This document shows positions 1-64,000 of a stretch of 64,000 bases of DNA, in pieces. Both the position numbers and the translations under genes were made by a program. Numbering within the stretch: the first letter of the stretch is position 1; each line of letters starts with the position of its first letter. Source of the DNA: Martelella mediterranea (GTDB lineage: Bacteria; Pseudomonadota; Alphaproteobacteria; Rhizobiales; Rhizobiaceae); NCBI RefSeq assembly GCF_021021415.1, contig NZ_JAINWJ010000008.1, positions 1 to 64,000 of the forward strand, given 5' to 3'. A model generated the notes under the pieces. The model did no database searches. It was not told where the DNA came from and was given only the letters and a program-made list of their open reading frames with translations.

Positions 1-7
1 TCAACAA

Positions 8-121
8 ACAATCCTCGGGCTTGACCCGAGGATCCAGGCCGCCTGGCAAGGGTTCGTTATAAAGCTTCGCAAATTCAGCGACTTAAACCGCCTGGATGCT
101 CGGATCAAGTCCGAGCATGAC
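8..121. repeat. Two-hairpin intergenic palindromic element, copy 1
   Basis: The element starts with a hairpin at 13-31 (7-bp stem, loop CTTGA), followed by GATCCAGGC. A variable middle of about 50 bases comes next, then CCGCCTGGAT and a second hairpin at 98-116 (7-bp stem, loop TCAAG). The two loops are reverse complements and the inner GATCCAGGC and GCCTGGAT arms can pair, so the whole unit is an imperfect inverted repeat. A second copy lies at 50083-50195. It resembles the small intergenic mosaic elements of Rhizobiales. No gene is seen between base 1 and the sodium channel stop at 191. Confidence 0.8.
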
Positions 122-190
122 ACAAGAACGAAGGGCTTATGACAAATGATGGTCAAAGCTTATTGCTTTGTCATCCTTCCAGGCCCGCGC

Positions 191-991
191 TTATGGCGTG
201 GACCGCTCGTTCCTCAGCGCCGCCACTTCCTGCCGCAGCGCCTTCAACTCGGACAATATCTGCAGCATTTCCGGCTCCCGCGCCTGTCGGCTTTCCTCCA
301 GCAGTTCCTGCTCGTGCTCCTTCTGCATGGCCGAGACGATGATACCGATGAACAGGTTCAGCACGGTGAACGCCGTCGACAGGATGAAGGGCACGAAGAA
401 CAGCCAGGCGTTGGGATAGACATCCATGACCGGCCTCACGATCCCCATCGACCAGCTTTCCAGCGTCATGATCTGGAACAGCGAATAGATCGAAGCGCCG
501 AGCGAGCCGAACCATTCGGGGAAGGCCTCGCCATAGAGCTTGGTCGCGATCACGGCGAAGATGTAGAACACAAGCGCCATCAGCACGATGATCGACCCCA
601 TGCCGGGAAGGGCCGCCACCAGCCCGCCGATCACGCGCCGGAGCGACGGGATCATCGAGAGCAGACGCAGCGCGCGCAGGATCCTGAGCGCGCGCAACAC
701 CTGAAGCGGTCCGCTGGCCGGCACGAGGCTGATCGCGACGATCGTGAAATCGAACAGGCTCCAGGGATCGCGAAAGAAGCGCAGCCTGTGGGCATAAAGC
801 CGCAGCGTGATCTCGATCACGAAAATGGTGAGCACCAGAGCGTCGAAGAAGCGCAGCACCGGGCCGGCAAAGCTCTGCATGACGGTTTCGGACGTCTCGA
901 AACCCAAAGTGATGGCGTTGATGACGATGACGGAGAGGATGAAGGTTTCCCAGGAACGGGAACTCATCCAAGCCTTTACCTTTTCACGCAT
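191..991 (-). CDS. Bacterial voltage-gated sodium channel (NavBac/NaChBac family)
   Basis: A 266-residue single-domain ion channel of the inner membrane, expected to assemble as a tetramer. S1-S3 fill roughly residues 14-92. S4 (about 97-120) carries regularly spaced arginines in RxxR steps, the voltage sensor. S5 (about 131-151) and S6 (about 195-222) flank the pore, whose selectivity filter TLESWSM (176-182) is the canonical sodium filter of NavBac channels. The tail after residue 222 is charged and heptad-like, fitting the C-terminal coiled coil of the family. I chose the ATG at 991 because GGAGAG lies about 10 bases upstream. A longer reading frame starting at 1135 would add an unconserved leader, and a later Met exists at 967. 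The gene stands alone, divergent from the next one. Confidence 0.93.
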   Translation of the reverse strand: MREKVKAWMSSRSWETFILSVIVINAITLGFETSETVMQSFAGPVLRFFDALVLTIFVIEITLRLYAHRLRFFRDPWSLFDFTIVAISLVPASGPLQVLRALRILRALRLLSMIPSLRRVIGGLVAALPGMGSIIVLMALVFYIFAVIATKLYGEAFPEWFGSLGASIYSLFQIMTLESWSMGIVRPVMDVYPNAWLFFVPFILSTAFTVLNLFIGIIVSAMQKEHEQELLEESRQAREPEMLQILSELKALRQEVAALRNERSTP

Positions 992-1195
992 TATCCGCAC
1001 GCTCTCCGCAGTGACCCAGATCGGCCTTCGAGATGGGGAAATTTCGCGCTGAAAGCAAGTGAGCGGCGGAGACATTTTCAGGCGTCGACATTGCCGGCAA
1101 TCACGAATGTGTGATGAGCCGGAACGCCGCCTCACATGGACCTTTGGGCGGTTCTACCGCACAATGGCACGATCAGGACAATCTGGGGAATGGCA

Positions 1196-2005
1196 ATGCT
1201 TCGCTCATGCGCGATGCTTATCCCGGCGTTTCTGGCGCTCGCCGCAACGGGCGCCGCCCAGGAGGCGCGCCCGCCCGTCAGCCAGTGCCAGGCGATCGCC
1301 GAACGCCTGCCGCAAGTGAAATTCGCAAGCTTCGTGCCGGTCGCCTATGAGGCGCCGGAAGTCTCGATCAGCTTCATCGGTCATTCGACCTTCCTGATCG
1401 AAAGCCCCGGCGGGGTGCGGATCGCCACCGATTATTCCGGTTTTCTGCTACCCGGCGGCCCGCCGGACGTGGCCACCATGAACAAGGCGCATGAAAGCCA
1501 TTTCACGCTGACGCCCGATCCCGGCATCGGCATGGTGCTGCATGGCTGGGGCGACACCCCCGGCCAGCCGATCGACCATGACCTGGTGGTGGGCGACGTC
1601 TATATCCGCAACGTCACCACCGATATCCGCGCCTGGGGCGCGTTCGAGGAGGACGGCAATTCGATCTTCATCTTCGAGGTGGCGGACCTCTGCATCGGGC
1701 ACCTTGGCCACCTCCACCACGAACTCGCCGACAGCCATATCGCCGAGATCGGCCGGCTGGACGTGGTCATGGTGCCCGTTGACGGCGGGCTGACGCTTGG
1801 CGCAGAAAGCATGAGAAACGTGATTGAGCGCCTGCATTCCTCGCTGGTGCTGCCGATGCACCGCACCGGCCCGCGCGTGCGCGATTTCGCCGCCATGTTC
1901 GCCGAGGACTATGAGATCGTCTATTCCGACAGCCGCACCGTAACTTTGTCGCTCGCCTCGCTGCCGCGCCCGCCGCAGATCCTGCTCCTGCAGGGCGTTT
2001 GGTAG
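1196..2005 (+). CDS. Exported metallo-beta-lactamase-fold protein (UlaG-like)
   Basis: About 269 residues. The first 20 or so form a signal peptide ([18 protein letters not shown], cleavage probably near GAAQ), so the protein should work in the periplasm. The mature part has the fold hallmarks of the UlaG-like branch: [14 protein letters not shown] near the start, an acidic strand end in ATDYSG, and [10 protein letters not shown] in the second half. The classical HxHxDH metal motif is not obvious, so metal binding and catalysis are uncertain. The start at 1196 is favoured over an in-frame ATG at 1190 because GGGGA at 1185-1189 is then six bases away. The substrate is unknown; yebC follows after 76 bases. 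Confidence 0.7.
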
Positions 2006-2081
2006 CGTCCCCGGGCTTGAATGCGCGGCCTGCCGCCCGTATAAGGGCGCGCATTCAGACAAACAAAGACAGGGCGGAGCC

Positions 2082-2828
2082 ATGGCTGGCCATTCACAGT
2101 TTAAAAACATCATGCACCGCAAGGGCCGGCAGGATGCGGTCCGTTCGAAAATGTTCTCCAAGCTTGCGCGCGAAATCACCGTCGCCGCCAAGATGGGCAC
2201 GCCGGACCCGGACATGAACCCGCGCCTGCGGCTCGCGATCCAGAACGCCAAGGCGCAGTCGATGCCGAAGGACAATATCGAACGCGCCGTCAAGAAGGCC
2301 GCCGGCGGCGATGCCGAAAACTACGATGAGGTGCGCTACGAGGGCTATGGCCCCGGCGGCGTCGCCGTGATCGTCGAAGCGCTTTCCGACAACCGCAACC
2401 GCACCGCGTCCAACGTTCGCTCGATCTTCACCAAGGCCGGCGGCGCGCTCGGCGAAACCGGCTCGGTCGCCTTCTCCTTCGATCATGTCGGCGAGATCGT
2501 CTACAAGCCCGAAGCCGGCGATGCCGATGCGATCATGGAAGCCGCGATCGAGGCCGGCGCCGAAGATGTCGTTTCCGACGAGGACGGCCACACCATCTAC
2601 TGCGGCTTCGAGGATATCAACGAGGTCTCCTCCGCGCTTGAAAAGGCGCTCGGCGAGGCCGAAAGCGTCAAGGCGATCTGGAAGCCGCAGAACACCATCC
2701 CCGTCGACGAGGAACGCGCCACCTCGCTGATGAAGCTCATCGACAATCTTGAAGACGACGACGACGTCCAGAACGTCTACTCGAACTTCGAGGTCGACGA
2801 CGAGGTGATGGCCAAGCTTTCGGCTTGA
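2082..2828 (+). CDS. yebC: YebC/PmpR family transcriptional or translational regulator
   Basis: 248 residues, the usual length of the YebC/TACO1 family. It begins [18 protein letters not shown], the invariant N-terminus, and carries the family blocks [20 protein letters not shown] and [16 protein letters not shown]. Members are cytoplasmic nucleic-acid-associated proteins, first described as transcription factors (PmpR) and more recently linked to relief of ribosome stalling. In alphaproteobacteria yebC commonly sits near the ruvCAB genes, as here (5 kb apart, with other genes between). It is followed by a hairpin likely to end transcription. Confidence 0.95.
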
Positions 2829-2855
2829 GACTCCACTGCGTTATCACGTATTGAA

Positions 2856-2876
2856 AGGCCGCCGCATCAGCGGCCT
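2856..2876. terminator. Probable terminator between yebC and a convergent barrel gene
   Basis: Stem AGGCCGC/GCGGCCT (7 bp) with loop CGCATCA, followed on the plus strand by CTTCTCT. It lies in the 68-base gap between two converging genes, so it may serve both. Confidence 0.6.
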
Positions 2877-2896
2877 CTTCTCTGCCCGGACGGGCG

Positions 2897-3709
2897 CTAG
2901 CCTTTGGGAAACACAAAAGTCAAGCCGAAACGGGCGCCCCAGCGGTCTGGCCCGCCCTCCGGCGTTTCCGCCCAGTAGCGAACACCCGCCGTCAGATTGA
3001 CCGGCTGCTTGCCGAACTTCACGAGCTTGCTCAGCGTCAGATCGATCGGGACCGACCAGATATCGTTCTTCCAGTCATACGTCGTCTCGGTGGTCAGCCC
3101 GAGGCTCCACGTCTTCGCAAACCGATAGGTCATAAAGGGCTGAAGGAATGTCGCGCTGATATCGGCCCTGTCGCCATTGCCGGCAAAGGACCACACGTGG
3201 CTGCCGAGGAACCCGACCGTGGTCGGGCCCGTCTGCTTGGCGATCATCGCAGTCGGCCCGGCGCCCCATTTCTCTCCCCCGAGGTAATCATCCGTTGCTG
3301 TCGGCAACAGAAAGATCGGGCCAGCGCCCCAGATCAGGCCGGGAATGCCGCTATTCGTCGGCGACAGAAACAGGCTGGTCGTGGTGTCTCCAAATCCGAA
3401 CTGCTCTCCGGATGGCCCGAAGACATCATTCTGATAGACGACCGGGATGATTGTTCGGGTGATCAGGTTCCAGTTGTCGTTCAGTTCGAACGGTATGATC
3501 GGCTTGAACTTGAGGTCAGAACGATCGCCGTCTGCCGGCCCGTAACCCGTGTCATCGTTCATTTCCACCGGCACGACGACCATCGAAGCGAGCGGATTCG
3601 CCAGCTTCTCCGGAATGTCGGCATCCGTGCCCGACGCGCTCTGGCTTGCGGCGGTACCCGCGAAAAACATGCCCATCACCACGACCGGCACGAAGTTTGC
3701 TCTACGCAT
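2897..3709 (-). CDS. Outer-membrane beta-barrel protein, paralog A
   Basis: 270 residues with a signal peptide (about 1-20) and alternating polar/aromatic strands, such as WNLITRTIIPVVYQ and GLIWGAGPIFLLPTAT. It ends in an aromatic-rich strand, LTFVFPKG, typical of outer-membrane barrels. It resembles proteins annotated as transporter or phenol-degradation MetA-pathway-like. It is clearly homologous to the divergent neighbour at 4054-4848: shared blocks include PIIPF.LN..WNLI.RTI.P and FLLPTATDD. The start at 3709 is chosen for GGGAGGAA just upstream; an upstream in-frame Met (3766) would wrongly precede the signal peptide. The ligand is unknown. Confidence 0.75.
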   Translation of the reverse strand: MRRANFVPVVVMGMFFAGTAASQSASGTDADIPEKLANPLASMVVVPVEMNDDTGYGPADGDRSDLKFKPIIPFELNDNWNLITRTIIPVVYQNDVFGPSGEQFGFGDTTTSLFLSPTNSGIPGLIWGAGPIFLLPTATDDYLGGEKWGAGPTAMIAKQTGPTTVGFLGSHVWSFAGNGDRADISATFLQPFMTYRFAKTWSLGLTTETTYDWKNDIWSVPIDLTLSKLVKFGKQPVNLTAGVRYWAETPEGGPDRWGARFGLTFVFPKG

Positions 3710-4053
3710 ATGCTTTCCTCCCGATATACGTAAATATAACGAAATAAGATAGAGCAAAACCATCAATAATAATAATAATTAAATCAATTAACATAAATAA
3801 CTTGTAAATAATTTTCTAAATAAATTTAAGTATATATATCGATCTATGCAAGCGTAATAAAGCCGGGAAATAAAGACCGGAGAGGTCGCTCTTGCGCGTT
3901 TGACACTCGAACAGCGCGGCAAACTGACCGTTGTAATTCTGCACAACGACACGAAAAAGAAGAATACCTGCACCCTATACACCCGGAATCGACTTGCAAC
4001 TTTAAGAGATTATGCGTGAATCACATTTCTTTACAGTTGCGGCGGAGGGATAG
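3710..4053. promoter_or_regulatory. AT-rich divergent regulatory region between two barrel paralogs
   Basis: 344 bases without a convincing gene. The stretch 3735-3850 is strikingly AT-rich (runs such as AATAATAATAATT and TATATATATC) compared with its surroundings. It separates two head-to-head paralogs and must hold both promoters. No clear dyad operator was recognised. Confidence 0.5.
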
Positions 4054-4848
4054 ATGCGTATCACAACATGCGGATTAATTCTGGCTTTGGCGACGACCGG
4101 CAGCGCGCTGGCGGACGATTCCCAGGCCGATCTGGCCAAGCAGCTTTCCAATCCGGTCGCGCCGCTGACGGTGTTGCCGTTCCAGTTCAACTATGATCGC
4201 GGCTATGGCCCCGAAAAGGGCGACCAGTTGCAGCTCAATGTTCAGCCGATCATCCCCTTCAGTCTGAACGCGGACTGGAATCTGATCAGCCGCACCATCG
4301 TCCCCATCGAGCAGCAGAGCGATATCGCCGGTCCTTCCGGCGACCAGTTCGGCCTTGGCGACACGCTGCTGTCGCTGTTTTTCTCGCCCGTCGACAGCGG
4401 CGTGGACGGGCTTATCTGGGGCGCGGGGCCGGTTTTCCTGTTGCCCACGGCGACCGACGACCTGCTCGGGAGCGAGAAATGGGGCGCGGGCCCGACCGGG
4501 GTCGTCGCCTTCGAACACGGGCCATGGACGACCGGGCTTCTCGCCAACCACGTCTGGTCCTATGCCGGCGCGGATGACAAGAGCCGCATCTCGACCACGA
4601 TGACCCAGCCCTTCATCTCCTACAACACCAGATCAGCCTGGACCTTCTCGCTCACCAGCGAGGCGGAATATGACTGGGTGGGCGAGGACTGGATCGTGCC
4701 GATCGACTTCACCGTCGGCAAGCTGGTGATGGCGGGCCGGCAGCCGATCAGCCTGACGCTTGGCGCGCGCTACTGGGCGACCGCGCCGGACAACGGCCCG
4801 GAAGGCTGGGGGCTCCGGGCCGTGGTGAGCTTCGTGTTCCCGAAATAG
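4054..4848 (+). CDS. Outer-membrane beta-barrel protein, paralog B
   Basis: 264 residues. Residues 1-20 (MRITTCGLILALATTGSALA) are a typical signal peptide, and the C-terminus ends VVSFVFPK, as expected for an outer-membrane barrel. It aligns along its whole length with the neighbour at 2897-3709; both keep GYGP, PIIPF, GPSG.QFG.GDT, WGAGP and FLLPTATDD. GGAGGGATAG lies directly before the ATG and supports the start. It stops only 7 bases before the stop codon of the convergent luciferase-like gene. Ligand and role are unknown. Confidence 0.75.
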   Translation: MRITTCGLILALATTGSALADDSQADLAKQLSNPVAPLTVLPFQFNYDRGYGPEKGDQLQLNVQPIIPFSLNADWNLISRTIVPIEQQSDIAGPSGDQFGLGDTLLSLFFSPVDSGVDGLIWGAGPVFLLPTATDDLLGSEKWGAGPTGVVAFEHGPWTTGLLANHVWSYAGADDKSRISTTMTQPFISYNTRSAWTFSLTSEAEYDWVGEDWIVPIDFTVGKLVMAGRQPISLTLGARYWATAPDNGPEGWGLRAVVSFVFPK

Positions 4849-4855
4849 CGCGGGA

Positions 4856-5857
4856 TCAGGCTGCTACCTTCAGTTCACTGCGTAGCGTGCCGAACATGCC
4901 GACGGCCTTCAGCCGCGCTTCCACCGAATGCACGGGCACGGAGATGATCACTTCGTCGGCCTTGGTGTCGGCAACGAAGCCCGCCATCTTGGCCCTTGCC
5001 TTCTCCGGACCGCCGACCACGGCGAACTGGAAGGTGTGCTCGATCGACATCTTCTCCATCTCGGTCCAGAGGCCGTCCATGCTGTCGACCGGTCGGGGCG
5101 TCTTGCCGCGGGCATTGCGGCGCAGCGCCACGAAGCTCTGCAGCGCAGAGGTGAACAGATAATCCGCCTCGTCATCGCTATCCGCCATCGCGCCCATGAC
5201 GCCGACGATCACATAGGGCTTTTCGAGCTGCGCCGAGGGCTTGAAGTTGGTGCGGTAGATGTTGAGCGCCTCGAACAGCATGTCGGGCGCGAAATGCGAG
5301 GCGAAGGCGTAGGGCAGGCCGAGCATGGCGGCCAGATGGGCACTGTAGGTGGAGGAGCCGAGAATATAGATCGGCACCTTGGCCCCTGCCCCCGGATTGG
5401 CAAGCAGACGCTGGCCCTCGACCGGATCGTCCATCAACTGCTGCAATTCGACGATATCATTCGGGAAGGTCTGGGCGCCTGCATCGAGATTGCGGCGCAG
5501 CGCCCGCGCCGTGTTCATATCGGTTCCCGGCGCCCGGCCAAGGCCGAGATCGATGCGGCCGGGATAAAGCGCTTCCAGCGTGCCGAACTGTTCGGCGATC
5601 ACCAGCGGCGAGTGATTGGGCAGCATGATGCCGCCGGAGCCGACGCGGATTGTGCTGGTCGCCCGCGCGGCCTCCGAGATCACCAGCGAGGTGGCGGCAC
5701 TGGCAATGCCGGTCATGCCGTGGTGCTCGGCGAGCCAGAAACGGGTATAGCCCGCCTCCTCGGCCTTTTTCGCCATTTGCCGCGTGGCCTCCAGCGCTTG
5801 CGAAATGGTGCCGCCTTCGACAACCGGACAAAGGTCGAGAATGGAGAATTTAGTCAT
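4856..5857 (-). CDS. LLM-class flavin-dependent oxidoreductase
   Basis: 333 residues with the TIM-barrel signatures of the bacterial luciferase family: FSILDLCPV at the start, [30 protein letters not shown] and [16 protein letters not shown]. These match the MsnO8/YhbW-like subgroup, which uses reduced FMN (or F420 in other phyla) for monooxygenation or hydride transfer. It is a soluble cytosolic enzyme, and its substrate cannot be read from sequence. AGGA sits about 7 bases before the ATG at 5857. A divergon-style LysR gene follows on the same strand upstream, but whether it controls this gene is unknown. Confidence 0.85.
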
Positions 5858-5957
5858 GGAAAATCCTGTCCCGGAATGTGTGTCTTTGACACATAATTAG
5901 GAACTGCTCGCTCGATTTGCAAAGCCTGGCCGTTGCGATGGTCGAAGAAAGAGCCCG

Positions 5958-6887
5958 CTACCCTGTCCCGGCGGCCTGTCGCCGTTGCGCTGTCACGAAA
6001 TCGATGAAGGCGCGCAGCGGGCGCGGCGTGAGGCGGCTGGAATAATAGAGGAAGGGTCCCTCGTACTCCGCGCACCAGTCCTCCAGCACGGGCGCCAGTT
6101 CGCCGGTTGCAAAATGCGGTTCCAGCCAGTTGCGGAAACCGTAGATCAGGCCGTGGCCGGCAATCGCCAGTTTGACGGCGGCGCGCCAGCCGGCGGTGCC
6201 GATGATCAGCCGGGCCGCCGGATCAAGCTGCAGCGTTTCGCCATCTTTCTCGAATTCCCACTCCGTCAGCGCGCCGGAGGCGAAACGCAGACGGATACAA
6301 TCATGCGAGAGCACATCGCGCGGATGCGCGGGACTGCCGAACCGGGCGAGGTAATCCGGCGCGGCCGCCAGCGCCGGGCGTTGCACGGGCGGGCCGATGG
6401 GGATCGCGATCATATCCTGAGCCAGATGTTCGCCATAGCGGATGCCGGCATCGCAGCCGGTGCCGATCATATCGTTGAAACGGTCGTCGACCAGGATTTC
6501 CACCCGCACCTGCGGATTGGCCCTCGCGAACCCGTCGAGGATCGGCGGAAGGATGTCTTCCATCACGGCGCCTGGCACCTGAAGCTTCAGCCGCCCGCGC
6601 ACAACGCCCTCGCTGCTGGTCGCCTCCGCGATGGCCGAGCGGGTCTCGGCAACCACCGGCTCAAGGCGTTCGGCAAGCGCCCGGCCCACCTCGGTCAGGT
6701 GAACGCTGCGGGTTGTGCGGATGATCAGCGGCACGCCGAGCTCTGCTTCGAGCCGGTTTATCGTTTCGCTCACGGTCGATGGCGCGTTTCCGAGGCGCTT
6801 GGCGGCGGCGCGAAATCCGCCGGTGCGGGCGATCACCAGAAAAGTGAGCAGATCATCGAAGGACGGGAGCGGGCTATTGTTCGGCAT
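5958..6887 (-). CDS. LysR-family transcriptional regulator divergent from a PdxI-like reductase
   Basis: 309 residues. The N-terminal winged helix-turn-helix (about 8-66) contains FLVIARTGGFRAAAKRLG and PSTVSETINRLEAELGVPL; the remainder is a LysR substrate-binding domain. The Met at 6887 gives the usual spacing to the HTH, whereas the frame could be extended to 6923. The gene diverges from the aldo/keto reductase at 6982. A perfect 13-bp dyad of the LysR T-N11-A type lies between them at 6950-6962, so this protein probably regulates that reductase and possibly itself. The effector is unknown. Confidence 0.88.
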   Translation of the reverse strand: MPNNSPLPSFDDLLTFLVIARTGGFRAAAKRLGNAPSTVSETINRLEAELGVPLIIRTTRSVHLTEVGRALAERLEPVVAETRSAIAEATSSEGVVRGRLKLQVPGAVMEDILPPILDGFARANPQVRVEILVDDRFNDMIGTGCDAGIRYGEHLAQDMIAIPIGPPVQRPALAAAPDYLARFGSPAHPRDVLSHDCIRLRFASGALTEWEFEKDGETLQLDPAARLIIGTAGWRAAVKLAIAGHGLIYGFRNWLEPHFATGELAPVLEDWCAEYEGPFLYYSSRLTPRPLRAFIDFVTAQRRQAAGTG

Positions 6888-6949
6888 GCCGATCACCGTA
6901 TTCGCGTTTGTGCGGATTATCAAGCATCGTGCGGCCGCCTATATTGTGC

Positions 6950-6962
6950 TCATTCCGAATGA
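6950..6962. promoter_or_regulatory. Candidate LysR operator (T-N11-A dyad)
   Basis: TCATTCCGAATGA is a perfect inverted repeat around a central base step and fits the T-N11-A rule for LysR regulators. It lies 19 bases before the reductase ATG and 63 bases from the LysR start. Confidence 0.55.
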
Positions 6963-6981
6963 AATCAGAAGGAACGCACCC

Positions 6982-7863
6982 ATGACCAGCGTATCGCCAG
7001 CCTCGGCCGCCGGCCGCTTCACCTTTCCCGGCACCGATATTTCCGTCAACCGCATGGGCTTCGGCGCCATGCAGCTCGCCGGCCCCCATGTCTTTGGCGA
7101 GCCGAAGGATCCCGACGAATGCCGGGCGGTCCTGCGCGAGGCGCTCGCGCTCGGCATCGATCATATCGACACCAGCGATTTTTACGGTCCCTACGTCACC
7201 AACCGGCTGATCGCCGAAACGCTGCACCCCTACCCCGACAATCTCACGCTGGTTACCAAGATCGGCGCCTGGCGCGACGACGAGGGCGGCTGGAACCTGA
7301 ACCACGAGCCGGATTTCCTGCGCAGATCTGTCGAGGACAATCTGGAGCGGCTGAAGCTGGACCGGATCGCGATCGTCAACCTGCGCATGGGCAGCGTCAA
7401 CGGCTTCAGCGAGGACGGCGAGATCGCCGAACCGATGAAGGCAATGCGGCAGATGCAGGAGGAAGGCATGATCGCGCATATCGGCATCTCGACCGTGACC
7501 GCGCCCCAGGTGAAGATTGCCCAGGACATCGCCCCGATCGTCTGCGTGCAGAACCACTATAATCTCATCCACCGCGACGACGATGCCATGATCGACAGCC
7601 TCGCCGAACAGGGCATCGCCTATGTGCCCTATTTCCCGCTCGGCGGATTCCTGCCCTATCAGGCCGATATTCTGGATCAGGTCGCAAGCGAACTTGATGC
7701 CTCCATCCAGAAGGTCTCGCTCGCATGGCTGTTGCAGCGCAGCCCGAATATTCTTGTCATTCCCGGCACATCATCGCGCGCCCATCTGCGCGATAATATC
7801 GCCGCGGCCGAACTGACGCTCGGCGAGGAACATCTGAAGCGGCTCGACGCCATCGCTGCCTGA
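6982..7863 (+). CDS. pdxI: Aldo/keto reductase, PdxI (YdbC)-like pyridoxal reductase
   Basis: 293 residues. It resembles Escherichia coli PdxI (YdbC) along its length, sharing GAMQLAGP.VFG, NHIDTSDFYGP.VTN-type and AYVPFFPLGGF-type blocks and the ending LAWLLQRSPNIL.IPGTSS. PdxI reduces pyridoxal to pyridoxine with NADPH in vitamin B6 salvage. The catalytic Asp63, Tyr68 and Lys93 are present. The usual active-site His region reads IVNLRMG, as it does in PdxI (VVNLR), so this is a family trait and not damage. AAGGAA precedes the ATG. Another oxidoreductase activity in the same family remains possible. Confidence 0.8.
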   Translation: MTSVSPASAAGRFTFPGTDISVNRMGFGAMQLAGPHVFGEPKDPDECRAVLREALALGIDHIDTSDFYGPYVTNRLIAETLHPYPDNLTLVTKIGAWRDDEGGWNLNHEPDFLRRSVEDNLERLKLDRIAIVNLRMGSVNGFSEDGEIAEPMKAMRQMQEEGMIAHIGISTVTAPQVKIAQDIAPIVCVQNHYNLIHRDDDAMIDSLAEQGIAYVPYFPLGGFLPYQADILDQVASELDASIQKVSLAWLLQRSPNILVIPGTSSRAHLRDNIAAAELTLGEEHLKRLDAIAA

Positions 7864-7920
7864 TCGCATACCAACGTCCTGACACGATACGTGCGGAACG
7901 CCCGGCCCGGCGCTCCGCAT

Positions 7921-7935
7921 GTTTTTGTTTTGTTC
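7921..7935. promoter_or_regulatory. Candidate LexA (SOS) box before ruvC
   Basis: The sequence GTTT-N7-GTTC differs by one base from the alphaproteobacterial LexA box GTTC-N7-GTTC. It lies 44 bases before the ruvC start, the expected place for an operator. Confidence 0.5.
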
Positions 7936-7979
7936 ACTTTTATCTGGAAGCCTCGGGGCAAGAACGATAGGGTGAATTC

Positions 7980-8495
7980 ATGGAAAAGACGATTCGCATC
8001 ATAGGCATCGATCCAGGGCTGAGGCGCACCGGCTGGGGCGTTATCGAAACGTTGGGAAACTCGCTCAAATTCATCGATTCCGGCACGGTCACCTCTGACG
8101 GCGATCTCGATCTGCCCTCGCGCCTGCGCCAATTGCACGACGGGTTGTCGGAAGTTGTGCACGGCTTTCGCCCGGACGAGGCGGCGGTGGAGCAGACCTT
8201 CGTCAACAAGGACGCGGTCGCGACGCTGAAGCTCGGCCAGGCGCGCGGCATCGCCCTGCTGGTGCCTTCGCTCGCAGGCCTTCCGGTCGCCGAATACGCG
8301 CCCAATGCGGTGAAGAAGGCGGTGATCGGCGTCGGCCATGGCGACAAGCAGCAGATCCACATGATGCTGAAGGTTCTGATGCCGCGCGTGCAGTTCAAGG
8401 GCAGCGATGCCGCGGACGCATTGGCCATTGCCATCTGCCACAGCCACAATCGCGGCGGCAACAAGATGATGAAGGCAGCGATGGCGGCGGGGTGA
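7980..8495 (+). CDS. ruvC: Holliday junction endodeoxyribonuclease RuvC
   Basis: 171 residues, normal for RuvC. It resolves Holliday junctions made by recombination, acting as a dimer with the RuvAB motor. Catalytic acids are in place: Asp11 in [14 protein letters not shown], Glu71 in [12 protein letters not shown], and Asp143/Asp146 in [14 protein letters not shown]. It is the first gene of a ruvC-ruvA-toxin/antitoxin-ruvB run; a candidate SOS box lies just upstream. It is separated from ruvA by an unusual 310-base gap filled with a palindromic element. Confidence 0.97.
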
Positions 8496-8563
8496 TGCCG
8501 GCGGTCTGTCGATAGATTCGGCAGGCACGGAATGAATGATTGATTATGAAAAGTGACGCTTGC

Positions 8564-8720
8564 TCCCAATACTCTCTCCCGCTGGCGGGAGAGATGCCCG
8601 AAAGGGGCAGGGAGGGTGGTGCGGCGTATCAGATCATGAGGGCGCTCGCGGGGATAGGCTCCCCCCTCACTGTCGCTTTCGCGACATCTCTCCCCTCCGG
8701 GGCGAGAAGGTTTGGGGGCG
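8564..8720. repeat. Mosaic palindromic element between ruvC and ruvA
   Basis: This fills most of the 310-base ruvC-ruvA gap (8496-8805). The left arm has a 9-bp hairpin at 8574-8593 (CTCTCCCGC/GCGGGAGAG), then AGATGCCCGAAAGGGGC. The right arm, read on the other strand, has CTTCTCGCCCC..GGGGAGAGATG, then TCGCGAAAGCGAC. The two arms match each other in inverted orientation with several hairpins inside. This is the architecture of rhizobial intergenic mosaic elements (RIME-like); the family name is an inference. Confidence 0.7.
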
Positions 8721-8805
8721 ATGCGGCGAGCGAAAGGCGAGCAGCGCACGCTGCGAGAACAAGAGGCATACGCGTGAAGGCGTCACGTCGGAAGGAAAAA
8801 ACTGC

Positions 8806-9426
8806 ATGATCGGCAAGCTCAAGGGCGTGATCGATGAGATCGGCGATGACCATGTTGTGGTCGATGTGCATGGCGTCTGTTACGTCGCCTTCTGCTCGGC
8901 GCGCACGCTGTCGCGCATCGGTTCGCCCGGCGAGGCCGTGGTGCTGTTCATCGAAACCTTCGTGCGCGAGGACCAGTTGCGGCTCTACGGCTTCATGAGC
9001 GCGGAGGAGCGTGGCTGGTTCAACCTGCTGCAGAGCGTCCAGGGCGTCGGCGCGCGGGTCGCGCTGGCGATCCTCTCAACGCTGTCGGCGGGCGAGATAG
9101 CCAATGCGATCGCGCTTGGCGACAAGACCGCGGTATCACGCGCGCCGGGCGTCGGGCCAAAGGTCGCGACCCGGATTGTCACGGAACTCAAGAACAAGGT
9201 GCCGGCCGGGCTGTCGATTGGCGACAGCGAGGCGATTTCCTTCCGCAGGGAGGTCGGCGAAGGCGCCGCGCCCGCCGCCGTGTCCGATGCGATTTCCGCG
9301 CTCACCAATCTCGGCTATTCCCGCGACCAGGCCGCCGGCGCGATCTCCGCCGCCCTGAAACAGGCCGGCGAGGATGCCGCGAGCGCGACGCTGATCCGGC
9401 TCGGCCTGAAGGAATTGTCGCAGTGA
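8806..9426 (+). CDS. ruvA: Holliday junction branch migration protein RuvA
   Basis: 206 residues. RuvA binds four-way DNA junctions as a tetramer and loads the RuvB motor. It shows the family start [12 protein letters not shown], the OB-fold region with YGF, the helix-hairpin-helix blocks [18 protein letters not shown] and [17 protein letters not shown], and the RuvB-contacting C-terminal domain ([11 protein letters not shown]). The ATG at 8806 is supported by GGAAGGAAAAA upstream; the open frame extends back to 8560 through the palindromic element, but that extension is not conserved. A toxin-antitoxin pair separates it from ruvB. Confidence 0.97.
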
Positions 9427-9479
9427 TCCATTCTTGATAGGATACTCCTTACAAATTCCGCATGGTAAGGAAAATGAGC

Positions 9480-9740
9480 ATGAGCGTGTTTTACGGCACA
9501 TTGACTTCGAAGGGGCAGACGACGATTCCCGCTGAAGTGCGCCAGATGCTGAATCTGAAGCCGGGCGACCGTATCCGCTACATCATCCGCGACGGCGAAA
9601 TCATCGTGCGGGCGAAGAACAGGCAGGCGAGCGACCTCAAGGGCCGCTTCCACGATGCCGACAGGGAGCCGGTCACGCTGGAAGACATGAAAGACGCCGT
9701 CGGCGAGGCGGTTGCCGAACATGTCGCCGAGCGGTCATGA
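9480..9740 (+). CDS. AbrB/MazE-type (VapB-like) antitoxin
   Basis: 86 residues with a swapped-hairpin AbrB/SpoVT DNA-binding domain at the start (YGTLTSKGQTTIPAEVRQML, LKPGDRIRYIIRDGEIIV). A charged tail follows, expected to wrap and inhibit the partner toxin. It ends inside the toxin start codon (overlap ATGA at 9737-9740), so the two are translationally coupled. Such antitoxins repress their own promoter and bind the cognate PIN toxin. Start choice: ATG at 9480 has AAGGA eight bases upstream; ATGs at 9462 and 9474 are alternatives. The pair sits between ruvA and ruvB. Confidence 0.85.
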   Translation: MSVFYGTLTSKGQTTIPAEVRQMLNLKPGDRIRYIIRDGEIIVRAKNRQASDLKGRFHDADREPVTLEDMKDAVGEAVAEHVAERS

Positions 9741-10135
9741 TCGGCCTCGATACCAATATTCTGCTTCGGCTGGTTCTGCAGGACAACGCCGAGCAATGCC
9801 GGCGGGTGGACCGACTGATGGAATGCTTGCCGGAACGCGGGCCGGGCTATATCAACGCGATCACGCTGATGGAGTTTTCCTGGTTCCTGCGAAAGCGGCT
9901 GAGGGTGGGGCGCGCCGAACTTGCAGCGGCGATCGCAGATCTTCTGGAGGCGCGCGATATCGAGGTTGAGGATGAATGGCAGGTTGAAGAGGCGCTGGAT
10001 CTGATGAACCGTACGCCGGCCGAATTTCCCGATATCCTGATCGCGCTTCGAAACACAAAATCCGGCTGCCATGCCACGATGACGCTCGACCGCGCCGCAG
10101 CCGCCGCCATACCGGGAATGGAATTGTTGACATGA
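9737..10135 (+). CDS. PIN-domain ribonuclease toxin (VapC-like)
   Basis: 132 residues, a typical single PIN domain. The four acidic residues that bind Mg/Mn in VapC toxins are all visible: Asp5 ([10 protein letters not shown]), Glu46 ([10 protein letters not shown]), Asp99 (EFPDILIAL) and Asp118 (TMTLDRAA). The toxin therefore looks catalytically intact. VapC toxins cleave specific RNAs, often tRNAs or rRNA, when freed from antitoxin. It overlaps the antitoxin by 4 bases and the ruvB start by 4 bases (10132-10135), so it is embedded in the ruv operon with no room for its own terminator. Confidence 0.88.
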
Positions 10136-11172
10136 GTGAAGCCGACCGCCTGATTTCGCCGGACAAGCGCGGAGAGGATCTCGATGCGGCGCTGAGGCCG
10201 CAGACGCTGGACGATTTCACCGGCCAGGCGGAGGCGCGCGCCAATCTGAAGGTGTTCATCGAGGCCGCCAAAAGGCGCAGCGAAGCGCTGGACCATGTGC
10301 TGTTCGTCGGCCCGCCGGGGCTCGGCAAGACCACGCTCGCCCAGATCATGGCCAAGGAGCTCGGCGTCAATTTCCGCTCGACCTCCGGCCCGGTGATCGC
10401 CAAGGCCGGGGATCTGGCGGCCCTTCTGACCAATCTCGAAGAACGCGACGTGCTGTTCATCGACGAGATCCACCGGCTCAACCCCGCGGTCGAGGAAATC
10501 CTCTATCCGGCGATGGAGGATTTTCAGCTCGACCTGATCATCGGCGAAGGCCCGGCGGCGCGCTCGGTGAAGATCGACCTGTCGAAATTCACACTGGTGG
10601 CTGCCACAACAAGGCTCGGCCTGCTGACGACGCCGCTGCGCGACCGGTTCGGCATTCCGGTCCGGCTCAATTTCTACACCGTCGAGGAGCTGGAACTGAT
10701 CATCCGCCGCGGCGCGCGGCTGATGGGGCTTGGCATGAGCGATGACGGCGCGCGCGAGATCGCGCGCCGCGCGCGCGGCACGCCGCGCATCGCCGGCCGG
10801 CTGCTGCGCCGGGTGCGCGATTTCGCCGAAGTGGCGGACGCAACCGAGGTCAGCCGCGCGATCGCCGACGAGGCGCTGACGCGGCTTGAGGTCGACCATA
10901 TGGGGCTCGACCAGCTCGACCGGCGCTATCTCAACATGATCTGCCAGCATTTCGGCGGCGGGCCTGTGGGGATCGAGACGATTGCGGCGGGACTTTCCGA
11001 GCCGCGCGACGCGATCGAGGATATCATCGAGCCCTATATGATCCAGCAGGGCCTGATCCAGCGCACTCCGCGCGGGCGGGTGATGACGGCAACGGCCTGG
11101 AAGCACCTCGGCCTCACGCCGCCGAAGGATGCCGATCTTACCCAGTTCCGATTGTTCGACGAAGGCGAGTGA
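10132..11172 (+). CDS. ruvB: Holliday junction branch migration ATPase RuvB
   Basis: 346 residues, the family length. RuvB is the hexameric AAA+ motor that drives branch migration with RuvA. Walker [10 protein letters not shown] (60-68) and Walker B FIDEIH (109-114) are present, then the AAA+ lid and a C-terminal winged helix ([16 protein letters not shown]). The start overlaps the toxin stop as ATGA, implying coupled translation from the upstream gene. It converges on hdaA with 7 bases between stops. In many Rhizobiales tol-pal genes follow ruvB; here they do not. Confidence 0.97.
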
Positions 11173-11179
11173 GCGGTCT

Positions 11180-11869
11180 TCAGAGGGCTTCGCGCTCCGC
11201 CAGAACCTCGGCGGCGAGCGCCCGGGTGATGCGGCGGTTGCGCGACAGCGCCAGCTTGTCGATCTGATCGACGATCTGGCTTGCGGCATCGAGCGAGCGC
11301 TCCATGCGCGTGACGACATAGGCGACGAGACGGTCGTCGACCTCAAGCTGGCGGTCGGCGAACAGTTTGAAGATCACCTGTTGCAGCAGCGCGTCATCCG
11401 GCGCGCCGATTTCCACCGTGGTGGCGGCGGCAAGCCGGGATTTCAGGTCGGGCAGCGTGATCGCCCAGAGCTGCGGCAGCGAGCGTGCGGTGATCAGCAG
11501 ACTGCCGCCGTGCTGGCGCACGGTGTTGATCAGATGAAACAGCCCGGTCTCGTCAAAGGCCTCGCGGTCGGCATCCTCGAACAGGAACGCGCCGTGGCGG
11601 GCCGCGACCGGCCGCCCTTCCCTCAGCTCCGCCGTCACCGGGCGGGCCTGGCTCAGCCCCTTCCAGATGGTCGACAGATGGGTCTTGCCCGATCCCGGCG
11701 GACCGACAAGCACGGTAACCGGCGTATGCCAGTGCGGCCAGCGGTCGATCAGGTCGATCGCCGGCATGATCGACCGCGAGATCAAGAGGTGATCGCGGTC
11801 GGCCGCCGGGTCGTGGCCAAGCTCCAGCGGCAACTGCATCGCTTTTTCACGCAGCACGGTCAGGCTCAC
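11180..11869 (-). CDS. hdaA: DnaA-inactivating protein HdaA (Hda homolog)
   Basis: 229 residues resembling the AAA+ domain of DnaA but lacking its DNA-binding domain. Near the start QLPLEL (12-17) matches the beta-clamp-binding motif of Hda proteins. The P-loop GPPGSGKTH is at 56-64. The Walker B region reads FLFEDAD, degenerate as is common in Hda. With the DNA-loaded clamp it promotes hydrolysis of DnaA-bound ATP and prevents over-initiation. A GTG start at 11869 overlaps the stop of the upstream membrane gene (GTGA), with AGAGGGGAA before it, so the two are cotranslated. Confidence 0.9.
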   Translation of the reverse strand: MSLTVLREKAMQLPLELGHDPAADRDHLLISRSIMPAIDLIDRWPHWHTPVTVLVGPPGSGKTHLSTIWKGLSQARPVTAELREGRPVAARHGAFLFEDADREAFDETGLFHLINTVRQHGGSLLITARSLPQLWAITLPDLKSRLAAATTVEIGAPDDALLQQVIFKLFADRQLEVDDRLVAYVVTRMERSLDAASQIVDQIDKLALSRNRRITRALAAEVLAEREAL

Positions 11870-12993
11870 TTCCCCTCTTCAACAACCGGCGACGGCTCTT
11901 CGGCATGGTGCTCGATGCCGTCCCAGTAGAGATCGCTGGTGAGATAGCGATCGATCGCGAAGCGCACCAGCACGCCGACGGCCGCCGACACCGGCACCGC
12001 GACCAAGAGGCCGACAAAGCCGAACAGCACGCCGAAGGCGAACAGGGCGAACATCAGCCAGACCGGATGCAGCCGGACGCTGGAGCCGACCAGCTTGGGC
12101 TGCAGCACATTGCCTTCCAGAAACTGGCCAAACAGATAAATCCCGAAGATCAGCGCGATCATCCAGAAATCCGGCCAGAACTGGAACAGCGCCACGCCCA
12201 TGGACAGGATCAGGCCGGAGGTCGAGCCGAGATAGGGAATAAAGCTGACAAGACCGGCGAAAATCCCGATCAGGGCGCCGAAATTGAGCCCGGCGAGGCT
12301 GAGCGTGATGGCGTAGTAGATCGCGAGAATGAGGCAGAGCGACCCCTGCCCGCGCACGAAACCGGAAATCACCGCGTTGATCTCGTGGGCAAGGTAGCGG
12401 ACATCGTCCACCTGGCCGCGCGGTATCCACTGGTCGATCTTCTGGACCATCCGGTCCCAGTCGAGCAGAAGGTAGAAGGCGATCACCGGCGCCAGCACGA
12501 AGAAGGAGACGAGATTGACCACCGCCATCGACGAGTTCCAGATGCTGCCAAATACCTGACCGGCGATCGAGGCGCCGCCCGACAGCATCTTGCCGATATT
12601 CTCGCTGAGCGAAGCAAGCTGGTCGTTGCCCCAGTCGATCAGTTTGGAAAACTCCGTCGTCTCCAGGTACTGCTCCAGTTGGTGCATGTATTTCGGCACC
12701 TGCTGGGCGACATCATAGGCCTGCGACACCAGAAGCGGAATGAACAGCAAAAGCACGGCGATGACGATCACCAGGAAGGACAACATGATCGTGGTCGTCG
12801 CCCACAGCCTGTTGAAGCCAAGCTTCTCCAGCCGATCGGCAATCGGGTCGAGGAAATAGGCCAGCGCCATCCCGGCGACGAAGGGCAGCAATATGCTGCG
12901 GAAAACATAGAGAAAGAGCGCGACAAAGGCGGCAAACAGCAGCCAGAAATAGACCTGCCTGCGCAATCCCGCGGCACTGATCCGACCCGCCAT
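11866..12993 (-). CDS. AI-2E family (PerM-like) membrane transporter
   Basis: 375 residues with about seven or eight membrane segments and the family blocks LPFVAGMALAYFLDPIADRLE near the N-terminus and FIPYLGSTSGLIL later. The family includes TqsA (AI-2 exporter), PerM and sodium/proton antiporters, so transport substrate cannot be assigned. The ATG at 12993 has GGGAG upstream; the frame could extend to 13065 but the extra residues are not membrane-like. It is coupled to hdaA and diverges from purM, a neighbourhood common in Rhizobiales. Confidence 0.85.
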   Translation of the reverse strand: MAGRISAAGLRRQVYFWLLFAAFVALFLYVFRSILLPFVAGMALAYFLDPIADRLEKLGFNRLWATTTIMLSFLVIVIAVLLLFIPLLVSQAYDVAQQVPKYMHQLEQYLETTEFSKLIDWGNDQLASLSENIGKMLSGGASIAGQVFGSIWNSSMAVVNLVSFFVLAPVIAFYLLLDWDRMVQKIDQWIPRGQVDDVRYLAHEINAVISGFVRGQGSLCLILAIYYAITLSLAGLNFGALIGIFAGLVSFIPYLGSTSGLILSMGVALFQFWPDFWMIALIFGIYLFGQFLEGNVLQPKLVGSSVRLHPVWLMFALFAFGVLFGFVGLLVAVPVSAAVGVLVRFAIDRYLTSDLYWDGIEHHAEEPSPVVEEGK

Positions 12994-13261
12994 GAAAAAA
13001 CTCCCGCTCCGGTTCGCGCTCAAGCGATTGTGGTACCAGGGCCCGCAACATGGATGAAGGCCCATAGCGTTTGTTCAGCAAACCGCCGCCAGCGTCAAGC
13101 GACAAGGCCGGTGCCACGCGCCCCTCCCCGATATCCACTGTGTCCAACGCGGTCGCGCGCGCGTTAATTGTCGATATCGGCCTCATGGTTCGGCAACACA
13201 CTTGCATCGGGCAAAACTCCATGCAATGCCCGGCTTTGACTTTTGCATGAGGGACCGCCCC

Positions 13262-14335
13262 ATGAGCGAGACACGTAGAAACGGCCTGACCTATTCCGAC
13301 GCAGGCGTCGACATCGATGCCGGCAACCTTCTGGTCCAGAAAATCAAGCCCGCGGTGAAATCGACCCGGCGTCCCGGCGCGGACGGCGATATCGGCGGTT
13401 TCGGTGGCCTCTTCGACCTGAAGGCGGCAGGCTTTACCGATCCCGTCCTGGTCGCCGCCAATGACGGCGTCGGCACCAAGCTGAAGATCGCGATCGAGGC
13501 CGGCAAGCATGACACGGTCGGCATCGATCTGGTCGCCATGTGCGTCAACGATCTCGTGGTCCAGGGCGCGGAGCCGCTGTTTTTCCTCGACTATTTCGCC
13601 ACCGGCGCGCTCGATCCCGATGAAGGCGCTGTGATCGTGGAAGGCATAGCCGAGGGTTGCCGTCAGGCGGGTTGCGCGCTGATCGGCGGCGAAACAGCCG
13701 AAATGCCGGGCATGTACGCCAAGGGCGACTACGACCTCGCAGGTTTCGCGGTGGGGGCCGCCGAGCGTGGCGCGCTGCTGCCGTCCGAGAGCCTCGAGGA
13801 AGGCGACGTGATCTTCGGCCTCGCCTCCTCCGGCGTTCACTCCAACGGGTTTTCGCTGGTGCGCCGGGTGGCCGAAATGAACGGTCTCGGCTGGCAGGCC
13901 CCTGCCCCCTTCGCACCGGGCAAGAGCCTCGGCGAGGCGCTGCTGGAACCGACCCGCATCTATGTCAAGCCGCTCTTGGCCGCGATCCGCGAAACCGGCG
14001 CGATCAAGGCGCTTGCCCACATCACAGGCGGCGGCTTTCCGGAGAATATACCGCGCGTTCTGCCGGAAACACTTTCCGCCGAGATCGATCTCGAGGCGAT
14101 CACCGTGCCTGCCGTGTTCTCCTGGATCGCGCGCGCGGGCGGCGTAGCACCCGCTGAAATGATGCGGACCTTCAATTGCGGCGTCGGCATGATCGGCGTC
14201 TGCCGCGAAGACCGGCTCGATGCCGTGCTTGCGGCGCTTGCGGACCAGGGCGAAAACGCCTTCCGGCTCGGCCGCATCGTCGCCCGCAAGGACGGCATGG
14301 ACGGCACGGTCTATAAGGGCATGATCGCGCTATGA
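13262..14335 (+). CDS. purM: Phosphoribosylformylglycinamidine cyclo-ligase
   Basis: 357 residues. PurM converts FGAM to AIR with ATP, the fifth step of purine synthesis. Family blocks are clear: [59 protein letters not shown] and [17 protein letters not shown]. The ATG at 13262 follows GAGGGA by about seven bases; two upstream in-frame Met codons exist but add unconserved residues. The stop overlaps the purN start (ATGA), forming a purMN operon divergent from the perM-hdaA pair. Confidence 0.97.
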
Positions 14336-14985
14336 GCGGACGCAAGCGGGTTGTCGTGTTCATTTCGGGCAGCGGCTCGAACATGGAAAAGCTGGCCGAG
14401 GCCTGCGAAGCGCCGGGTTTCCCGGCAGAGATCGTCGCCGTCATCTCCGACAAGCCTGACGCCGGCGGACTGCTAAAAGCGAAGGCGCGGGGCATTGCCG
14501 CCCACGCCCTTGCCCGCAAGGATTACGACAGCAAACAGGCGCACGAGGCCGCGATGCTCGGCCTGCTTGCCGATCTCGCGCCCGATTTCATCTGCCTTGC
14601 CGGGTTCATGCGGCTGCTTTCGGGCGATTTCATCCGCGCCTATGCGGGCCGGATCATCAATATTCACCCCTCGCTGCTGCCGCTGTTTCCGGGGCTCGAC
14701 ACCCATCAGCGCGCGCTCGACGCCGGCATGCGCATCGCCGGCTGCTCGGTGCATTTCGTCACCGAAGGCATGGATGAGGGGCCGATCATCGGCCAGGCCG
14801 CCGTCCCGATCATGCCGGGCGATACGACGGATGCGCTCGCAAAGCGGATACTGACGGTCGAGCACAGGCTCTACCCCGCCGCACTCAGGCGGCTTGCCGC
14901 TGGCGAGGTGCGGATGGAAAATGGCCGCGCCGTCTTCACCAACCGTGGCACAGACGGGGCCGAACAGATTTTGATCGCGGGATAG
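14332..14985 (+). CDS. purN: Phosphoribosylglycinamide formyltransferase
   Basis: 217 residues. PurN transfers a formyl group from 10-formyl-THF to GAR in purine synthesis. The start shows the nucleotide-binding [15 protein letters not shown]. The catalytic triad is in place: Asn110 and His112 in [14 protein letters not shown], and Asp148 in [11 protein letters not shown]. It overlaps purM by four bases. A glycosyltransferase gene follows 66 bases downstream and is probably a separate unit. Confidence 0.97.
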
Positions 14986-15051
14986 CCCCGCGTCCAACGG
15001 CAGAACGCTGCCACCGGAGAGAACGCTGCCCGAAAAGAGGCTCGAACCGTC

Positions 15052-15885
15052 TTGGAAATCTTCCTCATAAACCTCGCCAGAAGCCATGACCGCCTGTCGC
15101 ACATGCGCGCGGTTTTCAACGCCCAGGGCCTTGCCTTCGAGCGGATCGATGCGGTCGATGCCGCGACGCTCTCCGAGGATTTCGTCAGAAACATCGTCGT
15201 GCCGCCGATCAGCAAATATGCCCGCAACCTGACCCCGAGCGAAGTCGCCTGCTATCTGAGCCACAAGAAGGTCTGGGAAATGGCGCTCTCGCGCGGTCTC
15301 GAGTACGCGGCGATCTTCGAGGACGACATCCACCTTGCCCCCGATGCTGGCAAGCTTCTCTCGACGGCGGCCGAATGGCTGCCGGACGGCGCCGACCTGA
15401 TCAAGCTCGAAACGCTTGCTATGCGGACGCATGTTTCGCGCTCGGGCAGTGTCCTGATGGACACCCCGCACCGGCTGAAAAAGCTGTTGAGCAGTCATTA
15501 CGGCTCGGCGGGTTATATCATCAGCCGCCGCGCAATGGAGCGCCTTTGCGCGGCGAGCGATCCGCTGCCGCTACCGGTGGATGATGTCATCTTCGGGGCG
15601 CATTACCGGGTCTTTGGCCGGCTCAGCGCCTATCAGATCGACCCGGCCATCTGTGTTCAGGATCAATATCTGGAAGGGCCTGGAACCGAACGGCTCGGTA
15701 TTGCGTCGATAATTTACGACCGCCATGCCAGCCCGCCATTGAAGCATGAAAGCAACGCTCCGGTCAGGCGCGCTCTGGCCAGCCTCTCAAACAAGATGAA
15801 CCGCCGCCGGCGCAAGACGCGGATAGCCCTGCTGCAGGCGCTTGGCCGCGCGGAGCAAAAGACCATCCCGTTCGCGCGGGATTGA
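15052..15885 (+). CDS. Glycosyltransferase family 25 protein
   Basis: 277 residues. The N-terminus (IFLINLARSHDRLSHM) and the block AIFEDDIHL with its acidic nucleotide-sugar/metal site fit GT25 enzymes that decorate lipooligosaccharide. Further family features are LTPSEVACYLSHKKVWE and GSAGYIISRRAMERL. It should act at the cytoplasmic face of the inner membrane. It begins with TTG at 15052; AGAGG lies about 11 bases upstream, and no ATG fits the conserved N-terminus. The C-terminus is basic (NRRRRKTR). The acceptor sugar is unknown and no LPS cluster surrounds it. Confidence 0.85.
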   Translation: MEIFLINLARSHDRLSHMRAVFNAQGLAFERIDAVDAATLSEDFVRNIVVPPISKYARNLTPSEVACYLSHKKVWEMALSRGLEYAAIFEDDIHLAPDAGKLLSTAAEWLPDGADLIKLETLAMRTHVSRSGSVLMDTPHRLKKLLSSHYGSAGYIISRRAMERLCAASDPLPLPVDDVIFGAHYRVFGRLSAYQIDPAICVQDQYLEGPGTERLGIASIIYDRHASPPLKHESNAPVRRALASLSNKMNRRRRKTRIALLQALGRAEQKTIPFARD

Positions 15886-15891
15886 GGCCGA

Positions 15892-16539
15892 TCAAAGCCC
15901 CTTGAGAAACGGGTTGTTGCGGCGCTCCTCGCCGATGCGGCCGCCCGGGCCGTGGCCGCAGATGAAGCCGACATCGTCGCCCAGCGGAAACAGCTTGTCG
16001 CGGATCGAGGCGAGCAACGTGTCGTGGTCCCCGCCCGGCAGATCACTCCGCCCGACCGAGCCGTGAAACAGCACATCGCCGACATGGGCGAATTTCTGGG
16101 CGCGGTTGAAGAAGATCACATGGCCCGGTGCGTGGCCAGGGGTGTGATAGACCTCGAACACATGGTCGCCGAAACCGACCGTTTCGCCTTCGCTCAGGAA
16201 ACGATCCGGGAAACAATCGCGCACCATGCCCGCCATGCCGAAACGCTCCGCGCTTGCCTCGATGTTCTCCAGAATGAAACGGTCATCCTCATGCGGGCCG
16301 ATGATCTCCAGCCCCAGACGCTCCTTCAGCTCCATCGCGCCGCCGGCATGATCGAGATGGCCGTGCGTCAGCCAGATCGCCTTCAGCGTTATGCCGTTTT
16401 CCTCCACGGTCTGGATGATGACATCGGCATCTCCGCCGGGATCGACCACGACGCCCTCGCGCAACTCGGGATCGAACAGCACGGTGCAGTTCTGCTGAAG
16501 GGGGGTGACGGGAATGATCCCGGCCTGGAGCTGCGCCAT
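15892..16539 (-). CDS. Metallo-beta-lactamase-fold hydrolase, glyoxalase II-like
   Basis: 215 residues. The zinc-binding HxHxDH motif is complete (LTHGHLDHAGG); further ligands lie in YHTPGHAPGHVIF and HVGDVLFHGSVGRSDLPGG, and FICGHGPG closes the site. This pattern is that of short hydroxyacylglutathione-hydrolase-like proteins (YcbL/GloC type) that lack the C-terminal substrate domain of classic glyoxalase II. A role in methylglyoxal detoxification is likely but not proven. I start at the ATG at 16539; a TTG further upstream (16575) is possible. Divergent from the MarR gene. Confidence 0.88.
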   Translation of the reverse strand: MAQLQAGIIPVTPLQQNCTVLFDPELREGVVVDPGGDADVIIQTVEENGITLKAIWLTHGHLDHAGGAMELKERLGLEIIGPHEDDRFILENIEASAERFGMAGMVRDCFPDRFLSEGETVGFGDHVFEVYHTPGHAPGHVIFFNRAQKFAHVGDVLFHGSVGRSDLPGGDHDTLLASIRDKLFPLGDDVGFICGHGPGGRIGEERRNNPFLKGL

Positions 16540-16673
16540 GAAACTGATATCTCCCTTGCGGACGGCCGCCGTCAACGGCTTCCATTTCGCTTGCGTCCGT
16601 TTTAAACCTGATACGATATCTATGTCAGACTGGATTTGATTACAAAAGCCCGGCGGGCGAAAGGAAACAGGCT

Positions 16674-17183
16674 TTGGGAGTGAAACATCAGGCGATCATG
16701 CCCGAACACGCGCCCGAGAGCGGCGTCGCGGACCTGGCGGTGGTCGAACTTCTGTTTTTCGCCTATCGCGATTTCATCTCCGATCCGGACGCGATCCTCG
16801 GCGAGATCGGCTTCGGCCGCGCGCATCACCGGGTCATCCATTTCGTCGGAAGCCGGCCGGGCATGAGCGTTGCCGACCTGCTCGACATCCTGCGGATCAC
16901 CAAGCAGAGCCTCGCCCGGGTGCTGAAGCAGTTGATCGACGGCGGCTATATCCGCCAGACGGCGGGGCCGGAGGATCGGCGTCAGCGTCGGCTGTTCCTG
17001 ACCGCGGAAGGCGAGCGGCTGCGCGCGGAACTGCTTTCGCCGCAATTGCGGCGCATCGACAGGGCATTCGCGGCGATGGGCGAGGACGAGCGCCGGGCGG
17101 TCGGCGAATTTCTGACGCGCATGTGCGATCATGATCCACATGCCGGCATTGAGGCCTTGCCGCAGAAAGGGGAGGAAGCATGA
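16674..17183 (+). CDS. MarR-family regulator, PetP-like
   Basis: 169 residues with the winged-helix core of MarR proteins (GMSVADLLDILRITKQSLARVLKQL, then the wing GPEDRRQRRLFLT). It overlaps the response-regulator start by four bases. A MarR gene immediately before an OmpR-type regulator is the arrangement of petP-petR in Rhodobacter; here a histidine kinase follows as a third gene. The start is uncertain: TTG at 16674 has AAGGAAA upstream, GTG at 16680 or ATG at 16698 are alternatives. A loose dyad (CTGA..TCAG, 16608-16628) lies upstream and might be its operator. Confidence 0.82.
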   Translation: MGVKHQAIMPEHAPESGVADLAVVELLFFAYRDFISDPDAILGEIGFGRAHHRVIHFVGSRPGMSVADLLDILRITKQSLARVLKQLIDGGYIRQTAGPEDRRQRRLFLTAEGERLRAELLSPQLRRIDRAFAAMGEDERRAVGEFLTRMCDHDPHAGIEALPQKGEEA

Positions 17184-17881
17184 GCGAAGCCAGAGCAGTC
17201 GATGATGACGCCGCCCACCTTCTGATTGTCGACGACGACACCCGTATCCGCACACTGCTCAAACGCTATCTGGGCGAAAACGGCTACCGCGTCTCCACGG
17301 CCGCCGATGCCGCCGAGGCGCGGCGCAAGCTGGAAGGGCTCGACTTCGATCTTCTCGTGCTCGACGTGATGATGCCGGGCGAGGACGGCGTGTCGCTGAC
17401 CCGGCACTTAAGGGAAATTCGCCCGATCCCGGTGCTGCTTCTGACGGCGAAGGCGGAGGCGGATGCCCGCATTGCCGGCCTGGAGGCCGGCGCCGATGAT
17501 TACCTGGTCAAGCCGTTCGAGCCGCGCGAGCTCTTGCTTCGCATCAGCAATATCCTGCGCCGCGCCGATACGCCGAAGACGCCGGCGATCGAACAGGTCG
17601 TGTTCGGCCCCTATTCCTTCTCGCTCGCGCGGCGCGAACTCAAGAGAGGCGCAACCCCGATCCGGCTCACCGAACGCGAACAGGACATTCTGGCCATGCT
17701 CGCCGAAAAGGCCGGCGAAACGGTCGCGCGCTACGATCTAGTCAGCAGCGCCAGCGAGATCAACGAGCGCACGATCGATGTGCAGATCAACCGGCTGCGC
17801 CGCAAGATCGAAAACGATCCGGCGAACCCGCTTTATCTCCAGACCGTGCGCGGTATCGGCTACCGCCTGAGCCGGGATTAG
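17180..17881 (+). CDS. OmpR/PhoB-family response regulator (PetR-like)
   Basis: 233 residues. The receiver domain (about 13-125) has the acidic pocket LIVDDD at 15-20, the phospho-acceptor Asp62 in LLVLDVMMPG and Lys111 in DYLVKPFEP. The C-terminal winged helix (about 135-232) ends with QTVRGIGYRL. It overlaps the MarR gene upstream and is followed 10 bases later by its presumed kinase, so signal input most likely comes from that protein. Target genes are not evident in this window. Confidence 0.92.
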   Translation: MSEARAVDDDAAHLLIVDDDTRIRTLLKRYLGENGYRVSTAADAAEARRKLEGLDFDLLVLDVMMPGEDGVSLTRHLREIRPIPVLLLTAKAEADARIAGLEAGADDYLVKPFEPRELLLRISNILRRADTPKTPAIEQVVFGPYSFSLARRELKRGATPIRLTEREQDILAMLAEKAGETVARYDLVSSASEINERTIDVQINRLRRKIENDPANPLYLQTVRGIGYRLSRD

Positions 17882-17890
17882 GACCCGACA

Positions 17891-19330
17891 TTGAAACTCT
17901 GGCCCGCAAGCGTTCAAACGGCCTGTGAAAGAGCGGCGTACGCTCTCAGACGGCGCACGCGCGAACTCGAGCGGCTGCCCGGGCTACGCCATATCGCCGG
18001 CGCCTACAAGGTTATCGCCCGCTGGACCCATCATCGTCTGCCGCGCGGCCTGTTTGCCCGCTCGCTGCTGATCATCATCATCCCGATGCTGCTGCTGCAG
18101 GCGGTGGTCGCCACCGTGTTCATGGAGCGCCACTGGCAGATGGTGACCCGCCGCCTTGCCGACGCCGTCACCGGCGATATCGCCGCGATTATCGACCTGA
18201 TCGACGTGACCGGCGACGAATATGAAAGCGAGATCGTCTCGATTGCCGCGCGCGACATGGGTCTCAGGGTCGCCTTCGAGCCCGGCGCCAAGCTTCCGCC
18301 GCCGCTGCCGAAGCCGTTTTTCGGCCTGCTCGACCAGGTGCTGGCGGAACTGATATCGGAAAAGATCGGCCGGCCGTTCTGGATCGACACGCTCGGCGAT
18401 TCCCGCTTCGTCGAAATCCGCATCAGCCTCGATGACGGCATATTGCGCATCTTCGCGCGCCGTTCGATGACCTATGCGTCGAACACCCATATCTTCATTC
18501 TATGGATGGTCGGCACATCACTGGTGCTGATCGGGATCGCGACGCTGTTCCTGCGCGGCCAGATCCGGCCGATCCTGAAGCTGACCCAGGCCGCGGAGGA
18601 TTTCGGCAAGGGTCATCGCTCCGAAGTGCCCTATACGCCGCGCGGCGCGATCGAAATCCGGCGGGCGGGCCTCGCCTTCATCCTGATGCGCGAGCGTATC
18701 GAGCGCCAGATCGAACAGCGCACCACCATGCTGAACGGCGTCAGCCACGATCTGCGCACCATCCTCACCCGCTTCAAGCTGCAGCTTGCCCTGATCGGCG
18801 AGAGCCCGGAGGTCGAGGCCCTCAACGAGGATATCGAGGAAATGCAGAAAATGCTGCAGGGCTATATCGACTTTGCCCGCGGCGACGCCGAGGAAACCAC
18901 CGGCACGGCCAGCCTCTCGGCGCTGTTCCGCCGCCAGCATGAGGATTTCGAGCTTTCCGGCAAATCGCTGCACTATGTGGTGATCGGGCCGGACGATGTG
19001 ACGGTCAGGCCCAACGCCTTCGCCCGCCTGATCGCCAATCTCGCCTCCAATGCCAAACGCCATGCCGACAATCTGGAAATCACCGCCGAGCACGGCGAAA
19101 AATGGCTGACAGTGACCTTCGATGATGACGGGCCGGGCATCGCGCCAGAGATGCGCGAGGAAGTGTTCAAGCCGTTCCTCAGGCTCGACAATGCCCGCAA
19201 CCTCGATTCCTCCGGCACCGGGCTCGGCCTCGCGATCGCCCGCGACATCGCCCGCTCCCACGGCGGCAATGTCACGCTCGGCGACAGCCCGCTCGGCGGC
19301 CTGCGCGCCGTGATCAGCATCCCTTGCTGA
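17891..19330 (+). CDS. Membrane sensor histidine kinase
   Basis: 479 residues. Two membrane segments (about 58-78 and 201-221) bracket a periplasmic sensor region of about 120 residues. A HAMP linker follows, then the phospho-acceptor His286 in GVSHDLRTILTRFKLQL. The ATPase boxes are present: N box NLASNAKRHA, G1 DDGPGI and G2 GTGLGLAIA. The class resembles EnvZ. A TTG at 17891 is the probable start, 10 bases after the response-regulator stop. The basic N-terminal stretch of about 55 residues before the first membrane segment is longer than usual. The stimulus is unknown. Confidence 0.92.
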   Translation: MKLWPASVQTACERAAYALRRRTRELERLPGLRHIAGAYKVIARWTHHRLPRGLFARSLLIIIIPMLLLQAVVATVFMERHWQMVTRRLADAVTGDIAAIIDLIDVTGDEYESEIVSIAARDMGLRVAFEPGAKLPPPLPKPFFGLLDQVLAELISEKIGRPFWIDTLGDSRFVEIRISLDDGILRIFARRSMTYASNTHIFILWMVGTSLVLIGIATLFLRGQIRPILKLTQAAEDFGKGHRSEVPYTPRGAIEIRRAGLAFILMRERIERQIEQRTTMLNGVSHDLRTILTRFKLQLALIGESPEVEALNEDIEEMQKMLQGYIDFARGDAEETTGTASLSALFRRQHEDFELSGKSLHYVVIGPDDVTVRPNAFARLIANLASNAKRHADNLEITAEHGEKWLTVTFDDDGPGIAPEMREEVFKPFLRLDNARNLDSSGTGLGLAIARDIARSHGGNVTLGDSPLGGLRAVISIPC

Positions 19331-19375
19331 ACCGGTGCACGCGCAAGCCCCATGGCTCTTCTGAGCGGGTCTGGC

Positions 19376-20155
19376 TCAGGCGGGATGCTGCTGGACGCTG
19401 AGGCCGCCGTCAACGGTCAGGCAGGTCGCGTTCATGAACGGGCATTCGTCGGAGATCATGAACACGGCCGCCATCGCGATCTCCTCGGGCGTTGCGATCC
19501 GTCCGCCGGGGTGGAGCTTCAGCGTCTCGGCTTTCGCGGCCTCCGGGTCGGGAAAGCCGTTCCAGTAATCGATGACCTTCTGCGTCGCCACATAGCCGGG
19601 CGCGAGCGCGTTCACCCGGACGTTGTTCGCGGCATATTCAAGGCCAAGCGACTTGGTCATGCCGAGAAGCGCATGCTTTGCCAGCGGATAGGGAAAGGTA
19701 TGCGGGATGATCGTGAAGGCGTGGGTCGAGGCAATGTTGAGGATCACGCCACCGCCGGCCTCGATCATCCCCGGCAGCGCCGCCTTGCAGCAGTTCCACG
19801 CGCCCTTGAGGTTGATGTCGAAACACCGGTTCCAGTCTTCGTCACTCGTTTCGAGCGGGGTTAAAAACACATTGACGCCGGCATTGTTGACCAGCGCGTT
19901 GACCGGCCCGATCTCATCCGTCGCCTGACGCATGGCGGCGGCGATCGCCCCGGCATCTGTTATATCGGCGGCGGCCCAACCAAGGGACCCGTCAGGCGCA
20001 ACGAGGGTCGCGGCCTCCCTCTCCAGCAGTGCGCCGTCGCGGTCGACCATGAACAGCGCCGCGCCCTCCTTCACGAAGGCCCTGGCGATCGCCAGGCCGA
20101 TACCCTGGGCCGCGCCGGTGACGAATATGCGTTTGCCCGAAAGCCGTCCCGTCAT
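19376..20155 (-). CDS. SDR-family dehydrogenase, probable sugar dehydrogenase
   Basis: 259 residues of classic short-chain dehydrogenase type. The cofactor motif TGAAQGIG (13-20) and the acidic residue in VDRD (37-40) point to NAD. NNAG is at 90-93. The catalytic Ser143, Tyr156 and Lys160 (YPLAK) are all present. It is the last gene of the minus-strand galactonate operon, behind dgoD, so oxidation of galactose or a related sugar to its lactone is the most economical guess; other sugar or polyol substrates cannot be excluded. GAGGAGCGGAAA precedes the ATG. Confidence 0.82.
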   Translation of the reverse strand: MTGRLSGKRIFVTGAAQGIGLAIARAFVKEGAALFMVDRDGALLEREAATLVAPDGSLGWAAADITDAGAIAAAMRQATDEIGPVNALVNNAGVNVFLTPLETSDEDWNRCFDINLKGAWNCCKAALPGMIEAGGGVILNIASTHAFTIIPHTFPYPLAKHALLGMTKSLGLEYAANNVRVNALAPGYVATQKVIDYWNGFPDPEAAKAETLKLHPGGRIATPEEIAMAAVFMISDECPFMNATCLTVDGGLSVQQHPA

Positions 20156-20165
20156 TTTCCGCTCC

Positions 20166-21314
20166 TCACCACTCGGCGAAACTGCCGTCCGGATGACGCC
20201 AGATCGGGTTGCGCCAGTTGTGACCTTCTCTGGCGCGCTCGATCACATAGGCCTCGTCGATCTCGATGCCGAGCCCTGGCCCTTGCGGTATGCCGACAAA
20301 GCCATCGGCATATTCGAACACGTCCTTGTTCGAAATGTAATCGAGAATATCGTTGGTCTCGTTATAGTGGATGCCCAGGCTCTGCTCCTGGATGAAGGCG
20401 TTGTAGGACACGGCGTCCACCTGAAGGCAGGCGGCGAGCGCGATCGGCCCGAGCGGACAATGCGGCGCCAGCGCCACATCATAGGCCTCCGCCATGGCGG
20501 CGATCTTGCGGCATTCGGTGATGCCGCCGGCATGCGACAGATCCGGCTGGATGATATCGACATAGCCGCCCTCGAATATCGGCTTGTAATCCCAGCGCGA
20601 ATAGAGCCGTTCGCCGAGCGCGATCGGCGTGGAGGAATGGTTGGCGATCTCCCTCAGCGCTTCCGCGTTTTCCGAAAGCACCGGCTCCTCGATGAACATC
20701 AGCTTGTAGGGTTCGAGTTCCTTCGCCAGAACCTTGGCCATCGGCTTGTGGACCCGGCCGTGAAAATCGACGCCGATGCCGATATGGGGGCCGACGGCCT
20801 CGCGGATGATCGCGATGGTCTCGACCGCCTTTTCCACCTTCTCATGGCTATCGACGATCTGCATTTCCTCGCAGCCGTTGAGCTTGATCGCCTTGAAGCC
20901 GCGCGCGACCACCTCTTTCGCGTTCGTCGCAACGTCGGCAGGACGGTCGCCGCCGATCCAGGAATAGACCTTGATGCGGTTCCTCAACTGGCCGCCGAGA
21001 AGCGCATGGACCGGCTGCCCGAGCGCCTTGCCCTTGATATCCCACAGCGCCTGGTCGATGCCGGCCAGCGCCGACATGTGGATCGCGCCGCCCCGATAGA
21101 ACCCGCCGCGATAAAGCACGGTCCAGTGATCCTCGATCAGCAAGGGGTCCTTGCCGACGAGATAATCCGCCATCTCGTTGACGGCCGCCTGAACGGTCAA
21201 CGCGCGGCCCTCCACAACCGGTTCGCCCCAACCGACAATGCCCTCATCGGTCTCGATCTTCAGGAACAGCCAGCGCGGCGGGGCCAGATAGGTGGTGAGC
21301 TTGGTGATCTTCAT
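20166..21314 (-). CDS. dgoD: D-galactonate dehydratase
   Basis: 382 residues, the same length as Escherichia coli DgoD. This enolase-superfamily enzyme dehydrates D-galactonate to 2-dehydro-3-deoxygalactonate. Its Mg ligands Asp183, Glu209 and Glu235 and the acid/base residues His185 and His285 fall at the same numbers as in the E. coli enzyme (contexts [22 protein letters not shown] and [10 protein letters not shown]). It is placed between an SDR and a GMC gene, with dgoK and dgoA on the other side of the locus. Confidence 0.95.
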
Positions 21315-21326
21315 GACTGGTTCCGA

Positions 21327-22946
21327 TCAGGGAAGTATGAGGTCGGTCGCCTTGGCGGCGGCGGCAAGAACGGCGGCATTGGTGTTGCCGCTGACGATGG
21401 TCGGCATCAGCGAGGCGTCGATGACCCTGAGGCCACGCGTTCCCCGAACCCGGAGGCGACTGTCGAGCACGGCATCCGGATCATCGTCGCGGCCCATCCG
21501 GCAGGTGCCGACCGGGTGATAGCCGGTCTTGACGGTGCGCTTGCAATGCGCGGCGATTGCCTCGTCGCTGGTCACATCGGCGCCGGGAAAGATTTCCCTG
21601 TCGATCAGTTCGCGCATCGGCGAAGCGGCAAGCACGGTGCGCGCGTAACGAAAGCCCGCCATCGTTATCCTGAGGTCGTCCGGATGGCTGAAAATCTGGG
21701 TGTCGACCACAGGATCGGCGAACGGATCGCTGGAGGACAGCGTCACCGAGCCGCGTGATTTCGGACGCAGCAGCAGCGAGTTGATGGTCACGCCGTCGCC
21801 GGGATCGGTGCCCATCACATCGCGGTCGAGATAGACGGTCGGCACGCAGAACATCTGGATCGTCGGTCGATCGCTCTTGCCTTCCGGATCGTGGAAGGCG
21901 CAGGTTTCGACGCCTGTGGTGGAGGCCGGGCCGGACTTGAACAGCAGGTATTGCAGCCCCGCCTTGATCATCGGCCAGCCGCGATCCTGGCCGTAATAGC
22001 CGAACGACCCTTTGGTGGTGGCGACCACCGGGCATTCATAGTGATCCTGAAGATTGCGCCCGACGCCGGGAAGCGCGAGCTTGACCGCAATGTCGTGGCG
22101 GGCGAGTTCATCCTCCGGTCCGATCCCGGACAGCATCAGCAGTTTTGGGGTCTGATAGGCGCCGGCCGCAAGGATCACTTCGCTGTCCGCGAAGGCGGAC
22201 TTCCGGTCACCGCCCTGCACGTAATCGACGCCGACCGCCCGGTCGCCTTCCATGCGGATCGCGGTGACGGTTGCGCCGGTCACGATCGTCAGCAGCGGAT
22301 CATTCATGACCGGAGCTAGAAACGCATCGACAGCGCTGCAGCGCCGGCGCGTGCGCCAGTCGATGGTGTGCTGCATGAAGCCGACGCCGAACTGGCTTTC
22401 GCCGTTGAAATCCGGATTGTAGGGAATGCCCATGTCCTGAAGGGTTTTGACATAGGTTCGGGTCATCGGGCTGGTGTGGCCGAGATGGGAGACCTTCAGC
22501 GGACCGCCAACGCCATGATATTCACCGGCGAGATGGTCGTTATCCTCCTGCGCCTTGAAATAGGGCAGAAGATCGCGATAGCTCCAGGCATCGTCGCCTT
22601 CGGTCACCAGTTCGTTCCAGTGGTCGAAATCGGCCGCCTGACCGCGCATATAGACCATGGCATTGACCGTGCTGCCGCCGCCAAGCACCCTGCCCTGCGG
22701 CACGATCGGCCCGCGCCCGTCAAGCTGGGGCTGCGGCGCGGTCCTGTGCATTGCAAGATAGGTGTCCTTCGCCAGGAACTTCATGTAGCCGGCGGGGAAA
22801 TGCATGATCGGATTGGCCTTGGCCGGGCCGCGCTCCAGCACAAGCACGCTCGCGCCGCACTTCACCAGACCGGCGGCAACCACGCAGGCCGAACTGCCGC
22901 CGCCGACGAGGATATAGTCGTACCGTCCGTCGCTCGTCTTGCTCAT
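21327..22946 (-). CDS. GMC-family FAD-dependent oxidoreductase in the galactonate operon
   Basis: 539 residues, choline-dehydrogenase-like. The N-terminal FAD site reads YILVGGGSSACVVAAGLV, slightly off the usual GxGSAGC. The family block RVLGGGSTVNAMVYMRG and the catalytic region GYHPVGTCRMG, followed by VIDASLMPTIVSGNTNA, are intact. GMC enzymes oxidise alcohol groups and pass electrons to quinones, dyes or oxygen. It overlaps the mutarotase gene by four bases (ATGA) and is 12 bases from dgoD. This suggests it oxidises a sugar feeding galactonate formation. It is more distant from the two tandem GMC genes at 32-36 kb than those are from each other. Confidence 0.88.
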   Translation of the reverse strand: MSKTSDGRYDYILVGGGSSACVVAAGLVKCGASVLVLERGPAKANPIMHFPAGYMKFLAKDTYLAMHRTAPQPQLDGRGPIVPQGRVLGGGSTVNAMVYMRGQAADFDHWNELVTEGDDAWSYRDLLPYFKAQEDNDHLAGEYHGVGGPLKVSHLGHTSPMTRTYVKTLQDMGIPYNPDFNGESQFGVGFMQHTIDWRTRRRCSAVDAFLAPVMNDPLLTIVTGATVTAIRMEGDRAVGVDYVQGGDRKSAFADSEVILAAGAYQTPKLLMLSGIGPEDELARHDIAVKLALPGVGRNLQDHYECPVVATTKGSFGYYGQDRGWPMIKAGLQYLLFKSGPASTTGVETCAFHDPEGKSDRPTIQMFCVPTVYLDRDVMGTDPGDGVTINSLLLRPKSRGSVTLSSSDPFADPVVDTQIFSHPDDLRITMAGFRYARTVLAASPMRELIDREIFPGADVTSDEAIAAHCKRTVKTGYHPVGTCRMGRDDDPDAVLDSRLRVRGTRGLRVIDASLMPTIVSGNTNAAVLAAAAKATDLILP

Positions 22947-23830
22947 AGGTCCTGCGCTCCCATCCAGATGCTGCCCGTCAGTTTCTCGCCGGGCTGAAGA
23001 ATGCGAAGCCCGCCGAGATCGGGCATGTTGTGTCCGTCCGCCAGATGCGACATCGGCTCGAAACAGAAATAGTCCCGTTCAAAATCCGGGTCGAACGCGG
23101 TATCAGAGACAAACAGGAAAGCGTGCCGGAACAACGGTTCCGCCTTCAGGGATAGCTTCGTCGCCCGTTCCGGCCAGGCGATCACCGCTTCGCCGGACCA
23201 GTCCTCGAAGCCGTTATTGACCCAGCGGTGTGGCAGGGGCGAAGGCTTGCTGAAATCGAGATCGGCGGGAATGTCCGTGGCCTCGCCCGGCAGCCATCCC
23301 TCGACCTCGGTCCAGAATTTCCGGGCGGGCGCCGTGAGCGTGGTTTGCGGCGTCATCGGAAAATAGGGATGCCATCCGAGCCCGAACGGCAGTGGTTCGT
23401 CTCCCCGGTTCTCGACGCTCAACGTCATTTGCAATTCGCCATCGGCAAGCGAAAAATGCTGCCATGCCTCGTAGACATAGGGCGTGCCGCCGCCCGCATG
23501 CCGCAAACGCATCGCCAGCCGGTCGGCCTCGTGTTCTTCCAACGACCATTGCGAAAGCCAGCCCTCGCCGTGGAGGTAATGCGGGTCCCAGTCGGTATTC
23601 GCGGTCAGGGTGTATTGCTTGCCGTTGAAGGCGAACCTGTTATCCCGCACCCGGTTGCCGAACGGCACCAGCGGATAGCAGGCGGACGACAGCGCATCCG
23701 CTCCAGCCGGCGCTTCACGCAGGAGCGGCACCCGCCCCTCAGCGCCATCCCGCCAGAGACCGAGGATCAATCCGCCCTTTGTCGAGGCGCGCAGCGACAG
23801 GGCCCCGGAGCTGATATCAACGACCGCCAT
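22943..23830 (-). CDS. Aldose 1-epimerase (mutarotase) family protein
   Basis: 295 residues with galactose-mutarotase-like blocks: CYPLVPFGNRVRDNRF, HYLHGEGWLSQW (catalytic His region), LPFGLGWHPYFP and VNNGFEDW. It would interconvert sugar anomers before oxidation or phosphorylation. It lies between the transporter permease and the GMC gene, overlapping the latter by four bases. Two starts are possible: ATG at 23830 with AAGGGG eight bases upstream (chosen), or GTG at 23839 overlapping the permease stop. Confidence 0.87.
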   Translation of the reverse strand: MAVVDISSGALSLRASTKGGLILGLWRDGAEGRVPLLREAPAGADALSSACYPLVPFGNRVRDNRFAFNGKQYTLTANTDWDPHYLHGEGWLSQWSLEEHEADRLAMRLRHAGGGTPYVYEAWQHFSLADGELQMTLSVENRGDEPLPFGLGWHPYFPMTPQTTLTAPARKFWTEVEGWLPGEATDIPADLDFSKPSPLPHRWVNNGFEDWSGEAVIAWPERATKLSLKAEPLFRHAFLFVSDTAFDPDFERDYFCFEPMSHLADGHNMPDLGGLRILQPGEKLTGSIWMGAQDL

Positions 23831-23835
23831 GCCCT

Positions 23836-24837
23836 TCACCCCTTATTGCGGGCCAGGCTGCGCTTGATCGCCTGCATGTTGGCGAGCACCGCGATGACGA
23901 TGATAAGGCCCCGGACAACCTGCTGGAAGAACGGATTGATGCCAAGCAGCACCAGACCGTTGCCGATCAGCGTGATCACCAGCACCCCGAGCAGCGTGCC
24001 GAGCATGGAGCCGCGACCTCCGGAAAGCGCCGTGCCTCCAACGACCACGGCCGCGATCACATCGAACTCCAGACCGCTTGCCGCCGTCGCATTGCCCGAA
24101 CCGAGACGCGACACCAGCAGAATGCCGGAGATCGCCGCCATTGCGCCGCCGATCGCGAAGATCGCCACCCGGATACGCGCCACGTTGATGCCGCTGAGAT
24201 AGGCCGCATGGGCATTGCCGCCGATCGCGAACACCGAGCGTCCGAACGCGGTCTTGCGGCTGACGAAGGCGAACACGGCGAACAGCACGAGCATGATGAT
24301 CGCCGCCGGCGGGATGCCAAGCACCGAGCGGTCCAGCGCATCCAGCACGTCATTGCGGCCGATCGAAACCGGCAGGGCATCGGTGAAGAACAGCGCCAGC
24401 CCCCGCAACGCGCTCCACATGCCGAGGGTAGCCACGAAGGACGGCACGTCGAAATAGGCCCGTAACACGCCGGAAATACCGCCAAGCCCGGCGCCGAGCG
24501 CCACCGCCAGCAGAAAGGCGATCGGCGTGGGAAAACCCCATTGCAAGAGGTAGGCCAGCGCGACGGAAACGAAAGCCACCATGGGGCCGACGCTGACATC
24601 GATTTCGCCGGAGATGATGATGAACGTCATCGCCCAGGCCGCAATGCCGATCGTGGCCGCATCGCGCAGAATATTGACCTGATTGTTGAACGACAGGAAG
24701 CCGTAGGCGGTCGTGCCGAAAATCACATAGAGCAAAGCGATCGCCAGGAACAGGCTGAGTTCGTTGATATGCTTCGAAACGCCGAAGCCGCTCTTCTTCT
24801 TCGGGGCGGCCGTGTCGGCAGCGTTGTTGTGCGACAT
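23836..24837 (-). CDS. CUT2-type sugar ABC transporter permease
   Basis: 333 residues with about eight to ten membrane segments, of the RbsC/XylH family. Family blocks: ISGEIDVSVGPMVAFVSV, FVATLGMWSALRGLALFF, AIGGNAHAAYLSGINVARIRVAIFAI and VVVGGTALSGGRGSMLGTLLG. It forms the membrane channel, probably as a homodimer, for the binding protein at 26473 and the ATPase at 24849. The start at 24837 (second of two adjacent Met codons) follows GGAG by six bases; the longer frame to 24954 overlaps the ATPase gene and is rejected. Confidence 0.93.
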   Translation of the reverse strand: MSHNNAADTAAPKKKSGFGVSKHINELSLFLAIALLYVIFGTTAYGFLSFNNQVNILRDAATIGIAAWAMTFIIISGEIDVSVGPMVAFVSVALAYLLQWGFPTPIAFLLAVALGAGLGGISGVLRAYFDVPSFVATLGMWSALRGLALFFTDALPVSIGRNDVLDALDRSVLGIPPAAIIMLVLFAVFAFVSRKTAFGRSVFAIGGNAHAAYLSGINVARIRVAIFAIGGAMAAISGILLVSRLGSGNATAASGLEFDVIAAVVVGGTALSGGRGSMLGTLLGVLVITLIGNGLVLLGINPFFQQVVRGLIIVIAVLANMQAIKRSLARNKG

Positions 24838-24848
24838 CATCGTCTCCG

Positions 24849-26375
24849 TCAGTGTCCTGAAATGCAGGCCGCCATCAAGGTGTCCTGATCGATGTTGGGG
24901 GAACGGAACTCGTCCCTGAGCGCGCCGTCTCTCAGGACGAGCACCCGGTCGCACACCAGCGGCAGTTCCTCGATCTCGCTGGAGACGAAAACGATGCTGC
25001 GGCCTTCGGCGGCGAGTTCGCGAATGATTGAATAGATCTGGGCCTTGGCCTCGATATCGACGCCGCGTGTGGGCTCGTCGAGCAGAAGAATGCGGCTGCC
25101 GGCATAGACCCAGCGGCCGATCACGACCTTCTGCTGGTTGCCGCCCGAAAGCGTGCCGATCGGCGTATCGGTGCGCGCCGTCTTGATATGCAGCCGATCG
25201 ATGATCCCGCGCGTCGCCTCGGCCATGCGGCGGGCCGAAAGCACGCCATTGACGGTGACGCCCTCAAAGCGCGTCGACAGCGTGTTCTCGTCAACGCCGA
25301 GAAGCGGAACGATGCCCTCTTCCTTGCGGCTCTCCGGCGTATAGCCGAAGCCGAGCTTGATCATCTGCTTGTAGCCGAGGGTTTTCACCGGCTTGCCGTT
25401 TGCGAAAATCTCGCCGGCCTCGCCGCGACGCACACCCATGATCGCCTGCAGCAATTCCGTGCGGCCGGAGCCGAGCAGGCCGGCAATTCCCAAGACTTCG
25501 CCCTTCTTCAGCGAAAAGGACACGGAGGAAAGCTTCGGCGCCACCGCCAGTTCCCTGACCTCAAGCACGGTCTCGGACTGGCTGGCATCCTCGAGCACGG
25601 CCGCCTCGGCGCCTTCCGAGCCGAGCATGAGGCGAACGATCTCGCGGGTGTCGGCATTCTGCACATCGACGGTGTCGATGATCCGGCCGTCGCGCATGAT
25701 CGTGGCGGAATGGGCGATCTGGCGGATTTCGTTCATCCGGTGGCTGACATAGATGACCGCGATGCCCTCAGCGGCGACGCGCGTCACCGCCGCCATCACC
25801 TTTTCGGCTTCGGCCGCCGCCAGCGAGCTTGTCGGCTCATCGAGGATCACCAGCTTGGGATTGCCGAGCAGCGCCCTTGCGATCTCCAGAAGCTGGCGCT
25901 CGGCAGGACTGAGCGCCGAGACGAGGGTATCGGGCGAAAGATCGAGACCGAGACGGTGCATCGCCTCTTTGGCCTCGGCGATCATGGCGCGGTGGCGGAT
26001 GACCCCGCCCTTGCGCGGCCAGCGCCCGAGAAACAGGTTCTCGGCAAGCGACATGCCGGGAACGAGGCTGAGTTCCTGATAGACCACGCGCACGCCGTGC
26101 GAAAACGCCTGCTGCGCGCGGGCGGAACCCACATGCGTCAGCTCCTCGCCGTCGATGAAGACTGTTCCGCTGTCGGGCACTTCGGCGCCGGTCAGCATGC
26201 GGATGAGGGTCGACTTGCCGGCGCCGTTCTTGCCGAGAAGCGCGCGCACTTCGCCCGGCGCGACTGCGAAATCGGCATTGTCGAGCGCCAGCACGCCGGG
26301 ATAGCGCCGCGTGCACCCCGTCATGGAGACGAGCGCGGTTGCTTCCGGCTTTTTGATCTGAGATGCGGACGTCAT
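24849..26375 (-). CDS. CUT2-type sugar ABC transporter ATP-binding protein
   Basis: 508 residues holding two ABC domains, the usual form for ribose/xylose-type importers. The first domain has Walker A GKNGAGKSTLIRM, signature LSPAERQLLEIARAL and Walker B LVILDEPTSSL. The second has the family-typical altered Walker A GLLGSGRTELLQ, signature LSGGNQQKVVIGRW and ILLLDEPTRGVDI. It energises uptake of the sugar that this locus degrades, probably galactose, galactonate or a close relative. The upstream binding-protein gene ends 97 bases away. Confidence 0.94.
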   Translation of the reverse strand: MTSASQIKKPEATALVSMTGCTRRYPGVLALDNADFAVAPGEVRALLGKNGAGKSTLIRMLTGAEVPDSGTVFIDGEELTHVGSARAQQAFSHGVRVVYQELSLVPGMSLAENLFLGRWPRKGGVIRHRAMIAEAKEAMHRLGLDLSPDTLVSALSPAERQLLEIARALLGNPKLVILDEPTSSLAAAEAEKVMAAVTRVAAEGIAVIYVSHRMNEIRQIAHSATIMRDGRIIDTVDVQNADTREIVRLMLGSEGAEAAVLEDASQSETVLEVRELAVAPKLSSVSFSLKKGEVLGIAGLLGSGRTELLQAIMGVRRGEAGEIFANGKPVKTLGYKQMIKLGFGYTPESRKEEGIVPLLGVDENTLSTRFEGVTVNGVLSARRMAEATRGIIDRLHIKTARTDTPIGTLSGGNQQKVVIGRWVYAGSRILLLDEPTRGVDIEAKAQIYSIIRELAAEGRSIVFVSSEIEELPLVCDRVLVLRDGALRDEFRSPNIDQDTLMAACISGH

Positions 26376-26472
26376 TGCTCTTCCCGTTGATGGCGATGCC
26401 GCCGGGTTACGGCGGCATCGGAATTTGCCTTCAGCGCGCTGCCTCAGCAGCGCCGCAGCGCCGGGCTATCGA

Positions 26473-27444
26473 TCACGGAATACCGTCGGCGTGAGCCTCA
26501 AGCCATCCCTTGCCGTCCTCGGACGACTCGTAGAGATCGATATCATAGGGAACCTCGATGCCTTCCGGCGGGGTGCCGTCGATGGATTTGATCGCCTGCG
26601 CCAGCGCCAGCTTGCCAAGGCCCTGGCCGGAGATGTCGACGACACCCTTGATGACCGTGAAATCGGCAAGTTCCTGGGCGATTTCGGTGGTCATGTCGCC
26701 GCCGAAGACCACAACCTCGCCTTCCCTGCCCTGAGAGCGCACGGCGCGGGCGGCGCCCAGCGTCGCGCCGCCGGCCTCGCCGAAGAAGGCGTCAATCTCG
26801 GGATTGGAGGTCAGCATGGTGCTGGCGACCGAAACGGCCTTGTCGAGGATCGCGCCTTCCTGGTTGGCCACGATCTCGGCGCCCGGCACCTTGGCCATCA
26901 ACGCATCCTCGAAGCCCTTCCTGCGGGTGACGCAGACTTCGACGAATTCGCAGTTCAGAACGGCGATCTTCGGCGCGTCATTGCCTTCCGCGATGAAGTA
27001 GTCGGCGGCGGCATCGCCGAGCTTGTGACCGAAATCATAGGGGTCTCCGACGGCATAGGCGGAGATATATTCCTTCATGTCCTGTTCGTTGAGGCAGGTA
27101 TTGTAGCACACCACCGGGATGCCGGCGTCATGGGCGCGGCGGATCGCGCGATACGAACCGTCGGCGGAAACCGGCGAGACGATGATGGCCTGAACATCGG
27201 CGGAAATCAGCGAGTCGATGAAGGAGGATTCCTTGCTGACATCGCCCTGGGCATTGGTTTCGACGATGACGAGGTTGCGGCCGGCCTCTTCCGCGCCATC
27301 CTGGATGCCTTTGCGGACACCGGCATAGAAGCCCTGCGCGTCCATGTAGATCGCGCCGACCTTGAGGTCTTCCTGCGCCGATGCGGCTGTCGCACTCGAC
27401 AATGCGGCGGCGGCCAACAAGGCCGCCTTGATGATGAGCTTCAT
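26473..27444 (-). CDS. Periplasmic sugar-binding protein of the CUT2 transporter
   Basis: 323 residues. A signal peptide covers about residues 1-24 (KAALLAAAALSSATAASAQ). The mature protein follows the ribose-binding fold: KVGAIYMDAQGFYAGVRKGI, QAIIVSPVSADGSYRAIRRA, AGIPVVCYNTC, and in the second lobe INAFFGEAGG-like NPEIDAFFGEAGG. It captures the sugar for the adjacent ATPase and permease. It is the first gene of the minus-strand operon; GGAGGAG lies before the ATG at 27444. The upstream 223 bases are very AT-rich and shared with the divergent FadR-type regulator. Confidence 0.92.
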   Translation of the reverse strand: MKLIIKAALLAAAALSSATAASAQEDLKVGAIYMDAQGFYAGVRKGIQDGAEEAGRNLVIVETNAQGDVSKESSFIDSLISADVQAIIVSPVSADGSYRAIRRAHDAGIPVVCYNTCLNEQDMKEYISAYAVGDPYDFGHKLGDAAADYFIAEGNDAPKIAVLNCEFVEVCVTRRKGFEDALMAKVPGAEIVANQEGAILDKAVSVASTMLTSNPEIDAFFGEAGGATLGAARAVRSQGREGEVVVFGGDMTTEIAQELADFTVIKGVVDISGQGLGKLALAQAIKSIDGTPPEGIEVPYDIDLYESSEDGKGWLEAHADGIP

Positions 27445-27566
27445 TTGTGCTCCTCCCTGTGGACGTTTTCCCTGCCGGAGGCCATGCCGTCCCGGCGGCA
27501 CGATAATTATAATAGGTCAGATCAATGTCAATTATAAATATGATTTATTTTTGAATTTGAATGAGA

Positions 27567-27582
27567 ATGATATATCGATCAT
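27567..27582. promoter_or_regulatory. Candidate operator dyad in the galactonate divergent promoter
   Basis: ATGAT-N6-ATCAT is a 16-bp inverted repeat within the AT-rich gap between the binding-protein gene and the FadR-type regulator. Its right part, GATCATA, recurs at 28456-28462, just before dgoK, so it is a candidate site for that regulator. Confidence 0.35.
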
Positions 27583-27667
27583 ATTACCGACAATGAATGC
27601 GGGAGCGAGGTCCGCCTGAGACACGCGGCGGGAAAGCATTCGCAACGAAGGGGACCCGGACGAAGCG

Positions 27668-28441
27668 ATGACTCAAATACTGACGGAACACGGCACGCCG
27701 ATTGCCCAGCGCGGCAAGCGCAGCGTACGGGAAGCGTTGCTCCAATCCCTCATTGAGCTGATCGTTTCCGGCACATTTGCCGAGAGCGCCACACTTCCCA
27801 ACGAGATGGAGCTGACGGAGAGGTTCGGGGTCAGCCGCACCAGCCTGCGCGAGGCGATGCAGTATCTTTCCGCCCTCGGCATGGTGCGCTCCCGCACCCG
27901 CGCCGGGACCATCGTATTGCCGCGGGAAAACTGGAACTATCTCGATCCGGTCGTGCTGGATGTCATGCTGGCGGTCGGCGCGGACGATTCGTTCTATTCA
28001 TCGCTGATCGACGCCCGGCAATTGCTGGAACCGGCAGCGGCGGCACAGGCGGCCGCCAACGCCAATGCGCGGCAACTCTACCAGATCGCCAAAGCATTCG
28101 AGGATATGGTCGAGGCGAACGCCCGCGACAACGAGGCGTGGAGCCGGGCCGACCTCGAATTCCACACCGCGATCATCAATGCCAGCGGCAACTGGGTGTA
28201 TCGCCAGTTCGCCAGCGCCATCCGCGCCGCTCTGCTGGCGAGCTTCCGCCTGACGAACCGCGCCAGCCAATCCCATGAACAGGCAATCCTCGCCCATCAG
28301 GACGTGCTCGAAGCCATCAGGATGCGGCGGCCGGATGCCGCGCGCCATGCCATGGAACAGCTCATTGGCGTTGCCAGAAGCGAGATGACCGATGCGCTGC
28401 GCCGGACCCGGATCGCCGCCAAAACACATCAGGATGATTAA
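27668..28441 (+). CDS. GntR-family (FadR subfamily) regulator, DgoR-like
   Basis: 257 residues. The winged helix-turn-helix is N-terminal (about 15-85) and contains LPNEMELTERFGVSRTSLREAMQYLSALGMV. The all-helical FadR-type effector domain follows, with metal-binding-type residues in the region DLEFHTAIINASGNWVYR and HQDVLEAIRMRR. Regulators of this subfamily (DgoR in E. coli) repress galactonate genes and release DNA on binding the sugar acid. Its place between the transporter operon and dgoKA, divergent from the former, supports such a role here. Confidence 0.88.
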   Translation: MTQILTEHGTPIAQRGKRSVREALLQSLIELIVSGTFAESATLPNEMELTERFGVSRTSLREAMQYLSALGMVRSRTRAGTIVLPRENWNYLDPVVLDVMLAVGADDSFYSSLIDARQLLEPAAAAQAAANANARQLYQIAKAFEDMVEANARDNEAWSRADLEFHTAIINASGNWVYRQFASAIRAALLASFRLTNRASQSHEQAILAHQDVLEAIRMRRPDAARHAMEQLIGVARSEMTDALRRTRIAAKTHQDD

Positions 28442-28616
28442 AAATCATTAAAAAGATCATACATAAACCCCAAAACTAGCTTCCTCCATTTTGCGGATCG
28501 CCGTCCGCGGCCCCAAAGCTTTTGCGGGCAGGTGAAACCGCCGGTGAAAACCCTTAAGAAGGGCTGAGATATCTGCAACTCACCAAGCCGCCTGTTCCTG
28601 AAATGAGGCCTGACAC

Positions 28617-29558
28617 ATGATCCAAACCGTCTCCGCCATTGTCGACTGGGGCACCAGTTCGCTCCGCGCCACGCTGCTTTCCGCTGATGGCCGTGTGCTC
28701 GACAGACGCGAAAGCCGGAACGGCGGCATCCAGTTCGTGGAAGGCGGCGCGTTCGAGGCGGCGCTGATGACGGCGATCGGCGCGTGGTTTGAGGAGCATG
28801 GCCCGTTCCCGGTCGCTGCCTGCGGCATGATCACCAGCCGCAGCGGCTGGGTCGAGGTGCCGTATGTGGATGCGCCGGCGGGTCTTGCGGAACTCGCCGC
28901 GGGCGCAAGGCGCGTCACGCTGCAAAACGGCGCGACCATGACCTTCCTCCCCGGTTTGCGCGACCCTGCGGCAAAGCCGTTTCCCGACGTGATGCGCGGC
29001 GAGGAAACGCAGATCGTCGGCTACGGGCTTGCGGAAGACCGCACGCTGGTGCTCCCCGGCACCCACAGCAAGTGGGCGCGCATTGCTCAAGGCCGGATCA
29101 CTGCCTTCCAGACCTATGCCACCGGCGAAATCTATGCCCTGCTCACCCGGCATTCCTTCATCGCCCGCGCCGCCGAGCCCGCCCCCGGCAGCGAGCCGGC
29201 CTGGTCGGCCTTCGATCGCGCCGCGGAATTTGCCGCGAGCGACGAGCCCGCCGCCGATGCCCTGCTTTCGGCCGTCTTCAGCGCCCGCAGCGGCATTCTG
29301 GCCGGGGCGCTTCAGCCCGAAGAGGTCGGGGATTACGTCTCCGGCCTGCTGATCGCCTCGGAATTCCGGCAGGCGCGCGCCGCCGGGTGGCTTCACCCCG
29401 GAGACGCGATCGGCATCATCGGCAACTCGGCGCTGAGCGAACGCTACGGGCGGGTCGCGCCGCTTTTCGGCCTTACGATCAAACCCGGCCCCGAAGATGC
29501 CGCGACCCTCGGCGTCCAACGGATCATCGGCAAACTGCAATTGACGGAACAGGAATGA
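28617..29558 (+). CDS. dgoK: 2-dehydro-3-deoxygalactonokinase
   Basis: 313 residues of the ASKHA-type DgoK family. The start VSAIVDWGTSSLRATLL is the phosphate-binding loop of these kinases; family blocks GMITSRSGWVEVPYVDAPA, GEETQIVGYG, VLPGTHSKWARI and TYATGEIYALLTRHS are intact. It phosphorylates 2-dehydro-3-deoxygalactonate at C6 with ATP, preparing it for DgoA. The 175-base leader contains a weak hairpin at 28551-28563 but no riboswitch I recognise. The stop overlaps the dgoA start (ATGA). Confidence 0.95.
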   Translation: MIQTVSAIVDWGTSSLRATLLSADGRVLDRRESRNGGIQFVEGGAFEAALMTAIGAWFEEHGPFPVAACGMITSRSGWVEVPYVDAPAGLAELAAGARRVTLQNGATMTFLPGLRDPAAKPFPDVMRGEETQIVGYGLAEDRTLVLPGTHSKWARIAQGRITAFQTYATGEIYALLTRHSFIARAAEPAPGSEPAWSAFDRAAEFAASDEPAADALLSAVFSARSGILAGALQPEEVGDYVSGLLIASEFRQARAAGWLHPGDAIGIIGNSALSERYGRVAPLFGLTIKPGPEDAATLGVQRIIGKLQLTEQE

Positions 29559-30184
29559 ACGAGATGAATTTCACCGAAGCGCTTGAAGCCTGCAATCTGA
29601 TCGCGATCCTGCGCGGCATCCGGCCGGAGGAAGCGGAGCCGATCGGCGAGGCCCTAATCGAGGCCGGCTGGCGCATCATCGAAGTGCCGCTGAACTCGCC
29701 TGATCCTCTGAAGAGCATCGAAAAGCTGCAGGCCCGTTTCGGCGATCACGCGCTGATCGGCGCGGGAACCGTGCTGACGCCGGCTGAGGTTGCCGATGTC
29801 GCCGCGACCGGCGCGGGCGTCATCATTTCGCCCAATGCCAACCCGGCCGTGATCGAAGCGACCGCCGCGCGGGGCATGATCAGCCTGCCGGGCGTCGCCA
29901 CGCCAACGGAAGCCTTCGCCGCCATCGCCGCCGGTGCCACCGGCGTCAAGGCCTTTCCCGCCGAGGCCATCCCGCCGATCGCCATCAAGGCATGGAAAGC
30001 CGTCTTGCCGAAGGACATCCCGGTCTTCGCCGTGGGCGGCGTGACGCCCGAGAACATGAAAGCCTACGTCGAGGCCGGCGCATCCGGCTTCGGCATCGGC
30101 GGCGCGCTTTACAAGCCAGGGGCGGATGTCGCGGCGATTGCGCAGAAGGCGAAGCAGTTCATCGAGGCCATGCACCGGATCTGA
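29555..30184 (+). CDS. dgoA: 2-dehydro-3-deoxy-6-phosphogalactonate aldolase
   Basis: 209 residues, class I aldolase of the KDPG/KDPGal family. Schiff-base Lys132 is in GVKAFPAE, and the general base Glu43 in IIEVPLNSPDP, the Leu-Asn variant typical of DgoA; LIGAGTVLTPAEV and SPNANPAVI are also family blocks. It splits KDPGal into pyruvate and glyceraldehyde 3-phosphate, ending the De Ley-Doudoroff route. ATG at 29555 overlaps dgoK by four bases; an in-frame ATG at 29564 is a possible alternative. Confidence 0.95.
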   Translation: MNEMNFTEALEACNLIAILRGIRPEEAEPIGEALIEAGWRIIEVPLNSPDPLKSIEKLQARFGDHALIGAGTVLTPAEVADVAATGAGVIISPNANPAVIEATAARGMISLPGVATPTEAFAAIAAGATGVKAFPAEAIPPIAIKAWKAVLPKDIPVFAVGGVTPENMKAYVEAGASGFGIGGALYKPGADVAAIAQKAKQFIEAMHRI

Positions 30185-30227
30185 TGCCACCGGCATGCGG
30201 CGACGACACAAAAAGAAAGGTACACCG

Positions 30228-31241
30228 ATGATCGAAACGGCTCGAAACACCAAGGCGAAGGTTACGCTGATCGTCCTCGGCGGTACGATCACCATGACGG
30301 CCGACGTCGGCGGGGGCATAACGCCAAAGCTGAGTGCGCAGGCGCTGGTCGACGCCGTACCCGGTCTGGCCGAGATTGCAGATGTGGAGCCGCTCTCACC
30401 GTTCAAGCTTCCAAGCGCATCGCTCACGCTCGAGCAACTTGGCGAGGTGGCGCGGACTGCCAGGCGTGCGGTCGAAGACGGCGCTTCCGGCATTGTGGTC
30501 GTGCAGGGAACCGATACGATCGAGGAAACCGCTTTCGCCCTCGACTGCATGTGGGGAGAGGACGCCCCGATCATCGTCACCGGCGCGATGCGCGGGCCGG
30601 AAGCGGCCAGCGCCGATGGTCCTGCCAATATCCTGGCCTCGGTCATCGCCGCGTCTTCCGATCAGGCCCGTTCGCGCGGCGCGCTGGTGGTGATGAATGA
30701 CTGCATTCACACGGCCCGCGCCGTGGTGAAATCCCACACCGGACTTTGCTCGGCCTTTACATCTGGCGCGATCGGCCCCGCCGGCGAAATCATGGAGGGA
30801 CGCCCCTTCTTCTTCGCGCCGCCTTCGCCGCGCCGGCTTCCGGCAATCGTACCTCCCTCGGTGCCCGTGCCGCCGGTGGCGCTATTGAAGCTCGGGCTGG
30901 GCGAAGATGCCAGGCTGGTGGAGGCATTGCCGGGCCTTGGCTACAAGGGCGCCGTCATCGAGGCGATGGGCGCGGGCCATGTGGCGGAACGTTTGTCGGA
31001 GTCGCTCGGCGCGCTGGCTACAACCATGCCCGTTGTGCTTGCCAGCCGTACCGGGAACGGACCGGTTTTCAGCAGCACCTACGGCTACAAGGGCGGAGAG
31101 ATCGACCTGCTTTCGAAAGGCCTCGTCAGTGCCGGCAGACTCAGCGGCCTGAAGGCGCGACTGCTGCTGCAGCTCCTTCTTGCAAGCGGCGGCAGTCGCG
31201 AGGATTGCATTTCTGCCCTCAAGGCGGCGTCGCGCGGATAG
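30228..31241 (+). CDS. Asparaginase/glutaminase family protein
   Basis: 337 residues. The N-terminal nucleophile loop LIVLGGTITMTADVGGG and the second active-site block GIVVVQGTDTIEETAF (Thr-Asp) define the bacterial asparaginase family; no signal peptide is visible, so it is cytoplasmic. It hydrolyses the side-chain amide of asparagine, glutamine or a related amide. It follows dgoA by 43 bases and may share its transcript, which is odd for a sugar-acid operon. AAAGG about ten bases upstream supports the ATG at 30228. Confidence 0.85.
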   Translation: MIETARNTKAKVTLIVLGGTITMTADVGGGITPKLSAQALVDAVPGLAEIADVEPLSPFKLPSASLTLEQLGEVARTARRAVEDGASGIVVVQGTDTIEETAFALDCMWGEDAPIIVTGAMRGPEAASADGPANILASVIAASSDQARSRGALVVMNDCIHTARAVVKSHTGLCSAFTSGAIGPAGEIMEGRPFFFAPPSPRRLPAIVPPSVPVPPVALLKLGLGEDARLVEALPGLGYKGAVIEAMGAGHVAERLSESLGALATTMPVVLASRTGNGPVFSSTYGYKGGEIDLLSKGLVSAGRLSGLKARLLLQLLLASGGSREDCISALKAASRG

Positions 31242-31338
31242 AACAATCATTTCACGGGGGCGCTTGCGCTCCCGCCGCGAGTATCGGATATTCGCGGCAA
31301 TGCCCTGCCCGCCGGCGGGCGATTTCAGGAGGTGCCAG

Positions 31339-31692
31339 ATGACCGTCCCATTCCGTATTGCCATTCCGCTTGCCGCGATGCTTGCGCTCGCCGGCTGCCA
31401 GACGGCCGCGCCGGAAACACCGGACGAGATCATGCTCGATCAGGCGGCACGCGCCGAACTCGGCGCCGCGAACTGCCAGTCCTATGGCGGCCTGCGCGCC
31501 ACCCGCCGCCTCAACGACGCCGCCGACGCGACCTTCGCAAAGGCGCTCCAGGCGGGCGCAACCGAAGCCGACATCGAAGCAGCCCGCCTGCGCGCCCGTC
31601 AGCAGGCTGATCAATATCAGACCCTTTACGGCAATCGCGGCGCCTGCGACCGCCTGCTGCAATTCCCCGACGGCTACACCCCTCCGGATTGA
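31339..31692 (+). CDS. Small putative lipoprotein of unknown function
   Basis: 117 residues. A lipoprotein signal is clear: a hydrophobic stretch (IAIPLAAMLALAGC) ending in the lipobox LAGC, so the cysteine should be lipidated and the protein anchored to a membrane facing the periplasm. The rest is Ala/Gln/Arg-rich and helical (AADATFAKALQAGATEADIEAARLRA split across helices), with two further Cys residues that could form a disulfide. CAGGAGGTGCCAG before the ATG is a very strong ribosome-binding site. I do not recognise the family. It is 97 bases after the asparaginase gene. Confidence 0.75.
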   Translation: MTVPFRIAIPLAAMLALAGCQTAAPETPDEIMLDQAARAELGAANCQSYGGLRATRRLNDAADATFAKALQAGATEADIEAARLRARQQADQYQTLYGNRGACDRLLQFPDGYTPPD

Positions 31693-32381
31693 CCGGCGCG
31701 TGGGTACCGACTGAAAAGCCGACGACGATTGCCCCGTTCAGCCGGCATGCCGTTCTGCGACGATGGCGGGACGGCTGAAACATGAGACCTTTTTATCGCG
31801 TCATTCCGCCCGATCTCGCGCAAGCTTGTCTCGGGCGATCACGCTATCGCATGCAATCTGTTGCTCCGAGCGCATTTCCAGGCAGCTCACTAACCGGCAA
31901 TGACCCGGAAGCCCTTGCACGACAAACAGTACTGATGATTTCCACGAAATCTGGTCCATCTTTGAGGTACAGGACAAAGGCGATGTAGGTAAGTCGGTGA
32001 GACCGACGCGGCGTCCGGATCGATGGTCTCATCCGCGCCTGCCCCCCGCCTTTCGACAGTCGGCCGAGGAATGACGAAACTTTGGTGGAGTCGCCTGTCG
32101 GCTTGCGCCGTCCGCCCGCCACAGACCAGACAGCGCGATTGTCAGGGGTTCACTCCCTTTCGCGGCGGACAGAAACTCTGTCTTTACATAGGCACCAATA
32201 TCATTCCGGCATGAATCGACCCCAATGTTTTTATTGGAATTCTATCGGTCTCTGTAGTTCTCTTGTAGGTGGCGTGTGGGAGGGCATCTTGCCGACAAAC
32301 CTCACCGGGATAAAGACAGAAACGGCCTGGGCGGGCCATGACCGCACTTGCCATGGCAGAGATCGGGCAACTTGATACCCC
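31693..32381. other. 689-base region with no convincing gene
   Basis: Several small dyads are visible: TTCAGCCG/CGGCTGAA at 31737-31779, followed by CTTTTTA (a weak terminator candidate for the lipoprotein gene); CGCCCGA..TCGGGCG near 31807-31838; GTCGG-TGAGA-CCGAC at 31993-32007; CCAAT/ATTGG at 32222-32237; and the palindrome TGCCATGGCA at 32349-32358. A 68-codon open frame at 31782-31988 has no signal of being real. The promoter of the next operon must lie here. Confidence 0.5.
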
Positions 32382-33995
32382 ATGCGAAACCATCCGGAAT
32401 CCATAGAAACCGATATTGTGATCGTTGGCGCCGGGTCGGCGGGCTGCACGCTGGCCGCGCGCCTGAGCGAGGATGGTCGTACGCAGGTGACAGTGCTGGA
32501 GGCCGGCGGCAAGGACAGCAATCCCTGGATTCATATTCCGATCGGCTACGGCAAGACCATCGTCGACGCGCGCCTCAACTGGCGGTACGAAACCGAAAAC
32601 GGACCCGAGATCGCGAACCGGCCGATGTACTGGCCCCGCGGCAAGGTTCTGGGCGGCTCCTCCTCGATCAATGGCCTTCTCTATATCCGCGGCCAGGCGG
32701 AGGATTACGACCACTGGCGCCAGCTCGGCAATGCCGGCTGGTCCTATGACGATGTCCTGCCCTATTTCCGCAAGGCCGAGGATCAGGAAAACGGCGAGAG
32801 CGAATTCCATGGCATCGGCGGCCCGCTGGCAGTCACCAATCTCAAGGAGCGCAATCCGCTGTGCGAGGCCTTCATCGCCAGCGCCGTCGAGGCCGGTATC
32901 CCGCGAAACGACGATTTCAACGGCGCTGTCCAGGAGGGCGTCGGTTACTACCAGACCACGACGCGCAGAGCGCGCCGCTGCTCGGCGGCCGTGGCCTATC
33001 TCAAGCCAGCGATGAAGCGGCCCAACTTGCGCGTCATCACCCGCGCGGAAACCCAGCGCATCGTGTTCGACGGCAAGCGCGCCGTCGGGGTGCTTCTCGA
33101 GCGCGCTGGCATACGCACGCTGATCAAGGCGCGTCGCGAGGTCATCGTCAGCGCCGGATCGATCAACTCGCCAAAACTTCTGCTGCTTTCGGGCGTCGGT
33201 CCCGTAGCTGAACTGGCGCGGCACGGCATCGAAACCGTGCACGACCTGCCGGGCGTCGGCGAGAATTTGCAGGATCACTACGGCGCGCTGGTCACCTACA
33301 AGAGCCGCCTCGCCGTTACGGTCAACGATATCATGATGAGCCGGATGAAGCAGTTGCGGGCCGGGCTTCAGTATATCCTGACGCGCAGCGGTCCGCTGAC
33401 GATTTCCGCCGCACAGGTCGGCGCCTTCGCAAAGTCCGATCCGCGACTTGCCACGCCCGATATCCAGTTCCTGTTCCAGACTTTCAGCCATGACGAATAT
33501 GATGATGGTCTGCACCCGTTTTCGGGCTTTGCCAATGCCGTCTGTCCGGTAAGGCCGGAAAGCCGGGGCACGCTCAGGCTGCGCTCGGCCAACCCGGCCG
33601 ACATGCCGCTGATGCAGCCCAATTACCTGTCCTCCGAGACCGATCGCCGCGTGCTCGTCGAAGCCATCAAACTGTCGCGCAAGGTTGCGGAAAAAGGCGC
33701 GATCGCCGCCCAGATCATCGCCGAATACGCACCCGGCGATCAGGTGCGCTCCGATGACGAAATCCTCGCCTACGCCCGTGAGACCGGTCTGTCGATCGCC
33801 CATCAGGTGGGCACCTGCAAGATGGGGCAGGACCCGCTCGCCGTGGTCGATAACGAACTCAAGGTTCATGGTCTTTCCGGATTGCGCGTGGTCGACGCCT
33901 CGATCATGCCGACGCTGATCTCCGGCAACACCAATGCGCCGACGATCATGATCGCTGAAAAAGCCGCGGATATGATCCGCGGTCAGGCCGCCTGA
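32382..33995 (+). CDS. GMC-family FAD-dependent alcohol dehydrogenase, first of a tandem pair
   Basis: 537 residues. The FAD-binding start is canonical (IVIVGAGSAGCTLAARLSEDG, ending in LEAGGKD). Next come MYWPRGKVLGGSSSINGLLYIRGQ and FAD/substrate blocks, and the catalytic His region AHQVGTCKMGQD with VVDASIMPTLISGNTNAPT. GMC enzymes of this choline-dehydrogenase-like group oxidise alcohols to aldehydes. It shares long identical protein blocks with the next gene, a recent tandem duplicate. No clear ribosome-binding site precedes the ATG; a stop codon lies just upstream in frame, so this start is forced. Confidence 0.9.
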   Translation: MRNHPESIETDIVIVGAGSAGCTLAARLSEDGRTQVTVLEAGGKDSNPWIHIPIGYGKTIVDARLNWRYETENGPEIANRPMYWPRGKVLGGSSSINGLLYIRGQAEDYDHWRQLGNAGWSYDDVLPYFRKAEDQENGESEFHGIGGPLAVTNLKERNPLCEAFIASAVEAGIPRNDDFNGAVQEGVGYYQTTTRRARRCSAAVAYLKPAMKRPNLRVITRAETQRIVFDGKRAVGVLLERAGIRTLIKARREVIVSAGSINSPKLLLLSGVGPVAELARHGIETVHDLPGVGENLQDHYGALVTYKSRLAVTVNDIMMSRMKQLRAGLQYILTRSGPLTISAAQVGAFAKSDPRLATPDIQFLFQTFSHDEYDDGLHPFSGFANAVCPVRPESRGTLRLRSANPADMPLMQPNYLSSETDRRVLVEAIKLSRKVAEKGAIAAQIIAEYAPGDQVRSDDEILAYARETGLSIAHQVGTCKMGQDPLAVVDNELKVHGLSGLRVVDASIMPTLISGNTNAPTIMIAEKAADMIRGQAA

Positions 33996-34122
33996 ACACC
34001 GGCCTGCGCAAACTGACATACGAAGTCCCCGGTCGAAAACAAAAGCCGGAAAAGCGGGAACAGCGCTCGGGGATTGAGACGAGGCACCGGCGCACGAGCG
34101 CCGGACTACCGGGAGAGTATCC

Positions 34123-35727
34123 GTGCTCGACGGACAGAGTTTCGATTACATCGTCGTGGGCGCCGGCTCGGCCGGCTGCGTGCTCGCAGCAAGGCTCAGC
34201 GAAGACCCAAACGCGACGGTGCTGCTGCTGGAGGCCGGCGGCAAGGATTCCAGCTTCTGGATTCACATTCCCGTCGGCTACGGCAAGACCATCGTCGACC
34301 CCAGGGTCAACTGGAAGTTCAAGACCGACCCCAATCCGGCGCTGAATGGTCGCGAGATCTATTGGCCGCGGGGCCGCGTTCTCGGCGGCTCCTCTTCGAT
34401 CAACGGTCTGATTTACATTCGCGGCCAGGCGGAGGATTACGATCATTGGCGCCAGCTTGGCAATCCGGGCTGGTCCTATGACGACGTGCTGCCCTATTTC
34501 CGCAAGGCCGAGGACCAGGAAAACGGACCCGATCAGTACCACGGCCGCGGCGGTCCATTGGCCGTGACCAACCTTACCGAGCGCAATCCGCTATGCGATG
34601 CCTTCATTGGCTCCGCCGGCGCGCAGGGCATTCCGCGCAATGATGATTTCAACGGCGCCGAACAGGAAGGCGCCGGCTATTTCCAGGCAACGATCAGAAA
34701 CGGGCGGCGCGCTTCGGCGGCAACCGCCTATCTCAAGCCGGCGATGACGCGGACCAACCTCACCGTCGCCACCAATGCCGAAGCTGAGCGCATCCTGTTC
34801 GACGGCCGCGTCGCCGCCGGCGTGCGCTTTCGCCGGAACGGTGCTCCGGTGACGGTGAAGGCGCGCCGCGAGGTCGTTCTCGCCGCCGGCTCGGTCAAGT
34901 CGCCGCAATTGTTGATGCTGTCGGGCCTCGGCGATGCGGAAGCGCTCTCGGGGCACGGCATCGCCAGCGTTCATCATCTGCCCGGCGTCGGCAAGAACCT
35001 GCAGGACCATTACGGCGGACAGATAACGTGGAAATGCAACCAGCCGATCACGATGAACGACGTGATGCTGAGCCGGTTCCGCAAGCTGCGCGTCGGCCTC
35101 CAATGGCTGCTGACGCGCAAGGGACCGCTGTCGGTGCCGGCGGGACAGGCCGGCTTGTTTACCCGCGTGTTGCCGGAATCGGCCTCGCCGGATCTGCAAT
35201 TCCTGTTCCAGACCTTTTCCGGCGGCTATTACGAAGACGGGCTGTTCAAGTTCTCAGGCTTTGCCAATTTCCTCTGTCCCGTTCGCCCGGCAAGCCGCGG
35301 TGAAATTACACTGCGGTCGCCCGATCCGTTCGATCAGCCGAGACTTTCGCCGAACTATTTCTCCGACGAACGCGATCGCCGTATCGCGGTCGAGGGGCTT
35401 AAACTCGCCCGGCGCATGGCTGCAAGCAAACCGCTTGCCGATTTCGTGATCGCGGAACACCTGCCGGGCGCGGAGACGGCGAGCGACGCCGAGATCGAGG
35501 CCTATCTTGTCGAGAATGGCGGCTGCGTGTCGCATCAGGTCGGCACCTGCAAGATGGGCACCGATGCGATGGCGGTCGTCGATCCGGAATTGAAGGTGCA
35601 CGGCGTGGAGCGCTTGCGCGTGGTCGATGCCTCGATCATGCCGACACTGATTTCAGGCAATACCAACGCACCGACCATCATGATCGCCGAAAAGGCGGCG
35701 GACCTTATACGGAGGCGGGCAGCATGA
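34123..35727 (+). CDS. GMC-family FAD-dependent alcohol dehydrogenase, second of a tandem pair
   Basis: 534 residues, starting with GTG at 34123 behind GGGAGAG. It has the same motifs as its upstream twin: VVGAGSAGCVLAARLSED, YWPRGRVLGGSSSINGL, EDYDHWRQLGNPGWSYDDVL-type block and the catalytic SHQVGTCKMGTD. Large stretches are identical or nearly so in the two proteins, but the middle, which shapes the substrate pocket, has diverged, suggesting different substrates. Its stop overlaps the ABC ATPase start by four bases (ATGA), tying the oxidation step to uptake. Confidence 0.92.
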   Translation: MLDGQSFDYIVVGAGSAGCVLAARLSEDPNATVLLLEAGGKDSSFWIHIPVGYGKTIVDPRVNWKFKTDPNPALNGREIYWPRGRVLGGSSSINGLIYIRGQAEDYDHWRQLGNPGWSYDDVLPYFRKAEDQENGPDQYHGRGGPLAVTNLTERNPLCDAFIGSAGAQGIPRNDDFNGAEQEGAGYFQATIRNGRRASAATAYLKPAMTRTNLTVATNAEAERILFDGRVAAGVRFRRNGAPVTVKARREVVLAAGSVKSPQLLMLSGLGDAEALSGHGIASVHHLPGVGKNLQDHYGGQITWKCNQPITMNDVMLSRFRKLRVGLQWLLTRKGPLSVPAGQAGLFTRVLPESASPDLQFLFQTFSGGYYEDGLFKFSGFANFLCPVRPASRGEITLRSPDPFDQPRLSPNYFSDERDRRIAVEGLKLARRMAASKPLADFVIAEHLPGAETASDAEIEAYLVENGGCVSHQVGTCKMGTDAMAVVDPELKVHGVERLRVVDASIMPTLISGNTNAPTIMIAEKAADLIRRRAA

Positions 35728-37301
35728 GTGAGGCCATCGCGTTCAACGCACAGAGCGAACGAGCGGCGGAGAACGATGTCATCGTCCGCCTGGAGGGGAT
35801 ATCCAAGAGCTTTCCGGGAGTGCGGGCGCTCAGCGACGTAAGCCTCACCGTGCGGGCCGGCGAAGTGCACGCGCTGACCGGCGAGAACGGTTCCGGCAAA
35901 TCCACGCTCTCGAAACTCATCGCCGGCCTGATCCAGCCCGACGAAGGCGAAATCTTCGTCGACGGTGTGGCCTGTCACATCGAAAGCCCCGCTCATGCGC
36001 TGCAAATGGGATTCGTGATGATCAGCCAGGAACTGACCCTCGCGCCGACATTGACGGTGGCGGAGAATATCTTCCTCGGTCGCCTGCCGCGCACACGGCT
36101 CGGCCTGATCGACTGGCCGCGGCTGGAACAGGCGGCCACCGAGGCCCTTGACCGGCTCAACGTCCACGTCTCGCCGCGGGCCATCGTCTCCGATCACAGC
36201 GTCGAATTGCGCCAGGAGATCGAGATCGCCCGGGCGCTGTCGTCCAATGCCCGGCTGCTGATCCTCGATGAAGCCACCAGTTCCCTGTCCGAGGCGGCGA
36301 CCGAACGTCTGCTCGCTCTGGTGCGGCAGGAGCGCGACGCGGGCATGGCCATTTTGATGATCACCCACCGCATGCCCGAGATCTATGCCGTCGCGTCCAT
36401 CGCGACCGTACTGCGTGACGGCCAATTGGTTGCCACCGTGCCGCTCGCCGAAACGCAGGAAACCGACCTGGTGCGGCTGATGGTTGGCCGAGAGATCACC
36501 GATTTCTACGGTAAACGCGAGATCCCCGCCGGTGAAACCGTGATCGAAATCCGCGACCTCCACACGCCGCAGGGCCTGCTGAAGCCGACCACGCTCAATG
36601 TGAAGCGCGGTGAAATTGTCGGTATTGCCGGTCTTGTCGGTTCGGGTAAGTCCGAATTCGGCATGGTGCTCGGCGGCGCGATCGAGGGGGCGGGCACGGT
36701 CAGGGTCGGCGGCAAGCCCGTGTCGCTCGGCGATCCCCGCAAGGCCATTGCCGCCGGCATCGGCTATGTGCCCGACGACCGCAAGGCCTCGGCTCTGCTG
36801 CTGGTGCGCAGCGTGCTCGAGAACTTCTCGATTGCCTGGATGGACCGGCTGTGTTCCGGAGGCATTCTCAACACGCGGCGCGAGCGCGGCGATGTGATGG
36901 CAGCCATCGACAAATATCGGATCGCGACCTCATCGCATGCGACGTCGATCGTCACCCTTTCGGGTGGAAACCAGCAAAAGGTCATCCTCGGTCGCACCTT
37001 CGTTCGCGCACCGGATGTGCTGGTGCTGAGCGAGCCGACGCGAGGCATCGATGTCGGCGCCAAAAGTGAAATCTACCGCATGTTGCAGGATGCGGCCGAA
37101 GCCGGCGCCGCCGTTATCGTCATCTCCTCTGAACTGCCGGAACTGCTTGGCATCTGTGACCGTATCGCCGTCTTCTTCGAGGGCGATCTGCAGGCCGAAT
37201 TCGACCGCAGCGAAGCAACCGAGCAGGCCATCGCCCATGTGGCGGTAGCCGGCGCCGACAAACCCGATCAAAACAACCACCTCTCCGGAGCACGTCAATG
37301 A
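35724..37301 (+). CDS. CUT2-type ABC transporter ATP-binding protein, coupled to GMC genes
   Basis: 525 residues, two fused ABC domains. The first: Walker A GENGSGKSTLSKL, Q loop ISQELTLAPTLTV, Walker B LLILDEATSSL. The second: Walker A GLVGSGKSEF, signature LSGGNQQKVILGRTF and VLVLSEPTRGID, where Ser replaces the usual Asp before Glu. It is of the ribose/xylose importer class. It overlaps the GMC gene upstream and the permease downstream, each by four bases, so the four genes form one translationally coupled operon. Confidence 0.93.
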   Translation: MSEAIAFNAQSERAAENDVIVRLEGISKSFPGVRALSDVSLTVRAGEVHALTGENGSGKSTLSKLIAGLIQPDEGEIFVDGVACHIESPAHALQMGFVMISQELTLAPTLTVAENIFLGRLPRTRLGLIDWPRLEQAATEALDRLNVHVSPRAIVSDHSVELRQEIEIARALSSNARLLILDEATSSLSEAATERLLALVRQERDAGMAILMITHRMPEIYAVASIATVLRDGQLVATVPLAETQETDLVRLMVGREITDFYGKREIPAGETVIEIRDLHTPQGLLKPTTLNVKRGEIVGIAGLVGSGKSEFGMVLGGAIEGAGTVRVGGKPVSLGDPRKAIAAGIGYVPDDRKASALLLVRSVLENFSIAWMDRLCSGGILNTRRERGDVMAAIDKYRIATSSHATSIVTLSGGNQQKVILGRTFVRAPDVLVLSEPTRGIDVGAKSEIYRMLQDAAEAGAAVIVISSELPELLGICDRIAVFFEGDLQAEFDRSEATEQAIAHVAVAGADKPDQNNHLSGARQ

Positions 37302-38329
37302 CCGCCACCCCTCTAGAAAAGCCGCAGGCGGCCGCGCGCTATACGCCGGCGCCCTCCATTCTTGCCCGTATCTTCCAGAACCGCTACGCCGGCGCGCTGA
37401 TCAGCCTTGTGATCGTCGGCCTGTTTTTGAGCCTTACCCAGCCGGTATTTCTCACCTGGCCGAACCTGATGAACATCGTCAAATCCAACAGCGTGGTCTT
37501 CGTGCTGGCGCTGGGGGCGACCTATGTGGTGATTTCGGGCGGCGTCGACCTGTCGGTGGCAAGCGCCTCGGCGGCCTCGGCAATGATCTTCGGCCTAACC
37601 CTGCTCACCGGCGTATCCGCACCGATCGCGATCGTCGCCGCACTCCTGTTCGGCGCGTTCCTGGGAGCGATCAACGGCTTTGCGATCTCGTATCTGAAGA
37701 TATCGTTTTTTGTTGTGACGCTTGGCACGCTATCGATGTTCCAGAGCTTTTCGCTGATCATCAATGACGGCACCAGCGTCAGCGTGTTCGCGACCGCCGG
37801 CTTCAAGCCGCTGAACACATTCGTCAATGGCAGCATCGGTCCGTTTCCGATCATTCTGGTCTTCGATCTTGCCCTGCTGCTGATCGCCGGCGGAATCTTG
37901 CGCTATACCGCCTTCGGCCGCGCCCTCTATGCCATCGGCTCCAATCAGGAGGCTGCCCGGCTCAACGGCATCAACGTCCGGCGCGTCGTGCTCGCGGTGT
38001 TTATCATCGCCGGCTTCATGGCTGCCCTCGGCAGCATCGTCCAGGTCGGACGGCTGACCTCGGCTTCGGCGGATGTCGACCCCACGCTGCTGATGACCGT
38101 GCTTGCCGCGGTCCTGATCGGTGGAACCGCCTTCACCGGCGGTGAAGGCGGGGTGTTCGGAACGATGATCGGCGTGCTGTTCCTCGGCGTCATCCAGAAC
38201 GGCCTGACGCTGAGCGGCGTTTCCTCGTTCTGGCAGGGCATGGTCAGCGGCGGCATTCTGATCCTGGCGGTCTGGCTCGGCGGACTGCGCCAGATCCTGC
38301 GTCGCCGCCGTCAATCCGCCGTGGAATAA
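37298..38329 (+). CDS. CUT2-type ABC transporter permease
   Basis: 343 residues with eight or more membrane helices. RbsC-family blocks: ATYVVISGGVDLSVASASAAS, FFVVTLGTLSMFQSFSLI, AIGSNQEAARLNGINVRRV and LIGGTAFTGGEGGVFGTMIG. It overlaps the ATPase gene by four bases and ends the plus-strand operon; a good terminator follows. Its binding protein is probably the convergent gene at 38626-39615. Confidence 0.93.
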   Translation: MTATPLEKPQAAARYTPAPSILARIFQNRYAGALISLVIVGLFLSLTQPVFLTWPNLMNIVKSNSVVFVLALGATYVVISGGVDLSVASASAASAMIFGLTLLTGVSAPIAIVAALLFGAFLGAINGFAISYLKISFFVVTLGTLSMFQSFSLIINDGTSVSVFATAGFKPLNTFVNGSIGPFPIILVFDLALLLIAGGILRYTAFGRALYAIGSNQEAARLNGINVRRVVLAVFIIAGFMAALGSIVQVGRLTSASADVDPTLLMTVLAAVLIGGTAFTGGEGGVFGTMIGVLFLGVIQNGLTLSGVSSFWQGMVSGGILILAVWLGGLRQILRRRRQSAVE

Positions 38330-38369
38330 CCTCCCTCGCGCGCGGTGTTCCCCCCATAGCGCGCGGCCT

Positions 38370-38410
38370 CCCGCCTGGTTGCCTGTGGCATTCAGGCGGG
38401 ACACTTTTTT
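38370..38410 (+). terminator. Rho-independent terminator after the GMC/ABC operon
   Basis: Stem CCCGCCTG/CAGGCGGG (8 bp, 15-base loop), then ACAC and six T residues at 38405-38410. It is placed 40 bases after the permease stop. Confidence 0.75.
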
Positions 38411-38522
38411 GCGCGAAGAACTGCAACCGGCGTGGTCGTTCGGGTTTCCTCTGCGCCGACCATGAGCCGACGTCGCTGTCTCTTCCAACATCTTCCACAG
38501 CCGCTCGCCTATCCCACAAAAA

Positions 38523-38548
38523 GGGCCCGGAAGCATGCTTCCGGGCCC
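38523..38548 (-). terminator. Terminator of the convergent binding-protein gene
   Basis: A perfect 26-base palindrome: stem GGGCCCGGAAGCA against its complement. On the minus strand it is followed by TTTTTGT. It lies about 80 bases beyond the binding-protein stop. Confidence 0.8.
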
Positions 38549-38625
38549 CACTCACCTTAGATTTTCAGTTTCAGTCCGGAACATTTCCGGATGCCAAACC
38601 GGTCTCCACAGTCCGTGGAAGCGCG

Positions 38626-39615
38626 TCAGTTCGCCAGCGGGTAGTCGTCCACCGTGTAACCGCGCTCCGTGCCGTCCTTCCAGCTATCGATGTTTTCGAA
38701 GGTGAACAGCTTGGCCGCGACGACGATATCCTCCTGCTCGGCCGAGGGATCGGCCATAGCGCGCTTCATCGCGGTCGCAACGGCAAGACCGGTGGCATAG
38801 GAGTCCGGATCCCAGGTGCCGGTCAGACGGCCTTCCTTGACCGCGGTGATCGCATCCTGATCGCCATTGATGCCGAACACCATGATGCCGTCTTCATTCT
38901 CGCCGTTATATATCGACTTGCCATTGGCGAAGACCGAAGCGGCGATACCGAGCGCGCTGGAATCATTATAGGCCCAGAACACCTGGACATCGGGGAACCT
39001 CAACAATTCGTCGGCGGCCAGCGTCGCAGCATTGGCCGTCGAATCCTTGGTGTTGTCGACCTGATCAATCACCTCGAGGCCGGCGGCCTTGGCGGCGGCC
39101 GTGAAGCAGTTCTTGTTGTTGATGATCGATTCAACGGGCGGGCCGCCAAACACGATGACCTTGGCGCCCGGCTTGCGCTCGGCGATCCAGGCGGCCTGCT
39201 GATCGTAGGCACCACCCGGCTTGCAGAGATTGGTTTCCCACCAGACGGTGTTGGTCACACCCTGGCCGACCGAGTTCAGGCCGATGACGGGAACGTTCGC
39301 CGCGTTGGCGCGGGAATAGGCCCCGGCGACGGCATTGGCGTCGAGCGACCAGGAGCCGATGGCTTTTGCGCCCATCGTCAACAGCGTATCGACATGAGAA
39401 ACCTGCCGGTCGGCGGACAGGTTGGCGTCAAGCACGCGATAGGTCCAGTCGTTTTCCGCGGCTGCGGCCTCGATCGCCTGGTTGATCATCTGCTGACCGG
39501 GCTGGGCGGCGATCGGCGAAATGTAACCGACAAGCGTTTCGGCATGAGCGCCAAACGCGCCCGCCGACAGGATCACGGTGGTCCCGAGAAGCGTTTTCAG
39601 GCATTTCATGGTCAT
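38626..39615 (-). CDS. Periplasmic sugar-type binding protein, convergent to its likely transporter
   Basis: 329 residues. A signal peptide covers about residues 1-25 (ending GAFGAHA). The mature part is of the type-1 periplasmic binding fold used by CUT2 importers: SPIAAQPGQQMINQAIEAAA, SHVDTLLTMGAKAIGSWSLD, NVPVIGLNSVGQG, and VQVFWAYNDSSALGIAASVF. It faces the ATPase/permease operon tail to tail, so it has its own promoter and can be made in excess. GGGGA lies five bases before the ATG at 39615; a second Met is at 39609. A dyad upstream (39744-39765) may be its operator. Confidence 0.9.
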   Translation of the reverse strand: MTMKCLKTLLGTTVILSAGAFGAHAETLVGYISPIAAQPGQQMINQAIEAAAAENDWTYRVLDANLSADRQVSHVDTLLTMGAKAIGSWSLDANAVAGAYSRANAANVPVIGLNSVGQGVTNTVWWETNLCKPGGAYDQQAAWIAERKPGAKVIVFGGPPVESIINNKNCFTAAAKAAGLEVIDQVDNTKDSTANAATLAADELLRFPDVQVFWAYNDSSALGIAASVFANGKSIYNGENEDGIMVFGINGDQDAITAVKEGRLTGTWDPDSYATGLAVATAMKRAMADPSAEQEDIVVAAKLFTFENIDSWKDGTERGYTVDDYPLAN

Positions 39616-40016
39616 TGAATTCCCCTTTCGTTTTTTGATGTCGTTCGCGACCGCCGAAATTCCTCATTTTCCGGTCGCACCGGGCAAATGCGCGGCATTC
39701 GGCCGACGCTTTGCATGAAACCAGAAGAACGGAATTTCGCGCGGGCATCCAATAAAATAGATGCCGGCTTTCCATAACGATTTGCGATGAACCGGGGGAC
39801 TGAAATGATCGATCGGAGATTGAAGCCTTGATAACAGTCAACTGTCAGGAATAGTCCGGCTTCGCTCTGAAGCCGAACAATTTCGTCTGGAAGAAACCTG
39901 CAGTCACAGCTCGCGGAGCGACGCCTCCCTGGGCAAGCAGAGCTTGCCGAAAACCTCGCGCCTCGCCTGTCTGGGCCGCGCGCGGCGCAGCGGGAGAACG
40001 CCGGATACGACGCTCT
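39616..40016. promoter_or_regulatory. 401-base gap with the binding-protein promoter region
   Basis: No gene seen. It holds GGCATC-N10-GATGCC (39744-39765) around an AT-rich centre, about 130 bases before the binding-protein start, and a small hairpin GGCTTC/GAAGCC near 39853-39869 that lies downstream of the ligase gene on the minus strand. Confidence 0.4.
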
Positions 40017-41639
40017 TCAGCCATGCTCCGTCTTGCGTCGCATGCCGGCCTTGAGCTCCCGGAAGTCGAGCGCCTTGCCGGTTCGTATGAACTCGGCGGC
40101 CATTGCCTTGACCTCGCCCCGCTGCAATTTCTGGGTCGAGCTCAACGGCGGAGCGTCGATAAAAGCGGCATAGCCCGGCAGCTTATGATAGGCGAGCCGT
40201 TCCGCGCCTGCCCGTATGACATCCTCCGCCAGTCTGGCATCGTCACCGCTCGCACCGTTTCCGGCCCGGACGAAGAAGGCGAAAACCTCCTCCCCGCGCA
40301 GGTCATCGGCTACCGGCGTCACAACCACCGTCTCGATTGCGTCATTGCCAGCCAGGGCCGCCTCCACTTCCAGAACCGCGATGTTTTCGCCGCTGCGGCG
40401 AACGATGCTTTTCTTGCGGTCGAAGAAATAAAGAAGTCCACCCTCATCCTCATAGACCACGTCGCCGGTATGGAACCAGCCACCCGTCCAAGCCTCCTCC
40501 GTCGCCCGTTCATCCTTGAGATAGCCACTGAAAAAACCCTGGCGGGGATCATCGCCTTCGGCGCGCACGAGCAGTTCGCCTGGCGTTCCGAGTTCCACAT
40601 CGTCGCCTGTATCGTCAACGATACGGTATTCCATGCCCTCGCGCGGCCGGCCGATACAGCGCTGGCCGGGTGTATAATCGTCACACGCCGTCGTCGTGGT
40701 CGCCCGTCCGCCGGTTTCCGTCATTGCCCAGGCTTCGACGATCGGGATGCGATAGCGCTCCTCGAACTCAATCTTGTGCTTGGCGTCAACGCCCGGACCG
40801 AGCGAATATTTGACCCGGTGGTTGCGATCGTAGGGGCTTTCCGGCAGGCGCAGCAGGATGGCCGGAATAACGCCGAGGCAATGGATGATGGTCGCCCCGG
40901 AATCGCTGACCGACTGCCACCAGCGGCTGGTATGGAAGCGGTCGAGCGGCACGATGGTGCCGCCGGACACGATCATGCCGAGCGCGGTGCAGCCCAGCGC
41001 ATTCATGTGGAACATCGGCAGCGGTGTCAGTGCCACTTCCTCGCCGGGGACGACCGCGGCGATACCGCCTTGCGTGACATACCAGTCGGCCAGAATCATG
41101 AAATAGGTGTTGGACAGAATACAACCCTTCGGCTTGCCGGTACTGCCCGACGTAAACAGCAGCGCACACTCGTCATCGGCAAGACCGCTCTGGCGCACCG
41201 CCGACACTCCCGCCGCCGGCACCGCTTCGCCAACCTCGATCACCCGAATGCGGTTGCGGTCGAGAGCGGAAAGCGTCGGAGCCTGTTTCGAATGGGTAAC
41301 GATCAGGTCCACATCCGCCATCTCAAGCTGATAGTCCAGCTCGCCGGGCCTGAGATCCGGATTGATGGGCACGATCGAAACGCCAAGGGCGTTGAGCGCC
41401 AGCCAGTGGCTGAAGAATTCCGGCCGATTCTCCAACAGCAACCCCACGCGATGGCCCACGCCATATCCGGCATCGCCGAACCGTTTGCGGACCGCCTCGA
41501 CCGTGACCCGCATTTCACCATAGGTGATGCGAAACCCCTGAGGGGCGTAGGACAGGCCGGCGCTTGCGGGCGCAAGCAGCATGGTGGCGTCCGGTCGCGC
41601 ATTCGACTGGGCCAGGAAAGCGGAGAAGGGGGAATGCAT
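40017..41639 (-). CDS. AMP-forming acyl-CoA synthetase (CaiC-like)
   Basis: 540 residues of the ANL superfamily. The phosphate loop reads LLFTSGSTGKPKG; later motifs are AWAMTETGG, the hinge region WFHTGDVVYEDEGGLLYFFDRKKSIVRRSGENIA and the catalytic Lys in STQKLQRGEVK. It activates a carboxylic acid with ATP and joins it to CoA. It resembles carnitine/crotonobetaine-CoA ligases, but the substrate is not readable. Start ATG at 41639 with AGGGA seven bases upstream. The frame reaches 41774, beyond the divergent promoter, and that extension is rejected. It probably handles the acid made by the ALDH downstream. Confidence 0.88.
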   Translation of the reverse strand: MHSPFSAFLAQSNARPDATMLLAPASAGLSYAPQGFRITYGEMRVTVEAVRKRFGDAGYGVGHRVGLLLENRPEFFSHWLALNALGVSIVPINPDLRPGELDYQLEMADVDLIVTHSKQAPTLSALDRNRIRVIEVGEAVPAAGVSAVRQSGLADDECALLFTSGSTGKPKGCILSNTYFMILADWYVTQGGIAAVVPGEEVALTPLPMFHMNALGCTALGMIVSGGTIVPLDRFHTSRWWQSVSDSGATIIHCLGVIPAILLRLPESPYDRNHRVKYSLGPGVDAKHKIEFEERYRIPIVEAWAMTETGGRATTTTACDDYTPGQRCIGRPREGMEYRIVDDTGDDVELGTPGELLVRAEGDDPRQGFFSGYLKDERATEEAWTGGWFHTGDVVYEDEGGLLYFFDRKKSIVRRSGENIAVLEVEAALAGNDAIETVVVTPVADDLRGEEVFAFFVRAGNGASGDDARLAEDVIRAGAERLAYHKLPGYAAFIDAPPLSSTQKLQRGEVKAMAAEFIRTGKALDFRELKAGMRRKTEHG

Positions 41640-41756
41640 GGATGGTCCCTTTTTGCCGTTGTCGCGGCAATCAACGGATGCCGCCAAGGACATGTTTTCC
41701 CTAACGGATAGTGGCAGCCGACCTTTCAGGTCCAATATTATCGCTTGCCATGACAC

Positions 41757-41771
41757 ATAACGAATTGCTAT
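41757..41771. promoter_or_regulatory. Weak LysR-type dyad before the LysR gene
   Basis: The sequence ATAACGAATTGCTAT has T-N11-A form with matching ATA/TAT ends but an imperfect interior. It lies only eight bases before the LysR start, consistent with autoregulation. Confidence 0.3.
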
Positions 41772-41779
41772 CAATCACC

Positions 41780-42655
41780 ATGGATTTGAGACAAATTCGA
41801 TATTTTATAGCCGTTGCCGAAGACGAGCATTTCGGGCGCGCGTCGGAGCGGATTCACATTGCCCAGCCCGCGCTGAGCCGGCAGATTCAATTGCTCGAAG
41901 CCGAACTCGGAGTGACGTTGTTCGATCGCCTGCCGCGCGGAGTGAAACTGTCGGCCGCCGGCCATACCTTCCGCGAACATTGCAGCCAGATCCTTGTCAA
42001 CCTTAACCACGCGGTCAGCGAAACCCAAGCGGTGGCGCGCGGCGAGGCCGGCATGCTCAAGCTCGGCTTCATCGAGGTCGCGGCATGGAGCGGCGTCATT
42101 CCCGAGACGATCATGGAATTCCGCCGCGCCAATCCGGATGTACGGCTCGTGCTGAGCCAGATGACAAGTCTCGGCCAGATAGAGGGCATTTACGACGGTC
42201 GGATCGATGCCGGCTTCATCTATAATCCGCCCAATGATCCGTTGCTGACGACCCTGCCGATAACGCGCCACGCCATAATGCTCGCGGTATCCTCGAACTC
42301 GGAGTTCGCCCAGCGGAAATCCATCGACGTCTCGGAACTGGCCGGTCAGCCGTTGATCCTGTTTCACCGGCGCGAGAGCCCCGCCTACTACGATGAAATA
42401 CATCGCGGTCTGTTCCAGGCCGGCGTCACTGTTGACGTGGTCCACGAAGCTGAAAACGAGGCGGAAATGCTGGCGCTGGTCACGACAGGGCTCGGTAGCG
42501 CCCTGGTCAATGAATGCCAGAGATGGCGCAAGCCTCAGGGTATCGAGTTTCTTGCGGTAAAAGGTTTGGACGTCGGCCTGAATCTGGCGCTGATTTATCG
42601 CGCCAACCAATCAGTGCCGGCGCTGCGCCGTTTCCTGACATTGCTGAAACGCTGA
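41780..42655 (+). CDS. LysR-family transcriptional regulator of the CoA-ligase/ALDH locus
   Basis: 291 residues. It begins MDLRQIRYFIAVAEDEHFG, the classic LysR winged-helix start, followed by AQPALSRQIQLLEAELGVTLFDR. The rest is the two-lobed effector domain. The ATG at 41780 fits the family; a Met at 41750 would add ten residues. It diverges from the CoA ligase and precedes the ALDH-M20-amidase genes, so it probably controls one or both sides. Of the CbnR/BenM-like group, which often respond to pathway intermediates. Confidence 0.9.
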   Translation: MDLRQIRYFIAVAEDEHFGRASERIHIAQPALSRQIQLLEAELGVTLFDRLPRGVKLSAAGHTFREHCSQILVNLNHAVSETQAVARGEAGMLKLGFIEVAAWSGVIPETIMEFRRANPDVRLVLSQMTSLGQIEGIYDGRIDAGFIYNPPNDPLLTTLPITRHAIMLAVSSNSEFAQRKSIDVSELAGQPLILFHRRESPAYYDEIHRGLFQAGVTVDVVHEAENEAEMLALVTTGLGSALVNECQRWRKPQGIEFLAVKGLDVGLNLALIYRANQSVPALRRFLTLLKR

Positions 42656-42965
42656 AACAGCCCATTCGAGAGCAAACACAATAGTCGTGAAGGCTGCGCA
42701 ATAGCATTTTGCGATTGGTCGGTCGCTTCAATACTATTGGACCCAGAGCCGCATCCGGTGATGACTTTATCAACGAACAGAACAAGACGAGCGGGAAACG
42801 CCGCCAAAGCATTTCGCTGACGGACGCAATCACCTGATGTCTGCGAAAATGCCGTAAAGCAATGAGATGGAACGGTTCGCGACCGGTATGGAACGCGGAG
42901 CCGCTTCTTGGGAACCTGAAATATCCAGCCGGAATGCACTCTCCGGCGGCACCGGGAGTAAACAC

Positions 42966-44477
42966 ATGCTTGAGATGATCGAAAGGCCTGGCGGGTCGTC
43001 TATCCGCATTCCTGAAGGCAAGATGCTGATTGACGGCAAGTGGCGCGACGCCGCCGACGGGCAGACGATCGCGGTCTATGACCCGGCCACCGAAGACAAG
43101 ATCGCTGACATCGCGGCGGCGACAGCGGCCGATGTCGATCTTGCCGTGCAGGCCGCGCACCGCACATTCGAAAGCGCGCTGTGGCAGAAAATGCGCCCGC
43201 TCGACCGCGGCCGGCTGCTGGAAAAGCTCGCGCTTCTGGTTGAACGCGACGCCGAGGAGCTCGCCCGTCTCGAGACGCTCGACAACGGCAAGCCCTATCT
43301 TGTCTCGAAGAATGTCGACCTGAAATTCACCGTCGACGCTCTGCGCTATTATGGCGGCTGGGCCTCCAAGATCGCCGGCGAATATATCCAGCTTTCGCCT
43401 TTCTTCGATGACGGCGGCACCTATCGCGCCTACACCGAGCGTCGGCCGGTCGGCGTGGTCGGCGGAATCACGCCCTGGAATTTCCCGCTTGGCCAGGCGA
43501 TCCAGAAGATCGCGCCGGCCATCGCATTCGGCTGCACCATCGTTCTGAAACCATCGGAAGAAGCCTCGCTGACGACGCTGCGGCTCGGCGAGCTCATTCT
43601 CGAAGCTGGTATTCCCGACGGCGCGATCAACATCGTCACCGGCTACGGCCACAATGCCGGCCAGGCCATCGTCGACCATCCACTGGTGCGCAAGATTGCC
43701 TTCACCGGCTCAACCGCGACTGGCCAGCGCATTCTGCAATCCTCGGCCAGCCAGATGAAGCGCGTGACGCTTGAGCTCGGCGGCAAATCTCCGGCGATCG
43801 TGCTCGCGGACGCGGATCTCGACAAGGCGATCCCTGGCGCTGCGAATGCGATCTTCCCCAACTCCGGGCAGGTCTGCACGGCAGGCTCCCGGCTTTTTGT
43901 CGAAGCCTCGATCTTTGACGAAGTAACCAAGGGTGTCGCCCAGATCGCCCGGGAACTGCGCCTCGGCAGCGGCTTCGACCCGTCCAACCAACTCGGCCCG
44001 CTGATTTCATCGCGTCAGATGGAACGGGTGTCCTCGCTGGTTGAAAGCGGCGTGGAAGAAGGCGCCGAACCGCTCTGCGGCGCGGCCCCCGCCGACGGCA
44101 AGGGCTATTTCTACCAGCCAACGGTGCTGACCGGCGCCCGCGCCAACATGCGCATCACCCGCGAGGAAATATTCGGACCGGTGGTGCTGGCGATGCCGAT
44201 CGAGGATCCGCGCCAGATCAAGGCGCTGGCCAACGACACCGAATACGGGCTCGGGGCCAGCATCTGGACGCGCGACATCAACAAGGCGCACTTGCTGGCA
44301 GGCCAGATCGATTCCGGAACCGTGTGGATCAACACCCACAACATCCTCGATACCGCCATGCCCTTCGGCGGCACCAAGCTTTCCGGGCTCGGCCGCGAGT
44401 TCGGCAGCGAGGTCGTGCATGCCTATACCGAACCGCGCGCGGTCTGCATGCGGTTGGAATCACCGGATTTCGGCTGA
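42966..44477 (+). CDS. NAD(P)-dependent aldehyde dehydrogenase
   Basis: 503 residues, class of betaine/phenylacetaldehyde-type ALDHs. Substrate/cofactor blocks: GITPWNFPLGQAIQKIAPAIA, FTGSTATGQRI, the general base Glu270 in TLELGGKSP and nucleophile Cys304 in SGQVCTAGSR, then EEIFGPVVLAMPI and PFGGTKLSGLGREFG. It oxidises an aldehyde to an acid, matching products of the GMC enzymes upstream and substrate of the CoA ligase. GGGAG seven bases before the ATG at 42966 supports the start; the frame extends to 42867 without conservation. Confidence 0.93.
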   Translation: MLEMIERPGGSSIRIPEGKMLIDGKWRDAADGQTIAVYDPATEDKIADIAAATAADVDLAVQAAHRTFESALWQKMRPLDRGRLLEKLALLVERDAEELARLETLDNGKPYLVSKNVDLKFTVDALRYYGGWASKIAGEYIQLSPFFDDGGTYRAYTERRPVGVVGGITPWNFPLGQAIQKIAPAIAFGCTIVLKPSEEASLTTLRLGELILEAGIPDGAINIVTGYGHNAGQAIVDHPLVRKIAFTGSTATGQRILQSSASQMKRVTLELGGKSPAIVLADADLDKAIPGAANAIFPNSGQVCTAGSRLFVEASIFDEVTKGVAQIARELRLGSGFDPSNQLGPLISSRQMERVSSLVESGVEEGAEPLCGAAPADGKGYFYQPTVLTGARANMRITREEIFGPVVLAMPIEDPRQIKALANDTEYGLGASIWTRDINKAHLLAGQIDSGTVWINTHNILDTAMPFGGTKLSGLGREFGSEVVHAYTEPRAVCMRLESPDFG

Positions 44478-44531
44478 CGCTGGCCACGGGACTTCCAGTT
44501 CAAGAAAAAGCAGGCCTTCAGGGAGATAGAG

Positions 44532-45728
44532 ATGAAAGAACAGCTCGACGCGCTTTGTGATGACCTGAAGGCCAAGGTGATCGAATGGCGACGCCATCTG
44601 CATGCCAATCCCGAACTCTCTTTCGAAGAACACCAGACCGGCGCGTTTATCGCAAGCACACTGGAGAGCTTTGGCGGCATCGAGATCTCGCGCCCGTCTG
44701 GCACCAGCGTCGTCGGTCGTCTCAAGGGCGCGCAGCCTGGACCGGTGATCGCCATTCGCGCCGATTTCGACGCACTGCCGATCACCGAGGCGACGGACCT
44801 TCCGTTTGCCTCGAAGAATTCCGGCGTCATGCATGCCTGTGGCCATGACGGGCACACGGCCATTCTTCTCGGCGCGGCGGCGGCGCTGTCCAGCCTTAAA
44901 GACCGGATTGCCGGAGAGATCCGTTTTCTGTTCGAAAACGGAGAGGAAAAGCCGCCGGGTGGCGCGGTGGGCATGGTCGCCAATGGCGCGATGGACGGCG
45001 TCGATCGCGTTATTGGCCTGCACCTGTGGTCGCCCTATGAAACCGGCGTGGTGCAGATCAACGCCCGCGCGGTCATGGCGGCCTGCGATATTTTCTCGAT
45101 CGAGGTGAAGGGCAAGGGCGGCCATATCGGCACGCCTCACACGGCCGTCGACCCGATCGCCATCGGCGCGCAGATCGTCACCAATCTGCAGCATCTGGCG
45201 GCGCGCGAGGTCGATCCGCTGCATGCCGCCGTGGTCGGCGTCACCGAATTCTACTCGGGTCGTTCGGTCGGCGTCATTCCGGCGACCGCAACGATCAGCG
45301 GCGGCACAAACACGTTCGATCCGGATGTGCGCGACCTGATCGAGCGCCGCATTGGCGAGGTCGCAAAGGGACTCTGCGCGGCCCATGGGGCGAGTTGCGA
45401 TTACAAATACACCCGCATCTACGACGCCGTGATCAACGATCCGGAAACCGCGGCGGTCATGTCCGCCGTGGCCGCCGACCTGTTCGGCCCCGACGGCATT
45501 GGCGAATTGCCGCCGATCATGCCCGGCGAGGATTTTTCCGCCTTCGCGCACGAAGCGCCAGCCTGTTTCGTTCTGCTGGGCGCCGGCAATGCGGCAAAGG
45601 GGATCACCGCCCCACATCACGACGCCGCCTTCAATATCGACGAGGATGCGCTGGCGATGGGCACCCGCCTGTTCGTCCATGCCGCCTTTGCCCTTCTCGA
45701 ACAGACACCGACCGGCGGTAAAGGCTGA
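44532..45728 (+). CDS. M20-family amidohydrolase (hippurate hydrolase-like)
   Basis: 398 residues. Metal-binding blocks of M20D peptidases are all present: MHACGHDGHTAILLG (Cys/His ligands), FENGEEKPPGGAVGMV with the Glu-Glu pair, LHLWSPYETG, and MPGEDFSAFAHEAPACFVLLGAG. The dimerisation (lid) domain lies in the middle (KGKGGHIGTPHTAVDPI). Such enzymes cleave N-acyl amino acids, hippurate or indole-acetyl conjugates to acid plus amine. It follows the ALDH gene by 54 bases with a GGGAG-type site before the ATG. Confidence 0.92.
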   Translation: MKEQLDALCDDLKAKVIEWRRHLHANPELSFEEHQTGAFIASTLESFGGIEISRPSGTSVVGRLKGAQPGPVIAIRADFDALPITEATDLPFASKNSGVMHACGHDGHTAILLGAAAALSSLKDRIAGEIRFLFENGEEKPPGGAVGMVANGAMDGVDRVIGLHLWSPYETGVVQINARAVMAACDIFSIEVKGKGGHIGTPHTAVDPIAIGAQIVTNLQHLAAREVDPLHAAVVGVTEFYSGRSVGVIPATATISGGTNTFDPDVRDLIERRIGEVAKGLCAAHGASCDYKYTRIYDAVINDPETAAVMSAVAADLFGPDGIGELPPIMPGEDFSAFAHEAPACFVLLGAGNAAKGITAPHHDAAFNIDEDALAMGTRLFVHAAFALLEQTPTGGKG

Positions 45729-45764
45729 CACCGCCGACTCAGGCGTTGAGGCGGTCAGGACAAG

Positions 45765-47153
45765 ATGATGACGGCTCTGCACTATCAAGGCCTTGTCGAA
45801 ATCGGCGCGATGATCGCCAGCCGGCAGGTTTCGGCCGTCGAGGTGACGCGGCATCAGCTTGAGCGCTGCCAAAGCCTCGCCTCCCTCAACGCCTTCATCA
45901 CCCTGCTCGCCGAGCGCGCGCTTGCCCAGGCTGAAGCCGCCGACCGCGACATCGCTACGGGCCTGCGGCGCAGCGTGCTGCACGGAGTCCCGATCGCGCT
46001 CAAGGACCTTTATGATTTCGCGGGCACGCCCACCACTGCCGGCATGCCCTCTCGCCTCGACGCGATTGCCACCGCCAACGCGACGGTCACCCAAAGGCTG
46101 ATCGACGCCGGCGCGGTCATTCTCGGCAAGACCTGCCTGACGGAAGGCGCCTACGCCGAACACCGCGCGCCCTTTAAAACGCCGGTCAACCCCTGGAATC
46201 CAGATCGCTGGTGCGGCGCATCGTCAAGCGGCAGCGCCGTCGGCGTCGCGGCCGGCCTGTTCTTTGCCGGGTTGGCGACAGAGACAGGCGGTTCGATCCG
46301 CATTCCCTCGGCCATGAACGGCGTCACCGGCTTCAAGCCGAGCTGGGGCCGCGTCAGCCGCGCCGGCATCTATCCACTCGCCGCCTCGCTCGACCATGCG
46401 GGACCGATCGCCCGCAGCGCCACAGACGCAGCCGCGGTGCTCGGCATCATCGCCGGACGCGACAGCGCCGACCCGACATCATCGCGCCGGCCCGTTGAAA
46501 ACTATCTTGCGGAGGCCAATGCTTCTCTGAAGGGGATGCGGATCGGCATCGACATGGCGTTCTCCTACGCCGGTACGGACCCCGAACACGTCTCGGCCAT
46601 GCTGGCCGCAGCCGACACGCTGCGTGATCTGGGCGCCGAACTAATCGCCATCACACTGCCGAATTCCGGGCAGATCATCTGGGACTGGTTCGATGTCTGC
46701 GCCGTCCAGAACGCGCTGGTCAATGGCACCGTCACCGCTGAGCAGCCGGGCGCGCTTGGCCCGGCGCTTACAGCGCTGGTCGCGCGTGGCAGGGCGCTGC
46801 AAGGTACCGATTACCAGATGGTCATCAATCGCGCCAATGCTTTTCGCGGCGATTTCGAAGCGCTGTTCGCCGATCTGGACCTTGTTCTCTCGCCAGCCAT
46901 GGCCTTCTCGCCGCCACCCAATGAAGCGATGGAAAACCTCTCGGACGACATGATCTCCGGCATTCATCGCTTCACATGCCCCTTCACAATGTCGGGCCAT
47001 CCCGTGCTCTCCATGCCCGGCGGCGTTCATTCCGACGGCATGCCGATCAACATTCAGTTGATCGGGCCGCTGTACGGCGAAGCCACGCTGGCGCGCGCCG
47101 GCATGGCCTTTCAGAAGGCAACGCAATGGCATCGCAGACGGCCGCTTTCTTGA
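45765..47153 (+). CDS. Amidase (amidase-signature family)
   Basis: 462 residues. The Ser-Ser-Lys triad is visible: Lys80 in PIALKDLYD, the cis-Ser in CGASSSGSAVG (about 151-159) and the nucleophile Ser177 in ETGGSIRIP. The length and the ending AFQKATQWHRRRP are normal, so the gene is complete although a broken gene follows. These enzymes hydrolyse amides to acid and ammonia or amine. It lies 36 bases after the M20 gene, in the same operon. An in-frame ATG directly adjacent (45768) is equally possible. Confidence 0.9.
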   Translation: MMTALHYQGLVEIGAMIASRQVSAVEVTRHQLERCQSLASLNAFITLLAERALAQAEAADRDIATGLRRSVLHGVPIALKDLYDFAGTPTTAGMPSRLDAIATANATVTQRLIDAGAVILGKTCLTEGAYAEHRAPFKTPVNPWNPDRWCGASSSGSAVGVAAGLFFAGLATETGGSIRIPSAMNGVTGFKPSWGRVSRAGIYPLAASLDHAGPIARSATDAAAVLGIIAGRDSADPTSSRRPVENYLAEANASLKGMRIGIDMAFSYAGTDPEHVSAMLAAADTLRDLGAELIAITLPNSGQIIWDWFDVCAVQNALVNGTVTAEQPGALGPALTALVARGRALQGTDYQMVINRANAFRGDFEALFADLDLVLSPAMAFSPPPNEAMENLSDDMISGIHRFTCPFTMSGHPVLSMPGGVHSDGMPINIQLIGPLYGEATLARAGMAFQKATQWHRRRPLS

Positions 47154-47322
47154 CACCAGCACCCATAATCCCTTTCCCGCCCCGAGCCTGGATGCGGCGT
47201 TCCATATATCGAAGGAAAACCCTGGCAGTTACCGGATGGTATCGGGAAGCTCGACCGGACAGGGAATACCATGTGGCAGTGTCGTTCGAAGCGCCGGAAT
47301 ATACCGCCGATGTCGATGCGAG
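47154..47322. other. Junction between the amidase gene and a truncated fcl gene
   Basis: 169 bases with no recognisable gene. Where an intact fcl would show its N-terminal half, the sequence is unrelated, so a recombination or deletion end point lies close to 47322. No transposon ends or target duplications were seen. Confidence 0.5.
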
Positions 47323-47739
47323 ATGCCGGCGCTGATCCGCAAGGCGCATGAGGCCAAGGCCTCGGGCGCGAAGGAAATCGTGGTGTGGGGCACCGGCACA
47401 CCGCTGCGCGAGTTCCTCCATGCCGACGACTGCGCCGACGCGCTGGTCTTCCTGTTGGAGAATTATTCCGGGGAAGAGCACGTCAATGTCGGTTCCGGCA
47501 CGGATATCTCGACCCTCGATCTGACAAAGCTGGTCTGCAAGGTGGTCGGCTTTGACGGCGAGATCGTCCACGACGTTTCCAAGCCCGACGGCACGCCGCG
47601 CAAGCTGATGAGCGCGGACAAGCTCAGCACCATGGGCTGGACGCCGAAGATCAGCCTTGAGGACGGTATCCGCGATGCCTATGACGCTTTTCTCGCCGGC
47701 AATTTTTCCGAGCGGGCGTCCGCCGAAAGCCCTCATTGA
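47323..47739 (+). pseudogene. fcl: Truncated GDP-L-fucose synthase (C-terminal part only)
   Basis: About 138 residues matching the C-terminal half of GDP-fucose synthase (WcaG/Fcl): MPALIRKAHEAK, VVWGTGTPLREFLHADDCADA, HVNVGSGTD, SKPDGTPRKLM and LGW-like MGWTPKISLEDGI. The intact enzyme (about 310-320 residues) also needs the N-terminal NADP-binding GxxGxxG and the Tyr-Lys catalytic pair, all missing here. Homology begins abruptly at 47323. No other fucose or polysaccharide genes are nearby, so it is a stranded remnant marking a rearrangement. Confidence 0.85.
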
Positions 47740-48095
47740 TCATTATTCTGAAATCAATTCCACGGGTCGGGACGTGGCGGCCTGTTCATGATGCCGAGCC
47801 ATCGAGGTTGCTGCGCGCGAAAATGCGCCCGCGCAGCTGAAATCTTCAGCCTCCGCGAGAATGTGGCGCTGGTGTGAGTCCACAAATTCGAGAGTCGTAA
47901 AGTTGCCGGAACGGGCGCGCCAGCATCAGTGCGTCTGCCATCTGGCGCGCAAAATGTGTGACGATTCGGCCACAGGCTGGGAAATTCGGGCGCCTTCTTC
48001 CTTATTAGGATACTAGATTACCTTAACGTCATATATCTTTCCATTTGGGACGAGGAGCCAAGAGCGTTCCGGTTTAGCGTGAGGAGGAGCAAGCG
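47740..48095. promoter_or_regulatory. 356-base leader with the fadL promoter region
   Basis: No gene seen. It contains a perfect 9-bp inverted repeat GCGCGCCAG/CTGGCGCGC (47915-47950, 18-base spacer), a small hairpin GCTGAA/TTCAGC (47836-47850) and, near its right end, the 13-bp dyad described separately. GAGGAGGAG lies just before the fadL start. Confidence 0.45.
48023..48035. promoter_or_regulatory. Candidate fatty-acid operator, copy before fadL
   Basis: TTAACGTCATATA, one base from TATACGTCATATA found at 58465-58477 and (reverse strand) 61923-61935. It lies about 60 bases before the fadL start. Confidence 0.5.
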
Positions 48096-49379
48096 ATGAA
48101 CAAAACCAGCCGAATACATTTTCTGATGCTGGGCGCGGCCACGGTACTGTTAGCGGGAACGGCATCCGCCGGCTCGTTTGCGTTGCGTGAGCAGAGCGCT
48201 GTCGGCCAGGGGCAGGCCTTTGCGGGCGCGGCGGCGGGACAGGCCGGAATCGGCTCGATGTACTGGAACCCGGCGACGATGGCCGCCTTTGAAGGGTTTC
48301 AGGTCGAAGTCGACCTTTCAGGCATCTTCCCCTATTCCGACATAACGCCGACAAGCGGGACCGCGCCGGCACTTCTGATGCTGGGCGGCACCGGTTCGAC
48401 CGGCGATATGGCGCTCGATGCGGCGCTGCCGGCCGGCTATGTGAGCTATCAGGTCAGCGACGATGTCTGGCTGGGCCTGGGCCTCAACACGCCCTTCGGC
48501 CTCGAGACGAAGAATCCGTTCAATTATGCGGGGCAGATTTACGCCCGCACCTCGGAAGTTCTCAGCTATGATATCAACCCGACCATTGCCTGGCAGGTCA
48601 ATGACTGGCTGGCGATCGGCGGCGGCATCGAGGCGATGTATTTCAAGACCCGGCTGACGCAGGCGATGAGCCCGTTCCCGGGTGCGCCCTCGGCCGAGCT
48701 TGAGGGCGATTCCTGGGGCGTCGGCTTCACGCTCGGCTTCACGTTGACGCCGATGGACGGCACGGTGATCGGCGTCGGCTATCGCTCGCAGATCAAGCAG
48801 AACCTCGAAGGCCATCTCGATATCGGCGCCATGATGGGACCGCTTCCGCCCGGCTCCTATCCGGTGAAAACCGACATCACACTGCCCGACCAGATCACGG
48901 TCGGCCTCAGCCAGGCGCTCACCGATCAGCTGACCCTGAACGCCGGCTTCGAATGGACCAACTGGAGCGTTTTCAACAATTTCCCGGTCTACGGCACGTC
49001 CGGTTTCACCAATGGCATGCAGCTCACTGACCTGCCCTTCGAATATGATGACGGCTACTACCTCTCCGTCGGCCTCGAATATGCCATGAACGAGCGGTTC
49101 ACCGTGCGCGGCGGCGTCGGCTATGAATGGTCGCCGATCTCGACCACCAACCGCGACCTGCGCCTGCCCGACAGCGATCGCGTTCATGCCTCGATCGGCG
49201 GCACCTACAGCTGGAACGACAAGCTGTCGCTCGACTTCGCCTATGAGCATATCTTCACCACCGGCGACACCGACATCCAGCTCGACGCCAACAATCCGCA
49301 TTACGCGGGTCTCGCCTTCTTCGGCGACGTCGATGCGAACGTCAATATCGTATCGGCCAGCCTGCGTTATCGCTTCTGA
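48096..49379 (+). CDS. fadL: FadL/OmpP1-family outer-membrane transporter
   Basis: 427 residues. A signal peptide of about 25 residues (ending ASAG) is followed by the plug region FALREQSAVGQGQAFAGAA and SMYWNPATMAAF, the family NPA hallmark. Multiple barrel strands follow, ending in VSASLRYRF with the terminal Phe of outer-membrane barrels. It lets long-chain fatty acids or other hydrophobic molecules cross the outer membrane. It sits before the beta-oxidation genes and shares a promoter dyad with fadD and etfB, which supports a lipid substrate. GAGGAGGAGC precedes the ATG. Confidence 0.92.
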   Translation: MNKTSRIHFLMLGAATVLLAGTASAGSFALREQSAVGQGQAFAGAAAGQAGIGSMYWNPATMAAFEGFQVEVDLSGIFPYSDITPTSGTAPALLMLGGTGSTGDMALDAALPAGYVSYQVSDDVWLGLGLNTPFGLETKNPFNYAGQIYARTSEVLSYDINPTIAWQVNDWLAIGGGIEAMYFKTRLTQAMSPFPGAPSAELEGDSWGVGFTLGFTLTPMDGTVIGVGYRSQIKQNLEGHLDIGAMMGPLPPGSYPVKTDITLPDQITVGLSQALTDQLTLNAGFEWTNWSVFNNFPVYGTSGFTNGMQLTDLPFEYDDGYYLSVGLEYAMNERFTVRGGVGYEWSPISTTNRDLRLPDSDRVHASIGGTYSWNDKLSLDFAYEHIFTTGDTDIQLDANNPHYAGLAFFGDVDANVNIVSASLRYRF

Positions 49380-49555
49380 GGCTTACAGCAATTCCAGGTG
49401 AAGTGGACACCGGTTCACCGTCCGGAATTGCGTAAAAACAAAGAGATAGCGCCGCTCCCCGGCCGAAACCGGGGGCGGCACGGCCTGTGGCGGTTTCTGG
49501 GGAGGATACCGCCGCACCGGCCGATGGCTCGGAAAAACGAAACGGGAGGAGTTTC

Positions 49556-49966
49556 ATGATCAGAAAAGTTCTCGGCGCTGCACTCGCAGCAAACCTGATG
49601 ATGGCCTCGATGGCCGGCGCCGCCTCGCCGGACGGCAAGTGGCTGACGGAGAGCGGCAAGACACAGGTTCAGATCGCGCCTTGCGGCAGCAATTACTGCG
49701 GCACCATTGTCTGGCAGAAAACGCCGTCCAACGACGTCAAGAACCCCGACGCCGCAAAGCGCAGCCGCCCGCTCGTCGGGACTGAGATGCTCTCAGGCCT
49801 CTCGGCCGATGGCGACAATGCCTGGAAAGGCAAGCTCTACAATTTCGAGAACGGCAAGACCTATACCGGCAAGATGGAGCTGACCGACGCCAACACGCTG
49901 AAGCTCTCCGGCTGCATCATGGGCGGCGTGATCTGCAAGAGCCAGACCTGGCGCCGGACGAAATAG
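49556..49966 (+). CDS. DUF2147 family exported protein
   Basis: 136 residues. Residues 1-22 (ending MAGAAS) are a signal peptide. The mature part is a small beta-rich domain of the DUF2147 type: PDGKWLTESGKTQVQIAPCGSNYCGTIVW, DGDNAWKGKLYNFENGKTYTG and LKLSGCIMGGVICKSQTW, with four cysteines that may pair. Function is unknown; members are often found near lipid or envelope genes. GGGAGGAGTTTC before the ATG supports the start. A hairpin with T-run features follows. Confidence 0.88.
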   Translation: MIRKVLGAALAANLMMASMAGAASPDGKWLTESGKTQVQIAPCGSNYCGTIVWQKTPSNDVKNPDAAKRSRPLVGTEMLSGLSADGDNAWKGKLYNFENGKTYTGKMELTDANTLKLSGCIMGGVICKSQTWRRTK

Positions 49967-49980
49967 GAGATATCAAAAAC

Positions 49981-50015
49981 GCGCGACCGGCCGCCGAAAG
50001 GCAGGCCGGTCGCGC
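49981..50015. terminator. Strong hairpin after the DUF2147 gene
   Basis: A perfect 12-bp stem GCGCGACCGGCC/GGCCGGTCGCGC with an 11-base loop, 14 bases after the DUF2147 stop. The T-run is on the minus-strand side (GTTTTTGATA), so it could also stop transcripts arriving from the SCP2 side. Confidence 0.55.
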
Positions 50016-50021
50016 CAGATT

Positions 50022-50050
50022 GAGGCAGCGCCCTGAACAGACGCTGCCTT
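50022..50050. repeat. Hairpin unit, left copy
   Basis: GAGGCAGCGCCCTGAACAG followed by ACGCTGCCTT; stem AGGCAGCG/CGCTGCCT. The same 29-base unit recurs with one mismatch at 50257-50285. Confidence 0.7.
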
Positions 50051-50082
50051 CAGTTTGTTGCCAACCCGTCCCTAAACTCGGG

Positions 50083-50195
50083 GTCATCCTCGTGCTTGAC
50101 ACGAGGATCCAGGCAGCACGGCCAGTGTCTGCGATAAGACTTAGGAAATCAATCGGTTGACCCGCCTGGATGCTCGGATCAAGTCCGAGCATGAC
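50083..50195. repeat. Two-hairpin intergenic palindromic element, copy 2
   Basis: It has the same plan as the element at 8-121: hairpin at 50088-50106, GATCCAGGC, variable middle, CCGCCTGGAT and hairpin at 50172-50190, then ATGAC. In the first hairpin a G:C pair of copy 1 is T:A here (CCTCGTG/CACGAGG against CCTCGGG/CCCGAGG), a compensatory change. The right hairpin is identical in both copies. It sits between two near-identical hairpin units. Confidence 0.8.
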
Positions 50196-50256
50196 GCCTG
50201 TGGGTGGGGTTGGCGTGCGTGACAATCTCAGACGCTGTGGCTTTGTCAGCAGCCTG

Positions 50257-50285
50257 GAGGCAGCGCCCTGAACAGGCGCTGCCTT
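50257..50285 (+). terminator. Hairpin unit, right copy, with T-rich tail
   Basis: Stem AGGCAGCGCC/GGCGCTGCCT (10 bp, 7-base loop, 50258-50284) followed by TTCGTGTTT on the plus strand. It is nearly identical to 50022-50050 and lies 18 bases from the SCP2 stop. Confidence 0.6.
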
Positions 50286-50302
50286 TCGTGTTTCAGGCGG
50301 AC

Positions 50303-50623
50303 TTAGGAGGCTTCCTCCAGAAGACCGGCGAGTTTCAGCGCCACGCCCTGGGAGCCGCGCACCTTCAGACGGCCGGTGGAAAAGGCCAGCATCGGGTTCA
50401 GCTTTCCCTTGATCAGCTTTTCGAGATTGTCCGAGGTGAGAATGAGCACCGTGTCGGCCTCGGCCTCTCCGCTCTCATCCTCTTCAATCTCGACATTGCC
50501 CTCCGTGGCATCGAGCAAAATTGACCCGGCATCCTTCATGTCGAATCGGACCCGGTAGCCCAGTTCCTCGAGCGCATCGGACTTTGCTTCCATTGCCGCG
50601 ATAAGCGCGCCGATCTCAGCCAT
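50303..50623 (-). CDS. SCP2 sterol-binding domain protein
   Basis: 106 residues, a single SCP2-like lipid-binding domain: VRFDMKDAGSILLDATEG, a very acidic stretch, ADTVLILTSDNLEKLIKGKLNPMLAFSTGRLKVRGSQGVALKLAGLL. The KLNPMLAFSTGRLKVRG block is the family signature. It would bind acyl chains or acyl-CoA in the cytoplasm. It is last in the minus-strand beta-oxidation operon, 33 bases after the acyl-CoA dehydrogenase. Confidence 0.9.
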   Translation of the reverse strand: MAEIGALIAAMEAKSDALEELGYRVRFDMKDAGSILLDATEGNVEIEEDESGEAEADTVLILTSDNLEKLIKGKLNPMLAFSTGRLKVRGSQGVALKLAGLLEEAS

Positions 50624-50656
50624 TGTCGTTCCTTTCCCTTTCGACGCTTCGCCGCA

Positions 50657-52447
50657 TCAAAACGCCATCTCGTCGAGCGCCATCATCGCGGACTTGCCGG
50701 AGCGGATCGCGGCGACGAGGCCGGCCGCCTGCGGCAGGATGCGGGTCATGTAGAAGTCTGCGGTGACGAGCTTGGCCTTGTAGAACTCGGGATCGTCGCA
50801 TTCGCCATCGAGCGCGGCATGGGCGACCTTGGCCGTCCGCAGCCACATCACGCCGAGCGCGACGAGGCCGAAGAGCCGCAGATATTCGGTCGCGGCCGCG
50901 CCGGCCTCCTCCGGGTCCCTCAGGCTCTTTTGGGCGATCTCGGCGGTGCAGAGCTGCAGCCCGCCAAAGGCCTTCGACAGCGGCTGAACCAGATCGGAAA
51001 GCCGGTCATCGTCGATCGCGGCATCGATTTCCGCGAGCGCCGGATGAAAGAACGCACGCAGATAGCGGCCCATATGCGCCGGCATCTTGCGGCCGACGAG
51101 GTCGAGCGCCTGCACGCCGTTAGTGCCCTCGTAGATCATCGAAATGCGGCTGTCGCGGACATATTGCTCCATGCCGTGATCGCGGATGAAGCCATGGCCG
51201 CCATAGACCTGCATGCCGATCGAGGCGGTCTCGAAGCCGAGATCGGTGAACAGCGCCTTGACGATCGGGGTCATCAGCGCGGTGAAGTCTTCCGCTTCCT
51301 TGCGCGTTTCCGGATCGGGGTGGTGCTTCATCATGTCGAGATTGCGCGCAACCCAGCCGCCAAGCGCTCGGCAACCCTCGACATTGGCGCGCATGGTCAT
51401 CAGCATGCGGCGCACGTCGGGGTGGACGATGATCGGGTCGGCGGGCTTGTCCGGATGTTTGGCGCCGGCAAGCGAGCGACCCTGCAGCCGCTCCTTGGCA
51501 TAGGCGACGGCGCCCTGATAGGCCGCTTCCGCCGCACCGAGCCCCTGGATGCCGACGGACAGACGCTCGCTGTTCATCATCGTGAACATGGCGCGCATGC
51601 CCTTGTGCGGCTCGCCGACCAGCCAGCCGGTGGCCTCGTCGAACGACATCTGGCAGGTGGCGGACGCCTTGATGCCCATCTTGTGCTCGATGCCCGAGCA
51701 GGTCACGCCATTGCGCTGGCCCGGCGTGCCATCGGCGTTCGGCAGGAATTTCGGCACCAGAAACAGGCTGATCCCCTTGACGCCCTTCGGCGCATCGGGA
51801 AGCCGCGCCAGCACCAGATGGATGATGTTTTCGGTGAGGTCATGCTCGCCGGCGGAGATGAATATCTTAGAGCCGGTGATCTTGTAGGAGCCGTCATCCT
51901 GCGGCTCCGCGCGGGTTCTGAGCAGGCCGAGATCGGTTCCGCAATGGGCCTCCGTCAGGCACATCGTGCCCGACCACGTGCCCTCGACCATTTTCGGCAG
52001 ATAGGTCTGCTTCAACTCCTCGCTCGCATGGTCGACGATCGCCTGATAGGCGCCGTGGGTGAGGCCCGGATAGAGGCCGAAGGAGAGATTAGCCGCGCAG
52101 CTCATCTCTTCCACCAGCTTGTTGATGGATTCCGGCAGGCCCTGCCCGCCCCATTCCGGAGCCGACGCCATCGCCGTCCAGCCGCTTTCAGCAAACGCCT
52201 TGTAGGCTTCCTTGAAGCCCTTGGGCGTGCGCACGACGCCGTTTTCCAGCACGCAGCCCTCTTCGTCGCCGGTCGCGTTCAGCGGCAACAGGACTTCGGT
52301 GCAGAACTTGCCGGATTCCTCGAGAATGGCGTCGGCCAGGTCCGGCGTGACCTCTTCAAGGCCGGGAATCTCGGGATAGTCGCCGATGCCGATCAGTTCC
52401 TGCAGAACGAAACGCATGTCCCTTATGGGCGCATTATAGACTTGCAT
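50657..52447 (-). CDS. Acyl-CoA dehydrogenase (large, C-terminally extended type)
   Basis: 596 residues, about 200 longer than medium-chain enzymes, with a start MQVYNAPIRDMRFVLQELIG typical of this FadE-like proteobacterial class. FAD and substrate blocks: GTMCLTEAHCGTDLGLLRT, KITGSKIFISAGEHDLTENI, MNSERLSVGIQGLGAAEAAYQ. The region FIRDHGMEQYVRDSRISMIYEGTNGVQALDLVGRK near residue 430 carries the catalytic-Glu-type motif. It makes the first oxidation of acyl-CoA, passing electrons to ETF (encoded at 60-62 kb). Confidence 0.93.
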   Translation of the reverse strand: MQVYNAPIRDMRFVLQELIGIGDYPEIPGLEEVTPDLADAILEESGKFCTEVLLPLNATGDEEGCVLENGVVRTPKGFKEAYKAFAESGWTAMASAPEWGGQGLPESINKLVEEMSCAANLSFGLYPGLTHGAYQAIVDHASEELKQTYLPKMVEGTWSGTMCLTEAHCGTDLGLLRTRAEPQDDGSYKITGSKIFISAGEHDLTENIIHLVLARLPDAPKGVKGISLFLVPKFLPNADGTPGQRNGVTCSGIEHKMGIKASATCQMSFDEATGWLVGEPHKGMRAMFTMMNSERLSVGIQGLGAAEAAYQGAVAYAKERLQGRSLAGAKHPDKPADPIIVHPDVRRMLMTMRANVEGCRALGGWVARNLDMMKHHPDPETRKEAEDFTALMTPIVKALFTDLGFETASIGMQVYGGHGFIRDHGMEQYVRDSRISMIYEGTNGVQALDLVGRKMPAHMGRYLRAFFHPALAEIDAAIDDDRLSDLVQPLSKAFGGLQLCTAEIAQKSLRDPEEAGAAATEYLRLFGLVALGVMWLRTAKVAHAALDGECDDPEFYKAKLVTADFYMTRILPQAAGLVAAIRSGKSAMMALDEMAF

Positions 52448-52464
52448 GGTTTTCGTCCTCTTTC

Positions 52465-54798
52465 CTAGTTTCTCAGGGGTTTGCCGGTTTCGATGACGCT
52501 CTCGAACCGGTCGAGCGTCTTCTTGGTCTTCACGAGACGCATGAAGCTGTCGAGCTCCAGCTCGAGAATTGTGTCCTCATCCACCGGATCGATGATATCG
52601 GTGTCGCCGCCGGTCAAGACGGTCGCAAGCTCGCGCGCCACCGTCAGGTCGTGCGGCGTGGCGATCCCGCGCCGGGCGAAGCCCTCGGCGGCCATTTCCA
52701 GAGCGATCTTGCCAGATGGCCCGGGCAGCACGATTTCCCGCGGCTCCGGCGGCTGGTAGCCGTCAACCATGGCAAGCGCCCGCGCCTTGGCATCGGCGAG
52801 CAGCCGGTAGCGGTTCATGGTCACGCCGTCATCCTTGCCGAGGAACAGGAGTTCCCGCGCCTCGTCGGCCGACTTGGCGACGGTCGCGGTCGACAGCATT
52901 TCGAAGACCTTGGCCGTTGCCGGCATCGGCCCCTTGGGCGCCGCCGGATTGTTCTGCCAGCGGGTCAGCATTTCCCGGCACCCGCCCCAGGCAGGCACCA
53001 GGCCGACGCCGCATTCCACGAGGCCGATATAGGTTTCGGCATGCGCCTGCACCGCATCGGAATGCAGCACGATCTCGCAGCCGCCGCCAAGCGCCATGCC
53101 GGAGGGCGCGGCAACCACGGGGAACGGCGCATATTTCATCTTGCGATAGGTCGCCTGACCGTTGCTGACCAGCTTCTCGATTTCGCCCCAGGCGGCGATA
53201 TTGGCGGCAAACAGCGCCAGCCCCAGATTGGCGCCGACCGAGAAATTCGTGCCCTCATTATAGATCACCAGCGCCTTGTAGTTCTTCTTCACAAGCCCGA
53301 TGGTCTTGTCGAGCAGCGTCATGATCTGGTCGTCCATGGCATTGGCCTTCGAGGTGAACTCGAAGCAGACGACGCCATCGCCGATATCCCAGGCCGAGGC
53401 CGAACCGTTCTTCAGAAGCGGCTTGCTGACGCGCTTGATATCCTCGAGCATCAGCACGCCCTCGGGCCGCGCGATATCGCGGTAGCTCCCATCCGGCTGG
53501 AGGGCCTGACGCTTTCCGTCCTCGATGCGGTAGAATGTGCGCTCGCCCGCCTTTTCCAGCACGTCGGGAACAGGAATATTTTCCTCACGCATGCGCGCGA
53601 CGAGCCACGGCGCGCCGATCATGTCGATTAGTTCGAACGGTCCCCAGCGCCAGTTGTAGCCAAGCCGCATGACCTCGTCGATCGACGCGATATCGTCGGC
53701 TGCGTCACCGACGAGGCTTGCCGCATAGGACAGCGTATTGGCCATGACGCCGAAGGCATAGCGGCCAAGCGGTCCGTCGATTTCCATCACCTGACGCGGC
53801 TTGCGCGCCGCCTTCAGTTCGGGGCTCTCGACCTTTGCGGACGTGCTGTAGCGGCCGCTGCCAAGATCGATCGCCTCCTTGATCTTCCGGCCGCCTTCGC
53901 GGTTCAGCCGGTAGAAGCCGCCCTTGCCCTTGCGGCCGGTATAGCCGTCGGCGATCATCTTGTTGACCAGCGGCAGGTCGCGATTGGTCGCGTGGAACAT
54001 GTCGCCGTCCGGCAACGCGCTCTTCAGGCTTGCGCCGATATGCGGCATCAGGTCGAGGCCCACGAGATCGATCAGGCCGAATATGCCTGTCTTGGGAATG
54101 CCGAAGGGCTTGCCCATCACCGCGTCGGCCTCTTCCACCGTCAGCCCCTCTTCCATCGCCTTCAGCACGCCGAGCTGGATCCAGGTGACGCCGAGACGGT
54201 TGGCGACGAAGCCGGGACGATCGTTGCAGACCACGACGCTCTTGCCGAGCTTGCGGTCGGCGAAATCAGTCACGGCCGCGGCGAGCGCTTCGTTGGTATC
54301 AGGCCCCGTCACCAGTTCCATCAGTCGCATGTAGCGCGGCGGATTGAAGAAGTGGGTGATCATGAAATCACTGACGAACGCCTCCGGCATGCCTTCCACA
54401 AGGCGGGCGAGCGGAATGGTCGAGGTGTTCGACGAGATCGCCGTGCCCGGCTTGCGCACCGCGTCGATCCGCCGGTAGAGCGCCTGCTTGACATCGAGCT
54501 TTTCGACAACGACCTCGATGATCCAGTCGACGCTGGCGAGCTTTTCGAGATCGTCCTCGATATTGCCGGTTTCCACCAGTTTCGCGGCCCGCTTCGACAT
54601 GAACGGCGCGGGATCAGCCTTCTTCATCCTGGCGACCGCGGTTTCCGCGATCACATTGCGGTTTTCAGCACCATCCGGAACGATATCCAGCAGCAGCACC
54701 TTGTGACCGGCATTGGCGACCTGGGCGGCAATGCCCGATCCCATCACGCCGGAGCCGATGACGGCGACCGTGTTGATCTTGAATGCTGTATCAGACAT
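52465..54798 (-). CDS. 3-hydroxyacyl-CoA dehydrogenase/enoyl-CoA hydratase fusion (FadN-like)
   Basis: 777 residues. The N-terminal half is 3-hydroxyacyl-CoA dehydrogenase: NAD motif VAVIGSGVMGSGIAAQ, then ITHFFNPPRYMRLMELV with the catalytic His, and VVVCNDRPGFVANRLG. The enoyl-CoA hydratase domain is C-terminal, with GMALGGGCEI as oxyanion hole and Glu near 595 in LVECGVGLVPAWGG. This order is the reverse of FadB and matches Bacillus FadN. It performs the hydration and second oxidation steps. The start is ATG at 54798, overlapping the thiolase stop by one base; the frame could run further upstream but only antisense-like sequence lies there. Confidence 0.94.
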   Translation of the reverse strand: MSDTAFKINTVAVIGSGVMGSGIAAQVANAGHKVLLLDIVPDGAENRNVIAETAVARMKKADPAPFMSKRAAKLVETGNIEDDLEKLASVDWIIEVVVEKLDVKQALYRRIDAVRKPGTAISSNTSTIPLARLVEGMPEAFVSDFMITHFFNPPRYMRLMELVTGPDTNEALAAAVTDFADRKLGKSVVVCNDRPGFVANRLGVTWIQLGVLKAMEEGLTVEEADAVMGKPFGIPKTGIFGLIDLVGLDLMPHIGASLKSALPDGDMFHATNRDLPLVNKMIADGYTGRKGKGGFYRLNREGGRKIKEAIDLGSGRYSTSAKVESPELKAARKPRQVMEIDGPLGRYAFGVMANTLSYAASLVGDAADDIASIDEVMRLGYNWRWGPFELIDMIGAPWLVARMREENIPVPDVLEKAGERTFYRIEDGKRQALQPDGSYRDIARPEGVLMLEDIKRVSKPLLKNGSASAWDIGDGVVCFEFTSKANAMDDQIMTLLDKTIGLVKKNYKALVIYNEGTNFSVGANLGLALFAANIAAWGEIEKLVSNGQATYRKMKYAPFPVVAAPSGMALGGGCEIVLHSDAVQAHAETYIGLVECGVGLVPAWGGCREMLTRWQNNPAAPKGPMPATAKVFEMLSTATVAKSADEARELLFLGKDDGVTMNRYRLLADAKARALAMVDGYQPPEPREIVLPGPSGKIALEMAAEGFARRGIATPHDLTVARELATVLTGGDTDIIDPVDEDTILELELDSFMRLVKTKKTLDRFESVIETGKPLRN

Positions 54799-55934
54799 CA
54801 GATGCGCTCCAATATGGTTGCGATGCCCTGGCCGCCGCCGATGCACTGGGTGGCGAGCGCATACTTGCCGCCCTCGCGCTGCAACAGCGACGCCGCCTTG
54901 CCGACGATGCGCGCGCCGGTGGCGCCGAGCGGATGGCCAAGCGCAATGGCGCCGCCATCGATATTGATCCGGTCTTCGGCAAGGCCGAGATCGCGGATGC
55001 AGGCCAGCGACTGGCTGGCGAAGGCTTCGTTGAGCTCGATCACATCCATGGCGCCGGCATCGAGGCCGGCGCGCTCCAGCGCCTTGCGGCTGGCGCCGAC
55101 CGGTCCGATGCCCATGATTTCCGGCGCGCAGCCGCTGATGCCGACGGAGGTCAGGCGGGCGAGCGGCGTCAGGCCGTTCCTCATCGCATACTCCTCCGAG
55201 CACACCAGCACGGCCGAAGCGCCATCCGTCAGCGGCGAGGAGGTGCCGGCGGTGACCGTGCCGTCGGACGAGAAAGCCGGTTTCAGGCCGGCCAGCGCCT
55301 CGGCCGTGGTTTCCGGACGGATGCAGCCGTCTTCAGAAACCGTTCCGCCCTTCACGCTGATCGGCACGATCTCGTCCTTCAGCCGACCTTCGCTGCGGGC
55401 AGCGGTGGCCTTTTCCTGGCTCTTCACGGCAAAGGCTTCCTGTTGCTCGCGTGAAATCTGCCATTTGGTCGCGACGTTTTCCGCCGTATCGCCCATGCCG
55501 ATATAGGCGCCGGGCACCTTGGCATAGAGCGCCGGGTTCGGCAGCGGGTTGAAGCCGGTCATCGGCACCCGGCTCATGCTTTCCACGCCCGCGCAAATGA
55601 AGACTTCGCCGGCGCCGAGCTGGATCTGGCCGGCGGCCATGTGGATCGACTGCATCGACGAGCCGCAGAAGCGGTTGACCGTGACGCCGCCGATCGACTG
55701 CGGCAGATCCGCCATCAGCACGACGAGACGACCGAGGTTGAAGCCCTGCTCGGCTTCCGGAAAGGCGCAGCCGAGGATCAGGTCCTCGATATCCTCCACC
55801 TTGACGCCGGTCTTCTCGACGAGCCCGCGCACCACCTGGGCAGCCAGATCATCCGGACGGACACGGGCCAGTTCGCCCTTTGTGGCAAGAGAAAACGGCG
55901 AGCGCTGATAGCCCGCGATGACAACGTTGGTCAT
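54798..55934 (-). CDS. fadA: Acetyl-CoA acyltransferase (thiolase)
   Basis: 378 residues. Catalytic Cys90 is in VNRFCGSSMQSIHMA, His334 in LGHPLGATGAR and Cys364 in TQCIGGGQG. It cleaves 3-ketoacyl-CoA with CoA, releasing acetyl-CoA. It is the first gene of the thiolase/FadN-like/acyl-CoA dehydrogenase/SCP2 run, with overlapping or close junctions. A 229-base gap separates it from the MerR gene upstream on the same strand, so it may have its own promoter there. Confidence 0.94.
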   Translation of the reverse strand: MTNVVIAGYQRSPFSLATKGELARVRPDDLAAQVVRGLVEKTGVKVEDIEDLILGCAFPEAEQGFNLGRLVVLMADLPQSIGGVTVNRFCGSSMQSIHMAAGQIQLGAGEVFICAGVESMSRVPMTGFNPLPNPALYAKVPGAYIGMGDTAENVATKWQISREQQEAFAVKSQEKATAARSEGRLKDEIVPISVKGGTVSEDGCIRPETTAEALAGLKPAFSSDGTVTAGTSSPLTDGASAVLVCSEEYAMRNGLTPLARLTSVGISGCAPEIMGIGPVGASRKALERAGLDAGAMDVIELNEAFASQSLACIRDLGLAEDRINIDGGAIALGHPLGATGARIVGKAASLLQREGGKYALATQCIGGGQGIATILERI

Positions 55935-56163
55935 GGCATACTCCCAAGAAAGGTGATGTTTTGATTTGAAAATCGATCCGCAAAAGCCCGCGCCTTTCGG
56001 CCTTCAGGCACAATGCGGTGTCCGCCGGTTCCCCATGAGCGGGCAACCGGCCGTGAAACTGTGGCAGCGATTTCAGAAAACGGGCACGCCTGCATCCGTT
56101 TGAAAGGGGCGGAAAAACCGGCGGCCATATGATCGCCCGGCGCTCTGGCGCAGCCTGAGCCGA

Positions 56164-56592
56164 TCAGCTGGCGAGTTTGCCCGCCTTTTGCGACAGCCGC
56201 TCTTCGGTTTCGCTCACCACAGCCTTCAACTCCGACAGGGTAAGATCGATCGCGACCTTCTGTTCTTCCAGAAGCTGGATACGTTCGTGCACCGCCCGCA
56301 AAAGCGCCGTCAACTGCTCCTGCTGCGTATGGTCGACCTTGTATAGGTCCAGAAACTCCTTGATCTCCTCGAGCGAGAAGCCAAGCCGCTTGCCGCGCAG
56401 AATCAGGATCAGACGGGCGCGATCGCGCTGCGTATAGATGCGCGTCTTTCCGGCGCGCCCCGGGGTTATCAAACCCTTGGTCTCGTAGAACCGCAAGGCA
56501 CGCGGCGTGAGCCCGAGCTCTTCGGCCAACTGGGTCACCGTAAAAAACTGATCCGCCACGTAAAACCTTCTCTTTCCTGAACGATTCACCAT
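56164..56592 (-). CDS. MerR-family regulator of the fatty-acid genes
   Basis: 142 residues. The N-terminal winged helix (about 15-85) has FTVTQLAEELGLTPRALRFYETKGLI, PGRAGKTRIYTQRDRARLILILRGKRLGFSLEEI-type blocks. A coiled-coil dimerisation helix follows. It lacks the Cys ligands of metal sensors, as in MerR regulators of acyl-CoA metabolism (LiuR-like). It lies between fadD and fadA on the same strand. ATG at 56592 has GGGGG five bases upstream; a GTG at 56559 behind AGAAGG is a serious alternative. It is the best local candidate to bind the shared TATACGTCATATA dyad. Confidence 0.87.
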   Translation of the reverse strand: MVNRSGKRRFYVADQFFTVTQLAEELGLTPRALRFYETKGLITPGRAGKTRIYTQRDRARLILILRGKRLGFSLEEIKEFLDLYKVDHTQQEQLTALLRAVHERIQLLEEQKVAIDLTLSELKAVVSETEERLSQKAGKLAS

Positions 56593-56606
56593 AGCGGCCC
56601 CCTGAC

Positions 56607-58376
56607 CTAGGCGTCAACATGACTGTCTGCCTCCCCGGCATTCGCCTTTGCGCCATCATGAGAGGCGCGACGCTCTTCCTCGATCAATTCCTTTTTCGAA
56701 AGCTTGCCAACCATGGTTCTCGGCAGCGTATCGCGAATTTCGATGTCGCGCGGCAATTCGATCTTGGAGAGGCGCGGAACCAGGAATTCATGCAGCTCCT
56801 CAACCGTGACCTGCGCATCCTTGCGCAACGAAACGAAAGCCTTCGGCCGCTCGCCGCGATACGCGTCATACACGCCGATCACGATCGCTTCGGCCACCGC
56901 ATCATGCTCGTAAAGCGCCTCCTCGATGACGCGGGGATAGACATTGTAGCCCGAGCAGATGATCAGATCCTTCAGCCGGTCAACGAGATAGAGATAGCCG
57001 TCTTCATCCAGATAGCCGACATCGCCGGTTCGAAGAGCCCCGTCGCGCAGCACATGGGCAGTCTCATCCGGACGGTTCCAATAGCCCGACATGACCTGTG
57101 GACCGCGCACCCAGAGCTCGCCCTTGACGCCTTTCGGCAGCAGCACGGCCGGATTTTCAGAATCCCGGATTTCCAGCGTCGTTCCCGCCATGGGAAGGCC
57201 GGCAGACCCCGGACGGCCTGAACTGCCGTCCAGCGGATTGACGGAGACGACCGGCGAGCATTCCGTCAGGCCGTAACCTTCCGCAAGCCGGCACCCGGTC
57301 AGCGTTTCGAAGTCGACGCGCACTTCATTGGGCAGCGGCGCGCCGCCCGAGATGCACAGTTTGAGCGACTCCAGATGCACCTTGCGCGTCTGCGCAACGG
57401 CATTGATCGCGCCATAGATTGTCGGAACGGCCGGGAACAGCGTCGGTTTGCGCCGTTCCATCAGCGGGATCAGTTCATCGCGATTGAAACGCGGCACCAG
57501 AAGCATCGAGGCGCCGATCTCAACCGCATAGAGCATGCAGACGGTCATGGCGAAGACGTGGAAGAACGGCAGCACGCACATCACCATCTCTTCGCCCTCC
57601 ACCAGCAGACCGCACTGGTCACCCTGATGAACCAACTGGCGCGCATTGGCGACCAGCGCGCCATGCGACAACATCGCGCCTTTCGGCACCCCGGTCGTGC
57701 CGCCGGTATATTGCAGGACGGCAATATCGGACGGGACGGTTTCGATTGCCGGAACGGGCGCGTTTTCGGCATCCCGGATCAGCGCATCGAACCGCAGATG
57801 CGTGCGATCGTCAGGAATACGCGCCAGGTCGGAGCGCTTGAACAGGCGGAACAGCAACCCCTTCAGCGGCGGCAGAACCTGCGCCATCGGGCAGACGATC
57901 ACCTGCTTCAGATCCGTCTCGCCGACAACGGGACCGAGATTCTTGTAAACCGCCTCCAGGTCGAGCGTGATCATGAACTCGGTTCCGGAATCACGAATCT
58001 GATCGCGAATTTCGCGGCTGGTATAGAGAGGATTGAAGTTGACGACGATGCCGCCCGCCTTCAGCACGGCAAAGAAGCTAATGACCGAATACGGACAATT
58101 TGGAAGGAAGAGACCAACGCGCGTACCCTTGCGAACCCCGATGGACGCAAGCCCCGCGGCAAACCGGTCGGACAGGGCGTCAATCTCGCCATATGTCCAG
58201 GTGCGATCAAAAAACTCCACGGCCGTTTTATCGGCGAAGCGCGCGACCGCTTCAGCCAGAAACGCCGTCAGCGTATCGGCGTTCCGGTCCGCCGCGCCAT
58301 TGGCCGCGCCGGCCTCAGCGCTGTTGAGCGTATCTGCCCCGCCGCCCGGGGTTTCGGTATCGAAATCCTCTTGCAC
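56607..58376 (-). CDS. fadD: Long-chain fatty-acid-CoA ligase
   Basis: About 589 residues, ANL superfamily. Motifs: phosphate loop LQYTGGTTGVPKGAM, EGYGLTECSP, LRTGDVGYLDEDGYLYLVDRLKDLIICSGYNVYPRVIEEAL and the catalytic Lys in RTMVGKLSKKEL. It activates imported fatty acids with ATP and CoA at the inner membrane. The start is uncertain: GTG at 58376 behind GAAGGAGGAGGC is chosen; GTG at 58424 behind AAGGA is possible. The gene is followed 14 bases later by the MerR gene, so they are probably cotranscribed. Confidence 0.92.
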   Translation of the reverse strand: MQEDFDTETPGGGADTLNSAEAGAANGAADRNADTLTAFLAEAVARFADKTAVEFFDRTWTYGEIDALSDRFAAGLASIGVRKGTRVGLFLPNCPYSVISFFAVLKAGGIVVNFNPLYTSREIRDQIRDSGTEFMITLDLEAVYKNLGPVVGETDLKQVIVCPMAQVLPPLKGLLFRLFKRSDLARIPDDRTHLRFDALIRDAENAPVPAIETVPSDIAVLQYTGGTTGVPKGAMLSHGALVANARQLVHQGDQCGLLVEGEEMVMCVLPFFHVFAMTVCMLYAVEIGASMLLVPRFNRDELIPLMERRKPTLFPAVPTIYGAINAVAQTRKVHLESLKLCISGGAPLPNEVRVDFETLTGCRLAEGYGLTECSPVVSVNPLDGSSGRPGSAGLPMAGTTLEIRDSENPAVLLPKGVKGELWVRGPQVMSGYWNRPDETAHVLRDGALRTGDVGYLDEDGYLYLVDRLKDLIICSGYNVYPRVIEEALYEHDAVAEAIVIGVYDAYRGERPKAFVSLRKDAQVTVEELHEFLVPRLSKIELPRDIEIRDTLPRTMVGKLSKKELIEEERRASHDGAKANAGEADSHVDA

Positions 58377-58464
58377 GCCTCCTCCTTCTTGCGCGGACAC
58401 CCTCCTCAAGGCTTCTGTCCGCACAATTTTCCTTCGACATGACCATTACGATACCCTATAAACG

Positions 58465-58477
58465 TATACGTCATATA
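58465..58477. promoter_or_regulatory. Candidate fatty-acid operator between fadD and thioesterase
   Basis: TATACGTCATATA forms the dyad TATA-nGnCn-TATA. It lies in the short divergent gap and could serve both genes. It is the same 13-mer as before etfB (reverse strand). Confidence 0.55.
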
Positions 58478-58560
58478 ATTCAAGACCGATGTTAACGGAT
58501 CTGGCACGGACCTTGAAGACAGTGTATTCCCACGGTTACAGAAGGGTTTGGGGCATCATC

Positions 58561-59139
58561 ATGTATGTTTGGGGAAGACTGATCAGGGCCATGATCAAAG
58601 CGAAATTCGCACCTGCGATCCACCCGCCTGAAGATATCTCCTCGATTACCCTGAGCGTCTGGCCCCAGGACCTCGACATCAACATGCATGTGAACAATGG
58701 CAGATATCTGGCCTTCATGGATATTGGCCGGTTCGATCTGCTGGCACGATCCGGGCTCGGCGCAAAGGTCTTGCGCGAGAAATGGCAGCCTGTTCTGACC
58801 GGGGTGAACGCGCGTTACCGGCGCTCTCTTGGGGTCTTTCAGCGGTTCCGGCTCGAAACCAGGCTCGCCGGCTGGACAGAGAACTCGCTGTTCATGGAGC
58901 ACCGGATCATCCCTCTCAGCGGCCGGCACAAGGGTGAAGTCGCTGTGACGGCGACAGTGCGCGCGGTAATGCTGAAGGATGGCCGAAAGCTGCCCGCGAC
59001 GGAAATGCTCTCCCCGCTCGGCCCGCTGCCGGAAAGCCCGCCACTGCCGGAAGCCTATGCGCTGCTGATGTCGCCGGAGGAACGGGCAAGGGCGCGCGGC
59101 GCCGAGGACGCAAACGCGCGAAACGCACGGCTCGGATGA
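58561..59139 (+). CDS. Acyl-CoA thioesterase (hotdog fold, THEM-like)
   Basis: 192 residues. The hotdog core shows VWPQDLDINMHVNNGRYLAFMDIGRFDLL with the catalytic Asp/Asn region, then RRSLGVFQRFRLETRLAGW. It cleaves acyl-CoA to free acid and CoA, balancing FadD. The ATG at 58561 gives the typical MYVWGRLIR start and has GGGG seven bases upstream; the frame extends to 58489 without a ribosome-binding site. It diverges from fadD over a shared promoter dyad and is followed by the nitronate monooxygenase gene 22 bases later. Confidence 0.85.
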   Translation: MYVWGRLIRAMIKAKFAPAIHPPEDISSITLSVWPQDLDINMHVNNGRYLAFMDIGRFDLLARSGLGAKVLREKWQPVLTGVNARYRRSLGVFQRFRLETRLAGWTENSLFMEHRIIPLSGRHKGEVAVTATVRAVMLKDGRKLPATEMLSPLGPLPESPPLPEAYALLMSPEERARARGAEDANARNARLG

Positions 59140-59161
59140 CCTTTCCGAGGAGGAGGACATA

Positions 59162-60082
59162 ATGCTGAACCCGACATCGCTATCGGCGCGCCTGCGCCTT
59201 CCGGTGATCGCCGCCCCGATGTTTCTGGCATCCGGGCCGGAACTGGTGACCGCCTGCTGCCGCACCGGCATCTGCGGCACCTTTCCCGCTCTCAACCAGC
59301 GCACCAGCGACGGTTTTGCCGACTGGCTGCGCGCGATCGAGGCGGACCTCGCCGATCACGACAATCCTGCCCCCTTCGGCGTCAATCTGATCGTTCACAA
59401 GAGCAATGCCCGCCTTGAGGCCGATCTGAAGATCGTCGTCGCGCACAAGGTGCCGCTGGTAATCACCTCGCTCGGCGCGGTCAAGGCCGTGGTGGACGCC
59501 GTCCATTCCTATGGCGGGCTGGTTTTCCACGATGTCACCAACCGAAGGCATGCGGAAAAGGCGGTCGAGGCCGGCGTCGACGGCATCATTGCGGTTGCCG
59601 CCGGGGCCGGCGGTCATGCCGGCACGCTGAGCCCGTTCGCGCTGGTATCAGAAATCCGCTCGTTCTTTTCCGGCCCGCTGGCGCTCTCCGGCGCGATCTC
59701 GACCGGCGCGCATATCGCGGCAGCGCGCGCGCTCGGGGCCGATTTCGCCTATATCGGCACCCGTTTTCTGGCGACAAGCGAAGCAATCGCCCCCGAGGCC
59801 CACAAGCAGATGATCGTTGACGGGCGGGCGGGCGACATCGTCTACACGCCGGCGATATCGGGCGTTCCGGCCAATTTTTTGAAGTCCAGCATCACGGCCG
59901 CCGGACTCGACCCGGACAATCTGCCGCCGCATGGCGCGATGAATTTCGCCTCCGAGGCCAGGGCCTGGAAGACGGTATGGTCGGCCGGTCAGGGGATTGG
60001 CGCGATTGACGACATCCCGACGGTGGCAACGCTCGTCGACCGGTTTGACGGCGAATACCGGGCCGCCTGCGCGCGGCTCTGA
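59162..60082 (+). CDS. Nitronate monooxygenase family FMN enzyme
   Basis: 306 residues, a TIM barrel of the NMO/2-nitropropane dioxygenase family. Blocks: PVIAAPMFLASGPELVTACCRTGICGTF, GVNLIVHKSN, AVAAGAGGHAGTLSPFALV with the FMN-phosphate Gly-rich loop and catalytic His, and GADFAYIGTRFLAT. It oxidises alkyl nitronates, a detoxification role; related proteins act as enoyl reductases, so a lipid role is possible here. It has GAGGAGGAC before the ATG and is cotranscribed with the thioesterase gene. Confidence 0.9.
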   Translation: MLNPTSLSARLRLPVIAAPMFLASGPELVTACCRTGICGTFPALNQRTSDGFADWLRAIEADLADHDNPAPFGVNLIVHKSNARLEADLKIVVAHKVPLVITSLGAVKAVVDAVHSYGGLVFHDVTNRRHAEKAVEAGVDGIIAVAAGAGGHAGTLSPFALVSEIRSFFSGPLALSGAISTGAHIAAARALGADFAYIGTRFLATSEAIAPEAHKQMIVDGRAGDIVYTPAISGVPANFLKSSITAAGLDPDNLPPHGAMNFASEARAWKTVWSAGQGIGAIDDIPTVATLVDRFDGEYRAACARL

Positions 60083-60099
60083 GGCCCGCCAAGACAGAA

Positions 60100-60131
60100 A
60101 AGCCGGCCGGAACCATCGCTCCGGCCGGCTT
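60100..60131. terminator. Convergent terminator between NMO and etfA
   Basis: A perfect 12-bp stem AAGCCGGCCGGA/TCCGGCCGGCTT with an 8-base loop. On the minus strand it is followed by TTCTGTC after the stem Ts, fitting the end of the etfBA transcript; it can also stop the plus-strand operon. Confidence 0.8.
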
Positions 60132-60144
60132 GGTATCTCAATAC

Positions 60145-61074
60145 TCAGAGCTTTCCGGTCAGCTCCGGCACCGCATCGAAAAGATCGGCGACAAGGCCGT
60201 AATCCGCGACCTGGAAGATCGGCGCTTCCTCGTCCTTGTTGATCGCGACGATCACCTTCGAATCCTTCATGCCGGCCAGATGCTGGATCGCGCCGGAAAT
60301 GCCGCAGGCGATGTAGAGATCCGGGGCCACCACCTTGCCGGTCTGGCCGACCTGCCAGTCGTTCGGGGCGTAACCGGAATCGACGGCGGCGCGCGAGGCG
60401 CCGACGGCCGCACCGAGCTTGTCGGCCAGCTTTTCGATGATCGCGAACTGTTCAGACGAGCCGAGGCCGCGCCCGCCGGAAACCACGATGCGGGCCGAGG
60501 TCAGCTCCGGCCGGTCGCTTTCGGCAACCTTGTCCGCGACCCATCTGGCGTCAACCGTCGCATCCGGCGCGCTCACCTGCTCGACAGGAGCCGCGCCCCC
60601 CTCGCCCGCCGCCTCGAAACCGGACGTGCGGATGGTCACGACCCGCACCGGATCGCGCGATTTCACCGTCTGGATCGCGTTGCCGGCATAAATCGGCCGG
60701 TCGAAGGTCTCGGCGTCGAGAATGGCGGTGACATCCGAAATGATCATGACATCGAGACGGGCGGCAACGCGCGGCAGGATGTTCTTGCCGTCGCTGGTCG
60801 CGGGCGCGGCGATGACGTCGTAATCGCCCGCAAGCGCGACGATCTGCTCGGCGGTCGCCTCCGCCAGCCGATGGGAGAGCGCATCGGCATCGGCCACAAG
60901 CACCTTCGAAACGCCGTCGATCCGCGCGGCCTCGTCGGCGGCGGCGGAAAGGCCCGCGCCGGCAACAAGCAGGGTGACATCACCGAGGCCGGAGACGGCC
61001 TTGACCGCCCGCGCGGTCGCATCGCGAACCAGAGCGTCGCCGCTGGTTTCGGCAAGCAGCAGAACAGACATCAC
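60145..61074 (-). CDS. etfA: Electron transfer flavoprotein alpha subunit
   Basis: 309 residues. The C-terminal FAD domain holds [39 protein letters not shown] and [19 protein letters not shown], the FAD-binding signature. With EtfB it forms the soluble carrier that takes electrons from acyl-CoA dehydrogenases to ETF-quinone oxidoreductase. It overlaps etfB by four bases at 61071-61074, so etfB-etfA is one operon ending at the hairpin at 60100-60131. Confidence 0.96.
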
Positions 61075-61832
61075 AGCACCCCCGCTTCGGTTTTCAGCTT
61101 TTCGATCAGCGCATCGACGGTGTCGACCTTGATGCCGCCCTTGCGCCCTTCCGGCTCGCGCGTGCCCACGATTTCCAGACGCGGGGCGAGATCGACGCCG
61201 TAATCCGCCGCAGTCTTCTCCTCCAACGGTTTCTTCTTGGCCTTCATGATATTGGGCAGCGAGGCATAGCGCGGCTCGTTGAGGCGCAGGTCGGTGGTGA
61301 TGATCGCCGGCAGCGCCACCGAGATCGTCTGCAGCCCGCCATCAACCTCGCGCGTAACCTCCGCCCGACCATCGGCAATCTCAACCTTGGAGGCGAAGGT
61401 GGCCTGTGGCCAGTCAAGCAGCGCCGCCAGCATCTGGCCGGTCGCGTTCATGTCATTGTCGATCGCCTGCTTGCCGGCGATCACCAGATCGGCCTTCTCG
61501 GCCTCGATGACGCCCTTCAGCAGCTTGGCGACGGCGAGCGGCTCGATATCGGTCGCAGCGCTCTCGGCGGCCACGATCAGGACCGCCCGGTCGGCGCCCA
61601 TGGCGAGCGCGGTGCGCAGCGTTTCCTGCGCCTGGCGAACGCCGATGGACACAGCGATCACCTCTTGCGCCACGCCCTTCTCCTTCAACCGGATCGCCTC
61701 TTCCAGGGCGATCTCGTCGAAGGGGTTCATCGACATCTTGACGTTGGCGAGGTCGGGACCGGACCCGTCCGGCTTCACCCGCACCTTCACATTGTAATCG
61801 ATCACCCGCTTGACGGGCACAAGCACTTTCAT
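61071..61832 (-). CDS. etfB: Electron transfer flavoprotein beta subunit
   Basis: 253 residues. It begins [16 protein letters not shown], the family start, with [17 protein letters not shown], the AMP-binding [20 protein letters not shown] region and the signature-like [31 protein letters not shown] broken into recognisable parts. Start ATG at 61832 with GGAGGA nine bases upstream; a longer frame to 62123 runs through the promoter and is rejected. Two overlapping dyads lie 80-105 bases upstream, one of them shared with fadD and fadL. Confidence 0.95.
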
Positions 61833-62327
61833 GGCCGCACATCCTCCGTTTTCCCAGTACGGATAGAAATCTATCCCATCGGCGCCAATAGCTTCCCACG
61901 CCGAAATTACATATAGGTAAACTATATGACGTATAGGGCATATTACAGGACGCGTGGACTTTGCAAGCCCTTTCGAGCGTGACGCGCCGCTTGCGCCAAA
62001 GCCGTCAAACGACTGAACCCAATCGTGGAGGAACTCCGTTCGAAAGATCAATTGCGCGATCGTCAGCCGGCCTCTATCAAGGCGGTTGGCAGGCCGCCCA
62101 GCGGCAGCCGTCCCTGCGACCATGAAAGCACCCGCCGGTCACGCAGCGGTCGTCGACCTGCATAGCCTCGCGCGTGGTGTTCGGCAGACGCGAAACTCCC
62201 GTCTCAAACGATTCTTCAGGGAGTCAATAGCTCTCACCGAACAACGTGGATGTTATAGCCAAATCAGGGCGCCCCTTATGATACAGGAGGCCCCCTTATT
62301 GGCTCCGGGCCACGACAGCCGCGCGCC
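61833..62327. promoter_or_regulatory. 495-base gap with the etfBA promoter
   Basis: No gene is convincing. Near 61911-61936 are two overlapping dyads (below). From about 61960 to the melA stop at 62328 I see no repeat, terminator or RNA gene that I can support. Confidence 0.5.
61911..61936. promoter_or_regulatory. Overlapping operator-like dyads before etfB
   Basis: ATATAG-GTAAA-CTATAT (61911-61927) is a perfect 17-bp inverted repeat. It overlaps CTATATGACGTATAG (61922-61936), whose reverse complement contains TATACGTCATATA, the same 13-mer as at 58465-58477. Confidence 0.55.
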
Positions 62328-63701
62328 TCAGGCCGTGCGCGCCTGCCGGGCAAGGCGCGCCCATTCCGGGATCCAGTCGTGGTGGGCGATCAGCAGGTCG
62401 TCGACCAGCGACCAGATCTGGTCGAGGTCGAGTTCGGCGGCCGTGTGCGGGTCCATCATCGCGGCGTGATAGAGATGTTCGCGGTTTTCGTTGACCAGTG
62501 CGGCAACGGTCAGCTCCTGCACGTTGATATTGGTGCGGATCAGCGCCGTCAGTTGCGGCGGCAGGTCGCCGATATAGGTCGGCTGAATGCCGGAGGCATC
62601 GACGAGGCAGGGCACTTCCGCCGCGCAGTTTTCCGGCAGCGAGGTGATGCAGCCATTGTTGCGGACATTGCCGTAGATGACGGAGGGCTCGCCGGTCCAG
62701 ACCGAATTCATGATCGACGAGGCATATTCCTTGCTCTGTTCGACCTTGATCTCGTCGGCCTTCCTGTATTCCTCCGCCTGATCCTTCCACCTTGCGATCT
62801 GCTCGACGCAGCGGACGGGATACTCATCGAGCGGAATGCCGAATTTCTCGATCAGGTCCTCGCGGCCTTCCTTGATGAAATAGGGCGTATATTCGGCAAA
62901 ATGCTCGGAGCTTTCGGTGACGAAATAGCCGAGCTTTGTAAGCATTTCGTAACGCACCTTGTTGGGGCAGCGGGGGTTCCAGCTTGACGGTTTCGGGAAC
63001 CGGCCCTCGCGGTAGCCGCGCACCAGATCCGGATAGAGGTCGCGATAGCTGCCATCGGCCTGGCGATGTTCGAATTTCAGGAAGAAGGCCATGTGGTTGA
63101 TGCCGGCCGAGCGGTAACGGATTTCCTCGTAGGGGATATCGAGGTCACGCGCCAGTTCGCCCGCAGTGCCCTGCACCGAATGGCAGAGGCCGACCTGTTT
63201 GATCTGCGGATATTTTTCCGTGATCGCCCAGGTGTTGATCGCCATCGGGTTCACATATTGCAACAGAATGGCGTCGGGGCAGATCTGCGTCATGTCCTCG
63301 CAGATCGACCAGAGATGCGGCACGGTTCTAAGGCCGCGCATAATGCCGCCGACGCCCAGTGTATCGGCGATCGTCTGGCGCAGGCCGTATTTCTTCGGCA
63401 CCTCGAAATCGGTCACGGTGGCCGGTTCGTAGCCGCCGATCTGGAAGGCCACGACGACGAAATCGGCGCCCTCCAGCGCCTCGCGCTGACTGGTATGGGT
63501 GGTGATCACCGATTTCGAGCCGAGCGTGCGCGCGAGCTTGCCGGCAACGATCTCGCTTTCGGCAAGCCGCTCCGGGTTGAGGTCCATCAGGGCGATGGAT
63601 GCATCCCTCAGCGCGGGACGCTGTAGAGCGTCGCCGATGATGTTTTTCATGAAAACCGTGGAGCCGGCGCCGATGAAGGTGATCTTGGGTTGTCTTGCCA
63701 T
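62328..63701 (-). CDS. melA: Alpha-galactosidase, glycoside hydrolase family 4 (MelA)
   Basis: 457 residues, close in sequence along its length to E. coli MelA. NAD motif ITFIGAGSTVFMKN; FQIGGYEPATVTDFEVPKKYGL; YVNPMAINTWA; the metal-binding Cys/His block QVGLCHSVQGTAGELARDL; GINHMAFFL; SSEHFAEYTPYFIK; EPSVIYGNVRNNG and TNINVQ. GH4 enzymes cleave alpha-galactosides by a redox-elimination route using NAD and Mn. GAGGAA seven bases before ATG 63701 supports the start. It directly follows an oligopeptide-type ABC ATPase gene, so imported alpha-galactosides such as melibiose or raffinose are the likely substrate. Confidence 0.94.
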   Translation of the reverse strand: MARQPKITFIGAGSTVFMKNIIGDALQRPALRDASIALMDLNPERLAESEIVAGKLARTLGSKSVITTHTSQREALEGADFVVVAFQIGGYEPATVTDFEVPKKYGLRQTIADTLGVGGIMRGLRTVPHLWSICEDMTQICPDAILLQYVNPMAINTWAITEKYPQIKQVGLCHSVQGTAGELARDLDIPYEEIRYRSAGINHMAFFLKFEHRQADGSYRDLYPDLVRGYREGRFPKPSSWNPRCPNKVRYEMLTKLGYFVTESSEHFAEYTPYFIKEGREDLIEKFGIPLDEYPVRCVEQIARWKDQAEEYRKADEIKVEQSKEYASSIMNSVWTGEPSVIYGNVRNNGCITSLPENCAAEVPCLVDASGIQPTYIGDLPPQLTALIRTNINVQELTVAALVNENREHLYHAAMMDPHTAAELDLDQIWSLVDDLLIAHHDWIPEWARLARQARTA

Positions 63702-63718
63702 GGTAAAATTCCTCAAAT

Positions 63719-64000
63719 TCAGGCGGCAACTTCGAAGGCGGCCTTGACCAGCCGCTTCGTGTAGTCTGTCTGCGGGTTCTCCAGCACATCGCGCACCGGA
63801 CCCTGTTCAACGATTTTGCCGTGCTGCATGACGCAGACGCGGTGGCATAGCGCCCGCACGACCTTCAGGTCATGCGAGATGAAGAGGTAGCTGAGGCCGC
63901 GCTCGCTCTGGAGCTTGCGCAGGAGTTCGATGATCTGCGCCTGCACGGAGAGGTCGAGCGCCGAGGTCGGCTCATCGAGCAGGATGAACTCCGGCTCCAG
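63719..64000 (-). CDS. Oligopeptide/dipeptide-type ABC transporter ATPase, C-terminal part
   Basis: The last 94 residues of a larger protein cut by the window edge. Visible are Walker B FILLDEPTSALDLSVQAQI, the H loop YLFISHDLKVVRALCHRV and the ending VMQHGKIVEQGPVRDVLENPQTDYTKRLVKAAF, typical of DppF/OppF or fused dipeptide ATPases. It lies 17 bases before melA on the same strand. In rhizobia the Agp importer of alpha-galactosides is of this transporter family and is linked to melA, so a role in alpha-galactoside uptake is likely. Confidence 0.92.
   Translation of the reverse strand: MEPEFILLDEPTSALDLSVQAQIIELLRKLQSERGLSYLFISHDLKVVRALCHRVCVMQHGKIVEQGPVRDVLENPQTDYTKRLVKAAFEVAA

Follow-up and report, generated by a model that had tools for sequence, protein, structure and literature searches.

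Three look-alike sites before fatty-acid genes of Martelella mediterranea appear to be control switches, probably bound by a LiuR-like MerR-type regulator

Three look-alike sites before fatty-acid genes were identified in the window, the stretch of 64,000 nucleotides of Martelella mediterranea DNA that was analysed, and judged by their sequence they appear to be real control switches. They are quite likely operators of the LiuR-like MerR-family regulator encoded in the same gene cluster (Table 1); we infer the binding, the repression and the acyl-CoA signal. As a dimer, this MerR would recognise the 14-bp dyad T(G/T)AC(G/C)T-WW-A(C/G)GT(C/A)A at the promoters of fadD-merR-fadA-fadB-fadE (which would form one transcript from fadD to fadE), of fadL and of etfBA, the last with two tandem boxes. 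The protein would mostly repress, and would leave the DNA when acyl-CoA or a related intermediate accumulates, upon which import, activation, beta-oxidation and electron transfer for fatty acids would be switched on together.

Table 1. Predicted operators and genes of the cluster (positions in the window)
Feature	Position	Strand	Remarks
fadL predicted operator	48018..48031	.	TTACCTTAACGTCA; centre 71 bp upstream of fadL ATG; 0 mismatches to TKACSTWWASGTMA
fadD/thioesterase divergent-region predicted operator	58460..58473	.	AAACGTATACGTCA; 2 mismatches to TKACSTWWASGTMA; centre 42 bp before fadD GTG, and 94 bp before thioesterase if its start is 58561
etfBA predicted operator 1	61927..61940	.	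TGACGTATAGGGCA; centre 104 bp before etfB; 1 mismatch to TKACSTWWASGTMA
etfBA predicted operator 2	61907..61920	.	TTACATATAGGTAA; 1 mismatch; tandem, its centre 20 bp from that of operator 1
fadL, outer-membrane transporter	48096..49379	+	PF03349 9e-87
SCP2 sterol-transfer domain protein	50306..50623	-	PF02036
fadE-type acyl-CoA dehydrogenase	50657..52447	-	below equivalog cut-offs
fadB-type 3-hydroxyacyl-CoA dehydrogenase/enoyl-CoA hydratase	52465..54798	-	below equivalog cut-offs
fadA, thiolase	54798..55934	-	TIGR01930 above cut-off
MerR-type regulator, proposed binder	56164..56592	-	142 aa, cysteine-free; Pfam MerR_1 1.3e-16, MerR-DNA-bind 9.9e-13
fadD, long-chain acyl-CoA ligase	56607..58424	-	best matches acyl-CoA ligases; below equivalog cut-offs
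Acyl-CoA thioesterase	58561..59139	+	PF13279
Nitronate monooxygenase family protein	59162..60082	+	PF03060
etfA	60145..61074	-	below equivalog cut-offs
etfB, accessory copy	61071..61829	-	second copy on contig C24, 75% identical

The first-pass annotation had described the sites as a 13-mer, TATACGTCATATA, exact at 58465-58477 (+) and 61923-61935 (-) and with two mismatches at 48023-48035 (+). A scan of the window found all three positions to be correct, and three matches were reached in 0 of 100 dinucleotide shuffles (mean 0.10, largest 2). Within the genome of 5,407,764 bases the 13-mer occurred exactly only at 58465 (+) and 61923 (-), not at all with one mismatch and 15 times with two, giving 17 places, many of them inside mechanical ORFs, versus 35 for the reversed pattern. 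The 13-mer at two mismatches is not over-represented genome-wide, so the genome count that the annotation had proposed as a check could not discriminate until the frame of the motif had been corrected.

Alignment of orthologous Martelella promoters revealed that a 14-bp dyad, TKACSTWWASGTMA, was kept while the outer TATA arm was not. Its centre lies 4.5 bp aside from the 13-mer frame, so the proposed dyad form TATA-nGnCn-TATA gave way to a TGACGTATACGTCA-like one; a search with TGACGTATACGTCA at three mismatches was dropped as over-loose (218 rows vs 160 in the control). The window held 1, 3 and 9 matches to TKACSTWWASGTMA at 0, 1 and 2 mismatches, and 100 shuffles of it gave means of 0, 0 and 0.84 and maxima of 0, 0 and 4, which means three matches with at most one mismatch against none across all shuffles. 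Over the genome 13 rows had at most one mismatch to the reframed motif, the reversed-pattern control also gave 13, and five other genomes were likewise without excess above control. Since the genome-wide counts do not exceed the control, the specificity of the box rests on place and conservation. A near-dyad at the fadD/merR junction (56603-56616, two mismatches to the final pattern) had a counterpart in G007, but L153-L158, the six remaining genus loci scanned, held none within one mismatch.

Conservation of the dyad above diverged flanks was clear at fadD and etfB and less sharp at fadL. Invariant columns numbered 12/14 in the fadD/thioesterase box against 28/120 in its flanks (8 genomes), and 12/14 against 10/120 for etfBA operator 1 (7 genomes); at operator 2 the relatives carried a more or less degenerate copy in the same place. 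The fadL box, one of 10 genome places with at most one mismatch to TKACGTWWASGTMA, had 10/14 invariant columns against 44/120 in five genomes, a count that omits the two most divergent promoters, in which TTACGTATAGGTAA was found further upstream. The promoter alignments thus bear out the earlier claim of a regulatory element shared by fadL, fadD/thioesterase and etfB, as one conserved within the genus. The second perfect dyad reported at etfB, ATATAG-GTAAA-CTATAT, is present at 61911-61927, but it stretches across both tandem operators, which lie 20 bp from each other. As the etfB promoters of six aligned relatives lack it, it was rejected as an element.

Metal and stress sensors are the most familiar members of the MerR family. 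In profile searches the cluster MerR matched MerR-type models only, with PF13411 and PF09278 above cut-off, so the MerR-family DNA-binding region is present. It shares the N-terminal helix-turn-helix with CueR, ZntR, MerR and SoxR, but its scores fell under their NCBIfam cut-offs and it has no cysteine, and this metal or redox sensor class was rejected for it.

By sequence, the cluster MerR is related to LiuR, a known MerR-family regulator of amino-acid breakdown, with a branched-chain amino acid regulon and the 'ILV box'. A Marinobacter merR heading an isovaleryl-CoA dehydrogenase/carboxylase/HMG-CoA lyase gene row was directly preceded by TTACGTTTACGTAA, the same dyad form as in the window promoters; this comparison of operator form (palindrome, ACGT half-sites) covers one LiuR, assigned by context. 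The two proteins differ in being 41% identical and in gene neighbourhood, which for the cluster MerR consists of fadD/A/B/E, SCP2, fadL and etfBA instead of liu/ivd genes. In a midpoint-rooted tree of moderate support, a group of mostly fad-linked MerRs containing the cluster MerR (92/91) was separate from the LiuR group (97/91), and Azospirillum and Rubrobacter relatives fell outside both. Six of the weaker relatives (L032-L097, 31-48% identical) were placed in the first tree, all outside, and many Pseudomonas loci had a different upstream dyad, TTAASTCAAGGTCA.

PsrA is a TetR-family protein. FadR (GntR), FadP (TetR) and PsrA, named in the excerpted text of PMC5343134 as regulators of fatty-acid degradation in other proteobacteria, resemble the cluster MerR in its proposed role, which is to control fatty-acid uptake together with beta-oxidation, but they are GntR or TetR proteins, whereas the cluster MerR has matches to MerR-type models.

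Outside the genus, MerR relatives often sit with fadA/fadB/fadE homologues and have the dyad at the operon promoter, as in Acidicaldus, a Rokubacteria bin (fadE only), Sedimenticola, Cycloclasticus and Azospirillum; Novosphingobium also has it there, with merR adjoined by fadD and a thiolase gene nearby. The dyad occurred in 17 of 29 operon-start windows of MerR relatives, 21 of which were chosen with the outcome of an earlier scan already known, and 21 of the 22 matches across 305,051 bp lay inside the 9,889 bp of these windows. Among 2,520 permuted palindromes no other reached 17 windows; the two runners-up had 15 and 13, and the mean was 0.09. No site was present in the other 12 windows, among them the Alloyangia pair, the pair from one Sphingomonas and all three from G222. 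Because in other bacteria MerR relatives encoded beside beta-oxidation genes frequently carry this dyad at the promoter of the operon, the cluster MerR probably binds the three sites. The first-pass annotation, which had named this protein as the candidate binder, was well supported in that respect, though its picture is incomplete: the box is also found at mdh in five genomes that do not have the protein, and so is not exclusive to it.

An orthologue of the cluster MerR (70-100% identical) was found in 8 of 13 Martelella genomes; the best fadD matches (62-100%) sit in the same eight, and fadL and the cluster's etfB each in seven of them. The same dyad was conserved before mdh in all 13 genomes, five of them without the cluster MerR, and in four of these five the mdh box was the sole exact match. 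The mdh box in genomes lacking the cluster MerR suggests that a second regulator reads the same box, perhaps a LiuR-like MerR, 32-36% identical to the cluster MerR, which is present in all 13 genomes (contig C52 here).

That this core MerR chiefly reads the boxes, leaving the cluster MerR another or minor role, is improbable. Besides the retention of the mdh box and its own ubiquity, the grouping of two treed Martelella copies with LiuR (97/91) speaks for it, as does its S. meliloti counterpart, which adjoins mgtE and has a one-mismatch box, TGACTTTTACGTCA, directly upstream. Against it, the core MerR promoter had no box at up to two mismatches in 13 Martelella loci (one two-mismatch match lay elsewhere in L161), and across several classes and in a second phylum, boxes at fad promoters accompany merR genes that neighbour beta-oxidation genes. 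Chance resemblance among AT-rich promoter sequences is hardly credible: the 13-mer at two mismatches was no more frequent than its reversed control and the reframed count equalled its control, which would fit chance, but the conservation above flanks, the shuffles and the permuted palindromes contradict it.

MerR activators use 19-20 bp spacers, and a regulator that binds the boxes as a classical activator, untwisting such a spacer, is rather unlikely. The best -10 lay 20 bp from the -35-like half-site of mdh in 13/13 genomes, and the best mean match in Martelella was also at 20 bp for etfB, but at 17 bp for fadL and 15 bp for fadD. In seven merR promoters, selected for having the box and with one species represented by two strains, TTGACG, which makes a good -35, lies within the dyad, and the best -10 followed after 17 bp (six) or 18 bp (one), which argues against activation; so does LiuR being termed a repressor in the excerpted text of PMC3223726. 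Promoter spacings are mixed; the most likely mode would be repression relieved by acyl-CoA.

Among the literature matches listed, no MerR regulator of long-chain fatty-acid genes was found, and some of this may already be in the first LiuR publication (Kazakov et al. 2009). A broader reading, covering several orders of alphaproteobacteria, a number of gammaproteobacteria and a Rokubacteria bin, is put forward tentatively, at a little under even chances: LiuR-like MerRs beside beta-oxidation genes may be master regulators that respond to acyl-CoA and are dedicated to long-chain beta-oxidation, counterparts of FadR, PsrA and FadP, sharing their box with the core LiuR-like MerR, which would control the TCA gene mdh, so that one DNA code would couple fatty-acid breakdown to TCA capacity. 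If this is true, a regulator and its DNA box would be named for beta-oxidation in many alphaproteobacteria, and one operator code would seem to be common to two MerR relatives, serving fatty-acid breakdown and a TCA-cycle gene.

The predicted element common to the fadD, etfB and fadL promoters is a 14-bp dyad, TKACSTWWASGTMA. When the genus promoters of fadD (8 genomes), etfB (7) and fadL (7) were aligned, TGACSTATACGTWTA was kept in all eight at fadD, CCTATACGTCA in all seven at etfB and ACCTWAACGTCA in four of the seven at fadL. Invariant columns were 12/14 versus 28/120 flanking at the fadD site, 12/14 versus 10/120 at etfB and 10/14 versus 44/120 at fadL, the last counted over five genomes with exclusion of the two most divergent promoters, both of which had TTACGTATAGGTAA farther upstream. 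A weaker second copy of the dyad was located at etfB, 20 bp from the first. Within the window the reframed motif gave 1, 3 and 9 matches at 0, 1 and 2 mismatches, with shuffle means of 0, 0 and 0.84, and the predicted operators are very probably real.

The first-pass annotation had described a shared 13-mer with TATA arms at these promoters, all three copies of which were found where it had placed them, and none of 100 window shuffles gave three matches. Its motif was misframed, the TATA right-hand arm not being conserved in relatives, where CACCTT, CACTCA and CATGCC stand at fadD. The extra dyad reported at etfB is spurious; it bridges two operator copies and is absent from the relatives' etfB promoters. 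In the genome (5,407,764 bases) the 13-mer occurred twice exactly, both within the window, never with one mismatch and 15 times with two, and the proposed two-mismatch count proves nothing because the reversed-pattern control reaches 35. For TKACGTWWASGTMA at up to one mismatch, the genome scan gave 13 rows, representing 10 distinct places, without genome-wide excess, since the reversed control also gave 13 rows. The fadL and etfB operators made up three of the 10 places, and the fadD box, with 2 mismatches, fell beyond this list. The sole other exact match was about 146 bp upstream of mdh, with sucC beyond (both names rest on reading protein starts), and the remaining inspected matches were mostly within mechanical ORFs.

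Coordinates of the features (window positions unless a contig or locus is named)
Feature	Location	Strand	Observation
Cluster merR	56164-56592	minus	
Open frame upstream of fadL	47236-47739		resembles C-terminal sugar-nucleotide epimerase part by reading the sequence; perhaps a gene remnant
Intergenic palindromic sequence	50080-50200		by eye like a dispersed repeat
TCATGTC block, fadD promoter	58424-58460		almost unchanged across 8 genomes (GCATGTC in G003); lies between the start codon and the operator
Extra etfB dyad	61911-61927		
mdh dyad, this genome	C96:87182-87195 (L253)		
Second exact box in Martelella genome G006	L273, 1501-1514 (G006:C2:311857)		upstream of an ATP synthase b subunit-like gene, by reading the sequence
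Fatty-acid cluster of M. mediterranea DSM 17316 (L321)	NZ_CP020331.1 296882-309856		entirely on the 593-kb plasmid pMM593

Operon-start windows (300 bp upstream plus 40), 29 in all, were drawn from 18 loci beyond the genus, and 17 of them contained the dyad at up to one mismatch. Of the 29, 21 (13 loci) had been chosen after an earlier locus scan was known; among the 8 windows of L316-L320, fixed beforehand from annotation, 4 had a match. Over the 305,051 bp of the 18 loci, 21 of 22 matches fell inside the 9,889 bp of operon-start windows. When the half-site was permuted into 2,520 palindromes (mean 0.09 windows), no other reached 17, and the next, at 15 and 13, were close variants. Ten of 23 non-genus loci were excluded, four without fad homologues and L235-L240 with other gene orders. 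Of the latter, L236, L237, L239 and L240, which come from other members of the order, do have a box before a fad-type gene (in L239 a fadE of E. coli type); their related MerR adjoins either fadB/fadA homologues or a fadD-like gene.

Gene neighbourhoods were compared with the window's genes in 29 loci, chosen as best matches and so not a random sample; six of them are genus or genus-like. The merR gene was adjoined by fadA/fadB/fadE-type genes in 19 (L021: fadE only), by a fadD-like gene alone in five and by weaker fadA/fadB homologues in L239, and no window-gene homologue was found near it in four (L227, L228, L229 and L234). In L227, L228 and L229, which belong to one family, the MerR relative (58-63%) lay away from such homologues, LivG-like ABC transporter genes were close by in L227 and L229 (below cut-off), and no dyad was found in the three loci at up to one mismatch. 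Annotated plasmid records showed the order fadL-fadD-merR-thiolase-fadB-fadE in Alloyangia and fadD-merR with a thiolase gene close by in Novosphingobium; in Azospirillum such records placed merR among beta-oxidation genes, and in one Sphingomonas they showed fadD-merR oriented divergently to fadA-fadB-fadE. The dyad lay 25 to 60 bp upstream of the merR match or gene in a Rokubacteria bin, Sedimenticola, Cycloclasticus, Azospirillum and others. In Acidicaldus and two further genomes of the order it lay 78 to 109 bp upstream of fadD. A box was also present on a Rubrobacter plasmid, where MerR adjoins an isovaleryl-CoA dehydrogenase gene. Among eight further plasmid loci, the box upstream of merR was exact in L325 and L329, had one mismatch in L323, L327 and L330, and was not found in L324, L326 and L328.

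Each of the 13 Martelella genomes has the dyad in its mdh promoter, as an exact copy in 10 and with one mismatch in 3; five of the 13 (G004, G005, G006, G009 and G010) have no cluster MerR. In four of these five the mdh dyad was the only exact genome match, G006 having one more, and total dyad counts in the five were no higher than control. Therefore a second regulator probably reads the mdh box, and in some genomes one other than the cluster MerR must be at work there. Invariant columns at this site were 8/14 versus 39/120 flanking, and it is less prominent because the whole mdh region is well conserved. In other genera, 29 mdh promoters were scanned, the best matches among 115 further genomes, and 19 of them had a match at up to one mismatch, many adjoining the start codon and possibly due to chance; in nine (L287, L288, L292, L294, L295, L298, L310, L312 and L315) it lay at -133 to -192, a place comparable to the Martelella mdh box.

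A candidate for the second reader is the core MerR, a LiuR-like protein encoded outside the cluster, with a 32-36% match to the window MerR and found in each of the 13 genomes. Its gene adjoins mgtE (annotated in S. meliloti, by protein-start reading in Martelella), and no box was found in its own Martelella promoter. LiuR, of the MerR family, is described as repressing the use of branched-chain amino acids (PMC3223726), and the ILV box is reported upstream of liuR in Rhodospirillum rubrum (PMC7238569); PMC5343134 assigns fatty-acid degradation to FadR, PsrA and FadP, and branched-chain amino acids to LiuR. A Marinobacter MerR heading an isovaleryl-CoA dehydrogenase/carboxylase/HMG-CoA lyase row is LiuR by context, and TTACGTTTACGTAA lies directly upstream of its gene. 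In a 34-row tree rooted at midpoint, LiuR, a Photobacterium MerR and the core MerRs of S. meliloti and Martelella formed one group (97/91). Another group (92/91), with 23 rows and made up mostly of fad-linked MerRs, included the window MerR, and the Azospirillum and Rubrobacter proteins were in neither.

In seven non-Martelella merR promoters, selected for having the box, the dyad includes TTGACG, and the spacing to the best -10 is 17 bp in six and 18 bp in one, which would be a repressor arrangement. The best mean spacings in Martelella were 15 (fadD), 20 (etfB), 17 (fadL) and 20 bp (mdh), and because they are mixed they give no clear verdict on the mode. The window MerR has no cysteine and scored under the model cut-offs of metal and redox MerR sensors; its signal is likely a metabolite such as an acyl-CoA.

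For the boxes of the fatty-acid cluster, the cluster MerR, already suggested by the first-pass annotation, stays the likeliest binder: its gene is inside the cluster, its orthologues co-occur with it, and the dyad is near the merR of relatives. The orthologue (70-100% identity; 98% in M. mediterranea DSM 17316, 91% in M. limonii) was identified in 8 of 13 genus genomes, the same eight which gave the best fadD matches (62-100%); seven of them have fadL and seven the cluster's etfB. This patchy distribution of the cluster in the genus may be accounted for by plasmid location.
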